Made by a program: the position numbers and the translations under genes. A model generated the notes under the pieces. It saw only the letters and a program-made list of their open reading frames with translations, was not told where the DNA came from and ran no database searches. From assembly GCF_018135625.1 (NCBI RefSeq), contig NZ_CP073078.1:4992501-5056500 (forward strand): DNA of 64,000 nucleotides, in the 5' to 3' direction. Position 1 is the stretch's first letter. The number at the start of each line of letters is the position of its first letter. Origin of the DNA: Phenylobacterium montanum. GTDB taxonomy: Bacteria; Pseudomonadota; Alphaproteobacteria; Caulobacterales; Caulobacteraceae. This document shows positions 1 to 64,000 of this stretch, piece by piece.

Positions 1-1
1 G

Positions 2-832
2 CGCGACGGCGCCGAGCTGGTCATGGGCAACCGCTTCAAGGGCGGCATCGCCCCAGGCGCCATGCCCTTCCTGCACAAGTATCTGGGCAACCCGGTGCTG
101 TCCTTCATCGGCCGGCTGTTCTTCAAGATTCCGATCGGTGACTTCCACTGCGGCCTTCGTGGCTTCTCCCGGGCTTCGATCCTGGATCTCGGCCTGCAGA
201 GCCCGGGCATGGAGTTCGCCAGCGAGATGGTGGTCAAGGCCTCGCTGTATGACCTGCGCATCGAGGAGACGCCGACCACGCTGAAGCCGGACGGACGCTC
301 GCGCCCGCCGCACCTGAAGACCTGGCGCGACGGCTGGCGCCACCTGCGCTTCCTGTTGCTGCACAGCCCACGCTACCTGTTCATCTATCCGGGCCTGGCC
401 CTGATCGTCACCGGCCTTGTCGGCGGCGCGCTGCTGGCGCGGGGCGAACTGGCCATCACCCCGCAGATCAAGCTCGACATCCACTCGCTGGTGGTCGCCT
501 GCTTCGCCGTCCTGATGGGCGTTCAGCTGGTCGTGTTCGGCGCCCTGGCCCGACGCTACCAGGCGCTGGAGGGCGTGCTTCCCCCGGGCACCTTCCACAA
601 GTTCCTGCTGGGCCTCAGCCTGGAGTGGATCCTGCGGGCCGCTCTGGTCATCTTCGTCGGCGGCGTCGTCGGGGCGACCTGGGCTGTGGCGCACTGGGCC
701 GGTTCCGGCTTCGGGCCGATCCTCTACAATGACGTGATGCGGGTCCTGGTCATCTCCCTGACCGGCGTCGCGGTGGCCATCCAACTCGCGGCGGCGGGTT
801 TCCTGGCCTCGGTGTTTTCGCTCAGGCGCTGA
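2..832 (+). CDS. Glycosyltransferase family 2, membrane-anchored (5' end missing)
   Basis: The reading frame is open from base 2, so the gene starts left of the window; an internal ATG at 23 is not the real start. The visible 276 residues begin in the last part of a dolichol-phosphate-mannose-synthase-like catalytic domain (VMGNRFKGG, then GDFHCGLRGFSR). Four hydrophobic segments follow in the C-terminal half, around residues 125-270. Such enzymes move a sugar from a nucleotide donor to a polyprenyl phosphate at the inner membrane. The next gene ends in a GtrA domain, a usual partner in polyprenyl-phosphate-sugar flipping and surface glycan modification, so the two probably act together. The exact sugar cannot be told. 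Confidence 0.85.
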   Translation, partial: RDGAELVMGNRFKGGIAPGAMPFLHKYLGNPVLSFIGRLFFKIPIGDFHCGLRGFSRASILDLGLQSPGMEFASEMVVKASLYDLRIEETPTTLKPDGRSRPPHLKTWRDGWRHLRFLLLHSPRYLFIYPGLALIVTGLVGGALLARGELAITPQIKLDIHSLVVACFAVLMGVQLVVFGALARRYQALEGVLPPGTFHKFLLGLSLEWILRAALVIFVGGVVGATWAVAHWAGSGFGPILYNDVMRVLVISLTGVAVAIQLAAAGFLASVFSLRR

Positions 833-873
833 CGACGAGTTCGGCCCACTTAAGGCGCGGGATCCATACTCAG

Positions 874-2898
874 GTGTTCAACCGACTGCGGTCTTATCTG
901 CCGGTCCTGGCCGGCGTCCTGATGCTGGTGGGGGTGGTGGTCGCCAACGGCCGCCCGAGCGTGTTCACCGACACCGACGACTATTTCGTCGAGGGGCGCA
1001 CCTTCGCCTACACCATCGGCTACGCCCTGCACATCAAGACCCCGCCGCCGCCGCCGACCGACCCCGAGGACATCGCCGACGCCAAGCAGGCGGCGGCGGA
1101 CCTGCGCATGTCGCACACCGAGATCGGCGCGCGCTCGCCCTACTACGGCCTGCTGCTCTATGCGACCCAGCGGATCGGCACGATCTGGCTGACGACCGTC
1201 GTCCAGGCCCTGGTGGGCGCCTGGCTGGTGTTCATGCTCTGGCGGCTGGCCCTGCCGGGCGCGCCGACTTGGAGCGCCTACGCCATGCAGGCGGCCGTGG
1301 CCTTCGGCTCGACCTTGCCCTTCTTCGCCAGCTTCACCATGCCGGACGTGTTCTCCGGTTACGCCGTCTCCGGCGCGATCATGCTGCTGGTGTATTGGGA
1401 TCGGCTGAAGCTGGCCGAGCGGTGGGCGATCGGTTTGATCGTCGGCACGGCCATGACCTTCCACACCTCGCATGTGCTCGACACCCTGGCGATCACGGGC
1501 CTTACGGGCATCATGATGCTGATCCTGCGGGCCAAAGGGCTGGCGCCGGCCAAGGCGGTGGTGGCGGTTCTGGCTACTGTGGTCTGCGCGGTGGCCGCGA
1601 CCTCGATCTACAAGGAAGCAGTGCATGTGAAGACCGGCGACGAGCTGCGCCGGCCGCCCTTCCTGGCCATGCGGGTGATCGCCGACGGGCCCGGCCGCGA
1701 CTACCTGCGCTGGGCCTGCCCGCGTGGGGCCAAGTGGGTGCTGTGCCAGTTCAAGGACCTGCCGCTGGACGACAGCCAGGACCTTCTGTGGTCCGACGAC
1801 CGCAAGAAGGGGATCTTCAACGTCACCACCTTCGACAACCGCCTCCAGATGGAGCGCGAGGAGACCAGCTTCGTCCTGCATGCGGTGGCCTTCGAGCCGG
1901 TGCAGCAGGTGCTGGCCTCACTGGAGAACTGGGCCTGGCAGCTGACCATGGTCTATCTCGACGACCCGCTGAAGAACCCGCACTACTACCTGACCAACGA
2001 CTATTGGAGCACGACCAACCTTCCCTGGCTGATCAACCACGCCGCCGACTGCGGCCGCGATCACTGGGGATGCAATCCGCGCCTGTCGATGGACGCCTCG
2101 GCGGTGCTGCATTCGGGCCTGTTCCTGATCGGCCTGGCCCTGATCGGGCTCAGGCTGGGGCTGGCGGACATGCGGGCGGGCTTCAAGCAGAAGAGTTTCG
2201 TCTGGGGGGAGGAGCGGACGCGGCTTCTGATGCTGCTGACCCTCCTGGTGGCCGCGATCCTGATCAACGGCTTCGTCTGCGGCGCCCTTTCCGGGCCGTT
2301 CGCCCGCTATCAGGCGCGGATCACCTGGCTGGTCGCCGCCGGCGCGGCGGTCGGCATGATCTCGCTGGTCCCGGCGGATGGACGGGTGCGCGTCCCTGCC
2401 TGGGCCTTGCGCCTATGGGCTCTGCCCCTGGTGCAGGTGTTCGCTCGGCGGATCGACTGGGCCTTTGTCCGCTTCGGCATGGTCGGCGTGGCCGGTTTCA
2501 CCGTCGATGCGGTGGTGCTGCACGCCATGACCGGCCTTGCCGGCCTCAGCCCCTTTGTCGGCCGGTTCGTCTCGTTCCCGGTGGCGGTGGTGGCCACCTG
2601 GCTGCTGAACCGCAGCTTCACCTTCCGACACCAGACGGCGCACGCGCCCTGGCGCCAGGCCCTGGTCTACGCCGCGGTGCAGGGGGCGGGCGGCGTCGCC
2701 AATATCGGGGCCTACAGCCTGGCCCTGACCCTCTATCCGCCGTTCAAGCACATGCTGCTGATCCCGCTGGCCTTCGGCTCGGCGGCGGGGCTGTGCCTGA
2801 CCTTCCTGGGCTCCAAGCACTTCGCCTTCCGCCCGGCCGCCGAGCCGCAGGCGGCGGTCGCGCCCGAACTCGAGTTCCCGGTCGGCGGAGCGGAATAG
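874..2898 (+). CDS. Multi-pass membrane protein with C-terminal GtrA domain
   Basis: 674 residues from a GTG start 41 bases after the preceding glycosyltransferase stops. The first ~490 residues are an unrecognised polytopic region with about ten hydrophobic stretches and a large loop around residues 255-380. From about residue 530 to 655 the sequence is a GtrA-type domain (VRFGMVGVAGFTVDAVVLH, then a WLLNRSFTF segment), a four-helix module associated with flipping polyprenyl-linked sugars. Known GtrA proteins are usually about 120-150 residues and stand alone, so this is a fusion. The N-terminal region could be a glycosyltransferase of the C type or a transporter, but I see no decisive catalytic motif. 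Adjacency to the family-2 glycosyltransferase suggests a joint role in cell-envelope glycosylation. Confidence 0.8.
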   Translation: MFNRLRSYLPVLAGVLMLVGVVVANGRPSVFTDTDDYFVEGRTFAYTIGYALHIKTPPPPPTDPEDIADAKQAAADLRMSHTEIGARSPYYGLLLYATQRIGTIWLTTVVQALVGAWLVFMLWRLALPGAPTWSAYAMQAAVAFGSTLPFFASFTMPDVFSGYAVSGAIMLLVYWDRLKLAERWAIGLIVGTAMTFHTSHVLDTLAITGLTGIMMLILRAKGLAPAKAVVAVLATVVCAVAATSIYKEAVHVKTGDELRRPPFLAMRVIADGPGRDYLRWACPRGAKWVLCQFKDLPLDDSQDLLWSDDRKKGIFNVTTFDNRLQMEREETSFVLHAVAFEPVQQVLASLENWAWQLTMVYLDDPLKNPHYYLTNDYWSTTNLPWLINHAADCGRDHWGCNPRLSMDASAVLHSGLFLIGLALIGLRLGLADMRAGFKQKSFVWGEERTRLLMLLTLLVAAILINGFVCGALSGPFARYQARITWLVAAGAAVGMISLVPADGRVRVPAWALRLWALPLVQVFARRIDWAFVRFGMVGVAGFTVDAVVLHAMTGLAGLSPFVGRFVSFPVAVVATWLLNRSFTFRHQTAHAPWRQALVYAAVQGAGGVANIGAYSLALTLYPPFKHMLLIPLAFGSAAGLCLTFLGSKHFAFRPAAEPQAAVAPELEFPVGGAE

Positions 2899-2919
2899 CG
2901 TCGCGCCGACCGGGGCTCG

Positions 2920-4335
2920 TCAGGCTGTGCGCGTCAGCCAGTTGAACCGGGCGACCATGGCCGTCGCCGCGGCCGCCAGGCCCGCCGCCAGGCCGATCCA
3001 GACGCCCAGGCCCTGCATGTGCAGCCAGACACCCAGAACGACGCAGATCGGCGCTCCGACCAGCCAGTAGGCCGCGCCGGCCAGCAGCATAGGCGTCCGC
3101 GCATCCTTCAGGCCGCGCAGGGACATGGCCCCCACCACCTGCAGGGCGTCGAACACCTGGAAGGCGGCGGCGACCTTGAGATAGAGGGCGGCCAGCCCCA
3201 GCACCTTCAGGTCGTCGGCCGTGCGCCCGCCCAGATAGAGGCCGGCGATCTGACGCCCGGCGACGATCATCAGAAGGCCGCACAGCATCATGAAGCCGGC
3301 CCCGACGCTCAGGGCCACGAAGCCCGCCCGGCGCACGCCATGGGCGTCGCCGCGGCCGGCCGCGTGGCCGACCCGGACCGTCGCCGCCATGGCCACGCCC
3401 AGGGGGACCATGAAGGTCACCGAGGCGAAGTTCAGGGCGATCTGGTGCGCAGCGACTGGGATGGCGCCGAAGGCGCCCATCACCAGGGTCATGGCGTTGA
3501 ACAGCATGGCCTCGAAGATCATGGTCATGCCGATCGGCATGCCCAGCCGGAACGCCTCGGTCAGCCGCGCCCAGGCCGGCCTGAGGAACCGGCGGAAGAT
3601 GCGATAGGCCCGCAGCGCCGGGTTGACGCTGATCACCACCGCCAGCGCCAGGAATGCGAATACCGCTGATGACGCGGTCGCGATCCCCGATCCGCGCAGG
3701 CCCAGGGCCGGGAGGCCGAAGTGGCCGAAGATCAGGGCGTAGTCGGCCAGGGCGTTGTAGCCGATGCTGATCCCCATCACCCAAAGCGTGGCGCGCGGAT
3801 GGCCAAGCGCGGTGGCGAAGTTCCTCAAGACCTGGAAGCCCAGGGCGAAGAACAGGCCAAAGCTCAGCATGCTGACGAACTGTCCGGCGCCGGCGGCCAG
3901 CTGCGGCTCCTGATGCAGGGCGAGCAGGATCGGCCGCGCCGACCACAGCAGCACCGTCAGGGGCAGGGTCAGCATGATGCAGGCCCAAAGGCCCATGCGC
4001 ACGGTGGCGCGGACCTTGGCGCGGTCGAAGGCCGCCTCGCCGGCGATATGGGCGATCATCGGGGCGATCGCCGCCGGCGGGCCGGAGCCGACCAGCCAGG
4101 CGAAGTAGTAGACCGTGTTGCCGATCGCGGCGGCGGCCAGGGCCGTTCGGCTCAGCCGGCCCAGCATGACGATGTCGGTGGCCAGGATCGCCATCTGGGC
4201 CAACTGGGTCAGCACCAGGGGCGCGGCCAGGCGGATCAGGGCGCGGCCTTCCGCCGCCCACAGGGCCGCGCGCCCCGGCGCGTGGCGGGGGGCCTGGTCT
4301 AGGGTCTGGACAGGGGCTTGCATGAGATGGGTCAC
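2920..4335 (-). CDS. MATE family multidrug efflux transporter
   Basis: 471 residues with about twelve membrane helices and the two-halved layout of the MATE family (NorM-like): an N-terminal LAAPLVLTQLAQMAI segment and a matching second half starting near LGMPIGMTMIFEAMLFN. Such pumps export cationic drugs or metabolites using Na+ or H+ gradients. A GTG at 4335 or an ATG at 4323 can start it; neither has a strong ribosome site. The 3' end faces the GtrA gene across 21 bases. Upstream on the same strand lies a 311-base leader with a short ORF and an intrinsic terminator ending about 55 bases before the start, which suggests attenuation or a break from the MacAB operon. Confidence 0.9.
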   Translation of the reverse strand: MTHLMQAPVQTLDQAPRHAPGRAALWAAEGRALIRLAAPLVLTQLAQMAILATDIVMLGRLSRTALAAAAIGNTVYYFAWLVGSGPPAAIAPMIAHIAGEAAFDRAKVRATVRMGLWACIMLTLPLTVLLWSARPILLALHQEPQLAAGAGQFVSMLSFGLFFALGFQVLRNFATALGHPRATLWVMGISIGYNALADYALIFGHFGLPALGLRGSGIATASSAVFAFLALAVVISVNPALRAYRIFRRFLRPAWARLTEAFRLGMPIGMTMIFEAMLFNAMTLVMGAFGAIPVAAHQIALNFASVTFMVPLGVAMAATVRVGHAAGRGDAHGVRRAGFVALSVGAGFMMLCGLLMIVAGRQIAGLYLGGRTADDLKVLGLAALYLKVAAAFQVFDALQVVGAMSLRGLKDARTPMLLAGAAYWLVGAPICVVLGVWLHMQGLGVWIGLAAGLAAAATAMVARFNWLTRTA

Positions 4336-4389
4336 GGGCTTGGCTTTTTTGGGGTCTGGCCGAGCCGGGAACGCCTGAGCGGGGACATG

Positions 4390-4423
4390 AAAAACCCCTC
4401 CGAAGCGGCCGGCTCGGGAGGGG
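4390..4423 (-). terminator. Intrinsic terminator before the MATE gene
   Basis: On the minus strand a perfect CCCCTCC / GGAGGGG stem encloses a 15-base GC-rich loop and is followed directly by TTTTT. It lies 30 bases after the stop of the short ORF and 55 bases before the MATE start. It either ends the ATP-grasp/MacAB transcript or is the off-state of an attenuator for the MATE gene. Confidence 0.8.
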
Positions 4424-4452
4424 CGGAAGCGCCAGATCGCGGTTTGCTGATC

Positions 4453-4536
4453 CTAGGCGGTGGTCTCCTCTCGAGCGCAACGGGCGCACAGGGCGCCTTC
4501 AAGCGCCACGGGGCCCGGTCGCGATGAAATGCTCAT
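4453..4536 (-). CDS. Possible 27-residue leader peptide
   Basis: ATG to TAG encodes MSISSRPGPVALEGALCARC followed by AREETTA. It sits between the macB-like gene and the terminator ahead of the MATE gene. Most of its GC-rich middle lies in alternative hairpins, and it contains a Cys-Ala-Arg-Cys-Ala-Arg run, as one would want for a stalling leader peptide. There is no good Shine-Dalgarno before the ATG, though leaderless or weak starts occur in this group of bacteria. It could equally be a chance ORF. A remoter possibility is a small substrate peptide for the neighbouring ATP-grasp/MacAB genes. Function is not established. Confidence 0.35.
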   Translation of the reverse strand: MSISSRPGPVALEGALCARCAREETTA

Positions 4537-4646
4537 CTGATTGGTCACGGTCGGCGAAGCTCGCTGCCAATGCGGGCTCCATGCCCGCGAGAGGCGAAAT
4601 TGCTAGCCCGGCTTCGGCGCGAAGTCAAACCGCGCGAGTCGGGTTT

Positions 4647-6731
<2,085 letters not shown>

Positions 6732-6737
6732 GCCGGA

Positions 6738-7916
6738 TCAGAAGCGCAGGGCCGGGCGTGCGTCCGGCTGACCTGTGGAGGCGGCCCCGGCTTCGGCGGT
6801 CACCACCTGGTCGCCGGTGCGCAGGTCGCCGGAGCGGATTTCCGCATAGGCTCCGTCCTCCAGGCCCGCGACGACCGGGATCCGCACCAGCCGCCCGTTG
6901 CGCTGGACCCAGACCGCCCGGCTTTTCCCATGGCCGGGCTTGGCGCCGCCGGCGGGGGTGAAGCGCAGCGCCTGGCCAGGAACCCTCAGCACATTGGCCG
7001 CGCGCGCGGTTTCGATGCGGGCGGTGGCGGTCATGCCGGGCTTGAGCATCAGGCTGGAATTGTCGACCGCGAGCACGACGTCATAGGTGATCACGTTCTG
7101 AACGCTTATCGGCGCCTGGCGCACCTGGACGACCTGGCCCTGGAAGGCGTGGCGTGGATAGGCGTCGACGGTGAAGGTGGCGCGCTGGCCCGACGCCGCG
7201 GCGCCGATGTCGGACTCGCTGACGTTCACGTCCACCTGCATCTTGGTCAGGTCTCGGGCGATCAGGAACAGGGTCGGGGTCTGGAAGCTGGCGGCCACCG
7301 TCTGGCCGGCGGTGACATTGCGCGAGACCACGGTGCCGCTCACCGGCGAGATGATGTCGGTATAGTCCAGGTTGATCCGCGCCGCCTTCAGCGCCGAGGC
7401 CTTCTGGGCGACCTGGGCGGCGTCAAGGCGCACTTGGGCCTCAGCCTGGTCATTGGCGCTGCGGGCGGAATCGGCCGCGTCGTGGGCGATGGAGTCCTGG
7501 CTCCAGAGCAGGTCGGCGCGCTGGTGGGCCAGGCGCGCATAGGCCAGGCCGGCCTGGTCCTTGGCCAGTTGGGCCTGGGCGGTGACCAGGGCCGCCTCAT
7601 CCTGGTCGACCACGACCTGATAGGGCTTGGGGTCGATCTTGGCGCAGCGCTGCCCCTTGGCGACGCGGGTATTGTAGTCGCAGGCCAGCGACTGGATCAC
7701 GCCGGAGACATAGCTGCCGACGGTCACGGTCTCGACCGGATTGACCGAGCCGCTGGCGCTGATGCTGGTGACGACGTCGCCGCGGTCGGCCGCGGCGGTG
7801 ACGTAGCGGGTGGGCGGGGGCCGGCTGACCTGCCACCAGGCGATCCCGGCGGCCAGCGCCAAGGCCAGGCCGGCGAGGGCCAGCCATATCCGGGATCTGG
7901 GCAAGAGGCGCGCCAT
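6738..7916 (-). CDS. macA: MacA-like periplasmic adaptor (HlyD/membrane-fusion family)
   Basis: 392 residues with an N-terminal membrane anchor (about residues 10-30, IWLALAGLALALAAGIAWW), then the lipoyl half-motif near VGSYVSGVIQSL. A long alpha-helical hairpin rich in Ala, Gln and Asp follows (residues ~100-185), then the second lipoyl half (SPVSGTVVSRNVTAGQTV) and the beta-barrel and membrane-proximal domains. It bridges MacB in the inner membrane and a TolC-type outer-membrane channel. The gene lies 6 bases upstream of macB and 56 bases downstream of the TPR/ATP-grasp gene, all on the minus strand, so the three are probably one operon. Confidence 0.92.
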   Translation of the reverse strand: MARLLPRSRIWLALAGLALALAAGIAWWQVSRPPPTRYVTAAADRGDVVTSISASGSVNPVETVTVGSYVSGVIQSLACDYNTRVAKGQRCAKIDPKPYQVVVDQDEAALVTAQAQLAKDQAGLAYARLAHQRADLLWSQDSIAHDAADSARSANDQAEAQVRLDAAQVAQKASALKAARINLDYTDIISPVSGTVVSRNVTAGQTVAASFQTPTLFLIARDLTKMQVDVNVSESDIGAAASGQRATFTVDAYPRHAFQGQVVQVRQAPISVQNVITYDVVLAVDNSSLMLKPGMTATARIETARAANVLRVPGQALRFTPAGGAKPGHGKSRAVWVQRNGRLVRIPVVAGLEDGAYAEIRSGDLRTGDQVVTAEAGAASTGQPDARPALRF

Positions 7917-7972
7917 GGCCCGTCCCTTGCCCGGAGCGACGCGAGGCCGCCTTGATCTGACGCAAAGGGCGG

Positions 7973-9391
7973 CTAGGGCCTCGCCGCCCTTTGCAGGAGC
8001 AGGCCCCGCGTGGCCGTCAGGATCCGGTCCACCGGCGCCCGGCGATAGTCCCAGCGCGGGTCGGGATCGGGCGGATTGACCACCATGGTGGCGTTGGCCT
8101 CGAACAGGAGGACCTGGCCCTCGGCGCCCAGGCCGAAGTCGATGCCGCCATAGTCGAGACCCAGGCGCTCGGCGACCGCCTCCAGGGCGGCCATGGCCTT
8201 GGCTCCCACGACGCCAGGCATGTCGGCGAGGAAGGCGGCCTCGGCCTCGCGGTGGGCGGCGTTCTCGGCCATGTCGGCGGTGAAGTAGTGCACCTTCCAG
8301 TCGCCGGAGAGGGCCAGGTGCAGGGGATACAGCCGGCCGCCGACCATCATTACGCGGAACTTGCGCCAGCGGTCCCGGTCGTCGCGGGCGTCGAGATACT
8401 GGATCAGCAGCAAATCGCGCCCCGGCAGCTCGGCCAGGGCCGCGGCCAGGCCCGCGGGGTCTTCGACTTTTCGGAAATAGCGGCCGGTGTGGAAGCCGGG
8501 GCTGCGGATCAGCAGGGGATAGCCGAGCCGTCGGGCGGCCTGACGCACGGTTTCGCGCGGGGTGCGGATCACCTGGGGCGCCACGAGGCCCTCAATGCCG
8601 GCCAGCCGTTCGGCGATGGCCGCGCGGCCGGTGGGGCGGATGCGGGCCGGCGGGTTGATCACCGGGGCGGAGGTCGCGCCTAGCACCCGCTCGGCGGCGT
8701 CCAGGGCCTCGCCGCCCAGGTCCGCGTCGCCCAGGGCGTTGAAGACGAGGTCGTGGTCCGGCAGGGCTTGCGCGCCCGTCCAGGCCTCGACCGGCAGGGT
8801 GAAGACGGCGAAGGTGCGGTCGTCCAGCAAAAAGCGCGTCGGCACATTGCCGCCCGACGCCGAGACCAGCAGCAGCACGCGGCAGGGATCGCCCTCGCCG
8901 CGATAGGGCTGGGCGAGGATCCCGCGCCCGACCAGGCCCTTGCGGCGATGGGTTTCGGCGGCTTCGGCCCGGCCGAGGTCCTGCAGCAGGTTGGCCATGC
9001 CGAGGTGGGCGTCGGGGTGGTCGGGCGCGAGGCTGAGGGCGGCCTCGAACGAGGCCCGCGCTGTGTCCGCCTGGTCCTCGGCCGCCAGCACATTGCCCAG
9101 GTTGATGTGGCCGACCGGATTGTCCGGGTGGTAGCGCACCGCCTCGGCGTAGCAGGTGCGCGCGGCGCTGCGGAAATCGGCCTGGTAGAGCAGGGTCCCG
9201 AGGTCGTTCAGCGCGCCGAAGTGGTCAGGCTGGAGGGCCAGGGCCGACAGGTAGGCGGCTTGCGCCTCCTCGCGCCGGCCAAGCGCGGCCAGGGCGCCGG
9301 CCTTCTGGTAGCGCAGCTCGGCGCCGTCCTCGCCCCGCGCCAGGCGGGCTTCGATCTCGGCGAGGGGCTGAACGGACGGGCGGTCGGGCAT
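7973..9391 (-). CDS. TPR protein with C-terminal ATP-grasp-like domain
   Basis: 472 residues from the ATG at 9391. A longer in-frame start at 9496 would translate part of an intergenic repeat and is rejected. Residues ~15-165 are tetratricopeptide repeats (for example ALQPDHFGALNDLGTLLYQ and HPDNPVGHINLGNVLAAE). From about 260 the sequence looks like an ATP-grasp ligase: the RSPGFHTGRYF and LLLIQYLD strands, and the metal-binding end GIDFGLGAEGQVLLFEANAT with its Glu and Asn. ATP-grasp enzymes join a carboxylate to an amine or thiol, often on peptides or proteins. The substrate is unknown. It heads the operon with macA and macB, which suggests that its product or target is exported. Confidence 0.8.
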   Translation of the reverse strand: MPDRPSVQPLAEIEARLARGEDGAELRYQKAGALAALGRREEAQAAYLSALALQPDHFGALNDLGTLLYQADFRSAARTCYAEAVRYHPDNPVGHINLGNVLAAEDQADTARASFEAALSLAPDHPDAHLGMANLLQDLGRAEAAETHRRKGLVGRGILAQPYRGEGDPCRVLLLVSASGGNVPTRFLLDDRTFAVFTLPVEAWTGAQALPDHDLVFNALGDADLGGEALDAAERVLGATSAPVINPPARIRPTGRAAIAERLAGIEGLVAPQVIRTPRETVRQAARRLGYPLLIRSPGFHTGRYFRKVEDPAGLAAALAELPGRDLLLIQYLDARDDRDRWRKFRVMMVGGRLYPLHLALSGDWKVHYFTADMAENAAHREAEAAFLADMPGVVGAKAMAALEAVAERLGLDYGGIDFGLGAEGQVLLFEANATMVVNPPDPDPRWDYRRAPVDRILTATRGLLLQRAARP

Positions 9392-9443
9392 CGACTGCTT
9401 GGTGAAATGCCTTGAGGGTTTTGCCAAGTCCTCCCCCCACAAT

Positions 9444-9567
9444 CCGCTCATCCCGGCGAATGCCGGGACCCAGATCATAGGGCTCACGCCGGGCAATTTG
9501 GTATCGAGGGTCCTGTCCGACGATCGTGCTATACGATCTGGGTCCCGGCATTCGCCGGGATGAGCGG
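9444..9567. repeat. Paired inverted repeat element (MITE/BIME-like), copy 1
   Basis: A 33-base unit starting CCGCTCATCCCGGCGAATGC (9444-9476) recurs in inverted form at 9535-9567, bounding a 58-base interior. Each end has its own small hairpin (CCCGGC / GCCGGG). The same layout, 125 bases long, occurs at 57160-57284, and half of it at 48176-48207. Copy 1 lies between two divergent genes, upstream of the TPR/ATP-grasp gene and of the redoxin/oxygenase gene. It has no coding capacity, so it is a non-autonomous repeat or a REP pair. Confidence 0.85.
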
Positions 9568-9642
9568 TTGAGAGGGAGCATCAGAATCTCAACCCGCTGT
9601 GCTTTAGGATAGATCTGTATCGATGTGCGAGCGGGCAGGCCC

Positions 9643-10731
9643 ATGAGCGACGAGACCACCAGCCTGAACCCCGCCGTCCGCGCGCCCGAGGTCGGCGAGC
9701 CGGCGCCCTTCTTCACCGCCGCCACCGACAAGGTCGCCCGCTACAGCCTGGACGTGGCCGCCGGGCGCTGGATCGTCTTGATGATCTTCGGGACCCTGGG
9801 CTCGGACGCTTCGCTGGCCGCCCTCGACCTCGCCTTGCGCGATCGCGACACCTTCAACGACACCGACGCGGCCTTCTACGGCGTCAGTGTCGACCCGGCC
9901 GACAAGCACGAGCGCGGTATCGGCGATTCCGAGCCGGGGGTGCGTTTCTTCTGGGACTTCGACTGCCAGGTCGCGCGGCTCTACGGCGTGGCGGACGAGC
10001 AGCACCTCAGGCCCGCCATCTTCCTGATCGACCCCGCCTTCCGCATCGCCATGGCCGAGCCGATCGAGAACACCGCCGCCGTCATGGCCCGCCTGCATGA
10101 GGAATTGGCCGCCCGCCCCAGCCTGGCCGACAGCCCGACCGCCCCGGTGCTGGTCCTGCCGCGGGTGTTCGAGCCCGAGCTGTGCCAGGCCCTGATCGCC
10201 TGTTTCCGCGCCGGCCAGCCCAGCGAGTCCGGCTTCGCCATCGATGTCGACGGCCGCACGGTGCTGCAGGTCAATCCGACCCTGAAACGCCGCACCGACG
10301 TCACCATCGAGGACGAGGCCCTGATCGCCGCCGTGCGCAGCCGGATCGAACAGCGCCTGTTCCCCATGATCCGCCGCGCCTTCGGCTGGCGGGCGCAGCA
10401 CATCGAGCGATACCTGATCTGCCGTTATGACGAGGCCGACCGGGGCTTCTTCTTCGCCCACCGCGACGACGTCACCGCCGGCACCGCCCACCGCAAGTTC
10501 GCCGTCTCGATCAACCTCAACGACGGCTACGAGGGCGGCGAGCTGCGCTTCCCCGAATTCGGCCGCCGCACCTATCGCCCTCCAGCCGGCGGAGCGGCGG
10601 TGTTCGCCTGCAACCTGCTGCACGAAGCCACCCCGGTCACCCGCGGCGAACGCTTCACGGTGGTGCCGTTCCTGTTCGACGACGAGGGGGAACGGGTAAG
10701 GCAGGCGAATTTGGGGTTAGTCGGAGCCTAG
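9643..10731 (+). CDS. Redoxin-like domain fused to a 2OG-Fe(II) oxygenase
   Basis: 362 residues from the ATG at 9643. Residues ~8-150 resemble the AhpC/TSA peroxiredoxin fold (VGEPAPFF start, WIVLMIFGTLGS, VRFFWDFDCQVARLYGV end). The position expected to carry the peroxidatic cysteine reads TLGSDAS and has no Cys, so peroxidase activity is doubtful. Residues ~180-360 form a prolyl-4-hydroxylase-like double-stranded beta-helix with iron ligands His273, Asp275 and His327 and a 2-oxoglutarate-binding Arg near 337. It is probably a cytosolic hydroxylase acting on a protein, peptide or small molecule. It is transcribed away from the TPR/ATP-grasp operon across copy 1 of the repeat. Confidence 0.85.
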   Translation: MSDETTSLNPAVRAPEVGEPAPFFTAATDKVARYSLDVAAGRWIVLMIFGTLGSDASLAALDLALRDRDTFNDTDAAFYGVSVDPADKHERGIGDSEPGVRFFWDFDCQVARLYGVADEQHLRPAIFLIDPAFRIAMAEPIENTAAVMARLHEELAARPSLADSPTAPVLVLPRVFEPELCQALIACFRAGQPSESGFAIDVDGRTVLQVNPTLKRRTDVTIEDEALIAAVRSRIEQRLFPMIRRAFGWRAQHIERYLICRYDEADRGFFFAHRDDVTAGTAHRKFAVSINLNDGYEGGELRFPEFGRRTYRPPAGGAAVFACNLLHEATPVTRGERFTVVPFLFDDEGERVRQANLGLVGA

Positions 10732-10780
10732 CGGTGGCCCGTTGCAGACCTTGACTACTGCTGCGACAGTCGGTCCTGAG

Positions 10781-11197
10781 ATGCGCGTATTTCTTCCCAC
10801 CATCTTCATGCTGACCGCGCTCACAGGTTGCAGCGGCTATGTGCGCGATGAGCAACTCAGCGGTAGCTACAGGCTCGTCGCCATCGACCTGGACGAAAAC
10901 ATGATCGTGTGCAGGCAGATTAAGGGAGCGGCCTGCGTTGGAGACGAACTTCCTGGGCCAACGGTCTTTGCCGCAGGTGCGGACAACCACTACGTGACGA
11001 TTGCCCGGCATCCAATGGAGATGGAGCCCGCGCCCGACAAACGGGTGACCCAATACTACTATGTTATCCGCCATCGAGATGATGAGTTGTTGCGTGATGG
11101 CGATGTGATAGGGCCGCTGAACGAGGCCCAGTTCACTGCTGCGAAGGCCCAACTCCATCTGCCCGCGTTTTCCAAAACATTCGATGATCTTCGCTGA
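10781..11197 (+). CDS. Small predicted lipoprotein, unknown function
   Basis: 138 residues from the ATG at 10781. An earlier GTG/TTG-type extension lacks a signal sequence and is not used. The N-terminus is a clear lipoprotein signal peptide with lipobox LTGC, giving the lipid-bearing Cys17. The mature part is polar, with no domain I recognise; it carries the run TQYYYVIRHRDDELL, two further cysteines (near residues 45 and 51), and ends in SKTFDDLR. Its base composition is visibly less GC-rich than its neighbours and it uses more A/T-ending codons, which hints at separate acquisition. It begins about 50 bases after the oxygenase fusion stops and may be co-transcribed with it. Confidence 0.75.
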   Translation: MRVFLPTIFMLTALTGCSGYVRDEQLSGSYRLVAIDLDENMIVCRQIKGAACVGDELPGPTVFAAGADNHYVTIARHPMEMEPAPDKRVTQYYYVIRHRDDELLRDGDVIGPLNEAQFTAAKAQLHLPAFSKTFDDLR

Positions 11198-11267
11198 GGC
11201 TTTGCACAAGCGCTCCGCGGCTGATGCTCGGAGCTAATCCGCAGTATGGCCGAGTGCTACCTCGCGC

Positions 11268-13307
11268 CTACCACCCCTCCAACGAAACCCGCTCCCGCTT
11301 GAAGCTGAACCGCTCCTCCGCTGGCATGTCCCATTCGCGGGCCAGGCGGTGGCCGGAATAGACGGCGGCGGCGATCGTTCCAGGGGCGAGGGCGTCGCCG
11401 ATGCGCTCCAGGCGGCGGCCGTCCGGCAGGGCGATCAGGGCGCGGTAGAGGGCGTCGTCGGGATCGCGGGCGGTGACGAGGAGGAGGTTTGGGGCCTCGA
11501 CCGCTGCGGCCGGGCCGCCGTGGACGCAGCCGAGGCGGCCGTCCGCCAGCGCCACGCCGCAGCGGACCTGGACGCCCAGGCGGATGAGCCGCGCCTGGAT
11601 CTTGGCCTGTTCCAGGGTGTAGTCGGTGAAGGCCGAGACCACTGACGCCGGGGTCGCGTAGGTGACGGCCAGGCCCCGCCCGGCCAGGAGCTCGGCCAGA
11701 ACGCCGGCCATGTAGTAGTGGTCGTCGTCATAGACCAGCACCGGACCCTCGGGCGGGCGTCCGGCCATCACGTCATCCGGGGTGAACAGGGCGAACCGCT
11801 CCAGCCCCGAAATCCCCCGCCGCGCCGCCCGCCCCATGCCGTCGCGCCGCCAGGTCGAGCCGGTGGCCACCACCACCGCGTCGCAATCGAAGCCGGCGAC
11901 GTCCTCGGCCTCCATCCGGCTCTCCAGATAGAGGCTGACTTTAGGATCGGGCAGGATCGCCTGCAGCCGGTGGTCTGCGACACGCTTCCAGGTGGAAAGC
12001 CCCGGCAGTCGCGCCTCCTTCGCTGCGCGTCCGCCAGCCTCGGCTGCAGCGTCGGCCAGCACCACCTCGCAGCCGCGCTGGGCCAGCGCCCGCGCCGCTT
12101 CCAGCCCCGCCGGCCCCGCGCCAAGGATCAGCACCCGCTCGGTCCGGCCCAGGGCCGGGATGCGTTCCGGATGCCAGCCGCGCCGCCACTCCTCGCCCAT
12201 GGTCGGGTTCTGGGTGCAGCGGATGGGGACCAGGGTGGTGTCGCCGCTGACGCAGATGTTGCAGCCGATACATTCGCGGATGGCGTCGAAGCGGCCCTCG
12301 CGGATCTTGGCCGGGAGGAACGGGTCGGCGATCGAAGGCCGGGCGGCGCCGATCAGGTCCAGCACCCCCCGCCGCACCTGCGAGACCATGGCGTCGGGTG
12401 AGGTGAAGCGGCCGACGCCCACCACCGGCTTTGAGGTCAGGGCCTTGACCACCTGGGCGTAGGGCTCCTGAAAGCCCTCCTCGGCGAAGCGGGCGGTCAT
12501 GCTGTCGTTGGACCAGCTGGCCAGGCACACGTCCCAGAGGTCCGGCAGCTCGGCCAGCAGGGCGATCACCTCGCGCCCCTCGCCCTCGGCGGTGATGCCC
12601 TCGGGCCCCAGCAGCTGATCGATGGAGAGGCGGACGGCGACCGCGCATGTATCGCCGACAGCGTCCTTGGTGTCCTCGATCAGCTCTTTCAGGAGGCGCG
12701 CGCGGTTCTCCAGCGAGCCGCCATATTCGTCCGTGCGGCTGTTCAGGCTGCGCGACAGGAAGTGCATCGGCAGGCCGAGGTCGTGGCCGGCATAGACATA
12801 GACGATGTCGAACCCGGCCTTCTTCGCCCTCAGCGCCGCCGCCCGGTGCCAGCGGCGCAGGTCGGCGATATCGGCCTTGTCCATCGCCCGGGTCGAGATC
12901 GGGTAGTAGTCGCGCACCGGCCCGCCGCTGGGCGAGAGCGGGATCTCGCGGCTCCACAGGTTGGCGGCGGAGAGGCCCGTGTGGGCCAGCTCGATCCCCG
13001 CCAGGGCGCCGTGCCGCTTGACCGCCTCGGTCATGCAGGCGAGGGCGGGGATGTCGCCGTCGTCCCACAGCCGGCCCTCGATATAGGGCGAGAACTCCGA
13101 GCTCGGATGGATCTCCACCTCCTCGGTGCAGACCACGCCCCAGCCGCCCTCGGCCTTGACCTCGCGCATCTTCGCATGGGCCAGGGGATGGCGGTGGCCC
13201 ATGCCGTTGCAGTGGGGGACCTGATAGAAGCGGTTGGGCGCGATGACCGGCCCGATGCGGACCGGCTCGAACAGGATGTCGAACCGGGAAGTTTCGTCGG
13301 ACATCAT
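11268..13307 (-). CDS. Trimethylamine-dehydrogenase-like flavin/iron-sulfur oxidoreductase
   Basis: 679 residues matching the trimethylamine/dimethylamine dehydrogenase branch of the old-yellow-enzyme superfamily over its full length. Residues ~8-340 form the FMN-binding barrel, with NRFYQVPHC placing Cys33 where trimethylamine dehydrogenase links FMN covalently. A 4Fe-4S cluster is supplied by Cys346, Cys349, Cys352 and Cys364 (CIGCNIC ... C). Residues ~385-660 are the two nucleotide-binding domains (VLILGAGPAGLEAARAL). The aromatic bowl that holds trimethylamine is only partly kept: the loop after CNIC reads VSGDTTLV instead of carrying Trp, and TEEV replaces TEYC. The substrate is therefore probably another N-methylated or related compound. 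The cupin gene lies 6 bases upstream in the same operon. Confidence 0.88.
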   Translation of the reverse strand: MMSDETSRFDILFEPVRIGPVIAPNRFYQVPHCNGMGHRHPLAHAKMREVKAEGGWGVVCTEEVEIHPSSEFSPYIEGRLWDDGDIPALACMTEAVKRHGALAGIELAHTGLSAANLWSREIPLSPSGGPVRDYYPISTRAMDKADIADLRRWHRAAALRAKKAGFDIVYVYAGHDLGLPMHFLSRSLNSRTDEYGGSLENRARLLKELIEDTKDAVGDTCAVAVRLSIDQLLGPEGITAEGEGREVIALLAELPDLWDVCLASWSNDSMTARFAEEGFQEPYAQVVKALTSKPVVGVGRFTSPDAMVSQVRRGVLDLIGAARPSIADPFLPAKIREGRFDAIRECIGCNICVSGDTTLVPIRCTQNPTMGEEWRRGWHPERIPALGRTERVLILGAGPAGLEAARALAQRGCEVVLADAAAEAGGRAAKEARLPGLSTWKRVADHRLQAILPDPKVSLYLESRMEAEDVAGFDCDAVVVATGSTWRRDGMGRAARRGISGLERFALFTPDDVMAGRPPEGPVLVYDDDHYYMAGVLAELLAGRGLAVTYATPASVVSAFTDYTLEQAKIQARLIRLGVQVRCGVALADGRLGCVHGGPAAAVEAPNLLLVTARDPDDALYRALIALPDGRRLERIGDALAPGTIAAAVYSGHRLAREWDMPAEERFSFKRERVSLEGW

Positions 13308-13313
13308 GGGTCT

Positions 13314-13865
13314 CTAGCTGCGCACCAGTTCCCGGTCGATCAGCACCGCCAGGAACAGCGCCGGGCCGCCGTGGGCTTGCCAGGCGTGGTTGGTGCCGCG
13401 CTGGATCACCACCTGGCCCGGCTTCAGGCGGGTCTCGCCGCTTTCCAGGATCAGGGTCGCGTCCCCCTGCAAGAGGCAGATCACGTCCAGGCTGTGGGTC
13501 TCGTGCATGGCCGGGTGGCGGGTCTGGTCGATGATGTGGTGGGCGCCGCCGAAGCTGGCGAAGCGCTCGCGGGTGGCCGCATTCAGGGCCTCGCGCGGAA
13601 CCCCATCCGGCGTCGGGGCGATCACGAACCAGCGCACCTGCACATTGCCGGGGCGCGGTCCCAGGATCGGCTGGCGGGTCCCGAGGTCGTCGTGCTGCTT
13701 GGGGTCCAGGGCGCCCGAGGCGGCGTCCTCCCAGATCTCGAACAGGCCGCCCAGGTCCGGGTCGCCCGCCTCCGACGAGGGGCCGCCGTCGAGGATCACC
13801 ACCGACTGTCCGCCCGCATCGTCGCCGGTGATCACCCGGCGCATGGCCTCCTTGAACGAGAACAT
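13314..13865 (-). CDS. Cupin domain protein
   Basis: 183 residues. The ATG at 13865 has a strong ribosome site (AGGAGG, 6-8 bases upstream), which decides the start against a longer in-frame ORF. The C-terminal half is a cupin barrel: HSLDVICLLQGDATLILESG, LKPGQVVIQRGTNHAWQAHG, with metal-type His residues (HHIIDQTRHPAMHETH). The N-terminal half (residues 1-85) is poorly recognisable and may be a degenerate second cupin. Small cupins of this type often sit with aromatic or amine degradation enzymes and bind ligand or metal. It is immediately upstream of the flavoprotein and divergent from a LacI regulator, which is the likely controller of the pair. Confidence 0.82.
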   Translation of the reverse strand: MFSFKEAMRRVITGDDAGGQSVVILDGGPSSEAGDPDLGGLFEIWEDAASGALDPKQHDDLGTRQPILGPRPGNVQVRWFVIAPTPDGVPREALNAATRERFASFGGAHHIIDQTRHPAMHETHSLDVICLLQGDATLILESGETRLKPGQVVIQRGTNHAWQAHGGPALFLAVLIDRELVRS

Positions 13866-14007
13866 CCTGACCCTCCTGCTGCTCCGCGTCGCTGTGTCCC
13901 CGCCGCTACGCTCCAGTGTGGGCGAGGCGCGCGCTTTGCGATAGGGCTTGCGCGCCGCGGCGGCGCCTGATGTCTGGTAACGCGAACAAGAGGGGCTGAG
14001 AACGGGA
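13866..14007. promoter_or_regulatory. Divergent promoter region between cupin and LacI genes
   Basis: This 142-base region must hold promoters for the cupin/flavoprotein operon and for the LacI gene. An inverted repeat GGCGCGC (13926-13932) / GCGCGCC (13950-13956) spans 31 bases and is a candidate operator. No convincing -35/-10 pair could be assigned by eye. Confidence 0.35.
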
Positions 14008-15063
14008 TTGGCGGTCGCCACGATCAAGGATGTCGCGGCCCGGGCCGGGGTCTCCGTGATGACCGTCTCGCGCGTCCTGAACGGCGAGCGCTACGTCAGC
14101 GAGGCCAAGCGCGCCCTGGTGCTGGCGGCGGTCGAGGCCCTGGATTTCCGCCGCAATCCCTCCGCCCGCGGACTGCCGGGCGCCCGGAGCTATGTCCTGG
14201 CCCTGGTGGCCGACCATATCGCCGGCTATTCGGGCGGCATCGAGCGGGGCGCCATCCGCCGCTGCCGCCAGGAGGGCTACCACCTAGCCGCGGTGGCGCC
14301 GGACCCGGAGATCGCTGACCCCGCCAAGGCGCTGGGGAGGCTGGTGGCCGGCCTGCCCGCCGACGGACTGATCCTATTGCCGCCCCTGGCCAACAATCGG
14401 GCCGTGCTGCAACTCCTGACCGAGCGCGGCAAGCCGTTCGTGCGCGTGGCGCCGGACGACCTGTTCGACCTCACGCCCTCGGTGCGGATCGACGAGGTCG
14501 CCGCAGCGGCCGCGGTGATGCGCCATCTGATGCAGCAGGGCCACCGCCGGATCGGCTTCGTCGAAGGCCCGTCGGAGCACGGCGCCTCGGGCCGCCGCCG
14601 ACGGGGCTATGTCGAGGCCCTGGCCGGCGAGGGGCTGCCGTTCGAAGAGAGCCTGATCCGCCCGGGCGATTTCACCTTCGAGGCGGGCCTCGCCGCCGGG
14701 CGGTCCCTGCTGGCCCTGGCCGAGCCGCCGACGGCGGTGTTCGCCTGCAATGACGACATGGCCCTCGGCGTGATGTCGGCCGCGGCTCAGGCGGGCGTGG
14801 CGATGCCAGCGCGGCTGGCGGTGGCCGGCTTCGACGACATCGAATTCGCTCGCGAGATCTGGCCGCCCCTGACCACCATCCGCCAGCCGACGGAGGCCAT
14901 GGGCGAGGCGGCGGCCGAGCTCCTGATCGCCCGCATGGGTCGCGGCGGCGCCGAGCTGCCGATCGAGGCCCGGCTCTTGGACTACGAGCTGATCATCCGC
15001 GGCTCGACCCTGGCGGAGACGGGGCGCGGGGCGCCGGTCGACCCGCGCACCACCAGCTCATAG
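14008..15063 (+). CDS. LacI family transcriptional regulator
   Basis: 351 residues from a TTG start. The LacI helix-turn-helix is at residues ~5-25 (TIKDVAARAGVSVMTVSRVL), followed by the hinge and a periplasmic-binding-protein-like sensor domain (FACNDDMALGVMSAA, VAGFDDIEFAREIWPPLTTI). It is divergent from the cupin/flavoprotein operon and is its probable repressor. Its 3' end overlaps that of a second LacI gene by 82 bases, tail to tail. The two proteins are clearly paralogous and share the C-terminal LDYEL..RGST motif. The effector cannot be read from the sequence. Confidence 0.9.
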   Translation: MAVATIKDVAARAGVSVMTVSRVLNGERYVSEAKRALVLAAVEALDFRRNPSARGLPGARSYVLALVADHIAGYSGGIERGAIRRCRQEGYHLAAVAPDPEIADPAKALGRLVAGLPADGLILLPPLANNRAVLQLLTERGKPFVRVAPDDLFDLTPSVRIDEVAAAAAVMRHLMQQGHRRIGFVEGPSEHGASGRRRRGYVEALAGEGLPFEESLIRPGDFTFEAGLAAGRSLLALAEPPTAVFACNDDMALGVMSAAAQAGVAMPARLAVAGFDDIEFAREIWPPLTTIRQPTEAMGEAAAELLIARMGRGGAELPIEARLLDYELIIRGSTLAETGRGAPVDPRTTSS

Positions 15064-16040
15064 TCCAGCCAGCGGTTGGCGGGCTGAGAGGCGCGGCCCC
15101 GGTTCGCGCCCTCGATCAGGATGTCGACCGCCGCCGCGCTCATCTCGGCGATCGGCTGGCGCACGGTGGTCAGCTGCGGCCAGGCCATGCGCGAAGGCTG
15201 CGAGTCATCGAACCCGGCCACCGAGATGTCGCCCGGCACGCTGAGGCCTGCATGCAGCGCCGCCCACATGACGCCGAGGGCCATGTCGTCGTTACTGGCG
15301 AAGATGGCGGTGGGCGGGTGGTCGAGCCCAAGCAATGCCTCGCCGGCGACCATGCCCGACTGGAAGGAGAACTGGCCCGGCTGGATATGTTCGGCAGGCA
15401 CGACAAGGCCGGCTTCGCCCATGGCCCTTAGATACCCCTCCAGCCGTCGGGGCGCGGCCCCATGGCCCGGATGGCCCTTGATGAAGGCGATGTCGCGGTG
15501 GCCCAGGCTGAGCAGGTGCCGGGTCATCTCGTAGGCCGCGTGCACGTCGTCCATGGCCACGCAGGGGGCGCGGTCGGCGTCGCGGTCGGGGGCGATGCGC
15601 ACATACCGCACCCCGGCCCGTTCGATGGCGTCCAGCACCGCGAGGTTGTCGCAGATCGGGGGGGTGAGGATCAGGCCCTCGACCCTGAGGCGTGACAGGA
15701 TCGGCTCCAGGGTCGCCACCACGTCGTCGGTCGGCTCCAGCGGCTCGACGATCAGGTAGTAGCCGGTGGTGCGGCAGCGGGTGATGGCCCCGGTCTGGAT
15801 CTTGGAGATGTAGGATTCGCTCGGATTGTCGAACATCAGCCCGATCAGGTACGAGCGCCCGCCCGCCAGGTCCCGCGCCGCCACGTTGGGCACATAGCCC
15901 AGTTCGGCCGCGATCGCCTTGACCCGGTCGCGCAGCTCCTTGCGTACATTGGGTTCGTCGTTCAGCACCCGCGAGACGGTCTTGAACGAAACGCCCGCCG
16001 CCTGGGCCACATCCTTGATGGTGATCTGGCGCGTATCCGC
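14982..16040 (-). CDS. LacI family transcriptional regulator
   Basis: 352 residues from the GTG at 16040, chosen because GGGAG lies 8-10 bases upstream; a TTG at 16073 would add 11 basic residues. Helix-turn-helix at residues ~7-27 (TIKDVAQAAGVSFKTVSRVL), then a ligand-binding domain (IFASNDDMALGVMWAALHAG, VAGFDDSQPSRMAWPQLTTV). After the shared LDYELVVRGST motif the protein runs on for 17 residues (GAPRPVSARVEPRMISS). That tail is encoded antisense to the same conserved motif of the convergent LacI gene. The target is unknown; no sugar genes are adjacent on its own strand. Confidence 0.9.
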   Translation of the reverse strand, partial: ADTRQITIKDVAQAAGVSFKTVSRVLNDEPNVRKELRDRVKAIAAELGYVPNVAARDLAGGRSYLIGLMFDNPSESYISKIQTGAITRCRTTGYYLIVEPLEPTDDVVATLEPILSRLRVEGLILTPPICDNLAVLDAIERAGVRYVRIAPDRDADRAPCVAMDDVHAAYEMTRHLLSLGHRDIAFIKGHPGHGAAPRRLEGYLRAMGEAGLVVPAEHIQPGQFSFQSGMVAGEALLGLDHPPTAIFASNDDMALGVMWAALHAGLSVPGDISVAGFDDSQPSRMAWPQLTTVRQPIAEMSAAAVDILIEGANRGRASQPANRWLDYELVVRGSTGAPRPVSARVEPRMISS

Positions 16041-16116
16041 CACCTGTCGCTCCCGACTGCGCTGTCGTCTCAATATCGGCTGAAAATCACGCGCTCGTCG
16101 AGCGCTGGACGCGGGG

Positions 16117-16740
16117 TCAGCGCGCCTCGCGCCACATCGGCCAGATGGTTGGGCCGCCGCCGGGCACGACGATCTCGCCGGTGACCTCGAAACCGAAGCT
16201 CTTGTAGATCGGGATATTCGTGTCCTTGCTGGATTCCAGATAGCAGGGCATGTGCGCGGCGTCGGCCAGGGCCAGGTGACGGCGCATCACCACTCCGCCG
16301 AAGCCCATGCCCTGTTTGGCGGGGTCGGTGCCGATAGCCTGCAGGTAATAGTGCGGCTGGTGCGGGTGGCGCTTTTCGATGTGGTCCATGACGCTGGTCA
16401 CGTGGGCCGCGCCGCCGGCGCCGAAGAGGCTGAGGAATTCGACCCCGTTGACGATGTACTGCCAGAAGGGGATGTGCCACTGGTTCGGCGGCCGCCATAG
16501 GGCCGCGGCCTCGTAGCCGGTAGTGACGTCGCAGGCGCCGTACTTCACCCCGATCTTGAACAACAGCTTGAACAGGCGCGGCATCTTGGCCTGGCGCGAG
16601 GCCGGGTCCGAGAGGATGAAGCAGATCAGCGGGTCGTCGTGGAAGGCCCGGGCCAGGGTGGCGCTCAGGGGATCGGCGTCCGCCCAGACCGCCGGCCGCG
16701 CCTCGGCGCCGGTCTCGCGCGCCCTCAGTTGAGCCGTCAT
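16117..16740 (-). CDS. GNAT family N-acetyltransferase
   Basis: 207 residues. Acetyl-CoA-binding core around residues 130-185: HYYLQAIGTDPAKQGMGFGG (the Q/R-x-x-G-x-G/A-type loop) then YLESSKDTNIPIYKSFGFEV, typical of GNAT enzymes. AAGGAAA lies about 10 bases upstream of the ATG. A perfect 16-bp palindrome 29-44 bases upstream of the start looks like a TetR-type operator. The acceptor substrate is unknown; proteins of this subgroup are often annotated only as GNAT. It is followed on the same strand by the end of a LacI gene but is probably a separate transcript. Confidence 0.85.
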   Translation of the reverse strand: MTAQLRARETGAEARPAVWADADPLSATLARAFHDDPLICFILSDPASRQAKMPRLFKLLFKIGVKYGACDVTTGYEAAALWRPPNQWHIPFWQYIVNGVEFLSLFGAGGAAHVTSVMDHIEKRHPHQPHYYLQAIGTDPAKQGMGFGGVVMRRHLALADAAHMPCYLESSKDTNIPIYKSFGFEVTGEIVVPGGGPTIWPMWREAR

Positions 16741-16768
16741 GCCCCGGGTTTCCTTTTGCGCCGTCTTC

Positions 16769-16784
16769 AGTAGCGATCGCTACT
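16769..16784. promoter_or_regulatory. Perfect 16-bp palindrome, TetR-type operator candidate
   Basis: AGTAGCGATCGCTACT is its own reverse complement and lies just upstream of the GNAT gene. The form matches operators of TetR/AcrR repressors, but no TetR gene is in the window. It may therefore serve a distant regulator. Confidence 0.5.
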
Positions 16785-16833
16785 TGAGCCCAGGGGCGTG
16801 GAAGGCGCAAGCGCCTGCGCCTTCCTCCACCCG

Positions 16834-18771
16834 CTATTTCCGCGCCGCCAGGATCTCGTCCAGCCGCGCCGGCTGGCCGGCGGTCCGCTCCAGGTGCGGG
16901 TAGCGCAGGCCGCCACGATAGTCGATGCGCACGGTGCGATACTCGTCCTTGTTCTTGATCAGCAGCTCGATCGGGGAGCCGCTGGCCGCAGAGGCCTTGA
17001 TGGCGTCCTTCAGGTCGTCGGCGCTGAAGGCCTCGCCGTTCACCGCCACGATCTGGCTGCCCTCGGTCAGGCCGGCCTTGAAGGCGGCGCTGTCCCAGAT
17101 CACCTGGGTCAGCATCCCCTCGCGGCCGATCGTGACGCCGATCGAGAAGGTCAGGTCGGTGATCTTGCGCATCATCTCGGCGCTCTTCTGAAACTCCGAG
17201 GGGGTGTCGGTATAGACCAGCTTGTAGCCGCCGCGGGCCAGGCCATCGAGCGGCGCGCCGGGGCCGTGCCCGTCCAGGCGCGCCTTGAGGAAGTTCGCCC
17301 AGTCATAGGGCTGCACCGCGTTCAGCGCCTGGACTACGGCGTCGAAGTCGTAGGTCCGGGTGACGTAGCTGCCGTCGTCGACGCCGAAGAAGGTCTTGGC
17401 GAAGTCGTCCAGCGAGCGTTTGCCGCCCGAGAGCTGGCGGATCAAGGTGTCGGCGTCGAGCCAGATCAGCTGGCCCTCGGAATAATAGTCCTCGCTGCGC
17501 TGCCAGCTCAGCCAGGACAGCGGCCGGCGCTCGGCGATGATCGGATCGTTGGTGGTGTCCTCCAGCTGCCGCCAGGCGCGGCCGATGCGGCCGTCATAGG
17601 TGGCGGCGGTCAGGGCGATGGCGTCCAGCGCCTCCTGCTTGGTCCACAGGCCCGCGCGCGCCGCCAGCACATAGCCCCAGTACTGCGTCTGGCCCTCATA
17701 GACCCAGAGCAGGCTGTCGCGCATGGGGGTGTCGAAGGTCGGGGTCCACAGATCCGCCGGCCGACGGAACTTGCCGTTCCAGGAGTGGGTGAACTCGTGG
17801 GCCAAGAGGTCGCGGGCGGGCGCGGTCTTGTCCCAGTCGAGGAAGTAGCGCGGCGTCGTGCCGTCCTCGCTTGACTGGTGATGCTCCAGCCCCTCGCCGC
17901 CCATGCGGTCGCTGAGCGAGAGCAGGAAATCGTAGTGATCGTAGTGGTGCGAGCCGAACAGCCTGTAGGCCTGGCGCACCAGGTTCTTGTGCGCCTCGAT
18001 CTGCTCGGCCTTGGCGTCGAGCTGTTCGGGCCGGTCGGTGATCACGTCCAGGCTGACACGCGCCGGACCGCCGGGATCGAGGTCGAAGCTCTTGTAGTAG
18101 CGGCCAGCGATCAGGGGCGAGTCGACCAGCTTGGCGAAGTCGACCGGCTTGTAGGACACGATGTCGCCGACCTTGCTGTCGACCTCCAGCGCTGTGGCGG
18201 GGGTGAAGCCCTCGGGCAGGCGCACCTGTGGGCGCACGGTGATCTGGCGCGAGAAGTGGCCGGCCGGGTAGAGGGCGACCGAGTTCCACTCCACGTTCAG
18301 CATCTGCGGCGTCATCACCACCCGGCCTTCGCGGGTCGAGACCGGCGAGAGGAACTGGAAGTCGAGGTCCAGGGCGCTGGCGCCGGCGGGCACATCGAGG
18401 TGGAAGGCATAGACGTTCACCGGATCGCGCACCCACTCGATCCGCTTGCCGCCGGCGGTGGCGATGAAGCCGGCGAACTTGTCGATGGTCCCGGTGGGCG
18501 AATGGTTGCCGGGCAGCCACTGGGGCAGGATCAGGGTGATGGGACCGGCGCCCTGAACCGGCACGGTCTCGTGCACGCTCATGATCGCGTGCGGCAGGTC
18601 GGTGGCGTCGACCTTCAGGTCGATCACGCCGGGATAGGGAACGTCCTTGGGCTCGGGGATAGGCTGGGTCGGCGTGGCCGGTTGGGGCAGGGCGGGTGCG
18701 GCGAAGGCCGCCAGCGGCATGGTGAGAGCGAACGCGCCGACTGTGGCGACGAGAACTGACTTAAGCGACAT
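16834..18771 (-). CDS. M61 family metallopeptidase with PDZ domain
   Basis: 645 residues from the ATG at 18771, which has GGAAGGATCGC directly upstream. A signal peptide covers residues 1-25 (LVATVGAFALTMPLAAFAAP), so the enzyme is exported. The zinc site HEFTH is at 325-329, within LAHEFTHSWNGKFRRPADLW as in glycyl-aminopeptidase-type M61 enzymes. A PDZ domain is at about residues 535-610 (IGVTIGREGMLTQVIWD, GLTEGSQIVAVNGEAF). The length is normal for the family. It probably trims peptides in the periplasm. It is a single gene: the upstream enoyl-reductase-like gene ends 118 bases away on the same strand. Confidence 0.92.
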   Translation of the reverse strand: MSLKSVLVATVGAFALTMPLAAFAAPALPQPATPTQPIPEPKDVPYPGVIDLKVDATDLPHAIMSVHETVPVQGAGPITLILPQWLPGNHSPTGTIDKFAGFIATAGGKRIEWVRDPVNVYAFHLDVPAGASALDLDFQFLSPVSTREGRVVMTPQMLNVEWNSVALYPAGHFSRQITVRPQVRLPEGFTPATALEVDSKVGDIVSYKPVDFAKLVDSPLIAGRYYKSFDLDPGGPARVSLDVITDRPEQLDAKAEQIEAHKNLVRQAYRLFGSHHYDHYDFLLSLSDRMGGEGLEHHQSSEDGTTPRYFLDWDKTAPARDLLAHEFTHSWNGKFRRPADLWTPTFDTPMRDSLLWVYEGQTQYWGYVLAARAGLWTKQEALDAIALTAATYDGRIGRAWRQLEDTTNDPIIAERRPLSWLSWQRSEDYYSEGQLIWLDADTLIRQLSGGKRSLDDFAKTFFGVDDGSYVTRTYDFDAVVQALNAVQPYDWANFLKARLDGHGPGAPLDGLARGGYKLVYTDTPSEFQKSAEMMRKITDLTFSIGVTIGREGMLTQVIWDSAAFKAGLTEGSQIVAVNGEAFSADDLKDAIKASAASGSPIELLIKNKDEYRTVRIDYRGGLRYPHLERTAGQPARLDEILAARK

Positions 18772-18889
18772 GCGATCCTTCCCAAAACGACGAGCGAATG
18801 CGTCTTGGGCGCGATGCATAGCGTGGCCTTGCGGCGAGGGCCATTTCGGCGCTGAAATCTTTGCTCAGCCGCGGTGGCCGGGGTGAAAT

Positions 18890-20059
18890 CTACCCCTCCA
18901 CCTCGAAGGTCAGGCCGGCCTGGGGCATGCGCTGCATCAGCGCCGCCGCCATGGCCGAGGCCGGGGTCCAGCAGCCGCCGGGGGTCACCTCGCGCGGGGT
19001 GTCCAGCGCCAGGGCCAGGCCAGCTTCGGCCAGGATCTTCGAGGTCGAACCGTAGCCTGGGTCGCGGTCGCCCTTGACCGCGCAGCGCAGTCGCCGCCCG
19101 TCCGCCGTCTCGGCGATGTAGAGGATGTCGTAGAAGCCGGTCTCGCGCTCCTCCTCGGTCGGGCCTTCGCCGGGCTTGGGCATGCCCGCGGCGCCGAAGG
19201 AGAAGCCGCCGAAGGGGCTTGGTGCGGCTGGCGGGCCGTCCAGCATCTGCATCTCGTCGTAGCGGAAGTCCCGGCCCCAGGGGTAGCCCAGGAGGAAGTT
19301 CGTGCGATGCACGGCCTTGGTGTTGATCGAGGCCATCATGAACGGCCCGACCCAGGTCCCCGTGGCCTCGTCCTCGTAAGGCGTCTCGCCGTCGGGTTGG
19401 TCGGCGCCGGTGAAGCCGGGGGTCAGGGCGAAGGGGTCGGCCAATAGCTTGCCGATAGACGGGTCCTGCTGCGCTGCGGCCATGGTGGCCATGCCGCTGG
19501 CGAGGGTGCCGCCGGAAAGGCCGCCCTTCATGGCCCGCAGACGCCCGCGCACCCGGGGCGCATAGGCGCCGAAGCGCTTCTTGGCCTCTTCTTCGGCGAA
19601 CCAGACGCCCATGTCGAAGGGGATGGAGTCGAAGCCGCAGGAGAACACCAGCCGCGCGCCGCTCGCCTTGGCCTCGTCCTGATGCTTGGCGGTCATCTCG
19701 GCGATCCAGTGCGACTCGCCGGTTAGGTCGACATAGTCGCAGCCGGTCTTGGCGCAGGCGGCCACGAGGCCCGAGCCGTAGAGCTGGTAAGGGCCGGCGG
19801 TCGAGATCACCACCTTGGTGCGCCGGGTCATGGCCTCAAGCGCCGCTGCATCATTGGCGTCGGCGACCACCAGCGGCAGGCTCTCCGGCCCGCCGATCAG
19901 GCTGCGCACCTCTTCCAGCTTGGCCTGGCTGCGGCCGGCCATGGCCCACTTGACCGCGCCGCCTGCGCCGTAGGTCTTGAGCAGATAGTCCGCGACCAGG
20001 CGGCCGGTGTAGCCGGTCGATCCGAAGGCGATGGCGTCGAATTCCTTGGCCCCGCTCAT
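18890..20059 (-). CDS. Saccharopine-dehydrogenase-like / trans-acting enoyl-reductase-like protein
   Basis: 389 residues from the ATG at 20059 with GGAGGAG 7-9 bases upstream; longer in-frame readings upstream are spurious. The N-terminal Rossmann motif is AFGSTGYTGRLVADYLL (residues ~11-27). It continues with VVISTAGPYQLYGSGLVAAC and CDYVDLTGE, the hallmarks of the saccharopine dehydrogenase/trans-acting enoyl reductase family. Mycobacterial relatives reduce polyketide lipids in trans; in proteobacteria the substrate is usually unknown. No polyketide synthase is nearby. It may share a transcript with the M61 peptidase downstream. Confidence 0.85.
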   Translation of the reverse strand: MSGAKEFDAIAFGSTGYTGRLVADYLLKTYGAGGAVKWAMAGRSQAKLEEVRSLIGGPESLPLVVADANDAAALEAMTRRTKVVISTAGPYQLYGSGLVAACAKTGCDYVDLTGESHWIAEMTAKHQDEAKASGARLVFSCGFDSIPFDMGVWFAEEEAKKRFGAYAPRVRGRLRAMKGGLSGGTLASGMATMAAAQQDPSIGKLLADPFALTPGFTGADQPDGETPYEDEATGTWVGPFMMASINTKAVHRTNFLLGYPWGRDFRYDEMQMLDGPPAAPSPFGGFSFGAAGMPKPGEGPTEEERETGFYDILYIAETADGRRLRCAVKGDRDPGYGSTSKILAEAGLALALDTPREVTPGGCWTPASAMAAALMQRMPQAGLTFEVEG

Positions 20060-20131
20060 GGCGCGCTCCTCCAGCTTTGGGTTTGCGCCATCATAGGCAG
20101 GCATAGACCGCGTGGGCCAGGGTCGAGGCGC

Positions 20132-20218
20132 GCGGCCAACCGTGACCTCGACACCACTGTCCGCTTCGCCGGCATGCCGGTCACCTACGGCGTGACCCTC
20201 TCGATGAAGTACCGCTGA
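20132..20218 (+). pseudogene. Remnant of a TonB-dependent receptor C-terminus
   Basis: In frame with the TGA at 20216-20218, the codons read AANRDLDTTVRFAGMPVTYG then VTLSMKYR and stop. This resembles the last two beta-strands of a TonB-dependent receptor of the kind common in this group. Nothing recognisable precedes it; the minus-strand reductase gene begins at 20059. It looks like the undeleted tail of a lost receptor. The fragment is short, so chance similarity is not excluded. Confidence 0.45.
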
Positions 20219-20232
20219 CGCCGCCGGTCGGC

Positions 20233-20280
20233 TCTCCTGCGGCTTGACCCCGTCCGCGCGGCGGTCAAGCTGTCGGGAGA
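20233..20280 (+). promoter_or_regulatory. Long stem-loop before the amidase gene
   Basis: GCTTGACC (20242-20249) pairs perfectly with GGTCAAGC (20263-20270), with an outer TCTCC/GGAGA pairing. The structure ends 22 bases before the amidase ATG. There is no T-run, so it is not a typical terminator. It could be a relic of the lost receptor gene or a 5' UTR structure. Confidence 0.4.
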
Positions 20281-20302
20281 AAAGCCGCAAGGGGCGCCGC
20301 CG

Positions 20303-21877
20303 ATGATCGCCGCACTGATGCTCGCCGCCGTGGTCGCCGGCGCGCCCTATCCCGCGGCCGAGAAGTCGATCGCCCAGATCGAGGCCGATCTCGCCGCCGG
20401 GCGCACCACCTGTGTGGCGGTGGTCCAGGCCTATCTGGACCGCATCCGCGACCTCGACCGGCAGGGGCCGGCCCTGCACAGTATCATCGCCCTCAATCCG
20501 CACGTGATGGCCGACGCGCGGGCGGCCGACGCGGCGCGGGCCAGGGGTGAGCACCTGGGGCCGCTGGCGGGCGTGCCGATCATCCTGAAGGACAATATCG
20601 ACAGCGACGACGACACCGCCACCACCGCCGGTTCCCTGGCGCTGAGGGACAACGTCACCCACCGCGACGCGCCCCTGGTCCGGCGGCTGACAGACGCCGG
20701 GGCCCTGATCCTGGGCAAGGCAAACCTGTCGGAATGGGCCAATATCCGCTCGGACCACTCGATCAGCGGCTGGTCGGCGGTGGGCGGGCTGGTCAGGAAT
20801 CCCTACGCCCTCGACCGCAACGCCTGCGGCTCCTCGGCCGGGACCGGTGCGGCGGTGGCCGCCAGCCTGGTTGCGGCGGGGGTGGGAACCGAGACCAACG
20901 GCTCGATCACCTGCCCGTCCTCGCTCACGGGCCTCGTAGGCCTGAAGCCGACCGTGGGGCTGGTCTCGCGCACCTATGTCGTGCCGATCTCCCACACCCA
21001 GGACACCGCCGGCCCCATGACCCGCAGCGTGGCCGACGCCGCCCTGCTGCTGACCGCCATGGCCGGCTCGGACCCCAAGGACCCGGCGACCGCCGAGGCC
21101 GACCGGCATCGGACCGACTACGTCGCCGCCCTGGCCGGGGCCAGCCTGAAGGGCAAGCGCCTCGGCGTGGTGCGGGTGACCGACGGGATGCCGCCGGCGG
21201 AGACGGCTCTCTTCGAAACGACCCTGAAGAAGCTCGCAGAGGCCGGCGCGGTGCTGGTGGACGTCACCGACGTGCATAGAGACCCCAGCCTGGGCGACGC
21301 CGAGCTCACCGTGCTTTTGACCGAGCTCAAGGTCGACCTGAACGCCTATCTGGCTTCGACCTCGCCTTCGGTGAAAACCCGCACGTTGCAGGACGTGATC
21401 GCCTTCAATGCGGCGACGCCGCGCGAACTCGCTATCTTCGGCCAGGAGACCTTCGAGGCGGCGGAACAGACCAAGGGGCTGGACGATCCCGCGTATCTGG
21501 CGGCGCGGGAGAAGGCGCTGAGGCTGACGCGGCAGGAGGGCATAGACGCGATCCTGGCCAAACATGACCTCGACGCCATCGTCGCACCCAGCTTCGGCCC
21601 GGCCTGGCGCACCGACGTGGTGACCGGCGACCACGACGCCGGCGGCGTCGGCAGCTATGCCGCCATCGCCGGCTATCCGCACCTGACCGTGCCCATGGGT
21701 CAGGTCATGGGCCTGCCGGTGGGCTTCTCCTTCATCGGGCCGGCCTGGAGCGAGGCGAAGCTCCTGGCCCTGGGCGCGGCCTTCGAGGCGTTGGTGCAGG
21801 GGCGCAGGGCCCCGACCTTCGCGCCCTCCGTGGAAAGCCGCGACGACGTGGCGGCTGCGCTGGAGCCGTCGAAGTAA
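20303..21877 (+). CDS. Exported amidase (amidase signature family)
   Basis: 524 residues with a short N-terminal signal sequence ([18 protein letters not shown]). The amidase-signature Ser-cisSer-Lys triad is visible: Lys96 in [10 protein letters not shown], the cis-Ser in CGSSAG (177-178) and the nucleophile Ser201 in [13 protein letters not shown]. The enzyme hydrolyses carboxylic amides, perhaps peptide amides, in the periplasm. AAGGGGCG upstream gives a ribosome site. Its stop is 3 bases from the end of a convergent TonB-receptor gene, so there is no space for separate terminators. Confidence 0.9.
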
Positions 21878-21880
21878 CCT

Positions 21881-24583
21881 CTATTCGAAGTGCGCGCGCA
21901 CGCCGAACTCGAAGGTCTGCAGGTAGAACTCACGCTGCAGCGGTCGGTCGTAGCGGCCCTCGAAGAAACGCAGGGGCTCGTTGTTCAGGTTCTTGACATC
22001 GAAGAAGACCTTGAGCTGCCGATTTATCTGATAGCTCGAGCTGAAATCGACCTGGAAGCGCTTGTCTTCGTAGTTGTTGGTGGCCTGGCTGCCGCCCACC
22101 GTGAACAGCGTTTTTCCTACATATTCGGTGGCGACGCGCAGTTCCAGTCCATCGGCCTCGTAGAACAGCGAGGCGTTGGCGGTCCAGCGCGAGGTGCCCG
22201 GCAACAGCGCCTTGACCCCGTTGAACAGCTGAATTTCGCTGTCGACATAGGTCACGTTGCTGTCGATGCCGAAATTGCGGAAGGCTTCGGGCGCCCAGAA
22301 GAACTTTTGGACGTACTGGCCTTCGATCCCCCGCGCGTAGGCCGGCACGTTCAGATAGGTGGACTCCTTGGCGATGCCGACAATGCCGGGATAGTTGGCC
22401 ACGTCGATCGTGCGGGTGACCGCATAGTTGGACAGTTCCTTGTCGAACACGCCCGCCGCCAGAATTCCGGACCCTGGCAGATACCACTCCAGCGAAGCGT
22501 CGATATTGTTGGAATAGGTCGGCAGCAGCTTGGGATTGCCGGTCGAAACCGATCCGCTGCCGACGTCCACTGAGGTCGAGGCGATGGTCTGGCTGAAGCC
22601 GGGGCGCGACAGGCCCGTCGAGTAGGTGAAGCGCCCGATCAGGTTGGGCATGAACTCGTAGCGGAACTGGAGGGTCGGGAAGGCGTCCACATAGCTGTTG
22701 TGGTTCACTTCCGGCGAAACCACCGTATCGCCGGCGGCGTCGGTCACCGATCCGAAGCCGCGATAGGTGGCGTCGGTCCCCTCCACGCGAACGCCGGCCA
22801 GGATCCCGACGTTCCGGTATTCGGTCTTGAACTGGGCATAGCCGGCGAAGACATTTTCGGTGTCGTGATAGTAGCTTCCGGTCTGGAAGCCCGATCCGCT
22901 CTTGAGCGTGAAGACAGCGGGGTTGTTGACGTTCGCGGCGTAGAAGGCTTTCAGGGCGTCGCCGCCGGCTCGGAACCCGATGGGATAGGCGCCGTCGTAG
23001 TAGGTGTAGGGTCCGCCGCCTTCGAAATTGGCCAGCGTGTCCGCCGTGGAGATGTTGTAGCGCTCCGAATAGTAGGTGACCGTCTTGTCGCGCAGCCGGA
23101 TCTTGGCGCCGAACTTGAACTCGTCGGCGTCCGAGATCAGGTGCACGGGAACAGTGACGTTGCCCGCGCCGGACCATTCCTCGTCCGCGTCCGTCTCGTG
23201 GCTGTTGGACAGCGAACCAAGGGTGAACTGGGTCGGGTCGATGGGATTGCCCCCGCTGACCACGGTGAATTTCGGCAGATTGGAATTGGTGTTGTCGTAG
23301 TTGATCCCGAACGTGTTGGGATTGTTGAAGGTCCAGTTGAAATCGAACGGCTTGTGATAGGTCGCCCGGGTATAGGCGCCCTGATAGTCGACCGTGAATC
23401 GTTCGAAGCGATCCGAGCCGCCCACCGCGATCACCGTGTTGCGGTGGGTTTCCTGCTGGTCGCGCAGGGTGGCGGTGACTTGGCCGGCCGGCGCCTGGAA
23501 GCCCGAGGGGTTGTTGGGATCGGTATAGTAGCAGGGCGCGGCCGACGGGCAGGTCGTACCCGCCGCTTGCAGCGGATTGCCGTTGGCGTCGAACTCGAGG
23601 TTTCCGTAGATCAGCCGTTGGCGATTGACGTTCTCGGTATAGCCCGCGACGTTGACGCGGGCGAAATAGTGATGGTCCGCATTGGGATCGAAATCGAATT
23701 CGCCGCTATAGCCGAACCGCCGGCGGAAATAGTTGTAGCGGCGGAATTCGCCCGAATCGTAGACCTTGTCGGGGCCGGTGAAGCCGTTGTCGACTCCATA
23801 CGCCTCCTCGAAGTCGTCGATCGATCGCCGGTCGTTGTGCTGGAACTGGGTGAGCACGAACGAGAATGGCGTCGGGTTGGAGATGAAGCCGGCGCGCGGG
23901 GCGCCGGGATCTCCATGGCCCGCGATCACCAGGCCATTGTCGCCGAGGCCGAAGCGACCGCCCAGCACTACCTGTTCGTTGATCGGCGCCCAGCTGTCGC
24001 GCAGGTTTTCGAAGCCGCCGCTTAGCTCCAGGTCCAGGAACGGCTGCTGAATCGCGCGCGCCGACCGCGGCGTGAGTTCCACCGACCCGCCGATGCCTTC
24101 GGCCTCGTGGTCAGGAAGGCCGGTCTTGGTCACCTCGATGCGGTCGACGGCGCCCACCGGCACGGTGTCGAACTCCACCGCCCGGCCGGTGCCGCCGAAA
24201 TAGGTGCCGCCCGGAAAGCTGTTGAGCAGCACCACGCCGCCGAATGTGGCGCCGTCCAGGTTGGAGTCGATGCCGCGGATGGTGATGAAACGCCCCTCGC
24301 CGGTGTCGATCGACAGCGACACGCCGGGCATGCGGCCCAGGGATTCGGCGGCGTTGAAGTCGGGATATTTGGCGATGGCCTCGGCCGACTGCACGTTGAT
24401 GATGTTGGGCGCGGCGAGCTGTTCGACGCGCGCAGTCGAGGTCTTGCGCGGGGCGGTCACGATCAGGTCGGTGACGCCCTTGGGCGGCGACGCCGCTGCA
24501 TCAGCAGCCAGGGCTTGGCGTCCCGCCGACAGGGCCGCGACTGAGGCGAAGGCGAGCAGGAGGTTTCGTCGGGCGTTTGTCAT
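21881..24583 (-). CDS. TonB-dependent receptor
   Basis: 900 residues from the ATG at 24583. Signal peptide at residues ~1-27, then a TonB-box-like DLIVTAPRK and a plug domain (AAESLGRMPGVSLSIDTGEG, then RFITIRGIDSNLDGATF, and IEVTKTGLPDHEAEGIGGSV). A 22-strand barrel follows, ending in FGVRAHFE. This is the receptor type common in Caulobacterales for carbohydrates or other large nutrients. An AT-rich region lies upstream. No enzyme operon is attached on its strand, so the ligand is unknown; the convergent neighbour is an amidase. Confidence 0.93.
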   Translation of the reverse strand: MTNARRNLLLAFASVAALSAGRQALAADAAASPPKGVTDLIVTAPRKTSTARVEQLAAPNIINVQSAEAIAKYPDFNAAESLGRMPGVSLSIDTGEGRFITIRGIDSNLDGATFGGVVLLNSFPGGTYFGGTGRAVEFDTVPVGAVDRIEVTKTGLPDHEAEGIGGSVELTPRSARAIQQPFLDLELSGGFENLRDSWAPINEQVVLGGRFGLGDNGLVIAGHGDPGAPRAGFISNPTPFSFVLTQFQHNDRRSIDDFEEAYGVDNGFTGPDKVYDSGEFRRYNYFRRRFGYSGEFDFDPNADHHYFARVNVAGYTENVNRQRLIYGNLEFDANGNPLQAAGTTCPSAAPCYYTDPNNPSGFQAPAGQVTATLRDQQETHRNTVIAVGGSDRFERFTVDYQGAYTRATYHKPFDFNWTFNNPNTFGINYDNTNSNLPKFTVVSGGNPIDPTQFTLGSLSNSHETDADEEWSGAGNVTVPVHLISDADEFKFGAKIRLRDKTVTYYSERYNISTADTLANFEGGGPYTYYDGAYPIGFRAGGDALKAFYAANVNNPAVFTLKSGSGFQTGSYYHDTENVFAGYAQFKTEYRNVGILAGVRVEGTDATYRGFGSVTDAAGDTVVSPEVNHNSYVDAFPTLQFRYEFMPNLIGRFTYSTGLSRPGFSQTIASTSVDVGSGSVSTGNPKLLPTYSNNIDASLEWYLPGSGILAAGVFDKELSNYAVTRTIDVANYPGIVGIAKESTYLNVPAYARGIEGQYVQKFFWAPEAFRNFGIDSNVTYVDSEIQLFNGVKALLPGTSRWTANASLFYEADGLELRVATEYVGKTLFTVGGSQATNNYEDKRFQVDFSSSYQINRQLKVFFDVKNLNNEPLRFFEGRYDRPLQREFYLQTFEFGVRAHFE

Positions 24584-24988
24584 GGGGACCTCGGAGGCGC
24601 AGCGCATCGCCGGCCGCCCCTCGCGACCAACGGCGTCCGTCGACGGCTCCTTAGTCTCGGCCGTTGATGAAAATCCTACAATTTCGTTGCATTTTTAAGA
24701 CGATTACTTGGATAAATTCAGCCGTGAGCTCGAATTTAAACTCTTACTATTGATCATTGTTCGGATTATTATTCATATATCCGTGATCTGACGTTTCAAT
24801 TGTGTTCGGCCAATTGGCGGAAGCCCACAGTCGACGCCTTCGTCGTGAAAGGGGGGCGTTCAGTGCGGCTGTCACACGACCTTTTTCTTGCCGGGCTAGA
24901 CCCCTGGCCGCCCGGCCTTGACCTGGTGGTCGCGCCGGCCGGCGGAACGATGTAAGCGACGCGCTGAAGCTTGTGGGAGCATGGTGAC
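24584..24988. promoter_or_regulatory. AT-rich divergent intergenic region
   Basis: 405 bases without a gene, between the TonB-receptor start (minus) and the phosphoesterase start (plus). Bases ~24660-24810 are strikingly AT-rich for this genome (for example the run around ATTATTATTCATATATC at ~24765) and must hold the receptor promoter. The flanking parts are GC-rich. I found no convincing inverted repeat, terminator or RNA gene in it. Confidence 0.45.
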
Positions 24989-26083
24989 GTGAGAACGTGT
25001 CTGACGCGGGCCTTGGGCCTGACCTTCGGCCTCGCCCTTCTCGGCGGTTGTGCTTCGGCTTCGGCCGGTCCGGACGCCAGCGTGCCGAAGTACGACCACA
25101 TCGTGGTGATCGTCGAGGAGAACAAGGACTACGAGCAGATCCTCAACCCGGCCGTGGCCCCGCATATCGCCGGCCTGGCCAAGCAATATGGCGATGCGAC
25201 CCGGTTCTACGGCGAGGTGCATCCCAGCGAGGCCAACTATGTGGCGCTGCTGGGCGGCGACACCTTCGGCATCCATGACGACGACGCCTTCTACTGCAAG
25301 CCCGGCCAGGTCGACCCGAACTGCGCTGGCGCCGGGGCGCCCGGCTACGTCGATCACACCACCACCGCCCGCCACCTCGGCCAGCAGATGGAGGAGAAGG
25401 GCCTGAGCTGGAAGGGCTATTTCGAGAACCTGCCGGCGCCCGGCTCCCTGGCCGTCAACGCCAGCGACCCGGCCTTCAACGACGGCACGCGCAAGACTGC
25501 GCTCTACGCCTCAAAACACTCCGGCTTCGTCAACTTCGCCCAGGTGCTGAACGATCCCCGGCGCGCGGACCACCTGGTGGGCTTCGACGCCCTGGAGCGC
25601 GACCTGAAGGCGAACGCCCTGCCGAATTTCGCCCTGGTCGTGCCCAACCAGTGCAACGAGATGCATGGGCTCTACGGCCCCAACATTCCGGCCGACTGCA
25701 CCGGCGCCGACCTGGCGGCGCTGATCGGCCGCGGCGACCGTGTGGTGGGCGATCTGGTCGCCAAGCTGCAGGCGACGCCGGCCTGGCGGTCCAGCCAGCG
25801 CTTCGCCATCGTCATCACCTTCGACGAGGGTTCAGGCAAGACCCGCGAGGGTTGCTGCGCGGTGACGCCGAACGCCCCGTCCAATTTCGGCGGCGGTCAC
25901 ATCCCGACCATCGTCATCACCAATCACGGGCCGCGCGGCGCGCGGGACGAGACGCCCTACAATCACTATTCGCTGCTGCGCACGATCGAGGACGCCTTCG
26001 GGATCAAGGAGCACCTGCGCCACGCGGCGGATACGGACAAGGGCGTGGTCCCGATGACGCCGCTGTTCAGGGACGGCGGCTGA
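24989..26083 (+). CDS. Phosphoesterase-family lipoprotein (acid phosphatase / phospholipase C type)
   Basis: 364 residues from the GTG at 24989, which places a lipoprotein signal with lipobox LGGC (Cys21) at the N-terminus; an upstream ATG extension would bury it. The mature part starts with YDHIVVIVEENKDYEQIL, the first metal-site motif of the phosphoesterase family (PF04185). It continues with ALVVPNQCNEMHG, VITFDEGSGKT and NHYSLLRTIEDAFGI. These enzymes cleave phosphate esters or phospholipids in the envelope. The 3' end overlaps the convergent metA-like gene by 17 bases. Confidence 0.88.
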   Translation: MRTCLTRALGLTFGLALLGGCASASAGPDASVPKYDHIVVIVEENKDYEQILNPAVAPHIAGLAKQYGDATRFYGEVHPSEANYVALLGGDTFGIHDDDAFYCKPGQVDPNCAGAGAPGYVDHTTTARHLGQQMEEKGLSWKGYFENLPAPGSLAVNASDPAFNDGTRKTALYASKHSGFVNFAQVLNDPRRADHLVGFDALERDLKANALPNFALVVPNQCNEMHGLYGPNIPADCTGADLAALIGRGDRVVGDLVAKLQATPAWRSSQRFAIVITFDEGSGKTREGCCAVTPNAPSNFGGGHIPTIVITNHGPRGARDETPYNHYSLLRTIEDAFGIKEHLRHAADTDKGVVPMTPLFRDGG

Positions 26084-27017
26084 CCTCGCGGGCTACGGGG
26101 GCGAGGACGCTCGCCAGCCAGTTGGCGACAAGCCGCGCCGCGGCCGCCCGCCAAGGCGCGGGCCTGCCGGCCAGGCCGTCCTCGCGAGGCCAGCGGGCCA
26201 GGAGTTCGGGCGAGGGGGCGCTGAGGGCCTCGTCGCGCAGGGCGGCCAGGGCCTGTTCAACTTCGGCCGGATAGAGGTTGGCCGGGACCGCCGGCAGGCT
26301 GTCGCGCTCGCCGTGGACGAAGGCGCGGAAGTCGCGGCGGAACTCCAGGGCCAGCGAATCGTGGTCGTATTCCGGGTGGCCCTGCAGGAACAGGAACGGG
26401 TCGTCGCCGCGGGTGAAGCTGTCCACGCCGGCGACCGGCGAGCGCGATATCAGCCGGTAGCCCGCCGCCACCAGGTCCGGCTCGATCACGTCGTTGTAGT
26501 GCGAGTGCGGAAAGGCCCAGCCGGCTTCCAGTCCTCTGGTCAGTCGCCCGCCGTCGGCCGGACGGCAGTCGAAAACCCCGCTCATCTTCAGGCCCAGCTT
26601 GTGGCGCGGGACGCCATCCAGCCGCCAGGCGGCGGCATGGGCGGCGAGGCAGGACCACAGGGTCGGCTGGCGGCGGTCGGCGGCCCAGTCAATCAGCCGC
26701 GAGAAGCCGGGCCAGAAGGCGTTCTCGGGCAATGGCTTGGAGCCCGGATCGGCGCCGGTGACGATCAGGAGGTCGGGCGCCGCCTCGTCCAGGGCCTCGA
26801 TCGGGCGATAGCGGGCGGCCATGCGGGCGCGGATCGCCTCGGTGCGCTCGATGCCGGGGATCTCGAAGGGCAGGATCTCGACCACGCGATCGGGCGCCGC
26901 CGCCTGCGCCAGGGTGCGGAACTGGCGCTCGGTCACCGCGACAGCGGCGTCGGGCATGTTGTTGACCAGGGCGACCCGCAGGGGCGGGGGCGGCTGGTCG
27001 GTCAGGCCATCAGGCAT
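26067..27017 (-). CDS. metA: Homoserine O-acyltransferase (MetA family)
   Basis: 316 residues, similar in length to MetA. The catalytic triad can be placed: Cys123 in LWSCLAAHAAAW, then His214 and Glu216 in QGHPEYD. The MetA-like stretch KMSGVFDC and PHSHYNDV also match. The enzyme activates homoserine with succinyl- or acetyl-CoA for methionine synthesis; which acyl donor is used cannot be settled by eye. It lies 69 bases downstream of the thiamine-diphosphate enzyme on the same strand. A PLP enzyme of the Cys/Met family that could use its product is present only at the far right of the window. Confidence 0.88.
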   Translation of the reverse strand: MPDGLTDQPPPPLRVALVNNMPDAAVAVTERQFRTLAQAAAPDRVVEILPFEIPGIERTEAIRARMAARYRPIEALDEAAPDLLIVTGADPGSKPLPENAFWPGFSRLIDWAADRRQPTLWSCLAAHAAAWRLDGVPRHKLGLKMSGVFDCRPADGGRLTRGLEAGWAFPHSHYNDVIEPDLVAAGYRLISRSPVAGVDSFTRGDDPFLFLQGHPEYDHDSLALEFRRDFRAFVHGERDSLPAVPANLYPAEVEQALAALRDEALSAPSPELLARWPREDGLAGRPAPWRAAAARLVANWLASVLAPVAREVSRRP

Positions 27018-27086
27018 GTGCTTGAACGTGAACGCCCCGAGATGCGCACACTATAGCCTGCAAACTGCCAACCGGCCTCGTGGAAA

Positions 27087-28784
27087 TTATCCCTTCCGGC
27101 TCAAGGCCTCGGCCCGGATCGCCGAGAGGCTGGCGCCGGGCGTCATGCACTCCTGATCCACCTTGACGTGCAGGATGGCGGGCAGGCCCGAGGCCTCGGC
27201 GGCGCGGAAGGCTTCGGCGAAATCGGCCGTGCGTTCGACCGTGGCGCCGAAACCGCCGAAGGCGCGGGCATAGGCGGCGAAGTCGGGGTTCTTCAGGTCG
27301 GTGGCCATCACCCGGCCGGGATAGGCCCGCTCCTGCGACAGGCGGATCGAGCCATAGCTCTCGTTGTCGATGATCAGGTTGATGATCGGCAGGCCGTACT
27401 GGACCATGGTGGCGAACTCCTGGCCGTTCATCAGGAAATCGCCGTCGCCGCTGATGCTGAGCACCTGGCGCTCGGGCCAGGCTAGCTTCATGGCGATGGC
27501 CGCCGGCGGGCCATAGCCCATGGTGGCCGAGGCCGGGGCCACATGGGCGTTCAGGCGGCGGAAGCGGTAGAACCTGTGCAGCCAGGCCGCATAGGCGCCG
27601 GCGCCGTTGCAGATCATGGCGTCGCGGTCCAGGGCGCCGCGCAGCCAGACCAGGATCTCGCCGAAATTGACCGCGCCCGGCTGGGGCGTGGCGGTCCCGC
27701 TCCAGGCCAGGTAGTCGGCGTGGGCGGCCTCCGCCTCGCCGGCCCAAGCGACGGCGTTGGGCGCCGCAAGCTCGGCCAGGGCCAGAGCGGTCCGCCGGGC
27801 CGAGGCAGGCACGGCCAGGGCCGGGTGGTAGAGCCGGCCCAGTTCGTCCGGATCGGGATGGACGTGGACCAGCTGGCGCGCCGGGCCCTCGGTCGGCAGC
27901 AGGCTGTATTTCTGCGAAGCGATCTCGCCGAGGCGCCCGCCCAGAAGCAGCACCAGGTCCGCCGCCTTGATCCGCGCCACCAGCTTGGGATTGGGGCCAA
28001 GGCCGATGTCGCCGGCGTAGCAGGGGTGATCGGCGTCGAACAGCGAGCCGCGGCGATAGCTGGTGGCGACCGGCAGGGCGAAGCGCTCGGCGAAGGCCCG
28101 CAGGGCGGCGCAGCCTTCCTCGTCCCAGCGCGTGCCGCCGACGATGGCGATCGGCCGCTGGGCCGTCGCCAGCCTGGCCTGGATCTCGGACATCGCCCCG
28201 GCGTCTGGCCCGGCTTCGGCGACCTCGGCCCGCGGGGCGTCGGCCGCTTCGGTCATCTGATAGAGCACGTCGGCCGGCAAGCCGATAACCACCGGTCCCG
28301 GCTTGCCGGACATGGCCAGGCGGAAGGCGCGGGCCAGGATTTCAGGCACACGGGCCGGCTCATCCAGCTCGACCACCCACTTGGCCACTCCGCCGAACGC
28401 CCGCTCCAGGTCGATCTCCTGCCAGGCGTTGCGCCCGCGGGTGCTACGCTCGACCTGGCCGACGAACAGGATCATCGGATTGGCGTCCTGCTCGGCGATA
28501 TGCACGCCGACAAAGGCGTTGGCGGCGCCCGGACCGCGGGTGACCATGCACACGCCCGGCCGCCCGCTGGCCCGGCCCCAGGCCTCGGCCATCATCGCAG
28601 CTCCGCCTTCCTGGCGGCAGACGATCACCTCGATCGGGCTGTCCTTCAGCGCGTCCAGCACCGGCAGGTAGCTCTCGCCCGGCACGCAGGCGATGTGGCG
28701 CACGCCGTGGATCACCAGCTGGTCCGCCAGGACCTGGCCGACCGTGCGGGCCTTGGCGGAAGAGGAGGCGGCAGCGCTGTTCAT
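27087..28784 (-). CDS. Thiamine-diphosphate-dependent enzyme, acetolactate-synthase-like
   Basis: 565 residues from the ATG at 28784, with AGGTCGAG upstream; a longer reading adds a non-conserved leader. Three domains: a pyrimidine-binding domain with catalytic Glu59 (VCRQEGGAAMMAEAWG), a central domain, and a diphosphate-binding domain with GDGDFLMNGQEF from residue 446 ending at IIDNESYGSI. The length fits acetolactate synthase, benzoylformate decarboxylase or glyoxylate carboligase relatives. No regulatory subunit gene is adjacent, so a biosynthetic IlvB is less likely than a catabolic relative. The substrate is not determined. Confidence 0.88.
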   Translation of the reverse strand: MNSAAASSSAKARTVGQVLADQLVIHGVRHIACVPGESYLPVLDALKDSPIEVIVCRQEGGAAMMAEAWGRASGRPGVCMVTRGPGAANAFVGVHIAEQDANPMILFVGQVERSTRGRNAWQEIDLERAFGGVAKWVVELDEPARVPEILARAFRLAMSGKPGPVVIGLPADVLYQMTEAADAPRAEVAEAGPDAGAMSEIQARLATAQRPIAIVGGTRWDEEGCAALRAFAERFALPVATSYRRGSLFDADHPCYAGDIGLGPNPKLVARIKAADLVLLLGGRLGEIASQKYSLLPTEGPARQLVHVHPDPDELGRLYHPALAVPASARRTALALAELAAPNAVAWAGEAEAAHADYLAWSGTATPQPGAVNFGEILVWLRGALDRDAMICNGAGAYAAWLHRFYRFRRLNAHVAPASATMGYGPPAAIAMKLAWPERQVLSISGDGDFLMNGQEFATMVQYGLPIINLIIDNESYGSIRLSQERAYPGRVMATDLKNPDFAAYARAFGGFGATVERTADFAEAFRAAEASGLPAILHVKVDQECMTPGASLSAIRAEALSRKG

Positions 28785-28876
28785 AGGCTCGACCTGCAGA
28801 GACTGGCGCACGGATTCGGCGCGCTGAGAAATTTGCCAAGTCCTGGTTAGCATGGCTTTGCAGCCCGCGCGCGGCG

Positions 28877-30004
28877 TCAGGCGGAGAGACGCAACGGAGC
28901 CGACGGATTGAGCGCTTCCTCAAAGTCGAGGAGGATGTCGTAGAGTTCCTCCGCCTCGACCGCCGCGGCGCCGGTGGGGAAGCGATAGCTCCAGAAGCTG
29001 ACGATGTGGCCGACCGCGCCCAGGTCCTGGCCGAGGTCAGTGAACCGCTCGTGCGCGCCCCGCAGGAAGTCGCGAAACGGCTCCGGCTGGCCGTTGACCA
29101 GGCTGGCGAAGGCCTCGTCATAGGCGTTCAGCGCCCGCTTCGCCCCCTCGCAGGTCACAAGGATGGTTCGCGCCACGGCCCGCCGCATCGGCTCGACGTG
29201 GCGCACCAGCTCGGCGTCGGCGGACAGGGGCCGGATCCCCGCTATGGCCTTGGCCACCCCGCGGGCGCGGGGCAGGGCGTCGAGCAAGGTCCATTTGTAG
29301 TAGAGGAAGCCCTTCCAGGCGAAGATGGCCTCGGCGAAGTCCATCTCGTCCAGCTTCAGGGTCCGCCGCAGCGGTTCGCCGGCGGAGTCGCCCTCGCCCG
29401 ACAGCAGGCGCTTGACCAGCCGCGCCTCCGCCGCCGGATCGTCGCCCTGATGGCCGCCGGCGGCCAGGCGGCGCGCCCGCCCCTGAGCCACTTCGCGGAT
29501 GTCACGCTCGACGAAGCGCTGCATGCGCAGGTGGTCGCCCAAGGACAGGTCGAAGTAGAACCGCGCGGGATAGCGCCCGTTGCGCCGCAGGTGCTCGCGC
29601 AACAGGAACGGGTCGACCGACAGGGTGGAGTCGATCAGTTCCAACAGGTGACGATCGCCGTCGTCGGCCGCCCAGCGCGCGCCGAACACGCTCTCCATGA
29701 TCCCGTCGTAACCGGCCTGGCCCACCAGCACCGAGCGGCCGCCCAGGCGCAGATCGCGGCCGTCGATCGGCAGGATGATCTTGGTGGTGGTCAGGCGCCC
29801 GTCGGGGAACAGGTCCATCTCGTCGCGGCGCAGGCGGTGCTTGAGGATGATGGCCCGGTTCAGCACTGGGTCACGGAAGAAGGGTTCGGCTCTGTAGAGC
29901 GGGTCGCCGCCATAGCGCTTGTGCACGCCGAACAGGCTGAGCAGGCGGGCGCTCGAGCCCGAGCGCTCCAGCTTGGCCAAGTCGCGGTGGGGCTTTTCCA
30001 TCAT
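28877..30004 (-). CDS. Hypothetical protein, ~375 residues
   Basis: I do not recognise a family. Residues ~1-25 are basic; two adjacent ATG codons (30004 and 30001) can start it. The protein is soluble, rich in Arg, Leu and Asp, with no signal peptide or membrane segment. Notable stretches are FGVHKRYGGDPLYRAEPFF, a segment LILPIDGRDLRLGG-like near residue 70-90, and an aromatic FAWKGFLYYKWTLLDA region near 250. The C-terminal ~150 residues look alpha-helical. Codon use is typical of the genome, so it is a genuine gene. It precedes the thiamine-diphosphate gene on the same strand by about 90 bases and may be in the same transcript. Confidence 0.7.
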   Translation of the reverse strand: MMEKPHRDLAKLERSGSSARLLSLFGVHKRYGGDPLYRAEPFFRDPVLNRAIILKHRLRRDEMDLFPDGRLTTTKIILPIDGRDLRLGGRSVLVGQAGYDGIMESVFGARWAADDGDRHLLELIDSTLSVDPFLLREHLRRNGRYPARFYFDLSLGDHLRMQRFVERDIREVAQGRARRLAAGGHQGDDPAAEARLVKRLLSGEGDSAGEPLRRTLKLDEMDFAEAIFAWKGFLYYKWTLLDALPRARGVAKAIAGIRPLSADAELVRHVEPMRRAVARTILVTCEGAKRALNAYDEAFASLVNGQPEPFRDFLRGAHERFTDLGQDLGAVGHIVSFWSYRFPTGAAAVEAEELYDILLDFEEALNPSAPLRLSA

Positions 30005-30235
30005 CGGGTCGTTTGGGCGCAGCTTTGCCTTTCGGGGCGGCCAAGCTAGGCGCTGATGGTGAATCAACCGCCGAACGAGCAGGGTTAACCGGCCGCTGCA
30101 CCGCCCAGGTTGGGCGCCTTGCGATCAGAACCGCCACGAGGCGCAACTGCGGGTGGCCGCGAACCTCGGCACTTGAACCGACTCCGTCCGCCCGGCACTG
30201 TGCGCAGCGATAATTTGGCGAGGAAAGCCGAAAAC

Positions 30236-32254
30236 TTGACCCAAATCGCATCCGAAGCCGCTCCCAGGCGCAATGAACTGACGGTTCGGAGCCTGATCCT
30301 GGGCGCCCTGATCACGGTGATCTTCACCGCGGCCAATGTCTATTTCGGGCTCAAGGCGGCCCTGACCTTCGCCTCCTCGATCCCCGCCGCGGTGATCTCC
30401 ATGGCGGTGCTGAGGGCCTTTTCCGGCGGCACCATCCAGGAAAACAACATCGTCCAGACCGTGGCCTCGGCCGCGGGCGCCCTGGCCTCGGTGGTGTTCG
30501 TCCTGCCGGGCCTGATCATGATCGGCTGGTGGACCCACTTCCCGTTCTGGATGACCTTCGCCCTCTGCGCCTTCGGCGGCATCCTGGGCGTGACCTATTC
30601 CATCCCCCTGCGCCGCGCCCTGGTGACCGGCTCGGACCTGCCCTATCCCGAAGGCGTGGCCTGCGCCGAGGTGCTGAAGGTCGGCGCCGGCCAGGCGGCC
30701 GACCCGGGCGCGGAGGCGGGTCTGGAGGTCGCAGCCAGCAACGCCGGCCTCTGGGCGGTGATCTGGGGCGGCCTCGTCTCGGCCGCATACCTGGTGGTGG
30801 TCAACACCCAGGTCTTCGCCGGCGACGTGGCCAAGTATTTCCGAGTCGGTCGCGGGGCTACCGGCTTCGACTTCGGCCTGTCCCTGGCCCTGTTCGGGGT
30901 CGGACACCTGGTCGGCCTCTGGGTCGGCGTCGCCATGCTGGTCGGCATCCTGATCGCCTGGGCGGGGGCGGTGCCGATCCTGTTCTCCATGGCCACGCAC
31001 GCCGGGCCGGTGAGCGATGCGGCGCTCGACATCTGGGCGCACAAGGTCCGTTTCATCGGCGCGGGCCAGATCGGCGTCGCTGCGGTCTGGTCCCTGGTCA
31101 AGCTGGCCCGACCGGTGCTGGGGGGCCTGACCTCCGCTCTGGCCGCGTCCCGGGCGCGCAAGGCCTCCGGTTCGGCCTCGCTGGCGCTGGAGGAGCAGGA
31201 CCTGCCGATCGGCTGGACGGCGATCATCACCGGAGCCTGCCTCGTGGCCATCGGCGGCGTGCTGGCCTTCCTCGCGCACCAGGGCGGCCTCGGCGCCGCG
31301 ACCGGGCCGCTGGTGATCGGCGGCCTGGTCTATGTGGTGGTGATCGGCCTCTTCGTCTCGACGGTCTGCGGCTACATGGCCGGGCTGATCGGCTCGTCCA
31401 ACAGCCCGGTCTCTGGGGTCGGCATCCTGGCGGTGCTGCTGGCAGCCTTCCTGATGGGGGCGGTGATCCGGCCGCTGGTGGGGGCCGACGCCGGTCCGGC
31501 CCTGGTGGCTTTTTCCCTGTTCGCCACCGCTTTCGTCTTCTCCGCCGCCATCATCGGCAACGACAACCTGCAGGACCTGAAGACCGGCCAGCTGGTGGGC
31601 GCGACGCCCTGGAAGCAGCAGGTGGCCCTGATCGTCGGGGTGATCGTCGGCGCCCTGGTGATCCCGCCGGTGCTGGACCTTCTGAACAAGGCCTATGGCT
31701 TCGCGGGCGTGCCCGGCGTCAACCCGGCCCACGCCTTGGCCGCGCCCCAGGCCTCGCTGATCTCCACATTGGCCAAGGGCGTAATCCAGGGCCAGCTCGA
31801 CTGGAGCCTGATTCGCATCGGCATGATGATGGGCGCGGTGGTGGTTGTGGTCGACGAGGTGTTGGGCCTTCTGAAGCTGCCGCGCCTTGCGCCGCTCGCG
31901 GTGGGTCTCGGCATCTACCTGCCCATGTCCACCACCCTGACCGTGGTTGTGGGCGCGATAGCCGGCGCCGCGTTCGATCGCCGCGCGGAACAGCGCGCCG
32001 ACGGAGGCGGGCTGAAGCAGCTCGGCGTGCTGCTCGCCTCCGGCCTCATCGTGGGCGAAGGGCTGATGGGGGTGATCCTGGCCGCCGTGGTGGTGGCCTC
32101 GGGCAAGTCGACTCCGCTCGCCGTCGTCGGCGACAGCTTCCTGCCGATGGGCGAGGTGTTGGGCGTTGTGGCCTTCGTCGCCCTGCTGGTCGGGCTCTAT
32201 GCCTGGATCGGCCGGCTGTCGGCCGGGGCCTCGCGGCCTTCGCTTCAATCCTGA
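30236..32254 (+). CDS. OPT family oligopeptide transporter
   Basis: 672 residues from a TTG at 30236, chosen because GAGGAAAG lies 8-12 bases upstream and because the protein then begins TQIASEAAPRRNELTVRSLI, as in relatives; a longer reading from 30110 is possible. About 16 membrane helices, with the family's early YFGLKAALTFASSIPAA, ENNIVQTVASAAG, and later IGNDNLQDLKTGQLVGATPW signatures. These proteins import small peptides or metal-chelate compounds across the inner membrane. An alpha-amino-acid ester hydrolase gene follows 75 bases downstream on the same strand, suggesting a peptide-use unit. Confidence 0.92.
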   Translation: MTQIASEAAPRRNELTVRSLILGALITVIFTAANVYFGLKAALTFASSIPAAVISMAVLRAFSGGTIQENNIVQTVASAAGALASVVFVLPGLIMIGWWTHFPFWMTFALCAFGGILGVTYSIPLRRALVTGSDLPYPEGVACAEVLKVGAGQAADPGAEAGLEVAASNAGLWAVIWGGLVSAAYLVVVNTQVFAGDVAKYFRVGRGATGFDFGLSLALFGVGHLVGLWVGVAMLVGILIAWAGAVPILFSMATHAGPVSDAALDIWAHKVRFIGAGQIGVAAVWSLVKLARPVLGGLTSALAASRARKASGSASLALEEQDLPIGWTAIITGACLVAIGGVLAFLAHQGGLGAATGPLVIGGLVYVVVIGLFVSTVCGYMAGLIGSSNSPVSGVGILAVLLAAFLMGAVIRPLVGADAGPALVAFSLFATAFVFSAAIIGNDNLQDLKTGQLVGATPWKQQVALIVGVIVGALVIPPVLDLLNKAYGFAGVPGVNPAHALAAPQASLISTLAKGVIQGQLDWSLIRIGMMMGAVVVVVDEVLGLLKLPRLAPLAVGLGIYLPMSTTLTVVVGAIAGAAFDRRAEQRADGGGLKQLGVLLASGLIVGEGLMGVILAAVVVASGKSTPLAVVGDSFLPMGEVLGVVAFVALLVGLYAWIGRLSAGASRPSLQS

Positions 32255-32329
32255 AACCAAACTCCGCTTGGCGTGCGAAGGCTTCGCAACTACCTCGAAG
32301 CAAAATTCGAGTTTCAGGAAGGCTTTCGA

Positions 32330-34264
32330 ATGATCCGTGTGTGGACGGTCAGCGCTGCGGCGCTGGCCCTGGCGACGTCTGCGTTTTCGGCCTCGGCCCA
32401 GCCGGCCAAGCCGGATGCGGCGATGCTTATCGGGACCAACGACTTCCCCGCCAAGGTCGAGGTCCCGACGACCAACTACGACTACGTCAAGCGCGAGGTG
32501 ATGATCCCGATGCGCGACGGGGTGAAGCTGTTCACCGTGATCATGGTCCCCAAGGGCGCGCACGACGCGCCGATGATCCTGACCCGCACCCCCTACGACG
32601 CCGAGCACCACGTCCAGAGCGCGCCCCATCTGGTCAACGCCGTGCCCGAGGCCGACCAGCTCTTCGTGAAGGATGGCTATATCCGCGTCTTTCAGGACAT
32701 CCGCGGCAAGTATGGCTCCCAGGGCGACCACGTGATGACGCGCCCGGTGCGTGGGCCGCTGAACCCCAGCAATACCGACGAGACCACCGACGCCTGGGAC
32801 ACCATCGACTGGCTGGTCAAGAACGTGCCTGAAGCCAGCGGCCGGGTGGGCATGCTGGGCTCGTCCTACGAGGGCTATACGGTGGTGATGGCCCTCCTGG
32901 ACCCGCACCCGGCGATGAAGGTCGCCGCGCCGGAGAGCCCGATGATCGACGGCTGGATGGGCGACGACTGGTTCCATCACGGCGCCTTCCGCCAGAACAA
33001 CATGGACTTCGTCACCGAGCAGAACACCGCGCGCGGCATGGGTCATTCCATCGACCGCGACGCCTATGACGACTTCGAGGCCCTGCGCGAGGCAGGCTCG
33101 GCCGGCGCCTACGCCAAGGCCCATGGGGTCGACATCTATCCCTTCATGCAGCGGTTGGAGGCGCACCCAGCCTATGACGCCTTCTGGCAGGGCCAGGACC
33201 TCGTCCGGCTGGTCGCCGCCCATCCGACCACCATCCCCACCATGTGGGAGCAGGGCCTGTGGGACCAGGAGGACATGTGGGGCGCCATCCACACCTGGAG
33301 CGCGCTGAAGGCCAAGGGTTTTGAGGCCAACAACTATCTGGTGATGGGGCCCTGGCGGCACAGCGGCGCCAACCACGACGGCCTGACGCTCGGGCCGCTG
33401 ATCTTCAACGGCAATACCGCGCTGCAATGGCGGCGCGACTATCTGAAGCCGTTCTTCGACCAGTATCTGAAGCCCGGCGCGCCCAAGGCCGACACCCCTC
33501 GGGCCCTGATCTACAACACCGGCGAGAATCATTGGGAGACCTATGCCGACTGGCCTCAGGCCTGCGCCTCGGGTTGCGCCGCGCCGATGAAGCCGCTCTA
33601 TCTCCAAGCCGGTTTCAAGCTCGGCTTTGACGCGCCGGCGGCGGCCAAGGGCGCCGGCGACGCCTACGTCTCCGACCCCGCCAAGCCCGTGCCCTACTTG
33701 CCGCGCCCGGTGCGCTTCGCCGACGGCGCCGCCTGGCAGCGTTGGCTGGTCACCGACCAGCGCATCATCGCCGACCGGCCGGACGTTTTGACCTATGAGA
33801 CCGAACCGCTCACGGCGCCGGTCAAGATCAGCGGCGCGCCGGTGGCCGACCTCTGGGCGATCACCACCGGAACTGACAGCGACTGGGTGGTCAAGCTGAT
33901 CGACGTCTATCCGGACCAGGTGGCGGAAAAGCCGGACATGGGCGGCTATCAGTTGCCCGTCTCGCTGGACATCTTCCGCGGCCGCTACCGGAACAGCTTC
34001 GAGCATCCGAGCGCGATCCCGTCCGGCCAGGCCCAGGAATACAAATTCGGCCTGCCGACCACCAACCACGTGTTCCTGCCGGGGCACCGGATCATGGTGC
34101 AGATCCAGTCGACCCTGTTCCCGCTCTACGACCGCAATCCGCAGACCTACGTGGACAACATCTTCTTCGCCAAGCCGTCCGACTACAAAGCGGCGACCCA
34201 GACCATTCTGCGGTCGGCCGGCCAGGCCAGCGCGGTGTGGCTGCCTCTGGTGGCGGCGAAGTAG
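32330..34264 (+). CDS. Alpha-amino-acid ester hydrolase (CocE/NonD family)
   Basis: 644 residues from the ATG at 32330, with AGGAAGG at a good distance. A signal peptide covers residues 1-23 (LALATSAFSASA). The nucleophile elbow is GSSYEG with Ser179, within MLGSSYEGYTVVMALLDPHP, and VAAPESPMIDGWMGDDWFHH follows. These and the C-terminal jelly-roll (SDWVVKLIDVYP, SLFPLYDRNPQTYV) match alpha-amino-acid ester hydrolases, which cleave or form beta-lactam and dipeptide bonds. It is periplasmic by prediction. Its position behind an OPT transporter fits peptide or amino-acid-ester scavenging. A strong terminator follows. Confidence 0.9.
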   Translation: MIRVWTVSAAALALATSAFSASAQPAKPDAAMLIGTNDFPAKVEVPTTNYDYVKREVMIPMRDGVKLFTVIMVPKGAHDAPMILTRTPYDAEHHVQSAPHLVNAVPEADQLFVKDGYIRVFQDIRGKYGSQGDHVMTRPVRGPLNPSNTDETTDAWDTIDWLVKNVPEASGRVGMLGSSYEGYTVVMALLDPHPAMKVAAPESPMIDGWMGDDWFHHGAFRQNNMDFVTEQNTARGMGHSIDRDAYDDFEALREAGSAGAYAKAHGVDIYPFMQRLEAHPAYDAFWQGQDLVRLVAAHPTTIPTMWEQGLWDQEDMWGAIHTWSALKAKGFEANNYLVMGPWRHSGANHDGLTLGPLIFNGNTALQWRRDYLKPFFDQYLKPGAPKADTPRALIYNTGENHWETYADWPQACASGCAAPMKPLYLQAGFKLGFDAPAAAKGAGDAYVSDPAKPVPYLPRPVRFADGAAWQRWLVTDQRIIADRPDVLTYETEPLTAPVKISGAPVADLWAITTGTDSDWVVKLIDVYPDQVAEKPDMGGYQLPVSLDIFRGRYRNSFEHPSAIPSGQAQEYKFGLPTTNHVFLPGHRIMVQIQSTLFPLYDRNPQTYVDNIFFAKPSDYKAATQTILRSAGQASAVWLPLVAAK

Positions 34265-34276
34265 CCGAAGGCCCAG

Positions 34277-34319
34277 GACCCGTCCGCTCGTCGCAACCCA
34301 AGCGGACGGGTCTTGATTT
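34277..34319 (+). terminator. Intrinsic terminator after the ester hydrolase
   Basis: GACCCGTCCGCT (34277-34288) pairs over 12 bp with AGCGGACGGGTC (34301-34312), followed by TTGATTT. It begins 12 bases after the hydrolase stop. Confidence 0.75.
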
Positions 34320-34424
34320 GATGGTCGGGGACATTGAGAAAAATCTTCCCTGAATGGGTCAGGGAGATGCAATCTCCTAGGATGACGGATTGGTTGAAGC
34401 TGGGGGTGGTGCTACCTTCGCCGC

Positions 34425-35240
34425 ATGCGTGAGGCTGGCGACAGCGTGAAGGCCGAAGCGGATCTGCTCACCGACCGTGAGTGGGACTGCCTCTGCTATG
34501 TGGTCGAGCGCTACAGCTCAAAACAGATCGCCGCCCGCCTGGGCGTGGCCCCAAAGACCGTCGACAGCTATCTCGACACCGCCCGGGTGAAGCTGGGCGC
34601 GCGTACGCGCCAGGAGGCCGCGCAGGTTCTGGTCTCGCGTTTTGGCGCCATCTCCCCCCGGAAAGCGTTCCCCCGGGAATCGGCCCCGGGTGACGAAGGC
34701 GGGGAAGCCTCGTTCCCTGGCCTGGTTCTCAGCGGAGGAGCCGGGCGTGGACGAGATGGCGGTGGCGAACCTGGATGCGAGAATCCAGCACGCGATGTTT
34801 CGCACCAAGCGGGTGCGCGAGTTTCAGTGTCGGTTCCCGCCGATCGAGCCGCGGGACAGCGAACTCCTGCCGCGGATCGGCTGGTCGCAGATCGAGCGCC
34901 AGCTGCGCAGCCTGGCCGGTCCGGACTTCGAGCGGGCGGCCTGGGAGACCGAGGTTCTCAGGGTTTCGGCGCGGATGAACCCGCCGGAGCTGTTCTATCG
35001 CGAGCTCTTGACCCTCGCCTGGAGCCTGATCGATGGGGTGCGGGCGCCGTCACTGACGGAGGTCGGCATGGACTAGGGCCCCTCGCCACCCTTGCTGCGA
35101 TCGGGCTGATCTCGGTCCTGTTCGCTTTGACCGCTGGGGGGACCCTGGCGGGCCTGGCCGCCCTGGAGAGCCTTCTCGAGCGGCACGGGCCGCCGGCGCA
35201 CTCCCAACCCCAACCGCTCATTCCCGGGCCGCACCCTTAG
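34425..35240 (+). CDS. LuxR-type helix-turn-helix protein, apparently frameshifted twice
   Basis: This frame starts at an ATG at 34425 and stays open to 35240. Residues 15-70 are a LuxR/NarL-type helix-turn-helix (LTDREWDCLCYVVERYSSKQ, then IAARLGVAPKTVDSYL). Up to ~34740 and again from ~35077 the frame has coding-type codon use; the last part encodes a membrane helix (TLAAIGLISVLFALTAGG). Between those points the codon bias belongs to the +1 frame, which reads a sensible 109-residue stretch (34747-35076). The likeliest reading is one ancestral protein, HTH - helical middle - C-terminal membrane anchor, of ~270 residues, split by two compensating indels or by recoding. Two separate genes are the alternative. 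Confidence 0.5.
   Translation: MREAGDSVKAEADLLTDREWDCLCYVVERYSSKQIAARLGVAPKTVDSYLDTARVKLGARTRQEAAQVLVSRFGAISPRKAFPRESAPGDEGGEASFPGLVLSGGAGRGRDGGGEPGCENPARDVSHQAGARVSVSVPADRAAGQRTPAADRLVADRAPAAQPGRSGLRAGGLGDRGSQGFGADEPAGAVLSRALDPRLEPDRWGAGAVTDGGRHGLGPLATLAAIGLISVLFALTAGGTLAGLAALESLLERHGPPAHSQPQPLIPGPHP
34747..35076 (+). CDS. 109-residue ORF nested in the LuxR locus
   Basis: It begins with GTG at 34747 behind GGAGGAG (6-8 bases) and reads VDEMAVANLDARIQHAMFRT onward, ending SLTEVGMD and TAG. Codon third positions are strongly G/C in this frame and not in the overlapping LuxR frame, so this stretch is translated. There is no recognisable domain; it is predicted mostly helical. Because the membrane helix after its stop lies in the LuxR frame and has no start codon of its own, this segment may be the middle of a single HTH-to-membrane protein rather than an independent gene. 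Confidence 0.55.
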   Translation: MDEMAVANLDARIQHAMFRTKRVREFQCRFPPIEPRDSELLPRIGWSQIERQLRSLAGPDFERAAWETEVLRVSARMNPPELFYRELLTLAWSLIDGVRAPSLTEVGMD

Positions 35241-35268
35241 ACAGGCGTGGCGGCCGAGGAGGTCGCAC

Positions 35269-35616
35269 ATGCTTGTGAAGCGCCGCAAGGCCATGGAAGC
35301 CATAGCCCCCGAACTGTTCGCCGCCGAACAGGCGATCGACGACGCGATCCTTCAGGCCACCCGTCTGACTGCGGCCTTGATCAACGAACGCCGCAACGCC
35401 GGCCTTTCGGCGACGGTAGGGCAGGACGCTATCGAACGCTCCAGCGCCGCCTTCACCACCCTGGTGGCCGCCCGACGCGAGATCGTCGCTACCCATGTCG
35501 AACTCGGCGACCTAAAAAAGCAGCTGGGCCTGGGCGCGGTCATGGTCGGCAATGGGGGCGACAAACCCGATGCGAACCTCACGGAGCCGATGGGCCGCCT
35601 GCACGCCGTCTCCTGA
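35269..35616 (+). CDS. Small helical hypothetical protein
   Basis: 115 residues from the ATG at 35269, with GAGGAGG 5-7 bases upstream. The sequence is almost wholly amphipathic helix (EAIAPELFAAEQAIDDAILQ, ... TLVAARREIVATHVELGDLK), without signal peptide, cysteine or membrane segment. I do not recognise it. It follows the LuxR locus by 28 bases and is closed by a terminator at 35737-35771, so it probably shares the LuxR transcript and may work with that regulator. Confidence 0.75.
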   Translation: MLVKRRKAMEAIAPELFAAEQAIDDAILQATRLTAALINERRNAGLSATVGQDAIERSSAAFTTLVAARREIVATHVELGDLKKQLGLGAVMVGNGGDKPDANLTEPMGRLHAVS

Positions 35617-35736
35617 GCGCTGTCCCAAGGCGCGCTTCCGGGATGAAGCGGTGGCTCGCCCCCCCCACCGCTTCGCCGACGCCGCTTCCCCCCGCGGCTG
35701 TTCGGCGCTGCGACCGCTTCCCGACCAGCGGTCGCC

Positions 35737-35771
35737 GGGGCCGCGCGCGAGCGCGGCCCCGAACCTTTTTT
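35737..35771 (+). terminator. Intrinsic terminator after the LuxR/small-protein unit
   Basis: GGGGCCGCG and CGCGGCCCC form a 9-bp GC stem (35737-35760) around a six-base loop, followed by GAACC and TTTTTT at 35766-35771. It separates the small helical protein gene from the membrane protein gene at 35845. Confidence 0.85.
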
Positions 35772-35844
35772 GTCGGTGGGTTGGGGCGTGTCGGCAAGGC
35801 CGGCGGTGCAGCTCCAACGCCCACTCGTTCGCCGAGCGCTCGGC

Positions 35845-36303
35845 ATGACCTCCGCCCAGATCGTCGGCTGGGCCGCCTTGGCCTTGGCCTGGAGTGCTGC
35901 GCTGTGGAAGGGCGGGCGGCCGGAGCGGCTGGGGGCGAGCCTTGTGGGGGCGGCCTGGATCCTGACCCCCATCGTCGAGCTGCGCGAGAGCTGGTACCAG
36001 CCGCAGTACGGCATCTTGGCGGTGGACTTCCTGACGCTGGTGGGCCTCGCCGCCCTGGCGATGCGCTACGGGCGCTATTGGCCGATCTGCGCGGCGGGCT
36101 TCCAGGCTATCGCGGTGCTGACGCACCTCGCCTTCCTGGTCAATCCGCAGGCCCTCTATCGCGCCTACCTGTTCGGCAACTTCTCGATCGGCTTCCTGCT
36201 CCTGGGCGCGATCCTGGGCGGGGTGATCATGGAGGGGGGGACGCCGCCGCTTCGCCGGCCATGGGCCTGGCCTCGGCCGCCGGCTTCCCGTTCATCGCCT
36301 TGA
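35845..36303 (+). CDS. Small membrane protein, unknown function
   Basis: 152 residues from the ATG at 35845; an earlier ORF start lies within the terminator and is rejected. Four hydrophobic helices are visible (AQIVGWAALALAWSAALW, LGASLVGAAWILTPIVEL, ILAVDFLTLVGLAALAM, FQAIAVLTHLAFLV, with a last SIGFLLLGAILGGVIM). The length and pattern resemble small Caulobacterales membrane proteins of unknown role. The C-terminus (last ~25 residues, Pro/Arg-rich) overlaps the 3' end of the convergent XRE gene by 77 bases, so that part may be less constrained. Confidence 0.65.
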   Translation: MTSAQIVGWAALALAWSAALWKGGRPERLGASLVGAAWILTPIVELRESWYQPQYGILAVDFLTLVGLAALAMRYGRYWPICAAGFQAIAVLTHLAFLVNPQALYRAYLFGNFSIGFLLLGAILGGVIMEGGTPPLRRPWAWPRPPASRSSP

Positions 36304-36679
36304 CCAGCTGCAAGAGCACGCTGCGCAGGGCTGGATTGCGCAGGGTGCAATAGCCGTCGACCAGCTCGGGCACGCCCCGCACCTCGGCGAACCGGTGGAT
36401 GAAGTTGGGGATCGGCTTGACGTCGTCGTCCATCGGCAAGAGGTCGGCCGCGGAAATCGCCAGGAACCGCGCCGCCTTGACCAGCATCGAGGCCGAAAGG
36501 CGGTTGGATCCCCGCTCATACTTCTGTATCTGCTGGAAGGAGACCCCTAGCGCATTGCCGAGTTCGGTCTGGGAAAACCCACGGGCCAGCCGCATTCGTC
36601 GCAGGTTCAGCCCCACCTCGACGTCGATCTGGTCGGGTCCGCCCTCACTCACCGGCATGCGCCGCGACTGCTGTCCCAT
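36227..36679 (-). CDS. XRE family transcriptional regulator
   Basis: 150 residues from the ATG at 36679 (AAGGG about 9 bases upstream); a TTG start at 36718 would add 13 residues. The helix-turn-helix at residues ~25-80 is typical HTH_3: VGLNLRRMRLARGFSQTELG, then GVSFQQIQKYERGSNRLSAS. The C-terminal half is helical (ALRSVLLQLVKAMNG) and may dimerise. Proteins of this kind are common small regulators in Caulobacterales. It is convergent with the membrane protein gene and lies between that gene and the carbohydrate locus. The target is unknown. Confidence 0.88.
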   Translation of the reverse strand: MGQQSRRMPVSEGGPDQIDVEVGLNLRRMRLARGFSQTELGNALGVSFQQIQKYERGSNRLSASMLVKAARFLAISAADLLPMDDDVKPIPNFIHRFAEVRGVPELVDGYCTLRNPALRSVLLQLVKAMNGKPAAEARPMAGEAAASPPP

Positions 36680-36824
36680 CAGGATCGCCCTTTGCGGACA
36701 TATGGTCTGGATCGGCAACCATAGGCGCCTATTGCGCCGCTCGCCAAGGGGCTTCAGTGCGCCAGGCTCGAACCCCGGCTGATTTCAACCTCGCCGACAA
36801 GAAAACGGCGGCAAGCGGCGTCGC

Positions 36825-38819
36825 TTATCGCTGAGGCTTGTTCACCCCGAGATAGACCGTGCTCCAGAGTTGCGCCGCATCGGACTCGGTCCGGTCCGAG
36901 CCGCGCTGGCCGAACGGTTCGATCCGATAGCGATGGTTCCGGTAGGACCAGGACCAGAGTTCGGCATTGCGCTCGGACCGCGCCGCCTCGACCACGCGCC
37001 ACAGGCGATCGCGTGCGGCGGCCAGGATTGTGCGCGTCGAGGCGGGCAGATCGCCCCTTTGCAGTTGACGCTCCAGGCCCGCGATGAACAGGGCCTGCTG
37101 CCACGACCAGACCACCGCGCCGTGGTAGTGGTCGGGCCCGAACCGCGGCTGCAGGGCGGGGTCGGCGAAGGCCGGGTCGGCGACGACCATGCCGACAGGG
37201 GTCATCAGGCCGGCGGGAAAGGGCCGCATCGCGGCGGTCACCGCCTGCTCCAGCGCTTCCGGCGACGGGTCGAGGAACAGCAGGGCGAAGCCTTCGTCGG
37301 AATGCAGCACGGGGATCGGCCGCCCGCCCGCGTCCAGCGCCAGCGCATGGAAACGCAGGGGGCCGGCGCCGCCGAATGCGGTCACGGCGGGCGCGGGGTC
37401 GACCTTCAGCGCCTCGGCGTAGGCGCCCGCCTCCGCCGCAGCATCCGGCGCGGGCAAGGAGACGTCGAACAGGGGCGGCGCCTTCGAGGTCCAGACCTTG
37501 GCCAGCGCCTCGGCCTTGACGGCCAGGGCGTGGTCCGGATCGGCCAGCAGGCCGGCCTTGGCCAGCCGAGCGATGGAATCCAGCGCTGCGGGGACCAGCA
37601 CAGCATCTACGTCATAGGGATAACGGCCGCCCCCAAGCCCCTCCAGGCTGTCTCGCCACTCGCCGACCAGGGCGTCGGGCTTGAGGGCGATCAGGCTCTT
37701 CGCCTCGGGGTGTGCGCCGAAGGGCGCGGCCTGCCGCAGCACCCAGGCGGCGTTGCGCGCCAGGGCCTCCCGAACGCCAGGCCGATCCAGGAACGCTGCG
37801 CCCCGCGCGCGGCCCGCGGTCGTTTCCAGGAGGTAGTGGGCCATGACCGGCGCCAGCAGATAGGCGCCGTCGATGGGACGATAGTCATAGATCGGGGTGT
37901 CGGTCGCCGGTTCGCCCGCGGCCTTGTGCTGCAGGACGGCGTAGTCGCCGATGGTCTCCTCGTGGGCGACCTCGCCGTCGGTATTGACCCGCGCCAGTAC
38001 AGCCGCCAGGGCCGCCTCTGTCGCCCGCGGCGAGAGGGCTTCGGACAGCAGGCGAACGCTCAAGAGGGTGTCGCGGCCGAAATAGGTGTCGAACCGCCAC
38101 GAGCCGGCCAGCATCTTCTGGTCATAGGTCAAGAAGGCCAGGACATCGGCGAGGCGCTGGTCCTTGGCCGCCGCCGCGGTGAGAAGCTCGCTGCGAGGGA
38201 TCGGCGTCAGCGGCGGATCGCCGGTCAGGGCGACGAGGCGCAGTCGAAGCCGTCCATCGTGGGGCGCGATGAAGGCCACCCGGCCATCCGGCGTGCGAGC
38301 GACTTTGCCGGACAACGCCGTCAGGGTGAGCCTGTAGCCGGGCGCACCATCGAGGCGGGGGCGCGCCCAGGTCACGCGCGCGCCACGAACCTCGGCGGTG
38401 GCCGCAAGCTCAGGCGGCAGTTTGGCGCTGTCGTCATAGTCGCGCAGGCTGCGCACGCTGCCGAGCACCGCCTGGCGGACCTCCAGGCGACCGGCGCGGA
38501 GCGTGAGCAGGGCGCTGACGCCATGAAGGGCGGGGGCCTCAGCGGCCCGAAGCTCTGTGACCGGACCCCACTGGGCGGGTGTCCGGGTGGGGGCGAACCA
38601 CAGGCCGACCCCGCTGTCGCCGGCCGGAAAGGCTGTCAGCAGGCGCAGCCGGGGCTGGGCAGTGAGGTTGATGTGGGCAGCGACCGGGCCGTCCTGAAAA
38701 AAGGCGTTGCGGCTGCTTCCCTCGTCGATGACGAAGCGCAGGGGCGCAGGCCATGCGGCCGGTGCTACAGCCAGCAGCGCGGCGCCGATCAGGCCGGCAA
38801 ACAGCGCCGGACGCCTCAC
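36825..38819 (-). CDS. Exported (alpha/alpha)6-barrel glycosidase-like protein
   Basis: 664 residues from a GTG at 38819 that overlaps the TGA of the MFS gene (GTGA), so the two are translationally coupled. Signal peptide at residues 1-24 (ALFAGLIGAALLAVAPAAWP). An N-terminal beta-rich domain (~25-225) is followed by a six-hairpin domain with WRFDTYFGRDTLLSVRLLSE near residue 240, VNTDGEVAHEETIGD, YDYRPIDGAYLLAPVMAHYL and DHYHGAVVWSWQQALF, as in amylo-alpha-glucosidase and related glycosidases. The likely acid residues are in FGRD and HEE but cannot be proved. It probably trims the sugar handled by this locus in the periplasm. Confidence 0.78.
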   Translation of the reverse strand: MRRPALFAGLIGAALLAVAPAAWPAPLRFVIDEGSSRNAFFQDGPVAAHINLTAQPRLRLLTAFPAGDSGVGLWFAPTRTPAQWGPVTELRAAEAPALHGVSALLTLRAGRLEVRQAVLGSVRSLRDYDDSAKLPPELAATAEVRGARVTWARPRLDGAPGYRLTLTALSGKVARTPDGRVAFIAPHDGRLRLRLVALTGDPPLTPIPRSELLTAAAAKDQRLADVLAFLTYDQKMLAGSWRFDTYFGRDTLLSVRLLSEALSPRATEAALAAVLARVNTDGEVAHEETIGDYAVLQHKAAGEPATDTPIYDYRPIDGAYLLAPVMAHYLLETTAGRARGAAFLDRPGVREALARNAAWVLRQAAPFGAHPEAKSLIALKPDALVGEWRDSLEGLGGGRYPYDVDAVLVPAALDSIARLAKAGLLADPDHALAVKAEALAKVWTSKAPPLFDVSLPAPDAAAEAGAYAEALKVDPAPAVTAFGGAGPLRFHALALDAGGRPIPVLHSDEGFALLFLDPSPEALEQAVTAAMRPFPAGLMTPVGMVVADPAFADPALQPRFGPDHYHGAVVWSWQQALFIAGLERQLQRGDLPASTRTILAAARDRLWRVVEAARSERNAELWSWSYRNHRYRIEPFGQRGSDRTESDAAQLWSTVYLGVNKPQR

Positions 38820-40093
38820 GAGGCTGTCGCCAGGGCCTCGGGCCCCGCCTCGCCGGCCTGGCGGTCGATCCGATTGCGGAACACCGCCAGGCTGACCAGC
38901 AGCAGGCCCATGGGAGCCAGCGAACAGTAGAAAGCCGCCTGGCCGCCGAAACGGGTGAAGATCTGTGCGGTCAGCATGGACCCCAGCGTACCGCCAAGGG
39001 CCGAGAACACCACGATCAGGCCGGTCATGCCCGCATGATCGTGCTTGGGCAGGGTCGAGAGCATGGCCGAATTGATCGCCGGATAGATCGGGGCCAGGAA
39101 CAGGCCGATCATCGGAAACAGGAACGCCACCGGGGGCGCGCCCAGCCAGTTGGTCACGACCACGTCTCCCAGGCCCCGGGTCAGCGGCAGCGACAGCACC
39201 ACCAGGGCTCCGGCGGAAATGATGCAGATGTTGAGCACCCTGTACCAGCTGAAACGGGCCATCAATACGCCGGCGGCAAAGCGGCTGAGCGCCAGGGTGG
39301 CGGCGTAGATGCTGGCCGCCTGCACCGCCATCGGCGCCGACAGGTGCAGGATCTCGCTGTTGAAGGTCGGCAGCCAACTGCCCAGTCCCTGCTCGATCAG
39401 CACATAGAGGAAGGCGGAGGCGATGAAGGCCACCACCAGGGGCAGGAGGCACAGGCGCAGCATGGCCAGGAAATCGCCGCTCAATCTCGGTGTGGTGGCC
39501 CGCGCCTCGCGCTCGTCCAGCGGGGCGGTGGCGACCAGCAGGATGGCGACCAGGCACAGGCCCGCCAGCAGGATGTAGATGTGGGTCCAGACCAGCGAGC
39601 CGGGATTGCGCGGGTCGATGAACAGGCTGAACAGCCAATAGCCGGCCAGCACGCCGACCATGAACAGGCTCTCGATGAAGCTGGTCAGCTTGACGTGCTC
39701 GGCCCGGTCCTGGCTCAAAAGGCCGATCGAGGAATAGACCGACACCTTGACCAGGGCGAAGGACGCGCCGACCACGAGAAACAGGCCCTGGGTAGCGATG
39801 AAGCTCGGCGCCAGGACCTCGGCGCCGCAGGCGGCCGCCACCAGGCCAAGGCCCAGCATGATCGCCCGCCGAAGGCCCAGCCGCGGCAGGAACGAGGCCA
39901 CGGCGAAGGAGACCACGGCGATGGTGATGTCCTTGAACGGCTCCAGGGTGCTGGCGTGGACCTTGGAGACATGGAAACTGTTGATCGAGTCGAGGATGAC
40001 CGTGCCGACGCTGTTGAGGAAGACCGCGAAGACCATGTAGGCGCACGCCAGGGCGACCAGGGTTCGCAGCTTGCTCAAGGCGTGGTTCCTCAT
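38816..40093 (-). CDS. MFS transporter, probable sugar permease
   Basis: 425 residues with twelve membrane helices (first LVALACAYMVFAVFLNSVGT). The layout and the SFHVSKVHASTLEPFKDITI segment fit the fucose/glucose-type major facilitator branch, which moves sugars with protons. Start ATG at 40093 has no Shine-Dalgarno. Instead a strong intrinsic terminator ends 4 bases upstream, so expression needs read-through or a leaderless start. It belongs to the LacI-GH65-TonB-receptor-MFS-glycosidase locus and is coupled to the glycosidase gene by overlapping GTGA. Confidence 0.88.
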   Translation of the reverse strand: MRNHALSKLRTLVALACAYMVFAVFLNSVGTVILDSINSFHVSKVHASTLEPFKDITIAVVSFAVASFLPRLGLRRAIMLGLGLVAAACGAEVLAPSFIATQGLFLVVGASFALVKVSVYSSIGLLSQDRAEHVKLTSFIESLFMVGVLAGYWLFSLFIDPRNPGSLVWTHIYILLAGLCLVAILLVATAPLDEREARATTPRLSGDFLAMLRLCLLPLVVAFIASAFLYVLIEQGLGSWLPTFNSEILHLSAPMAVQAASIYAATLALSRFAAGVLMARFSWYRVLNICIISAGALVVLSLPLTRGLGDVVVTNWLGAPPVAFLFPMIGLFLAPIYPAINSAMLSTLPKHDHAGMTGLIVVFSALGGTLGSMLTAQIFTRFGGQAAFYCSLAPMGLLLVSLAVFRNRIDRQAGEAGPEALATAS

Positions 40094-40096
40094 CAG

Positions 40097-40145
40097 AAAA
40101 AGGGCCGCGGGGCGAAGGGAGGGGGAGTTACGCCGCCCCGCGGCC
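40097..40145 (-). terminator. Strong intrinsic terminator abutting the MFS start codon
   Basis: On the minus strand GGCCGCGGGGCG (40145-40134) pairs over 12 bp with CGCCCCGCGGCC (40114-40103) around a 19-base loop, and TTTTT follows at 40101-40097. The MFS ATG begins 4 bases later. The position suggests either a terminator of the receptor transcript or an attenuator that also hides the ribosome-binding region. Confidence 0.85.
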
Positions 40146-40210
40146 TCAAGGTTCGATAGATCCTAGACTAGAGTGGGTCGAGTTCAGGCGCGATCAGCGA
40201 CGGCCGGCTC

Positions 40211-40364
40211 GCCCCCTCCACCACCGCGCTGATAGCGCGGCGGTCCCCCTCCCCCGTGTCGCTTCGCGAAACAGGGGAGGAGAAGAGACCTCGAAGCCGC
40301 CATCTCCTCCCCTGCGAAATGCAGTGCAGCGGGGGAGGGGGACCACGAAGTGGTGGAGGGGGCG
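40211..40364. repeat. 154-bp inverted-repeat element (MITE-like)
   Basis: The left end GCCCCCTCCACCAC followed by GGTCCCCCTCCCC reappears inverted at the right end (40329-40364). Inside is a second inverted pair, AGGGGAGGAG (near 40273) and CTCCTCCCCT (near 40304). It has no coding capacity and sits within the sugar locus between the TonB receptor and MFS genes. The pattern resembles non-autonomous intergenic repeats of Caulobacteraceae; that comparison is from general knowledge, not a search. Confidence 0.75.
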
Positions 40365-40404
40365 CGCCGCAACCACCAGCGATTCAGGTAAATCCCGACC
40401 GTCT

Positions 40405-42831
40405 CTAGAACTTTACAGCCACCGAAACCTGGTATTCGGCGCCGAACAGGGGACGGCCCTCGAAGACCCCGCCGTTGCCGACGCCGGAGCCCAGCACCCG
40501 CGAATTGCCCTCGGTGATGGCCAGGGTGTTGGTCACGTTGGTCCCCGACAGCAGCACCGACCAGCGGTCGCCGATGTTGGTCTCGACGCCGAAGTCCAGC
40601 GTGTCGTACTCGGGCAGGACCTGGGTGTTCTGCACGTCGGCATAGCGCAGGCCCACATGGGTGTAGGTCAGGTAGGTCTTCACTTTCCCCCAGTCGAACG
40701 GGATGGTGTAGCTCGGCGTCAGGCGCATCTGGAACGACGGCTGGCGCTGGGTCTGCTTCCCGTTGTTGATCTGGTCGGTGTAGTGGCTGTCCTGCCAGTT
40801 GCCGCTGGCTTCGATCTCGGCGTTGTGGAACGGCCGCACCATGCCCTCGACTTCGAGGCCGTAGCTTTCTGATGCCAGCGTTTCTGTGAGCGGGGGGCCT
40901 CCGCTCGACAGGATTTGGCTGAAGGGCTCGCCCTTGAAGGTGTTGTAGAAGAAGGTGGCGTTGGCCGCGTACCAGCTGGTCGCGGTCTTCACCCCGCCTT
41001 CGTACTGTTTGATGGTCTCCACCTGGGGCAGGCCGCTGCGCAGGTCGTCGAAGTCCGGCAGGCGGAAGCCCGAATTGATCCGGGCGAACACGCTGAGGTC
41101 GTTCAGCACCCGATAGTTGGCGCCCGCCGTCCAGGACACGTGGCTGGCGGTGAAGTCGACCGGCTTGAAGGTGCCGTTCGGGGTCGAGGCGTTGTTGTCG
41201 TAGAGCGTCAGCGGATTGCCGTCGAGGTCGATGCTGCTGTCGTTCTCGATCGAGCCGGTGATGTGCTCCTGCTCATAGCGGACGCCGGCGTCCAGCTTCA
41301 GCTTGCTGGTCGGGTTCCATTCGTCGGCGACGAAGCCGGCGATGTTGCGGCCGTTATAGCTGGCGTTGAGCGCGAAGAAGGACGGCCCGACCTGGCCGTG
41401 CAGCGAGCCGACGGCGCCGTTGCTCAGCACATAGTCGATCAACCGGCCGTGGTTCTGCACGTTCATCAGCACGGTGTTGCCGAGGTACCAGTGGTCGGTG
41501 GCCGAATAGTCGGCGAAATAGACCCCCGCCGTCAGGGTGTCGCCTTCGAACAGGTCGCGGCTCACCCTGAGGTCGTCGGTGACCGACTTGATATGCTTGT
41601 CGACGATCCAAAGGCCGATCGGAATTACTTGGGTGTTCGGATCTACCGCGGCACCGTTGTCGACATACGTGCCTGTACCGGTCGTGCCCGCAGGAATATT
41701 ATTGCTCTGGGTGCTGACGACGCCAGCAATGTAATCGCTGAACGTCGAGGCGTTGGCGCCGTTGAACAGCGCATAGGTCGGGGTGTCGCCGTCGGTGAAG
41801 TTGAACTTGTTGCTGACGTGCCAGGCGTCGAAGTCCTGGTGATAGTCGACCCCGCCCAGGGTCACGCTGGCGCCGCGGCCCTTGGTGATGTCGCGGGTCA
41901 TGCTGACGCCGGGAGCCACCGGGAAGGTGAAGGTGCGCAACTCATTGCCCAGCAGCGACCCGGTCAGGGGATCGAAGCCCGGGAAGGCCGAGATGGTGTG
42001 GCCGCCGTTGCTCGAGAGCAGCGGAACCGAGGTGTAGAAGGTGTTGTCGTCGTCCAGGTGGCGGACGTAGGCGGTGACCGAGCCGTTCTCCAGATCGTGG
42101 GTCAGGGTCGCCACCACCTGACCGCCACGGTCGGCGGGGAAGCCGGGGTTCCGCACGCCGCCGGCGCTGCGATAGAAGCCGCCGATCGAGCCGTACCAGC
42201 CCTCGGCCAGCTTGATCCCTTCATAGCCGTCGATGCGGTAAAGCTCGTCGCTGCCGGCGGTGAGGCGCAAGCTGCCGCCCGGGTCGGTCTCGCCGTTCTT
42301 CTCGATGAAGTTCATGGTCACGCCGGGCTGGCCGTTGGAATAGATCGGCGCCGGCCCGCCACGCAGCACTTCAACCCGCTTGACCGTGTCGTCGATGCGG
42401 AAGATCGACGAATTCTCCAGGAACGACAGGGTCGGCACGGCGTAGACCGGCGAGCCGTCGAGCTGGATGGTCACGTATTGCGCGTCGCCCCCGGTGGGAA
42501 AGCCGCGCACCTCGATATTGGCCCCGTCGGTGCCGCCGGTGGTCTCGGCGAACACGCCGGGCACGATCTTCAGGAGGTTGGCCGTGCTCGACGGCTGCAC
42601 CTCGTGGATCTGCACCGCATTGGCGGTGGTGATCGAGAAGCCGGCGTCCAGACGGTTCAGGCCGCTGGTGCGCGCGGTGCCGGTGACGATGATCTCCTGT
42701 ACCGGCGCGGCGTCGGCCGCCGGGGCGGCGGCGGCCGAGGCCGGGGCGGTTTGCGCCAGGGCGGCGCCGCCAGCGGTCAGCACTGCGGCTGAAACCGATA
42801 TCATCAGGCCGCGACGAAATCCTATGCTCAT
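40405..42831 (-). CDS. TonB-dependent receptor of the sugar locus
   Basis: 808 residues, with GGAGAGGAAAC before the ATG. Signal peptide at 1-26 (VSAAVLTAGGAALAQ), a TonB box near EIIVTGTAR (residue ~46), a plug (NAVQIHEVQPSSTANLLKIV, VEVLRGGPAPIYSNGQPG) and a beta-barrel ending in QVSVAVKF with the terminal aromatic. It lies 36 bases downstream of the GH65-HAD gene and is followed by MFS and glycosidase genes, so the ligand is probably an alpha-linked glucoside. Only its 3' side carries an intergenic repeat and terminator. Confidence 0.93.
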   Translation of the reverse strand: MSIGFRRGLMISVSAAVLTAGGAALAQTAPASAAAAPAADAAPVQEIIVTGTARTSGLNRLDAGFSITTANAVQIHEVQPSSTANLLKIVPGVFAETTGGTDGANIEVRGFPTGGDAQYVTIQLDGSPVYAVPTLSFLENSSIFRIDDTVKRVEVLRGGPAPIYSNGQPGVTMNFIEKNGETDPGGSLRLTAGSDELYRIDGYEGIKLAEGWYGSIGGFYRSAGGVRNPGFPADRGGQVVATLTHDLENGSVTAYVRHLDDDNTFYTSVPLLSSNGGHTISAFPGFDPLTGSLLGNELRTFTFPVAPGVSMTRDITKGRGASVTLGGVDYHQDFDAWHVSNKFNFTDGDTPTYALFNGANASTFSDYIAGVVSTQSNNIPAGTTGTGTYVDNGAAVDPNTQVIPIGLWIVDKHIKSVTDDLRVSRDLFEGDTLTAGVYFADYSATDHWYLGNTVLMNVQNHGRLIDYVLSNGAVGSLHGQVGPSFFALNASYNGRNIAGFVADEWNPTSKLKLDAGVRYEQEHITGSIENDSSIDLDGNPLTLYDNNASTPNGTFKPVDFTASHVSWTAGANYRVLNDLSVFARINSGFRLPDFDDLRSGLPQVETIKQYEGGVKTATSWYAANATFFYNTFKGEPFSQILSSGGPPLTETLASESYGLEVEGMVRPFHNAEIEASGNWQDSHYTDQINNGKQTQRQPSFQMRLTPSYTIPFDWGKVKTYLTYTHVGLRYADVQNTQVLPEYDTLDFGVETNIGDRWSVLLSGTNVTNTLAITEGNSRVLGSGVGNGGVFEGRPLFGAEYQVSVAVKF

Positions 42832-42867
42832 GTTTCCTCTCCGTTTTTCCTTTAAGCGTGGGTCTCG

Positions 42868-45800
42868 TTAGAGCGAAAGGATGCGCGGCCAGCGCAGCCC
42901 ATCGATCCCGCCGACAACTGCGTCGGCCGAACTCAGCACGGCGGGGTCGCCGACCCCGACCGCGTACATCCTGGCCGCGAGGAGGCCGGCTATGCCGGCC
43001 TGGGCGTCCTCGATCCCGGCGCAATGGACGGGATCGATTCCCAGCGCCGCGGCGGCGCTGAGATAGGTTTCGGGATCGGGCTTGCCGCGCCGGATCGTCC
43101 CGGCGTCGACCACGTGGTCGAACAGCTCGGCTATGCCCAGGCGCTGCACCAGGGTCGCGGCGTTGCGGCTGGCCGAGACCAGCGCGGTCTTCAGCCCCGC
43201 GGCCTTGCAAGCCTCCAGCGCCTCGCGGGCGCCCGGGAACAGATCCTGGGGGCCGTAGCCCTCGATCAGTTTCTGGTAGTAGCCGTTCTTGCGGTCGGCC
43301 AGGGCCTGGCGTTCGGCGGCGTCATAGGCGCGCGGGGCCTTCTTCAGCATGAGGTCCAGCGAGCCCATGCGGTCGACGCCCTTCAGGGCCTCGTTGGCCT
43401 TCTCGTCGAACGGTGCGCCGATCTCGTCGGCCAGCGTCTTCCAGGCCAGGTAGTGGGCGTGGGCGGTGTCGGTGAGGACGCCGTCGAGGTCGAACAGCAC
43501 CGCCTCGATCCGACAGGCGGGCGGGCTGCGAACCAGCATGGCGCGGCCGGGGGCGTGGGGGACAGCCAGGGCGACCTTCACCGGCTGGTTGGGCTTCAAG
43601 GTCAGGGGCTCGCCGCAATGGTCGATGGTCAGCGGCTCGCCTTCGGCCAGGACGTAGGTGACCCCGGCCTCGTTCACCGAGACGGAAAGCTTCCGGCCGC
43701 GCCAGACCAGGCGGAAGGCGTAGGCGGGCACGGCCTCGCAGCGCACCGGGCGGAAACGCGGGGCCTCGCCCTGGGGCCGAAAGCCGCCCCAGCCCCAGAC
43801 CAGGGCCATCCAGGCGCCGGCCGCGGCGGCCAGGTGCAGGCCGTGGTCGGTGTTGCCGTGCAGGTTCTGCAGATCGACGAAAGTGGTCTCGCGCAGGAAT
43901 TCCGCCGCCTTGGCCATTTCGCCGATGTCGGCGGCCAGGACGGCGTGGCTCGAGGCCGAGAGGGTGGAGTCGTGGACGGTGACCGCCTCGTAGTAGTCGA
44001 AGTCGCGCTGCTTCTGGTCCAGGTCGGGACTGGCGGCCAAGGCGTGGGCCAGGACCACGCTGGCCTGCTTGCAGACCTGGTGCCGGTAGAGGGTCAGGGG
44101 GTGGTAGTGCAGCAAGAGGGGGTGCTGGTCCTTGGACCCCTCGAAATCCCAGCGCGGCTTGTCGAGGAAGGTGTCGTCCTGGGGATGCACGCCCAGAACC
44201 GGATCGACGGGCAGGCGCATGGCCTTCGCCGCCGCCGCCCAGCCGGCGACCTCCGCCTCGGTCAATTCCAGTCGGGCGAACAGGGCCTCGGCCTTGTCGG
44301 CGTGATCGCGCTTCAGCCGGCCCGCCAGCTCGACCGCATAGTCCAGATGCGCCTGGGCCATGCGGTTGGTGTAGTGGTCGTTGTCGATCAGGGCCGTGTA
44401 CTCGTCCGGCCCGGTCACGCCGCAGATGCAGAAGGCGCCGCCGCGGCGGGCGTCGAAGGCGCCGATCTGGGGCCAGATGCGGGCGGTTTCGAACACCACC
44501 TCGGCGCCGTGGTCGGCGATGAAGGCCTCGTCGCCCGTGGTGCGGTCATAGACCATCACCGCAAAGGCCACGTCGGCGTTGATGTGGTACTGGGCCGAGC
44601 CGCCGGGGAAATAGGCCGAGGCCTCGTCGCCGGCGATGGTGCGCCAGGGATAGAGGGCGCCCTTGCCGTGGTTCATCTCGCGGGCGTGGGCGCGGGCGCG
44701 CTCCAGGGTGCGGCTGCGGAACATCAGCTGGCTGCGGGCCAGTTCCGGCGCGGTCACCGCCAGCACCGGCGTGGCGAACACCTCGGCGTCCCAGAAGCAG
44801 TGGCCTTCATAGCCCTCGCCGCTGATCCCCTTGGCCGCGATGCCGACCTTGCCGTCGCGGGGGGCGTTCTGGCGCAGCTGGTAGAGGTTGTAGCGCAGGG
44901 CCGCGGCCAACTCGGGCGTGGCCGGGGCGTCGATGTCGGCCTGGTCCCAGAAGGCGGTCAGGATCTCGGCGCCGGCATCGGCCAGGGCGTCGAAGCCCAG
45001 GAGCGCGTTGCGGGCGGCCAGGTCGCGGGCCTCGCCGACCAGGAAGCTCTCCTCGCCGCCCTCGGCGTGGGTCCAGGCGACCACTTTCTCGAGGATCAGC
45101 TTTGCGCCCGGCTCGAGTTCGGCGGTGAAGCGCGCGCCGCAGGTCTCTGCCTCGCCGACAAAGGCGTGGGCCTCGGCGGCGCCGGCGACCAGCCGGTGGG
45201 TCTGGGCCGTGGCCACGGTGATGTCGCTGACCCCGGTGCGCTGGGTGATCCAGGCCTCCAGGCCCTCGGCGTGACGGTTCAGGGTGTCGAGCCGGGCGCC
45301 CTGGCCGGCGCCGAAGCGCGGGTCCTCACCCTGGGCTACGGCCTTGCGGCCGCCCACCAGGCGCGAGAGCAGCTCGACCGGGCCTCGATAGTCGAGCGAG
45401 GCCAGGGTCAGGCGGATGGCCAGCACCGCCTCGTCCTCGCGGGGCAGCACGCGCTCGGCGGTGATCTCGATCCGGGCGCCGTGGCGCGAGCGCCAGATCG
45501 TGCGACGGAACGAGCGGCCAGTCGCCAGGTCCAGGCTGTGCTCGAACGTTTCGATCTCGCCCAGCGGCTCGCCGTCCTTCAGCGTCACCAGCATCTGGGC
45601 GCCGTCGGCGACCGGGACGCGGGTGTCGGAGTGGCGGGCGAAGCCGGTGAAGCGCTCGTGATAGGCGATCGGGGTGCGGTCGAAGACTTCGCTCAGGAAG
45701 CTTTCGCCGCCGGTGATTTCCTCAAAGCCGCCGCGCACGCCCAGGCGCCCGTTGCAAAGGGCGAACAGGCTGGCGTGGTGATCGGCGCGGGCGGCGTCGG

Positions 45801-45900
45801 GGGCGGCCGAGACGGTCAGCCGCCACGTCGGGTCGTTGCGATGTGTGCTCATCGCGCCCGAACGTCTCGGCTTGTCCGAATGTTGCGCCTTGTCGCGCAT
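42868..45900 (-). CDS. Bifunctional GH65 disaccharide phosphorylase / beta-phosphoglucomutase fusion
   Basis: 1010 residues. The ATG at 45900 follows GGGGAGG; a second ATG at 45852 lacks a ribosome site. Residues 1 to ~790 are glycoside hydrolase family 65 (maltose, trehalose or kojibiose phosphorylase type), with the general acid Glu500 in GVTGPDEYTALIDNDHYTNR. Residues ~798-1005 are a HAD phosphomutase with FDLDG Asp804 and Asp806, SASRN and GKPDPETYL. Together they would turn an alpha-glucose disaccharide plus phosphate into glucose and beta-glucose 1-phosphate, then glucose 6-phosphate. Normally these are separate adjacent genes. The specific disaccharide is not decided. It is the first enzyme gene after LacI. 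Confidence 0.93.
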   Translation of the reverse strand: MRDKAQHSDKPRRSGAMSTHRNDPTWRLTVSAAPDAARADHHASLFALCNGRLGVRGGFEEITGGESFLSEVFDRTPIAYHERFTGFARHSDTRVPVADGAQMLVTLKDGEPLGEIETFEHSLDLATGRSFRRTIWRSRHGARIEITAERVLPREDEAVLAIRLTLASLDYRGPVELLSRLVGGRKAVAQGEDPRFGAGQGARLDTLNRHAEGLEAWITQRTGVSDITVATAQTHRLVAGAAEAHAFVGEAETCGARFTAELEPGAKLILEKVVAWTHAEGGEESFLVGEARDLAARNALLGFDALADAGAEILTAFWDQADIDAPATPELAAALRYNLYQLRQNAPRDGKVGIAAKGISGEGYEGHCFWDAEVFATPVLAVTAPELARSQLMFRSRTLERARAHAREMNHGKGALYPWRTIAGDEASAYFPGGSAQYHINADVAFAVMVYDRTTGDEAFIADHGAEVVFETARIWPQIGAFDARRGGAFCICGVTGPDEYTALIDNDHYTNRMAQAHLDYAVELAGRLKRDHADKAEALFARLELTEAEVAGWAAAAKAMRLPVDPVLGVHPQDDTFLDKPRWDFEGSKDQHPLLLHYHPLTLYRHQVCKQASVVLAHALAASPDLDQKQRDFDYYEAVTVHDSTLSASSHAVLAADIGEMAKAAEFLRETTFVDLQNLHGNTDHGLHLAAAAGAWMALVWGWGGFRPQGEAPRFRPVRCEAVPAYAFRLVWRGRKLSVSVNEAGVTYVLAEGEPLTIDHCGEPLTLKPNQPVKVALAVPHAPGRAMLVRSPPACRIEAVLFDLDGVLTDTAHAHYLAWKTLADEIGAPFDEKANEALKGVDRMGSLDLMLKKAPRAYDAAERQALADRKNGYYQKLIEGYGPQDLFPGAREALEACKAAGLKTALVSASRNAATLVQRLGIAELFDHVVDAGTIRRGKPDPETYLSAAAALGIDPVHCAGIEDAQAGIAGLLAARMYAVGVGDPAVLSSADAVVGGIDGLRWPRILSL

Positions 45901-45921
45901 ACCGCCTCCCCAACCTCAAGT

Positions 45922-45982
45922 CTCAAGCTTGAGCGAGGGGGAAGCTAACTGCGAATGAAATGGATTTCAAGAAATCGATTTC
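45922..45982. promoter_or_regulatory. Operator-like palindromes upstream of the GH65-HAD gene
   Basis: Two near-identical 12-bp palindromes lie 14 bases apart: GAAATGGATTTC (45957-45968) and the perfect GAAATCGATTTC (45971-45982). A third, CTCAAGCTTGAG, lies at 45922-45933, nearer the start codon. They are in the 115-base gap between the LacI gene and the GH65 gene and are good candidates for binding sites of that LacI protein. Confidence 0.55.
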
Positions 45983-46015
45983 ATAAAAATTCGACAGGAA
46001 TCTATGCCTGATTTT

Positions 46016-47035
46016 TCAAGAACTTCGAATGGAGATCGAGGCTGGCATGACCTCGGAAGCGGGCTGTTGGCCGTCGATCAGGGCGAGGATTTTTTCGCCG
46101 AGCAGAATCCCTCCCTCGCGCCAGTTCTGGTGGATCGAGGTCAAGGGCGGGACGAAGTTGGCGGCCATCGGCGTGTCGTCATAACCGATCACCGAGACAT
46201 CGCCGGGCACGCTCAGGCCATGGTCGGTCAGGGAACGGATTGCGCCCATGGCCACCAGGTCGCTGCCGCAGAACAGGCCGTCGAACGGCTTGGCGTCCTT
46301 GGCCAGCAGGCTTTCGACCGCATTGAAGCCGCCGGCGAAGGTGAAGGGGCAGGTGAGGTTGGCCACGAGGCGCGCCCCGCCGGCCTCGATGGCGCGCCTG
46401 TAGCCGGCCAGGCGCGCGGCCAGTTCGGCGTGGGCGGTGTCGCCCAGAAACACCAATCGCCTCCGGCCCAGCGCAAGAAGCCGCTCGGCCGCAAGGGCGC
46501 CGCCCTGCTCGTTGTCGGTGCCGACCACCACATAGTCCTGGCCGGGGTGGGGAGCGCCCCACACAACGAACGGAGCGCCGGATTCCGCCACCCGCCGCAC
46601 GGCGTCGTCACCCATGCCCTGGCCCAGCAGGATCGCCCCGTCGGCGGCGTGGATCTGGTCCTCGCGCGAACCGCGGCCGGTGGTGAGCAGCAGGTTGTAG
46701 CCCGCCGAGGCCAGGGCCTGCGAAATGCCGCCGAGGATCTCCAGCGGATAGGGATCGGACATCGGCCGCTCGGCGGAGGGGGTCATCTCGACCACCACCG
46801 CTACGGTGTAGCTCTTCTGCAGGCGCAGATTGCGGGCGTGCAGATTGACCTTGTAGCCGTGCTTGGCCGCCAGCTCCTGCACCTTCTTGCGCGTCTCGGG
46901 GGCCACCAGGTCGTTGTCACTGAGGGCGCGCGAGACCGTGACCTTGGAGACCCCGGCCAGGACCGCGAGGTCGTCCATGGTCAGGCGATCGCCCCTGGGG
47001 CGGCGCTGCTTGCGTTTGGCGGCCTTGACGGTCAC
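46016..47035 (-). CDS. LacI family regulator of the sugar locus
   Basis: 339 residues from a GTG with GAGGAGACCGC upstream. A basic N-terminal tail (VKAAKRKQRRPRG) precedes the helix-turn-helix at residues ~19-40 (MDDLAVLAGVSKVTVSRALS). The sensor domain shows DGLFCGSDLVAMGAI and VIGYDDTPMAANFVPPLTSI. It lies first in the LacI - GH65/HAD - TonB receptor - MFS - glycosidase array, all minus strand, and probably represses the array until a disaccharide or its product binds. Palindromes between its stop and the GH65 start are probable operators. Confidence 0.92.
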   Translation of the reverse strand: MTVKAAKRKQRRPRGDRLTMDDLAVLAGVSKVTVSRALSDNDLVAPETRKKVQELAAKHGYKVNLHARNLRLQKSYTVAVVVEMTPSAERPMSDPYPLEILGGISQALASAGYNLLLTTGRGSREDQIHAADGAILLGQGMGDDAVRRVAESGAPFVVWGAPHPGQDYVVVGTDNEQGGALAAERLLALGRRRLVFLGDTAHAELAARLAGYRRAIEAGGARLVANLTCPFTFAGGFNAVESLLAKDAKPFDGLFCGSDLVAMGAIRSLTDHGLSVPGDVSVIGYDDTPMAANFVPPLTSIHQNWREGGILLGEKILALIDGQQPASEVMPASISIRSS

Positions 47036-47191
47036 GCGGTCTCCTCATCCGGGCGGAACGCGCGAAAGCTAAGCGCGGTTGGGCCGGCGGTCAAAAGGCG
47101 GTCGGGAGCGCGGATGCGTCGCTCTGCAACCCTGGATTTCTCGCCGCAGCTCATCTAGCTTTGCTTTAGGGCATCTGGGGGATTTGTCATC

Positions 47192-48145
47192 GTGTTCGTT
47201 CGGTCTCGATTCAATCTGCAAGCCGGCCTTGCCGCGGTCTTTGCGCTGACGGCTGCTCCTGCCTTGGCCCAGGGCTCGTCGGCTTCGCCGCAAGCCTCCG
47301 AAGCCGCCGAGGCGGCGCGGCTGGACGCCCTCGCCAAGAGCCTCAGCCCGCTGCACGGCGACATCGTCCTGTCTCAGCCGAACGCCACCCTGCATCTGGG
47401 CCAGCGCTACTATTACCTGCGTCCCGACGACGCCAAGAAGGTGCTGACCGAGGTCTGGGGCAATCCGCCGGACGCCGCCAACGGCGTGCTCGGCATGGTG
47501 TTTCCGGCCGGCCAGACCCCGGCTGATCCGGCGGGGTGGGGCGCGGTGATCACCTACATCGACGACGGCTATGTCTCCGACAAGCAAGCCAAGCAGATGA
47601 ACTACGACAAGCTGCTGGAAGAGCTGCGCAAGGGCGAGGCCGACGACAACGCCGAGCGGCAGAAGCAGAAATTCCCGCCCATTCACCTGGCCGGATGGGC
47701 GCAGCAGCCGTCGTACGACGCCGCCCACCACTCCCTGGTCTGGGCCAAGGACCTCGCGTTCGGCGGGCAGAAGATCGACACCCTGAACTACGACGTGCGC
47801 GAACTGGGCCGCAAAGGCGTGCTCAGCCTGAATATGGTCTCGGACATGGGCCACCTGGCCCAGGTCCGCCCCGCCGCCGCCGAACTGGCCCGGGTCGCCG
47901 ACTTCAACCCGGGCGCCCGCTATGCGGACTACAAGGAAGGCTCGGACAAGAAGGCCGCCTATGGCGTCGCCGGCCTGATCGCCGCCGGCGCCGGCGTGGC
48001 CCTGGCCCAGAAAGCGGGGCTGCTGACCCTGCTGATCCTGTTCCTGAAAAAGGGCTTCGTGGTCATCATCGCAGCCCTGGCCGGGGGCTGGGCCAAGTTC
48101 AAGAGCATGTTCAGGAAGAAGCCGGCGGGGGGCGTCGATCTATAG
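47192..48145 (+). CDS. DUF2167 family membrane-associated protein
   Basis: 317 residues from a GTG at 47192. Signal peptide at 1-26 (AGLAAVFALTAAPALAQ). The conserved DUF2167 block runs from about residue 50 to 225: GDIVLSQPNATLHLGQRYYY, GVLGMVFPAG, WGAVITYIDDGYVSD, IHLAGWAQQPSYDAA and the YDVRELGRKGVLSLN strand. Two hydrophobic segments near residues 255-275 and 275-300 follow, then a basic tail. The family is of unknown function and is found in envelopes of many proteobacteria. It is convergent with the GST gene, with a 32-base palindrome between them. Confidence 0.85.
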   Translation: MFVRSRFNLQAGLAAVFALTAAPALAQGSSASPQASEAAEAARLDALAKSLSPLHGDIVLSQPNATLHLGQRYYYLRPDDAKKVLTEVWGNPPDAANGVLGMVFPAGQTPADPAGWGAVITYIDDGYVSDKQAKQMNYDKLLEELRKGEADDNAERQKQKFPPIHLAGWAQQPSYDAAHHSLVWAKDLAFGGQKIDTLNYDVRELGRKGVLSLNMVSDMGHLAQVRPAAAELARVADFNPGARYADYKEGSDKKAAYGVAGLIAAGAGVALAQKAGLLTLLILFLKKGFVVIIAALAGGWAKFKSMFRKKPAGGVDL

Positions 48146-48175
48146 GCGCGTGATGAATTGAGATAAACTCAGTGT

Positions 48176-48207
48176 CCGCTCGTCCCGGCATTCGCCGGGA
48201 TGAGCGG
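48176..48207. repeat. Half-element of the paired repeat, near-perfect palindrome
   Basis: A 32-base near-palindrome (CCGCTCGTCCCGGC / GCCGGGATGAGCGG, with one mismatch) shares its core with the ends of the 124-125 bp elements at 9444 and 57160. It lies between the 3' ends of the convergent DUF2167 and GST genes, where its stem could act as a bidirectional transcription stop, although no T-run follows. Confidence 0.75.
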
Positions 48208-48262
48208 AATATATAATGGGCTGATCTCAACTAAGCTTCGCTGCCTCCATCGAACGCAGCGC

Positions 48263-48904
48263 TTACGCCTCTGCAGCCGCCGCGAATCTGGCCGAGGCCT
48301 CGGCGTCGTGGGCGTCGACCTTGGCGAAGGCCGGGCGGGCGGTGACGCGGTCGACATAGGCGCGGAAGGTCGGGTTCTCCGGCACGATGCCGAACATCAT
48401 GCTGAACCTGAGCGCCGAGCCCCACAGAACGTCCGCCGCCGAGAAGCGCTCGCCCAGCATATAGGGGCCGGCCGCAAGCTGGGCCTCGAGGGTCTTCAGC
48501 ACCACATCGAAGTCGCCGTAGGGCGACATGGCCAGTGCGCCAGCGTCGCGCTTCATGGCCCGGTCGACCATGCCCGGCTCGAAGCAGGCGGCGTAATAGA
48601 CCATCCAGCGCAGATAGGGGCCGCGCTGCACGTCGCCGATGGCGGGGGCCAGGCCTTTCTCGGGGAAGGCGTCGGCAAGGTAGAGATAGATGGCCACCTG
48701 CTCGGTCACTAGCTGGCCGCGGTGGTGGATGGCCGGCACCTTGCCCATGGGATTGATGGCCAGGTACTCCGGCTTGCGGTTCTCGCCGGCGCGCAGGTTG
48801 AGCAGCTTGAGCTCATAGGGCGCGCCCAGCTCCTCCAGCAGGGAGAAGGTCCCCGACGAACGGGACTGGGGCGCGTGGAACAGGATCACGGGTTCGGCTG
48901 ACAT
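48263..48904 (-). CDS. Glutathione S-transferase family protein
   Basis: 213 residues. The N-terminal thioredoxin-like domain has FHAPQSRSSGTFSLLEELGA with its Ser residues near the usual catalytic position, then NPMGKVPAIHHRGQLVTEQV with the cis-Pro and glutathione-binding loop. The C-terminal helical domain starts at about residue 90 (PYLRWMVYYAACFEPG). Substrates may be electrophiles or it may serve as a chaperone-like GST. The gene is divergent from a WYL regulator, with 86 bases between them, so that regulator may control it. GGAGGAGCCCC-like bases lie before its ATG. Confidence 0.9.
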   Translation of the reverse strand: MSAEPVILFHAPQSRSSGTFSLLEELGAPYELKLLNLRAGENRKPEYLAINPMGKVPAIHHRGQLVTEQVAIYLYLADAFPEKGLAPAIGDVQRGPYLRWMVYYAACFEPGMVDRAMKRDAGALAMSPYGDFDVVLKTLEAQLAAGPYMLGERFSAADVLWGSALRFSMMFGIVPENPTFRAYVDRVTARPAFAKVDAHDAEASARFAAAAEA

Positions 48905-48951
48905 TACGGGGCTCCTCCCAAAAGGATGATGCGCAGACCCTAGACCCCCAT

Positions 48952-48972
48952 ACCTGTCATCTTTTGTCAGGT
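48952..48972. promoter_or_regulatory. Inverted repeat between GST and WYL regulator genes
   Basis: ACCTGTCA (48952-48959) and TGTCAGGT (48965-48972) form an inverted repeat with one mismatch per arm, spaced by 5 bases, about 20 bases before the regulator start. It is a plausible operator for the WYL protein acting on both divergent genes. Confidence 0.4.
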
Positions 48973-48990
48973 TGGTTTAGAATTTTTTCC

Positions 48991-49962
48991 ATGCGCGCCA
49001 GCCGGCTCCTGTCGATCCTCACCACCCTGCAGGCCCAGGGGCATGTGACCGCTCCGGCCCTGGCCGAGCAGTGCGAGGTGTCGCTGAGGACCATCTATCG
49101 CGACATCGATGCGCTCAGCGCCGCAGGCGTGCCGGTCTATGCCGAGCGGGGTTCGGCCGGCGGCTATCGCCTTCTGGACGGCTATCGCACGCGGCTGAAC
49201 GGGCTCTCGGCCCAGGAGGCGGCGGCGCTGTTCCTGACCGGCCTGCCGGGGCCGGCGGCGGACCTGGGTCTCGGCGCGGTGATGGCCGGGGCGCAGAACA
49301 AGCTCCTCGCCGCCATGCCGGCCCAGCTTCGCGCCGGGGCGGCGCAGATGCGGGCGCGCTTCCACCTGGACGCCCCGGCCTGGTTCGCCGAGGCCGAGCA
49401 GCCCGCGCACCTGCCGCTGGTGGCCGGCGCGGTCTGGGACCAGCGGCGGCTCTCCATGCGCTATCAGAGCTGGCGGGGCGAGAAGGCGCGGGTGGTCGAG
49501 CCCTTGGGTTTGGTGCTGAAAAGCGGCGCCTGGTACATGGTCGGCCAGGTGGACGGTTCTGCGCGCACCTACCGCGTGGGCCGGATCCTGGAGCTGCAGG
49601 TGCTGGACCAGAGGTTCGCGCGGCCGGAGGATTTCGACCTCGAACAGCACTGGCGGGAAAGCGCCCAGCGGCTGGAGGCCGAGCTGCACCGGACCGAGGC
49701 GCGCGTGCGTTTCTCGCCCATGGGCGTGCGGATGCAGGAGGTGTTCCTCTCACCCTATGTCCGAGGGGCGATCCGGGCCGAGCCGCCAGACCGGGACGGC
49801 TGGGTGGTGGCGGTGATGCCTGTCGGCTCCATCCGCCAGGCCGCCTCCGAACTGCTGCGCTTCGGCGCCGAGGTCGAGGTGCTGGAGCCTGAGGCCTTGA
49901 GGAGCAGCATGGCGAGCATCGCCGGGCGGCTGGCGGAGATCTATGCGGCCGGGCGGGAATGA
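48991..49962 (+). CDS. YafY-type WYL-domain transcriptional regulator
   Basis: 323 residues from the ATG at 48991. A winged helix-turn-helix at residues 1-60 (RASRLLSILTTLQAQGHVTA, then LAEQCEVSLRTIYRDIDALS) is followed by a linker and a WYL ligand-sensing domain from about 140 (RLSMRYQSWRGEKARVVEPL, WYMVGQVDGSARTYRVGRIL). A C-terminal WCX-like extension (GWVVAVMPVGSIRQAASELL) ends it. This is the usual layout of YafY-like regulators, which often control a divergent enzyme. The divergent gene here is a glutathione S-transferase. Confidence 0.9.
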   Translation: MRASRLLSILTTLQAQGHVTAPALAEQCEVSLRTIYRDIDALSAAGVPVYAERGSAGGYRLLDGYRTRLNGLSAQEAAALFLTGLPGPAADLGLGAVMAGAQNKLLAAMPAQLRAGAAQMRARFHLDAPAWFAEAEQPAHLPLVAGAVWDQRRLSMRYQSWRGEKARVVEPLGLVLKSGAWYMVGQVDGSARTYRVGRILELQVLDQRFARPEDFDLEQHWRESAQRLEAELHRTEARVRFSPMGVRMQEVFLSPYVRGAIRAEPPDRDGWVVAVMPVGSIRQAASELLRFGAEVEVLEPEALRSSMASIAGRLAEIYAAGRE

Positions 49963-49997
49963 TCGGATTTCCCTGCGTTTTTAATCGTAAGAAATTC

Positions 49998-51299
49998 TTA
50001 CTCCCTTTTGCCGAAGTCCTTGGCCGCGGCCCAATAGTGCCAGGCGGCCCAGAAGCCGGTCAGGGCCAGCACCATCATCGACCAGCGCAGGGAGGTCGCG
50101 CTGGCGCCAGCGCGGCCGCCGATGATGTCGCTGAGGCGGCCGACCAGGAGCGGCGCGATCGCCAGGTTGGTGATGTTGCCCATCAGGACGGTGATGGCCG
50201 TGGCCTGCGAGCGCATCGCCGTCGGCACTGCGTTTTGCAACAGGCCGATCGAGGGGCCGACATAGAAATAGATCGCCGGGATGAAGGCCCAGGCCATGGC
50301 GATGGCGATCTCCTTGGTGGGGGCCAGCAGCATGCCGATCGAGGGCAGGGTGGCCAGGGCGGTGACGCCCGCCAGCATCCACAGCATGCGCCGCGGCGGC
50401 TGCATCGCTTTCATCGCACAGATCCGGCTGGTCAGGAGGGTCGCCCCTGCACCGGCCACCAGATAGGCGGGACCCAGGGCCGCGCCAGTCTGGCCGGCGG
50501 TCATGCCGAAGGCGCGGATGAAATAGGCGTTGGCCCAGAACACCAGGCCCCAGCCCCACAGGGCGGTGATCGCTCCGGCCATCATCAGGTGCATGGCCGG
50601 GCGGTTGCGCCAAAGCAGCCTGAAGGCGTCGGCCAGAGGGATGGCCTTTTCCGGTTCCGCCTTTGGGGCGTCCATCGCCGCGCGGCGAGGCTCCCTGACG
50701 GTCAGCAGTACGAGCAAGCCCATCACCAGGCCGGGCGCGCCCAAGGTCAGGAAGGCGGCGCGCCAGCCGTGTGCGTCCGCCACCCGGCCGGCGATGTCGG
50801 CGCCGATCCAGGCGCCCAGCGGCGAGCCCAGTGACCAGACGGTCATCGCCATCGGCCGCTCCAGGGGGCGGAAATAGTCGGAGACCAGGGCCGTCGAGGC
50901 TGGTGTCGCGCCGGATTCGCCGACGCCCACCCCGATCCGCGACGCCATCAGCTGCCAGAAGTTGCGCGCCAGCCCGGTGAAAACCGTCATCGCCGACCAC
51001 AGCATCAGCGAGACCGCCACGATGTTGCGCCGGCTCGATCGGTCGGCCAGGGCCGCGACCGGCAGGCTGACGGTGACGTAGAACAGGGCCAGGGCCACGC
51101 CGGTCAGGAAGGCCACGCCGCTGTCGCTGAGATGCAGCTCCAGGCGGATCGATTCGAGCACCGTCGAGACGACGTAACGGTCGGCGATGTTGATCGCATA
51201 GACCAGCATCATCACCGAGAGCACGTACCAGCGGTACGATCCGCCCGCCGCGAGGGCCGGCGGGGCTTCGGCCAGGGCGGCGCTCTGGGTATCGTCCAT
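49998..51299 (-). CDS. MFS transporter, Spinster-like branch
   Basis: 433 residues from the ATG at 51299. Twelve membrane helices; the N-terminal half has VLSVMMLVYAINIADRYVVS and the MFS loop ALADRSSRRNIVAVSLMLWS between helices 2 and 3, then RIGVGVGESGATPASTALVS, the pattern of Spinster-type organic-anion or sphingolipid-like transporters in bacteria. The substrate is unknown. It is convergent with the WYL regulator gene (35 bases apart) and divergent from the TPR-sulfotransferase gene, which is the more likely functional neighbour. Confidence 0.88.
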   Translation of the reverse strand: MDDTQSAALAEAPPALAAGGSYRWYVLSVMMLVYAINIADRYVVSTVLESIRLELHLSDSGVAFLTGVALALFYVTVSLPVAALADRSSRRNIVAVSLMLWSAMTVFTGLARNFWQLMASRIGVGVGESGATPASTALVSDYFRPLERPMAMTVWSLGSPLGAWIGADIAGRVADAHGWRAAFLTLGAPGLVMGLLVLLTVREPRRAAMDAPKAEPEKAIPLADAFRLLWRNRPAMHLMMAGAITALWGWGLVFWANAYFIRAFGMTAGQTGAALGPAYLVAGAGATLLTSRICAMKAMQPPRRMLWMLAGVTALATLPSIGMLLAPTKEIAIAMAWAFIPAIYFYVGPSIGLLQNAVPTAMRSQATAITVLMGNITNLAIAPLLVGRLSDIIGGRAGASATSLRWSMMVLALTGFWAAWHYWAAAKDFGKRE

Positions 51300-51435
51300 C
51301 CGGCGGTTTCGCTTCCTTTTTATCTCAAGAGACTGTCGAGCCCGCGTCGCCCTCGCCACCAATGCCTTTTTGCGATGTGCGCATCAATTTAAAGAGCTTG
51401 GCGGGGCGCGGGTCTGCGGCGCTCAAGGAAGAGCC

Positions 51436-53013
51436 ATGGCCGATCCCCCGCGCGCGACCGCCAGCCTGAAGGACGCCCTGGCTCATGCCCGTGGCCTTCT
51501 GGAGCGCGAACCGGCCCTGGCGGCGGCCCAGGCGCGGGAGATCCTGCAAGTCGCGCCGGAACAGCCCGACGCAGCCCTGATTCTGGGCGTGGCGCTTGGC
51601 CGGCTGGGGGACCTGGAGGGCGCGGCGGCTGTCCTGGCGCCGCTCGTCGAAGCTCGTCCCGAGGCGGCGATCGCCCGGTACGAGTTGGCGCTCGTACTCT
51701 ATCGCCTGGGCCGCCCAGCGGCCGCGTCGCCGCATCTGCAGGACGCCCTGACGCCAATGGCGCGCTACCTGCGAGGTGCGGTGTTGATGGCCCTGGGCGA
51801 GCCAGAGCGCGCGGCGGCCGATTTCCACGCGCTCGCCGAGTTGGACCCGCGCCAGCCGGGTCCCAGGCTCTCACTCGGCCATGCGCTGAAGGAGCTCGGG
51901 CGGACCGGCGAGGCGGCGGAGGCCTATCGCCGGGCGTTGACCATTGCTCCGGGCCTGGGCGAGGCCTGGTGGAGTCTCGCCAACCTGAAGACCTTCCGCT
52001 TCAGCGACGCCGACTTGGCGGCGATGCAGGCCCTGGCGGCGCGGCCGACCCTCTCGCCCCAGGATCGCATTGCTATCGGCTTCGCCCTGGGCAAGGCGCT
52101 GGAGGACGCCGGCGATCCTGCCGCCGCCTTCGCCTGCTACCAGCGAGGAAACGCCGCCCGGCGCGCCGGCCAGCCCTACGACGCCGCCGGCAATACAGCC
52201 TTCGTCCGCCGCTCGATCGACGCCTTCACCCCGGCCCTGTTCGCGGCGCGGGCGGGGCAGGGCGATCCGGCGACCGATCCGATCTTCATCCTCGGCCTGC
52301 CGCGCTCGGGCTCGACCCTGGTCGAGCAGATCCTGGCCAGCCATTCGAAGGTCGAGGGCGTGGGCGAACTGCCTGACCTGACCGCCATCGCGCGGCGCGT
52401 GGCCGGCGTCGATCCGAACGCTTATCCGGCCTGCCTGGCGAGCCTCGGCGCCGCGGACCTGGCCGCCCTGGGCGCGGAATACCTAGAGCGCACGCGGCCT
52501 ATGCGCAAACTCGGCCGGCCGCTGTTCATCGACAAGTTTCCCAGCAATTTCCTGCATGTGGGCCTGATCCGGCTGATCCTGCCGAACGCGAAGATCGTCG
52601 ACGCCCGCCGCCATCCGATGGCCTGCTGCTTTTCGGCCTACAAGCAGCTGTTCGCCGAGGGGCAGGCCTACAGCTACGACCTCGCCGACCTTGGCCGCTA
52701 CTATCGCGACTATGTGGAGTTGATGGCCCATTTCGACGCCGTGCAGCCGGGGCGGATGCATCGCGTGATCTATGAACGCCTGGTCGAGGACCCGGATCGG
52801 GAAATCCGCAGCCTGCTGGCCTATTGCGGCCTCGACTTCGAACAGGCCTGCCTCGATTTCCACCGGACCGTCCGCCCCGTGCGCACCGCCAGCGCCGCTC
52901 AGGTGCGCCGGCCGCTGTTCAAGGATGCGGTGGACCATTGGCGCGCCTTCGAGCCGTGGCTCGGGGCCCTGCGCGAAGCCTTGGGGCCGGTGATCGAGGC
53001 CTGGGCCGGATGA
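51436..53013 (+). CDS. TPR-containing sulfotransferase
   Basis: 525 residues from the ATG at 51436 with AAGGAAG upstream. Residues ~1-230 are tetratricopeptide repeats. The C-terminal domain is a PAPS-dependent sulfotransferase: the 5'-phosphosulfate loop is LGLPRSGSTLVEQILASH starting at residue 286, and IDKFPSNFLHVGLI and RHPMACCFSAYKQLF lie in the positions of the 3'-phosphate site. The enzyme would transfer sulfate to a protein or small molecule. In Caulobacterales and sphingomonads such genes commonly precede TonB receptors, as here, but the biological reason is not known. Confidence 0.9.
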   Translation: MADPPRATASLKDALAHARGLLEREPALAAAQAREILQVAPEQPDAALILGVALGRLGDLEGAAAVLAPLVEARPEAAIARYELALVLYRLGRPAAASPHLQDALTPMARYLRGAVLMALGEPERAAADFHALAELDPRQPGPRLSLGHALKELGRTGEAAEAYRRALTIAPGLGEAWWSLANLKTFRFSDADLAAMQALAARPTLSPQDRIAIGFALGKALEDAGDPAAAFACYQRGNAARRAGQPYDAAGNTAFVRRSIDAFTPALFAARAGQGDPATDPIFILGLPRSGSTLVEQILASHSKVEGVGELPDLTAIARRVAGVDPNAYPACLASLGAADLAALGAEYLERTRPMRKLGRPLFIDKFPSNFLHVGLIRLILPNAKIVDARRHPMACCFSAYKQLFAEGQAYSYDLADLGRYYRDYVELMAHFDAVQPGRMHRVIYERLVEDPDREIRSLLAYCGLDFEQACLDFHRTVRPVRTASAAQVRRPLFKDAVDHWRAFEPWLGALREALGPVIEAWAG

Positions 53014-53234
53014 GTTTTGCGAACAGCCGAGGCCTCCGATGACTTTTTTGGATGAGCCCATCCATTAATTCGGCTTTCGACCGTGCGTTCTGCGGTGGAA
53101 CCTGCTGCTCGGGTTCAGTGTCTTGCAGAGACGATTTCCAACAAAAGGAAGTCGCCGCAGGCGCTGCCGGCAACATTCGGCGCAACCGTCATGAACAATG
53201 ACGGGTTGATGCTGCACAGCAGGGGGATATCGGC

Positions 53235-55706
53235 GTGGTTCAATTGCATTCGGTCGCGCGTCGCCGCAGCCTGAACTCGTGGAGACTGGCGATGATGCTG
53301 GTCTCGGGCGTCAGCGCGGCCGCCCTGTCGCGGGGCGCGGCCCTGGCGGCGGATGCGCCGGCGGCCAAGGACGCCAATACGGTCCAGGAGGTTGTGGTCA
53401 CGGCCAGCCGCTCCGGCGCCCAGTCGCTGCAGAAGATGTCGATGGCCATATCGGCGGTGAACGTCGACAAGATCGACAAGGCCGGCCAGCAGAGCCTGAC
53501 CGACCTCGCCAAATACACGCCCTCGCTGTCGATCACCGAGGGCGCGCCGGGCTTCAACAAGTTCGACATGCGGGGCCTGGCCACCGGCGCCTACCGCACC
53601 TCGGACACCTCGGACCGCTCCCTGGTGGCGGTCTATGTCGATGACACCCCGATCTCGGTCCAGGGCCAGACGCCGGACCTGAAGGTCTATGACCTGGAGC
53701 GGGTGGAGATTCTGCGCGGGCCGCAAGGCACCCTCTATGGCGCGGGCTCCATGGCCGGCACGGTGCGCTTCATCACCGCCAAGCCCAACACCCACCAGAC
53801 CTTCGGCACGCTGGAGGTGGCCGGCTACGACACCGAGCACGGGGCCGGCAGCTATAACCTGAAGGGCATGATCAACATGCCGCTGATCCCCGACACCCTG
53901 GCTCTGCGGGCCACGGTTTATCAGGGCGAGGACGGTGGCTACATCGACAATATCGGCCTGCGCAACAAGAAGGACGCCAATCTCGCCCGCACCTTGCAGG
54001 CGCGCGCCGCCCTGCGCTGGACGCCGAACGACAAGTTCACCGCCGACCTCGCCTTCACCACCGAGCAGAGCCAGGCCTATGGGCTGAACTCGGCCTTCAC
54101 GGGCCTGAAGCCCTACACCATCTCGACCAATTCGCCGGAAGGCACGACCGACGACTTCAACCTGGTCCAGCTGAACCTGGACTATGACGCCGGCTTTGCG
54201 AACCTGGTCTCGTCCACCGCCTACACCCACCGGCGGATCGGCTTCCATCTCAGCGACGAGCCGACCATCGGCTATTTCTTCCAGGACTATACCGGCCTGC
54301 CGGTCAGCTCGACCACCTATCCGCTGTACGACCAGCCGGCGAGCTACAACCAGCAGGTCACCAACAGCATCCCGGCCGAACACTATACGATCGACAACAA
54401 GGTCGACGACTTCATGGAGGAGGTTCGCCTGGTCTCTAAGGACGACGGGCCGATCAAGTGGAACGTCGGCGTGTTCTACGAGCGCCAGACGCGCAACCTC
54501 TACCAGGACATCCCGGTGCCGGGCTTCGACACCCTGTCCTACATGAATTACTTCTACGGGCCCTTCAGCACGCCGAACGGCCTCTACAATTCCAAGACCG
54601 TCGACGCCGCCTTCAACGCCAACGACATCTTCTCCGGCCTGCAGAACGAGAGCGAGCACCAGGTCGCCATCTTCACCGACGACACCTGGCACGTGACCAG
54701 GAAGCTGGATCTGAGCGCCGGGGTGCGCTGGTTCGACTTCTCGGAGAAGTACTACCTGTTCGAGGGCGGGGTTTACGGCGTGATCAACCACGTGCCGCTG
54801 ACCGAGAACGCCACCCAGAAGGCCAACGGCTTCAATCCGCGCGTGAACGTGACCTATCACGTCAGCGACGACTTCATGGCCTATGCCGAGGCGGCCAAGG
54901 GCTTCCGCTATGGCGGCGCCAACCAGCCGGTGCCGATCGGAAGCTCGGGCATCGCCCTGACGTGCAAGAACAACCTGGCGTCCTACGGCTACAGTTCGGC
55001 CCCGCTGAACTTCGGCCCGGACCATCTGTGGAGCTACTCGGTCGGGGAAAAGGGCAAGTTCGCCGACGGCCGCGTCACCCTGAACGCCGACGCCTACTGG
55101 ATCGACTGGAGCGACGTACAGACGCGCCTGCTCCTGAACTGCTCGTACTTCTTCACCGACAACAAGGGCAAGATCCAGAGCCGGGGGGTCGAGGCCGAGT
55201 CCACCATCCGCCTGACCCATGAGCTGACCCTGACAGCCAGCGGCTCGTACAACGACTCCCACGCCGACGGGAACATCCCGACCGTGGGCGCCTTCGACGG
55301 CAACACCACGCCCTATTTCCCCAAGTGGATCGCCTCGCTGATCCTCTACTACGATCGGCCGCTGGAGAACGGGACGCTGCACGCCCAACTCGGCTACCAG
55401 TACCGCGGCAAGGAGCAGACGACGTTCGACCCGCTGGCGACCATCTACAACGCCACCACGGGCGTGCTGTCTCCGAACGGGGCGAGCAAGACCTTCGCCA
55501 TCATTCCGGCGACCAACAACCTCAGCGCCTCGCTGGCCTATGACCTCGGCAACTACGAGTTCGGGGTGTTCGGCAACAACCTGACCGACGGGGTCAAGGA
55601 GACCGACATCGGGCGCGCCACCTATTATGCGATCTACCAGGCCGGCGATCGGGCCACCATGGCGCGGCCGCGGACCATCGGCGCGCGGTTCAAGGTCAAG
55701 TTCTAG
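53235..55706 (+). CDS. TonB-dependent receptor
   Basis: 823 residues from the GTG at 53235 with AGGGGGA upstream. Signal sequence at ~1-39 (RLAMMLVSGVSAAALSRG), a TonB box near EVVVTASRS, a plug with VYVDDTPISVQGQTPDLKVY and VEILRGPQGTLYGAGSMAGT, and a beta-barrel ending RTIGARFKVKF. Two conserved cysteines in the barrel (ALTCKNNL and LLNCSYFF) could be disulfide-bonded. The class with RGPQGTLYG is the siderophore/small-molecule-like branch. It lies 221 bases after the TPR-sulfotransferase and before an alpha/beta hydrolase, with a terminator between. The ligand is unknown. Confidence 0.93.
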   Translation: MVQLHSVARRRSLNSWRLAMMLVSGVSAAALSRGAALAADAPAAKDANTVQEVVVTASRSGAQSLQKMSMAISAVNVDKIDKAGQQSLTDLAKYTPSLSITEGAPGFNKFDMRGLATGAYRTSDTSDRSLVAVYVDDTPISVQGQTPDLKVYDLERVEILRGPQGTLYGAGSMAGTVRFITAKPNTHQTFGTLEVAGYDTEHGAGSYNLKGMINMPLIPDTLALRATVYQGEDGGYIDNIGLRNKKDANLARTLQARAALRWTPNDKFTADLAFTTEQSQAYGLNSAFTGLKPYTISTNSPEGTTDDFNLVQLNLDYDAGFANLVSSTAYTHRRIGFHLSDEPTIGYFFQDYTGLPVSSTTYPLYDQPASYNQQVTNSIPAEHYTIDNKVDDFMEEVRLVSKDDGPIKWNVGVFYERQTRNLYQDIPVPGFDTLSYMNYFYGPFSTPNGLYNSKTVDAAFNANDIFSGLQNESEHQVAIFTDDTWHVTRKLDLSAGVRWFDFSEKYYLFEGGVYGVINHVPLTENATQKANGFNPRVNVTYHVSDDFMAYAEAAKGFRYGGANQPVPIGSSGIALTCKNNLASYGYSSAPLNFGPDHLWSYSVGEKGKFADGRVTLNADAYWIDWSDVQTRLLLNCSYFFTDNKGKIQSRGVEAESTIRLTHELTLTASGSYNDSHADGNIPTVGAFDGNTTPYFPKWIASLILYYDRPLENGTLHAQLGYQYRGKEQTTFDPLATIYNATTGVLSPNGASKTFAIIPATNNLSASLAYDLGNYEFGVFGNNLTDGVKETDIGRATYYAIYQAGDRATMARPRTIGARFKVKF

Positions 55707-55760
55707 GGTTCAAAGGTCCCCTCTCGCCGGAAACGCAGGTCTTGCATTGCGGCGATCCCT

Positions 55761-55787
55761 GGGCTCCTTCGGGAGCCCATCTTTTTT
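55761..55787 (+). terminator. Intrinsic terminator after the TonB receptor
   Basis: GGGCTCC and GGAGCCC form a 7-bp stem around TTCG (55761-55778), followed by AT, C and TTTTTT (55782-55787). It lies only 13 bases before the ATG of the next gene. Confidence 0.88.
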
Positions 55788-55800
55788 GGAAACCAGGCCC

Positions 55801-57123
55801 ATGCTGCGCGCGCTACTCGCTCTGATCCTCGCATTGGCCGCGGTCGGCGCGCCCGCCCGCGCCGCCGCGCCGAGCGTTCCAGGCGTCGATGCGCCTGAGC
55901 TGGCGAAGCTGGGGCCTTACGGTGTCGGGCTTAAGCGGATCGAGCTGGTGCAACCGGGCCAGGCGGACCTGACGCGGCTGGACGCCAAGACCGGCGCAGC
56001 GCCCCTGGTCGACCGCCATCTGCCGGTCAGCCTGTGGTATCCGGCGACCCCGGCGCCGGGCGCCGCGACCGTCCGCTATCACGGCGGCCTGACGCCTGAG
56101 CGCGCCGACCAGCCGCCCGTGCCGATCGATGCCGAAGGGATCGCCGTGGAGGACGCGCCGGCGGTCAAGGGGCAGGGCTTTCCCCTGGTGATCCTCAGCC
56201 ACGGCTATGGCGGCGCGCCCGAGGCGATGACCTGGCTGGCCGAGAACCTGGCCTCCAAGGGCTATGTGGTCGCGGCCATCGCCCACCGGGACCCGGCCTA
56301 TGGCGACCCGCGCGGCTTTTCTGGGCCGCTGCTGCGCCGGCCCTTGGACATCGCCTTCGTCGCCCGGTCGCTGCAGGCGGAGATCCTCGCCGGGCGAGGG
56401 CCGCTGGCTGGTGTCGCCGACCCGGATCGCATAGCCCTGATCGGCTATTCCATGGGCGGCTATGGCGTGCTGACCGAGGCCGCCGGCGGCTTCGATGCGG
56501 CCGGCGCCCCGGCGAAGGTGCTGCCCCCGGCCTATGTCGGGCCCTACCTGCCGGGCGGGGCGCTACGCGAGCAGGCGACGCTCTCAGGCGTCAAGGCGGT
56601 GGTGGCCATCTCGCCCTTCACCCGCGCCCCGGCCGGGCCGGTGCTGTCCGAGCCGACCCTGGCTGCGCTCAGGACCCCGCTTTTGATGATCGCGGGCGAC
56701 CAGGACCGCACGGTGGGGTTCGAAGGGGTGAAGACGACCTTCGACCAAGCGGTCCATGCGCCGCGCCGGCTGCTGGTATTCCGCGAGGCCGGCCATTCCC
56801 TGGGCATGAACCCGGCCGCGGACGCCGACCGATCAGGCCTGTGGGCGCTGGACTGGTTCGAAGATCCGGTCTGGCGCAAGGATCGGACACTGGCGATCGA
56901 GCAGCACTTCATCAGCGCCTTCCTCGACCGCTGGGTGAAGGGGGACCTTACCCGCGACGCCTATCTGAACGTCGCCGAGCCAATCTCGGACCACGCCGTC
57001 TGGCCCCAGGCCGGCGCCTACGGCGCCTACAGCCCGGGCGCGGCGCCGATCACCGTCTGGAAGGGATTCCAGAGGGTGCACAGCGCCGGGCTCGAACTGT
57101 GGTCGGGGGAAGTCGGCCGCTAG
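55801..57123 (+). CDS. Exported alpha/beta hydrolase
   Basis: 440 residues from the ATG at 55801, which opens a signal peptide (LRALLALILALAAVGAPARA). The alpha/beta-hydrolase fold is seen in VILSHGYGGAPEAMTWLAEN (oxyanion region) and the nucleophile elbow GYSMGG with Ser217. The acid residue is likely in IAGDQDRTVGFE, and the His in FREAGHSLGM. It resembles platelet-activating-factor acetylhydrolase-like and dienelactone-hydrolase-like enzymes; the substrate is unknown. No promoter can fit between the terminator and this ATG, so expression comes by read-through from the TonB receptor. Confidence 0.87.
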   Translation: MLRALLALILALAAVGAPARAAAPSVPGVDAPELAKLGPYGVGLKRIELVQPGQADLTRLDAKTGAAPLVDRHLPVSLWYPATPAPGAATVRYHGGLTPERADQPPVPIDAEGIAVEDAPAVKGQGFPLVILSHGYGGAPEAMTWLAENLASKGYVVAAIAHRDPAYGDPRGFSGPLLRRPLDIAFVARSLQAEILAGRGPLAGVADPDRIALIGYSMGGYGVLTEAAGGFDAAGAPAKVLPPAYVGPYLPGGALREQATLSGVKAVVAISPFTRAPAGPVLSEPTLAALRTPLLMIAGDQDRTVGFEGVKTTFDQAVHAPRRLLVFREAGHSLGMNPAADADRSGLWALDWFEDPVWRKDRTLAIEQHFISAFLDRWVKGDLTRDAYLNVAEPISDHAVWPQAGAYGAYSPGAAPITVWKGFQRVHSAGLELWSGEVGR

Positions 57124-57159
57124 AGGGGGCCAGGCACTACCAAATTCGCCACCCCAATT

Positions 57160-57284
57160 CCGCTCATCCCGGCGAATGCCAGGACCCAGATCCTATGGCG
57201 CAGGCTTTCGGCTTGAGGTCATGAGAAAACTCCACCCGCTCGGAGTCCTATGATCTGGGTCCCGGCATTCGCCGGGATGAGCGG
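57160..57284. repeat. Paired inverted repeat element, copy 2
   Basis: The left end (57160-57192) and the inverted right end (57252-57284) are almost the same 33-base sequence as in copy 1 at 9444-9567. One base differs in the left end (CCAGG for CCGGG). The whole element is 125 bases against 124. The interiors are unrelated in sequence, so only the ends and the spacing are kept. It sits between the convergent hydrolase and small-protein genes. Confidence 0.85.
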
Positions 57285-57331
57285 CTGAAAATTCAGATCA
57301 CTCTGAAATCAACGAGCAACAAGCCGCCGGA

Positions 57332-57625
57332 TCAGTGCGGCGCCGACTGGTCGACCGCCTGCTTGTTGGCCTTGGCCTGGTCGTCGACGGCCTTCTTCTG
57401 GGCGTCGGCGGATTGCGAGATCGCCTTCTTGGCGTGATGGCGAGCGCGCCGGGCATGCTTCTTGGCCGACTTCATGTCGGCCTTGGCGGCCTTGGATTCG
57501 TCCTTGGCCACCTTGGCCTGATCGCTCGCCGCCGCGGCGGTCTGGCTGTTGTCTTGTGCGAGCGCCAGGGCAGGTGTCGCCCCCAGCGCCAGAACCGCCG
57601 CAGCCGTCAGCAGAAATCGTTTCAT
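57332..57625 (-). CDS. Small exported Lys/Ala-rich protein
   Basis: 97 residues from the ATG at 57625 (GGAAGGACTGAC directly upstream). Signal peptide at ~1-23 (LLTAAAVLALGATPALALA). The mature part is a single long, highly charged helix of Ala, Lys, Asp and His (KDESKAAKADMKSAKKHARR, then ARHHAKKAISQSADAQ), with no cysteine. Such proteins are common in alphaproteobacterial periplasm and may be structural or bind nucleic acids or metals; no family is recognised. It is convergent with the hydrolase. Confidence 0.75.
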   Translation of the reverse strand: MKRFLLTAAAVLALGATPALALAQDNSQTAAAASDQAKVAKDESKAAKADMKSAKKHARRARHHAKKAISQSADAQKKAVDDQAKANKQAVDQSAPH

Positions 57626-57697
57626 GTCAGTCCTTCCGAATGTCCAGCCCGCAGCAACCAACGGTCGGAGACGGGATGCGTTGCAGGAAGATCAGAC

Positions 57698-58669
57698 TTA
57701 GGCCTCAGGCGGAGCGCCGGCGGCATGGGCGCCGAAGCGCCCGATCATCCAGCTGCGGAACAGGGCGATCACCGGGTCGCCCAGGTCCTCGGGGTGGAAC
57801 TTCAGGTAGTAGCCATAGCCCTCTTCGAACGTGGCGCTGGGGAAGGGCGCGATCAGGCGGCCGGCCTTGACCTCGTCGGCCAGCATGTCGACGTCGGCCA
57901 GCACCACCCCATCGCCGGACGTGGCGTACTGAACCGCCGACATGGCGGTGTCGAAGGCCAGGCCCCGGTCGGTGTCGAGGCTCAAGCCGCACTGGCGGGC
58001 GAAGGTGGTCCAGAGAAAGTCGCGCGGCTGGTTGTCCAGCTTGGTGTGCAAGAGTTCGTTCGAGGCCAGGAACTCGCCCAGGGTCTTGCCCTTCTCCCGC
58101 TCTGCCAGGTCGGGCGAGCACATGGGCGTCACCCGCACCATCCAGAGCAGGTCTGTGACCCGGTCGTCGACGCTGGGGCGGTCATAGACCACCGCCACAT
58201 CCAGGTCCTGCGAGGGCAGGCCGGTGACGTGGCTGGAGGAGACGTCGATGCGGATGTCGGGGAACTCGCGGCGGAAGTCCCTGAGGATCGGCAGGGCCAT
58301 GTGGTGCAGCAGCGAGGGCGGCATGTGCACCCGTAGCGTCCGCGCGCTGCGCTCGCCCTGCTGGATCAGGTTCAGGGTCTGCTCGATGCGGTCGAAGGCC
58401 TTGGCCACCACGGGCAGGAGGGCGGCGCCGGCCTCGGTCAGCACCAGGCCCGACGGCTTGCGCTCCAGCAGCGGCTTGCCGAGCAGTTCTTCCAGGCTGA
58501 TCACGTGGCGGCTGAGCGCGCTCTGCGAGACGTGCAGGGCCTGGGCGCCCAGGGTGAAGCTGAGATTGCGGCCGACCGCCTCGTAGGCGCGGAGCGCGTT
58601 GAGCGGCAGCCAACGACGATTGATCACGAGTTGCGCCTGAGAATCGTTCCGAACGGATCTTTTTTGCAT
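57698..58669 (-). CDS. LysR family transcriptional regulator (GcvA-like)
   Basis: 323 residues from the ATG at 58669, shorter than the open frame but matching the family. The N-terminal winged HTH is LNALRAYEAVGRNLSFTLGA then LHVSQSALSRHVISLEELLG, typical of GcvA-like regulators. The effector domain follows from ~100 (LRVHMPPSLLHHMALPILRD). No Shine-Dalgarno was seen before the ATG. The gene is divergent from a fatty-acid-hydroxylase-type gene (158 bases between starts), the probable target. Confidence 0.88.
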   Translation of the reverse strand: MQKRSVRNDSQAQLVINRRWLPLNALRAYEAVGRNLSFTLGAQALHVSQSALSRHVISLEELLGKPLLERKPSGLVLTEAGAALLPVVAKAFDRIEQTLNLIQQGERSARTLRVHMPPSLLHHMALPILRDFRREFPDIRIDVSSSHVTGLPSQDLDVAVVYDRPSVDDRVTDLLWMVRVTPMCSPDLAEREKGKTLGEFLASNELLHTKLDNQPRDFLWTTFARQCGLSLDTDRGLAFDTAMSAVQYATSGDGVVLADVDMLADEVKAGRLIAPFPSATFEEGYGYYLKFHPEDLGDPVIALFRSWMIGRFGAHAAGAPPEA

Positions 58670-58827
58670 AGCGTCACGATTGGCCTGCGGCGCCAACGGC
58701 GAACTGCGTCGGCGGCGCCGAAATGCCGGGCGGCCAAAGGTTCTCGAGCCCAGAGCGGGGAATCTTTGTCGACACAACTTCGATCATTGGGGCTATTGGG
58801 GATGTTCTTGCGAACGGCGGGCCCAGC

Positions 58828-59865
58828 ATGATCATCGAACGGCGAGCACAGTTCTCGGAGCCGGTCGGGCGAGGCGGCGCCGGCGCGGATAAAATCCCTG
58901 GCCCCGTACTGGTGAGCTTCGCCGTCTATCTCGCCCTCGCCGGGGTAGCCTGGTGGGTGGTCGAGCGCCTGCTGCCGGACCGGCTGGTCCTGAATCTGTT
59001 TGGCCACGCCCTGGCGCTGAAGGAGCTGCATCGGCGTCTGGGCGGAATCCTGCTGGTCATGGCCGGCATGATCCCGGGTATCTTCGCGGCGGAGATCCTG
59101 CTGGGCGGCTGGCGCAACAGTTCCCTGCGCTACCTGCTGGTCGAGCGCACGGGTTCGGGCATGAGCGACCTTGTCTGCTTCCTGTGCGGGCAGGGGCGGG
59201 TGATGACCCTGGCGGCGATCGCCTTCACCTTCGGCGCCTCCCTGATCTCCGGCGAGTGGATCCATGACCGGCTGAGCGCGGCCACGGGGCTGTCCCTGTC
59301 GCTGGCGAGCGCTCCGGCGCTGCTGCAGATCATGATCTACCTCCTGATCTACACCTTCTTCGACTACTGGAACCACCGCGTCAGCCATACCCGATGGTTC
59401 TGGCCGCTGCATCGCTACCATCACTCCGCCGAAGAGTTCTCGGTGATGACGGCGGTTCGCACCCATCCGGCGACCTTCACAGACGTGGTCTCCACCACCC
59501 TGCCGGCGGCGGCGCTGAAGCTCTCGCCCGAGCTGATCCTCAGCGTGAACCTGTTCATCGTGGCGCTGCGCTACCTGATCCATTCCCGCATCGACTCCAA
59601 TTTCGGCTGGGTGGGCCGTTATTTGATCCAGTCCCCGACCCATCACCGGCTGCACCACATCCTCGACACCACCCTGCCGACCGCAAATTTCGCCCTGACG
59701 CCGCTCTGGGATCGCGTGTTCGGCACCTGGCGCGACGAGGGCGACCAGAGTGTCGTAATCGGGGTCAACACGCCCTATCGCCATGGGGCGTGGGTGCTGT
59801 CGGACATGTGGAGGGACTATTGCGACTTCTGGAAGGCCCTGGTCCTGCGCGAGACCAGCGGCTGA
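58828..59865 (+). CDS. Sterol desaturase / fatty acid hydroxylase superfamily membrane enzyme
   Basis: 345 residues from the ATG at 58828; an open frame starts earlier at 58723 but without a plausible start. Hydrophobic segments lie at ~25-45, 70-95, 120-150 and 170-190. The di-iron histidine clusters are HRVSH, HRYHH and HHRLHH, the expected pattern for this superfamily. The enzyme probably hydroxylates or desaturates a lipid in the inner membrane; the lipid is unknown. It is divergent from the LysR gene. A weak hairpin plus TTTTT is seen at 59919-59936. Confidence 0.88.
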   Translation: MIIERRAQFSEPVGRGGAGADKIPGPVLVSFAVYLALAGVAWWVVERLLPDRLVLNLFGHALALKELHRRLGGILLVMAGMIPGIFAAEILLGGWRNSSLRYLLVERTGSGMSDLVCFLCGQGRVMTLAAIAFTFGASLISGEWIHDRLSAATGLSLSLASAPALLQIMIYLLIYTFFDYWNHRVSHTRWFWPLHRYHHSAEEFSVMTAVRTHPATFTDVVSTTLPAAALKLSPELILSVNLFIVALRYLIHSRIDSNFGWVGRYLIQSPTHHRLHHILDTTLPTANFALTPLWDRVFGTWRDEGDQSVVIGVNTPYRHGAWVLSDMWRDYCDFWKALVLRETSG

Positions 59866-60036
59866 ACCCATTCGGGCCAACGAAGTGACGCAGGGCACAG
59901 CGTCGTCGGCCGACCTTCGCGCACGAGGCGCTTTTTCTGGACCTGGGCTGTCCTACGCATCAACAATGTTCAAGCGGGCCTGGGCGATTTAAGGCTAACT
60001 CAAAAGCGCCCATGCCGGGCGAGCGGGTACTTTGGA

Positions 60037-61797
60037 ATGGCTGCGGCGGGGCGCAACTTTCCAGATCTGATTGCGGCGCGCGAGGCGCTGCGGCAGATGC
60101 TCGCCCAGCCTCTGGGTCCCTTCCGGCTCGGCCCGTCGGTCCATCCCCGCGCGCCGACGCCCCATGCGATCGACCTTGCCCTGGCCCTCATCCTCTTGAG
60201 CGGGCTGGTCTTCGCCTTTGTCGGCCTCGCCGCCAGCAGCTATTTCGTCGATGAGCTCTTCACCCTCTATCTGATCGACCACCATGGCGGCCCTGAAGAG
60301 GTGGTGCGCCGCGCCCTGACCGACACCGGGCCGCCCGGCTACTACCTCCTGCTGTACGGCTGGTCGAAGCTGGCCGGGCTATCCGAGGCGGCCATGCGTT
60401 TGCCCAGCGCCGTGTGCGCCGTGGCGGCCATACTGGTGTTCGGCCTGGGCCTCGAAGGCGCCTTCAGCACCCGCGCCCGCCTGTTCGCGGCCACCGTGGC
60501 GGTGATCGAGCGGTTCTGGTTCGTGCAGTCGCAGTCGGCCAGGGGCTACGCCCTGGGCCTCTTGATCTCGGCGGGACTTCTGGTGCTGGCGGTGCGGCTG
60601 CGGCGCGGCGTTCAGGACGGAAAGCCCGTCTGGCCCTACTGGGCCGGACTGACCATGCTGGGTGTCGCAGGCTGCATGGTGCATTTCTACCTGGCGCTCC
60701 AGGCCGGACTGATGATCGCCTACATGATCCTGACGACGGGTGGAGTACGGCTGAAGGCGGCGCTGGGCGCCTCCGGGGTGCTGTTCGTGCTGGTGACCGC
60801 CGGTTACGGCGTCCTGCTGCTGGATCATACCCAGCAGGATGTGCACCACATGTGGTTCGGGACCGATCCGGCGTTTCTGGTCACGGAAGCGGCGCGCGCG
60901 GTGCGCGGCGTCGTTGGCCCGGCCATCGCCGCAGCTCTGGCGATCCTGGCCTGGATGGGCGTCCGGCGGCTCGCCAAGGCGCGCGGTTCCGGCGAGGGGA
61001 GTGACGCCACCAGCCTGAGCTGGCCTGCCGGCCTTGCCGGGTTCGTGCTGGTCGGCGTGCCGATCCTCGGGCTCGGTGTGACCATGACCCTGGCGCCCTC
61101 ATTCTCCGAGCGGAACCTTTTGATCGGCGCGCCGATGTTCTGGCTGCTTTGCGCGACTCTGTTCGATCTGGCGCGGCCGGACCTGAGCGCGCTGGGCGGG
61201 CGGTTGGCCCTGGCCGTGATAGCCCTTTCGCTGGGCGCGGCGCAGGTCGTCGACGTTGAGGGAAGGTTCCTGCCGACCGAGCAGGAATGGCGCGCCTCGG
61301 CCCGCTATGTGGACGGCCAGGCGGCCTGCGATGGCCGGACGATCCCGACCCTGGCCCTGCAGACCTTTGGGCCGCATACGCCCTACTACATGAGCCTTGA
61401 GCAGAGCCAGTTCTACGGCCGCTACGCCCAGGCGCCGGGACGGCTCGCGATCCACATGCCCTCCGACTTCGGTGGCCGCGACCGGGATAGCCGCGAAGAC
61501 CGCCCGTCATTGGCCGAGCCGGCGCCGCCCACGGCGTCGGAACTGGCCAGGGCCCGTCCCGACCTGACCGCCCTGATGCGCGCCCGCCTGACCGGCCAGG
61601 ACGCCTGCCCGGTGCTGGCCTGGGCCGCGCACGTGGTCGAGCCCTCCGATATTCAAAACCTTCGGCAGGCCATCGCCGCCGACGCCGGGGTTCCGCTGGG
61701 CCAGGTCACGGTCAGGCCTTTCACCCACTTCCACCTGGCCATCCCGGGCTGGCGCCGGACTGCCGAGGCCTATGTGCTGGAGGCCCGCCGCCCCTGA
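60037..61797 (+). CDS. ArnT-like glycosyltransferase family 39 protein
   Basis: 586 residues with ten or more membrane helices. The first periplasmic loop has the family motif YFVDELFTLYLIDHHGG, where Asp and Glu are catalytic, then a TGPPGYYLLLYGW segment and LPSAVCAVAAILVFGL, as in PMT_2-type transferases. A soluble C-terminal region runs from about 410 to 586. Such enzymes move a sugar from a polyprenyl phosphate carrier onto a lipid or protein in the periplasm. The start ATG at 60037 has only a weak ribosome site. No carrier-lipid synthesis gene is next to it. Confidence 0.86.
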   Translation: MAAAGRNFPDLIAAREALRQMLAQPLGPFRLGPSVHPRAPTPHAIDLALALILLSGLVFAFVGLAASSYFVDELFTLYLIDHHGGPEEVVRRALTDTGPPGYYLLLYGWSKLAGLSEAAMRLPSAVCAVAAILVFGLGLEGAFSTRARLFAATVAVIERFWFVQSQSARGYALGLLISAGLLVLAVRLRRGVQDGKPVWPYWAGLTMLGVAGCMVHFYLALQAGLMIAYMILTTGGVRLKAALGASGVLFVLVTAGYGVLLLDHTQQDVHHMWFGTDPAFLVTEAARAVRGVVGPAIAAALAILAWMGVRRLAKARGSGEGSDATSLSWPAGLAGFVLVGVPILGLGVTMTLAPSFSERNLLIGAPMFWLLCATLFDLARPDLSALGGRLALAVIALSLGAAQVVDVEGRFLPTEQEWRASARYVDGQAACDGRTIPTLALQTFGPHTPYYMSLEQSQFYGRYAQAPGRLAIHMPSDFGGRDRDSREDRPSLAEPAPPTASELARARPDLTALMRARLTGQDACPVLAWAAHVVEPSDIQNLRQAIAADAGVPLGQVTVRPFTHFHLAIPGWRRTAEAYVLEARRP

Positions 61798-61916
61798 CCG
61801 CCCTGGGGCGCCAAGCCCTTGTTCCAAGGGCGTGAAATGCGAATAGGCCTATGCGGAAATGCGATTGCCCAGGCCAATCGCGCCCGTGCGATAGTCGGGG
61901 CGATCAAGGAGCGACG

Positions 61917-63122
61917 ATGGCCGACTTGGCGAAAATCAAGGCCCTGCTGGACGCCCGCCGCCCGGGCCACAGCCTGCCCCAGGGGCTCTACAACGATCCC
62001 GACGCCTTCGATTTCGACCTCGAGGCCATCTACGGCCGCTCCTGGCTGCAGGTCGGCTTCGAGTGCGAGTTGCCCAGGCCCGGCAGCCATTTCGCCACCA
62101 CCCTGGGCCGCTGGCCGATCATCGTGCTGCGCGACCGGGCCGGGGAGCTGAGAGCCTATCACAATAGCTGCCGCCATCGCGGCTCGCAGATCTGCCCCGA
62201 CGGCCACGGATCGTCCCAGCGCCTGGTCTGCCCCTATCACAAGTGGACCTACGAGCTCACCGGCGAACTGGCTCATGCAAGCCGCATGGGCGACGGCTTC
62301 GACCCGACCGCGCACAGCCTGAAGCCGATCCACCTGGCGAATGTCGGCGGGGTCCTGTTGGTCTGCCTCGGCGACGACCCGCCCGATGTGGAAGGCTTCC
62401 GCCGCGAGTTCACCCCGCTGCTGGCGCCGCACAACCTGGCCGACGCCAAGCTGGCGCACCAGAGCACCCTGCACGAGAAGGGCAACTGGAAGCTGGTGAT
62501 GGAGAACGCCCGCGAGTGCTACCACTGCGCCACGGGCCACCCGGAGCTGGCCTTGACCTTCCCGGTCAGCGCCTCCGGCCATTTCGACTACGGCGAGGAC
62601 GACGCCCTGGAGCGGTTCAACGCCCGCATGACCGCGCTGGGCCTGCCGGTCGGCCCGGTCGAGGGCGACTGGTGGCAGGCCATGCGCTTCGCCCTCAACG
62701 AGGGCAATGTGTCCATGACCACCGATGGCAAGCCGACGGTGGCCAGGCCGATGTGTGCGCTGGGCGGCGGCGACATCGGCTCGCTGCGCTGGTCGATCGA
62801 GCCGCACAGCTTCACCCACGCCTGCGGCGACTACCTGTTCATGTTCAGCGCCCTGCCGATCAGCCCGAACGAGACCGTGGTCCATTCCAAGTGGCTGGTG
62901 CACAAGGAGGCTGTCGAAGGCGTCGACTACGACCTGGAGCGCCTGACCCATCTGTGGACCGCGACCAACCTGCAGGACCGCGACCTGGTGGAAATGAACC
63001 AGCGCGGGGTGAATTCACCGGGCTATACGCCGGGGCCCTATTCCACCGAGGCCGAGGCCCTCGCCCTGCGCTTTGTCGACTGGTACGTCGACACGGCCAA
63101 AGCCTATTGCGAGCGCGCCTGA
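61917..63122 (+). CDS. Rieske non-heme iron oxygenase, glycine-betaine-demethylase type alpha subunit
   Basis: 401 residues from the ATG at 61917 (AAGGAGCGACG upstream is an ideal ribosome site). The Rieske cluster ligands are Cys85, His87, Cys105 and His108 in CRHRGSQIC and LVCPYHKWTYELTG. The mononuclear iron site is in the NARECYHCATGHPEL region (residues ~197-212). The sequence is closest in style to GbcA, the glycine betaine monooxygenase; other quaternary amines or methylated substrates are possible. It is stop-to-start 1 base from the following PLP enzyme, so they are one operon. No reductase (GbcB) gene is visible in the window. Confidence 0.88.
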   Translation: MADLAKIKALLDARRPGHSLPQGLYNDPDAFDFDLEAIYGRSWLQVGFECELPRPGSHFATTLGRWPIIVLRDRAGELRAYHNSCRHRGSQICPDGHGSSQRLVCPYHKWTYELTGELAHASRMGDGFDPTAHSLKPIHLANVGGVLLVCLGDDPPDVEGFRREFTPLLAPHNLADAKLAHQSTLHEKGNWKLVMENARECYHCATGHPELALTFPVSASGHFDYGEDDALERFNARMTALGLPVGPVEGDWWQAMRFALNEGNVSMTTDGKPTVARPMCALGGGDIGSLRWSIEPHSFTHACGDYLFMFSALPISPNETVVHSKWLVHKEAVEGVDYDLERLTHLWTATNLQDRDLVEMNQRGVNSPGYTPGPYSTEAEALALRFVDWYVDTAKAYCERA

Positions 63123-63123
63123 G

Positions 63124-64000
63124 ATGTCCGGCGAGAGCGACCGCGAACTGCACCCCGACACCCTGACCATCGGCTGGGGCTATGACCCCGCCAGCGCGCT
63201 GGGCGCCGCCAAGCCGCCGGTCTATCTGACCTCGACCTTCGTCTATAAGAACGCCGCCCACGCCAAGGCCGTGCACCGGGCCTATTTCGACAAGGCCGAG
63301 GCGCCGGAAGGCTCGCCCTATATCTATTCGCGCCTGAACCACCCCAATCTGGACATGGTGGAAAAGCGCCTGGCGGTGCTGGACCACGCCGAGGACGCGG
63401 CGGTGTTCTCCAGCGGCATGGCGGCGATCTCGGCCATCATGCTGTGCTTCGCCCGGCCGGGGCAGACCATCCTGCACACAAAACCGACCTACGGCGGCAC
63501 CGACGGCATGCTCTACGGCTTCCTGCCGCAGATGGGGGTCGCCCCCTTCGGCGTCGAGGACGGGGTCAGCGAGGTTTCCTTGCAGACCACCGCCAACCAG
63601 GCGCTGGAGAAGGGGCCGATCGCCCTCTTCATGCTGGAATCGCCGGCCAATCCCACCGGCGCGATCGTCGATATCGCCGCCGCCCGCCGGGTGGCCGACG
63701 CCGTGGCCGCGCGCCAGGGCTTTGCGCCCATCGTCAGCGTCGACAACACCTTCCTGGGTCCGTTCGTGCAGTCGCCGCTGAAGCTGGGCGCCGACCTCTG
63801 CATGACCTCGCTGACCAAATATTGCGGCGGCCACAGCGACCTTCTGGCCGGCGGGGTCAGCGGGCCCGCGGACAAGGTCGGGGTGCTGAAGGCCCAGCGG
63901 ACCTTCTTCGGCTCGCACCTCGATCCCTTCTCCAGCTGGCTTCTGCTGCGCTCGTTCGAGACCCTGGGCCTGCGCTGCGAGCGGGCGGCCAGCAACGCGT
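63124..64000 (+). CDS. PLP-dependent Cys/Met metabolism enzyme (3' end missing)
   Basis: The ATG at 63124 lies 1 base after the Rieske gene stop; 292 residues are visible and the frame runs off the right edge. The fold-type-I aminotransferase features of the cystathionine gamma-synthase/methionine gamma-lyase family are present: YIYSRLNHPNLDMVEKRLAV, FSSGMAAISAIMLCFARPGQ, LESPANPTGAIVDI, and the Schiff-base Lys232 in MTSLTKYCGGHSD. Coupled transcription with a Rieske demethylase suggests use of a methylated or thioether substrate, but classical cystathionine synthesis is equally possible. Confidence 0.9.
   Translation, partial: MSGESDRELHPDTLTIGWGYDPASALGAAKPPVYLTSTFVYKNAAHAKAVHRAYFDKAEAPEGSPYIYSRLNHPNLDMVEKRLAVLDHAEDAAVFSSGMAAISAIMLCFARPGQTILHTKPTYGGTDGMLYGFLPQMGVAPFGVEDGVSEVSLQTTANQALEKGPIALFMLESPANPTGAIVDIAAARRVADAVAARQGFAPIVSVDNTFLGPFVQSPLKLGADLCMTSLTKYCGGHSDLLAGGVSGPADKVGVLKAQRTFFGSHLDPFSSWLLLRSFETLGLRCERAASNA

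Follow-up and report, generated by a model that had tools for sequence, protein, structure and literature searches.

A putative translation-sensing attenuator with a fifth RNA arm upstream of a MATE efflux gene in Phenylobacterium montanum and related Alphaproteobacteria

The window, a stretch of 64,000 nucleotides from the genome of Phenylobacterium montanum (contig NZ_CP073078.1, positions 4,992,501 to 5,056,500), carries a MATE efflux gene (2920..4335, strand -; Pfam MatE 9.6e-48, NCBIfam TIGR00797). The gene starts with the GTG at 4335, and the same position holds ATG or GTG in relatives. Upstream of it, on the same strand, are a macB-like and a macA-like gene. The gap of 311 nt between the macB stop codon (4649-4647) and the MATE start contains the leader that we describe here; all of its features are on the - strand and are given in window coordinates.

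A dedicated promoter is predicted at 4600..4628 (TTGACT at 4628-4623, 17 nt, TAGCAA at 4605-4600), beginning 18 nt past the macB stop codon. Its position is conserved in relatives: in 66 of 68 leaders, TTGAC-N17-TA precedes a short upstream open reading frame (uORF) at an almost fixed distance. With a promoter of its own after macB, the leader is more than the 3' end of the macAB transcript. The preliminary description had raised the question of a promoter downstream of the terminator; none was found there by a strict scan, which detected no sigma-70-like site in 4200-4900. The same scan also misses the conserved upstream promoter, because its -10 element deviates from TATAAT, reading TAGCAA here and in many cases TACCCA in relatives. 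A 5' hairpin (GCGGGC-ATGGA-GCCCGC, 4572..4588) is located close to the predicted transcript start; its counterparts in relatives are, as judged by eye, inverted repeats with other letters.

The uORF (4453..4548; MTNQMSISSRPGPVALEGALCARCAREETTA, then the stop codon) comprises 31 codons. It had been described as an ORF of 27 codons starting at ATG 4536; its frame, its TAG at 4455-4453 and its CARCAR run stand, and the start is placed at GTG 4548, the start position shared by relatives. In 61 of 68 leaders an ATG or GTG stands 20-28 codons upstream in this frame with no intervening stop (other frames: 4/68 and 8/68), and the stop falls on the same codon in 57 of 68, with TAG, TAA and TGA interchanging. 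The leader ORF is thus conserved in frame, start and stop, and its translation is predicted. The sequences around the uORF start (GACCGTGACCAATCAGATG, 4534-4552) and the MATE start (GCCCGTGACCCATCTCATG, 4321-4339) resemble each other as if one were a copy of the other.

The conserved end of the uORF is AREExxA-stop, which is kept because its codons are an RNA segment (segment B, below). The CARCAR run, whose Cys/Arg codons had been taken as a possible signal, is peculiar to this genome among the compared leaders, and in the aligned uORFs no series of codons for a single amino acid is conserved. Codons 2-16 of six close pairs differ at positions 1, 2 and 3 in 15, 25 and 18 cases, and the changes are 33 non-synonymous and 11 synonymous in this small sample. 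On these few pairs the peptide shows no sign of purifying selection and does not appear to be conserved beyond the demands of the RNA. With the Cys/Arg run found only here and a peptide that changes freely, stalling specific to an amino acid or peptide is unsupported. Two leaders (L051, L104) have uORFs that reach segment B in another frame with the RNA segments kept, which fits position sensing.

RNAfold of the window leader predicts a GGCGC/GCGCC hairpin in the middle of the uORF (4492..4507), possibly a pause hairpin; by eye, similar hairpins are present in relatives. This hairpin (4507-4492) exists as the preliminary description had it, but the relevant alternative pairings are A:B, B:C, C:D and C:E, which lie partly outside that ORF. 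Segment A (GCGAGC, 4559..4564) occupies the position of the uORF ribosome site and pairs with segment B (GCTCGAGAGGAG, 4465..4476), which consists of the last uORF codons, is nearly invariant in relatives and pairs with A or C. Segment C (CCCCTCCCGAGC, 4412..4423), likewise near-invariant, is the 5' arm of an intrinsic terminator and the partner of B, D and E; the 3' arm is segment D (GGAGGGG) with its U-tract (4390..4401). The terminator was correctly recognized at the outset, with its 7-bp stem (CCCCTCC/GGAGGGG, 4423-4417 / 4401-4395) and TTTTT (4394-4390) 55 nt before the MATE GTG, and a terminator scan returned 3 sites against 0.5 expected. Bases 3' of the U-tract (4390-4381) are partly kept, reading TTTTTTGTATC in both families of relatives. 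A short frame at 4333-4388 begins with an ATG after the U-tract (GGAGGGG-TTTTTC-ATG) and ends in a TGA that overlaps the MATE GTG start. This frame (GGAGGGGTTTTTCATG) was rejected as a second uORF, as its frame and end vary among relatives.

For 60 leaders, the duplex energies of segments from the same species were set against those of 2000 permutations in which species were exchanged. The observed mean was reached by 0/2000 permutations both for A:B (z -6.0) and for C:E (z -12.1), statistics that take no account of phylogenetic relatedness and are inflated by it; controls on the same sequences (three combinations of flanking segments) gave no permutation signal. Nor was there a signal for B:E or C:spacer pairing. 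B:C, whose two segments are complementary and predicted to pair in all leaders, has a mean of -17.0 kcal/mol against -10.1 kcal/mol when shuffled and is too invariant to covary. Covariation of C:D and C:E was counted on an alignment of 46 leaders: C:D is paired in 97.8% of cells, with 7 double-changed against 1.5 in shuffled data, and C:E in 91.2%, with 27 against 5.9, slid versions being far lower.

Compensating changes can be followed in single leaders. Segment B changes from GCTCG to GCCCG and segment C from CGAGC to CGGGC in L055 (T-A to C-G), with L107 as the G-U intermediate; B, C and D are changed together in L104 (a triple change); and A and B compensate each other in L139, L148, L149 and L100. 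A:B is weak in the window copy, with only about five pairs. The kept frame, start and stop and the competing stems with their compensatory changes bear out the architecture of ribosome-mediated attenuation that had been proposed for this leader. Loss of the U-tract, with uORF, B, C and E kept, was observed in L055, L104, L107, L101, L102 and L113, the last of which has also lost D.

Segment E (CCGGCTCGG, 4360..4368) is located between the terminator and the MATE start and is predicted from the permutation and covariation tests to pair with CCGAGCCGG (4417-4409) in the read-through transcript. On this comparative evidence C:E is the best-supported helix of the leader. The 3' end of E lies 21.9 +/- 2.5 nt before the MATE start (54 leaders), and six lineages without a U-tract retain C:E. 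Sequestration of the MATE ribosome site, as in erm/cat systems, was not found: the start is outside C:E and no less accessible when C:E is formed, its opening costing 8.4 kcal/mol with C:E and 10.2 kcal/mol with B:C. E is transcribed later than the terminator and so has no simple way of deciding termination. C:E is taken as the form of the read-through mRNA, in which E may have a translational role.

Of the 299 genomes of the family searched with the macB-MATE gap region (blastn, E<=0.01), 73 contain homologous leaders, some 25 being convincing, so the elements observed here are not due to chance. A MATE orthologue (59-75% identity; tblastn) is immediately 3' of nearly all strong matches, and across relatives the leader co-occurs with MATE and not with macB. 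A covariance model built on the B-to-D part found more leaders in the family, in a second one and in Parvibaculum sedimenti. The leader precedes an orthologous MATE gene (about 50-75% identical) in Caulobacteraceae, in the second alphaproteobacterial family and in Parvibaculum. The second family appears to be Micropepsaceae, an assignment based on L044, a locus labelled Rhizomicrobium whose leader is of the same type; the MATE protein of Parvibaculum sedimenti, which has the leader, is 50% identical. MATE genes of the class that are less closely related (up to 47% identity) yielded no leader. Certain MATE orthologues of Caulobacteraceae (L035-L039, 60-64% identity) are without it, which indicates that the leader can be lost. 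Weak model matches before non-MATE genes in Caulobacteraceae resemble ordinary CCCTCC/GGAGGG terminators and were discarded. Plasmids gave no blastn match to the leader, and Rfam gave no covariance-model match in the whole window at the gathering threshold; a permissive search of the leader region returned only a chance microRNA (E 1.6). Comparison of genomes shows the leader to be real and conserved.

Folds were modelled for 53 leaders up to the U-tract and for 68 leaders as RNAs truncated after C; the latter were modelled because minimum-energy folds lack a clean switch, for which reason purely thermodynamic switching was rejected. With the RNA ending at C and a ribosome in codons 1-17, the B:C probability exceeds 0.4 in at least 65 of 68 leaders and has a mean of 0.84-0.88. 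All 53 leaders fold into C:D when a ribosome occupies the stop codon; 51 of 53 do so with no ribosome, and A then holds B in 44 of 53. At equilibrium up to the U-tract, a stalled ribosome yields B:C in only 5-7 of 53 leaders and C:D wins in most. Since C:D beats B:C at equilibrium, the switch needs kinetic, co-transcriptional control, in which B:C would have to form first and then be displaced slowly. In the window copy, the fold cut at C contains B:C even when no ribosome is present; this and its short A:B make the no-ribosome state of this copy uncertain.

We interpret the leader as a ribosome-mediated transcription attenuator of the trp type, the signal for which would be slow translation and not a particular amino acid, and put the probability of this reading at about three in four. 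The promoter, the uORF, A:B, the B:C complementarity, C:D and C:E are each supported by comparison among relatives. The promoter just after macB would produce a leader RNA with the 31-codon uORF. With translation running normally, B would be covered by the ribosome that has reached the stop codon, C:D would form and transcription would stop at the U-tract. With no ribosome, A (the uORF ribosome site) would hold B in most relatives, again leading to C:D and termination. A ribosome delayed within the first half of the uORF would cover or bypass A and leave B free; B would then pair with C once C is made, D would stay unpaired, and RNA polymerase would continue into the pump gene. Once the read-through mRNA is complete, C could pair with E in a hairpin ending some 22 nt before the MATE start codon. 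Such a switch would report the position of the ribosome and not which amino acid is missing. We infer the order of these co-transcriptional events and the read-through outcome from the modelled folds; the inducers would be translation-inhibiting drugs, and any role of E is putative.

Other explanations of the same features were weighed. The leader directly follows macB (stop 4649-4647) on the same strand, and its hairpin might merely be the terminator of the macAB operon, with the short ORF accidental; the promoter between macB and leader (66/68), the association with MATE instead of macB, and the conservation of the uORF frame and the stems make this very unlikely. That the structured 5' leader with its terminator is a ligand-binding riboswitch is barely credible, given a conserved reading frame, the lack of an Rfam match and the lack of a conserved unpaired core outside the pairing segments. 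Amino-acid attenuation or a specific arrest peptide, by which Cys/Arg codons or the nascent peptide would stall the ribosome, could draw on the CARCAR run, on the conserved AREE and on a hydrophobic N-terminal stretch with loose similarity among several relatives. It is nevertheless improbable: CARCAR is not conserved and no run of a single amino acid is present, amino-acid changes in codons 2-16 outnumber silent ones (33 to 11), the uORFs of L051 and L104 end in another frame, and segment B accounts for AREE.

Two further alternatives were considered. The uORF could control translation of the pump, as in the erm/cat or toiL type, with C:E as the regulated helix and possibly Rho-dependent termination behind it; the strength of the evidence for C:E, its fixed distance to the MATE start and its persistence without a U-tract speak for this explanation. 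We consider it unlikely, as the MATE start is outside C:E and slightly more open when C:E is formed, and terminator and U-tract are kept in most leaders. Rho-dependent attenuation, with a C-rich element uncovered when the uORF is translated, has an alphaproteobacterial precedent in the translation-sensing DUF1127 uORF leader of Sinorhizobium meliloti (PMC12218461) and would suit the lineages without a U-tract, but it is quite unlikely for a leader whose intrinsic terminator shows compensatory changes and whose four-segment pairing is absent from the description of DUF1127.

A second attenuator type was observed in several loci (L181-L191, L121, L122; e.g. L187:426-4359). It has a uORF of about 30 codons with a different end (several end in AHGSxLA-stop or similar), a TTGAC promoter of its own and a terminator with the same C/D arm (CCCTCCCGAGC.../GGAGGG-TTTTT). 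This sister leader, which the B-to-D covariance model matches in the second family, precedes Y-RNA-like sequences, a Ro-like gene and RtcB; in many cases the MATE leader is a few kb away. Between the sister leader and the Ro-like gene of L187 there are three Rfam YrlA matches (1060-1169, 1343-1418, 1467-1587), which at 30-34 bits (E 3e-5 to 4e-4) are below the cut-off (gathering score 69); they are possibly divergent Y RNAs upstream of the Ro-like gene. We tentatively suggest that both leaders represent one undescribed five-segment translation-stress attenuator module, used at least twice in Alphaproteobacteria, for the MATE pump and, in genomes resembling Micropepsaceae, for the Y-RNA-like/Ro/RtcB cluster of RNA repair, which is often a neighbour of the pump; slowing of the ribosome would switch on drug export and RNA repair at once, and E would reshape the read-through mRNA. 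The sister leader fits the idea of a translation-stress response, and together with the fifth arm it raises the question whether RNA repair and efflux belong to one such response.

If the preferred reading, a trp-type attenuator that senses slowed translation, is correct, a switch made of RNA only makes the expression of a widespread chromosomal MATE pump in environmental Alphaproteobacteria depend on the speed of translation. A response of the pump to drugs that hit the ribosome would then be explained without a dedicated drug-binding regulator, and a Gram-negative MATE example would be added to a mechanism described for Gram-positive transporters.

The trp attenuator of Escherichia coli has a translated leader ORF, four segments that pair 1:2, 2:3 and 3:4, and an intrinsic terminator; early stalling in the leader ORF frees the antiterminator. 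The MATE leader resembles it in its predicted translated ORF, in A:B, the predicted B:C and C:D, which correspond to 1:2, 2:3 and 3:4, and in its intrinsic terminator. Unlike trp, it has no run of control codons, precedes a drug pump instead of biosynthetic genes, and has a fifth arm, E, that follows the terminator and pairs with segment 3.

No description of the MATE leader was found in the open-access literature, the part of the literature searched. Expression of the multidrug ABC transporter of Bacillus subtilis bmrB-bmrCD depends on ribosome-mediated transcription attenuation, involves a translated uORF together with alternative stem-loops, and is induced by protein-synthesis inhibitors (PMC4191407); going by its description, this system is set apart as a Gram-positive ABC transporter with a different leader. 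The DUF1127 leader of S. meliloti is, like the MATE leader, an alphaproteobacterial uORF leader; it reports translation status, tetracycline raises its read-through, and RNA structure can mask its uORF ribosome site (PMC12218461). In contrast to the MATE leader, it is Rho-dependent with a C-rich element in codons 3-10, has no described intrinsic terminator switch and does not serve a pump. The toiL uORF of E. coli toiL-topAI senses several classes of ribosome-targeting drugs via the stall site, start codon included (PMC12121999), but acts through occlusion of the topAI ribosome site, backed by Rho termination. Set beside these systems, the MATE leader is apparently a previously undescribed attenuator of a known general kind, with a predicted signal and output and a new fifth arm.
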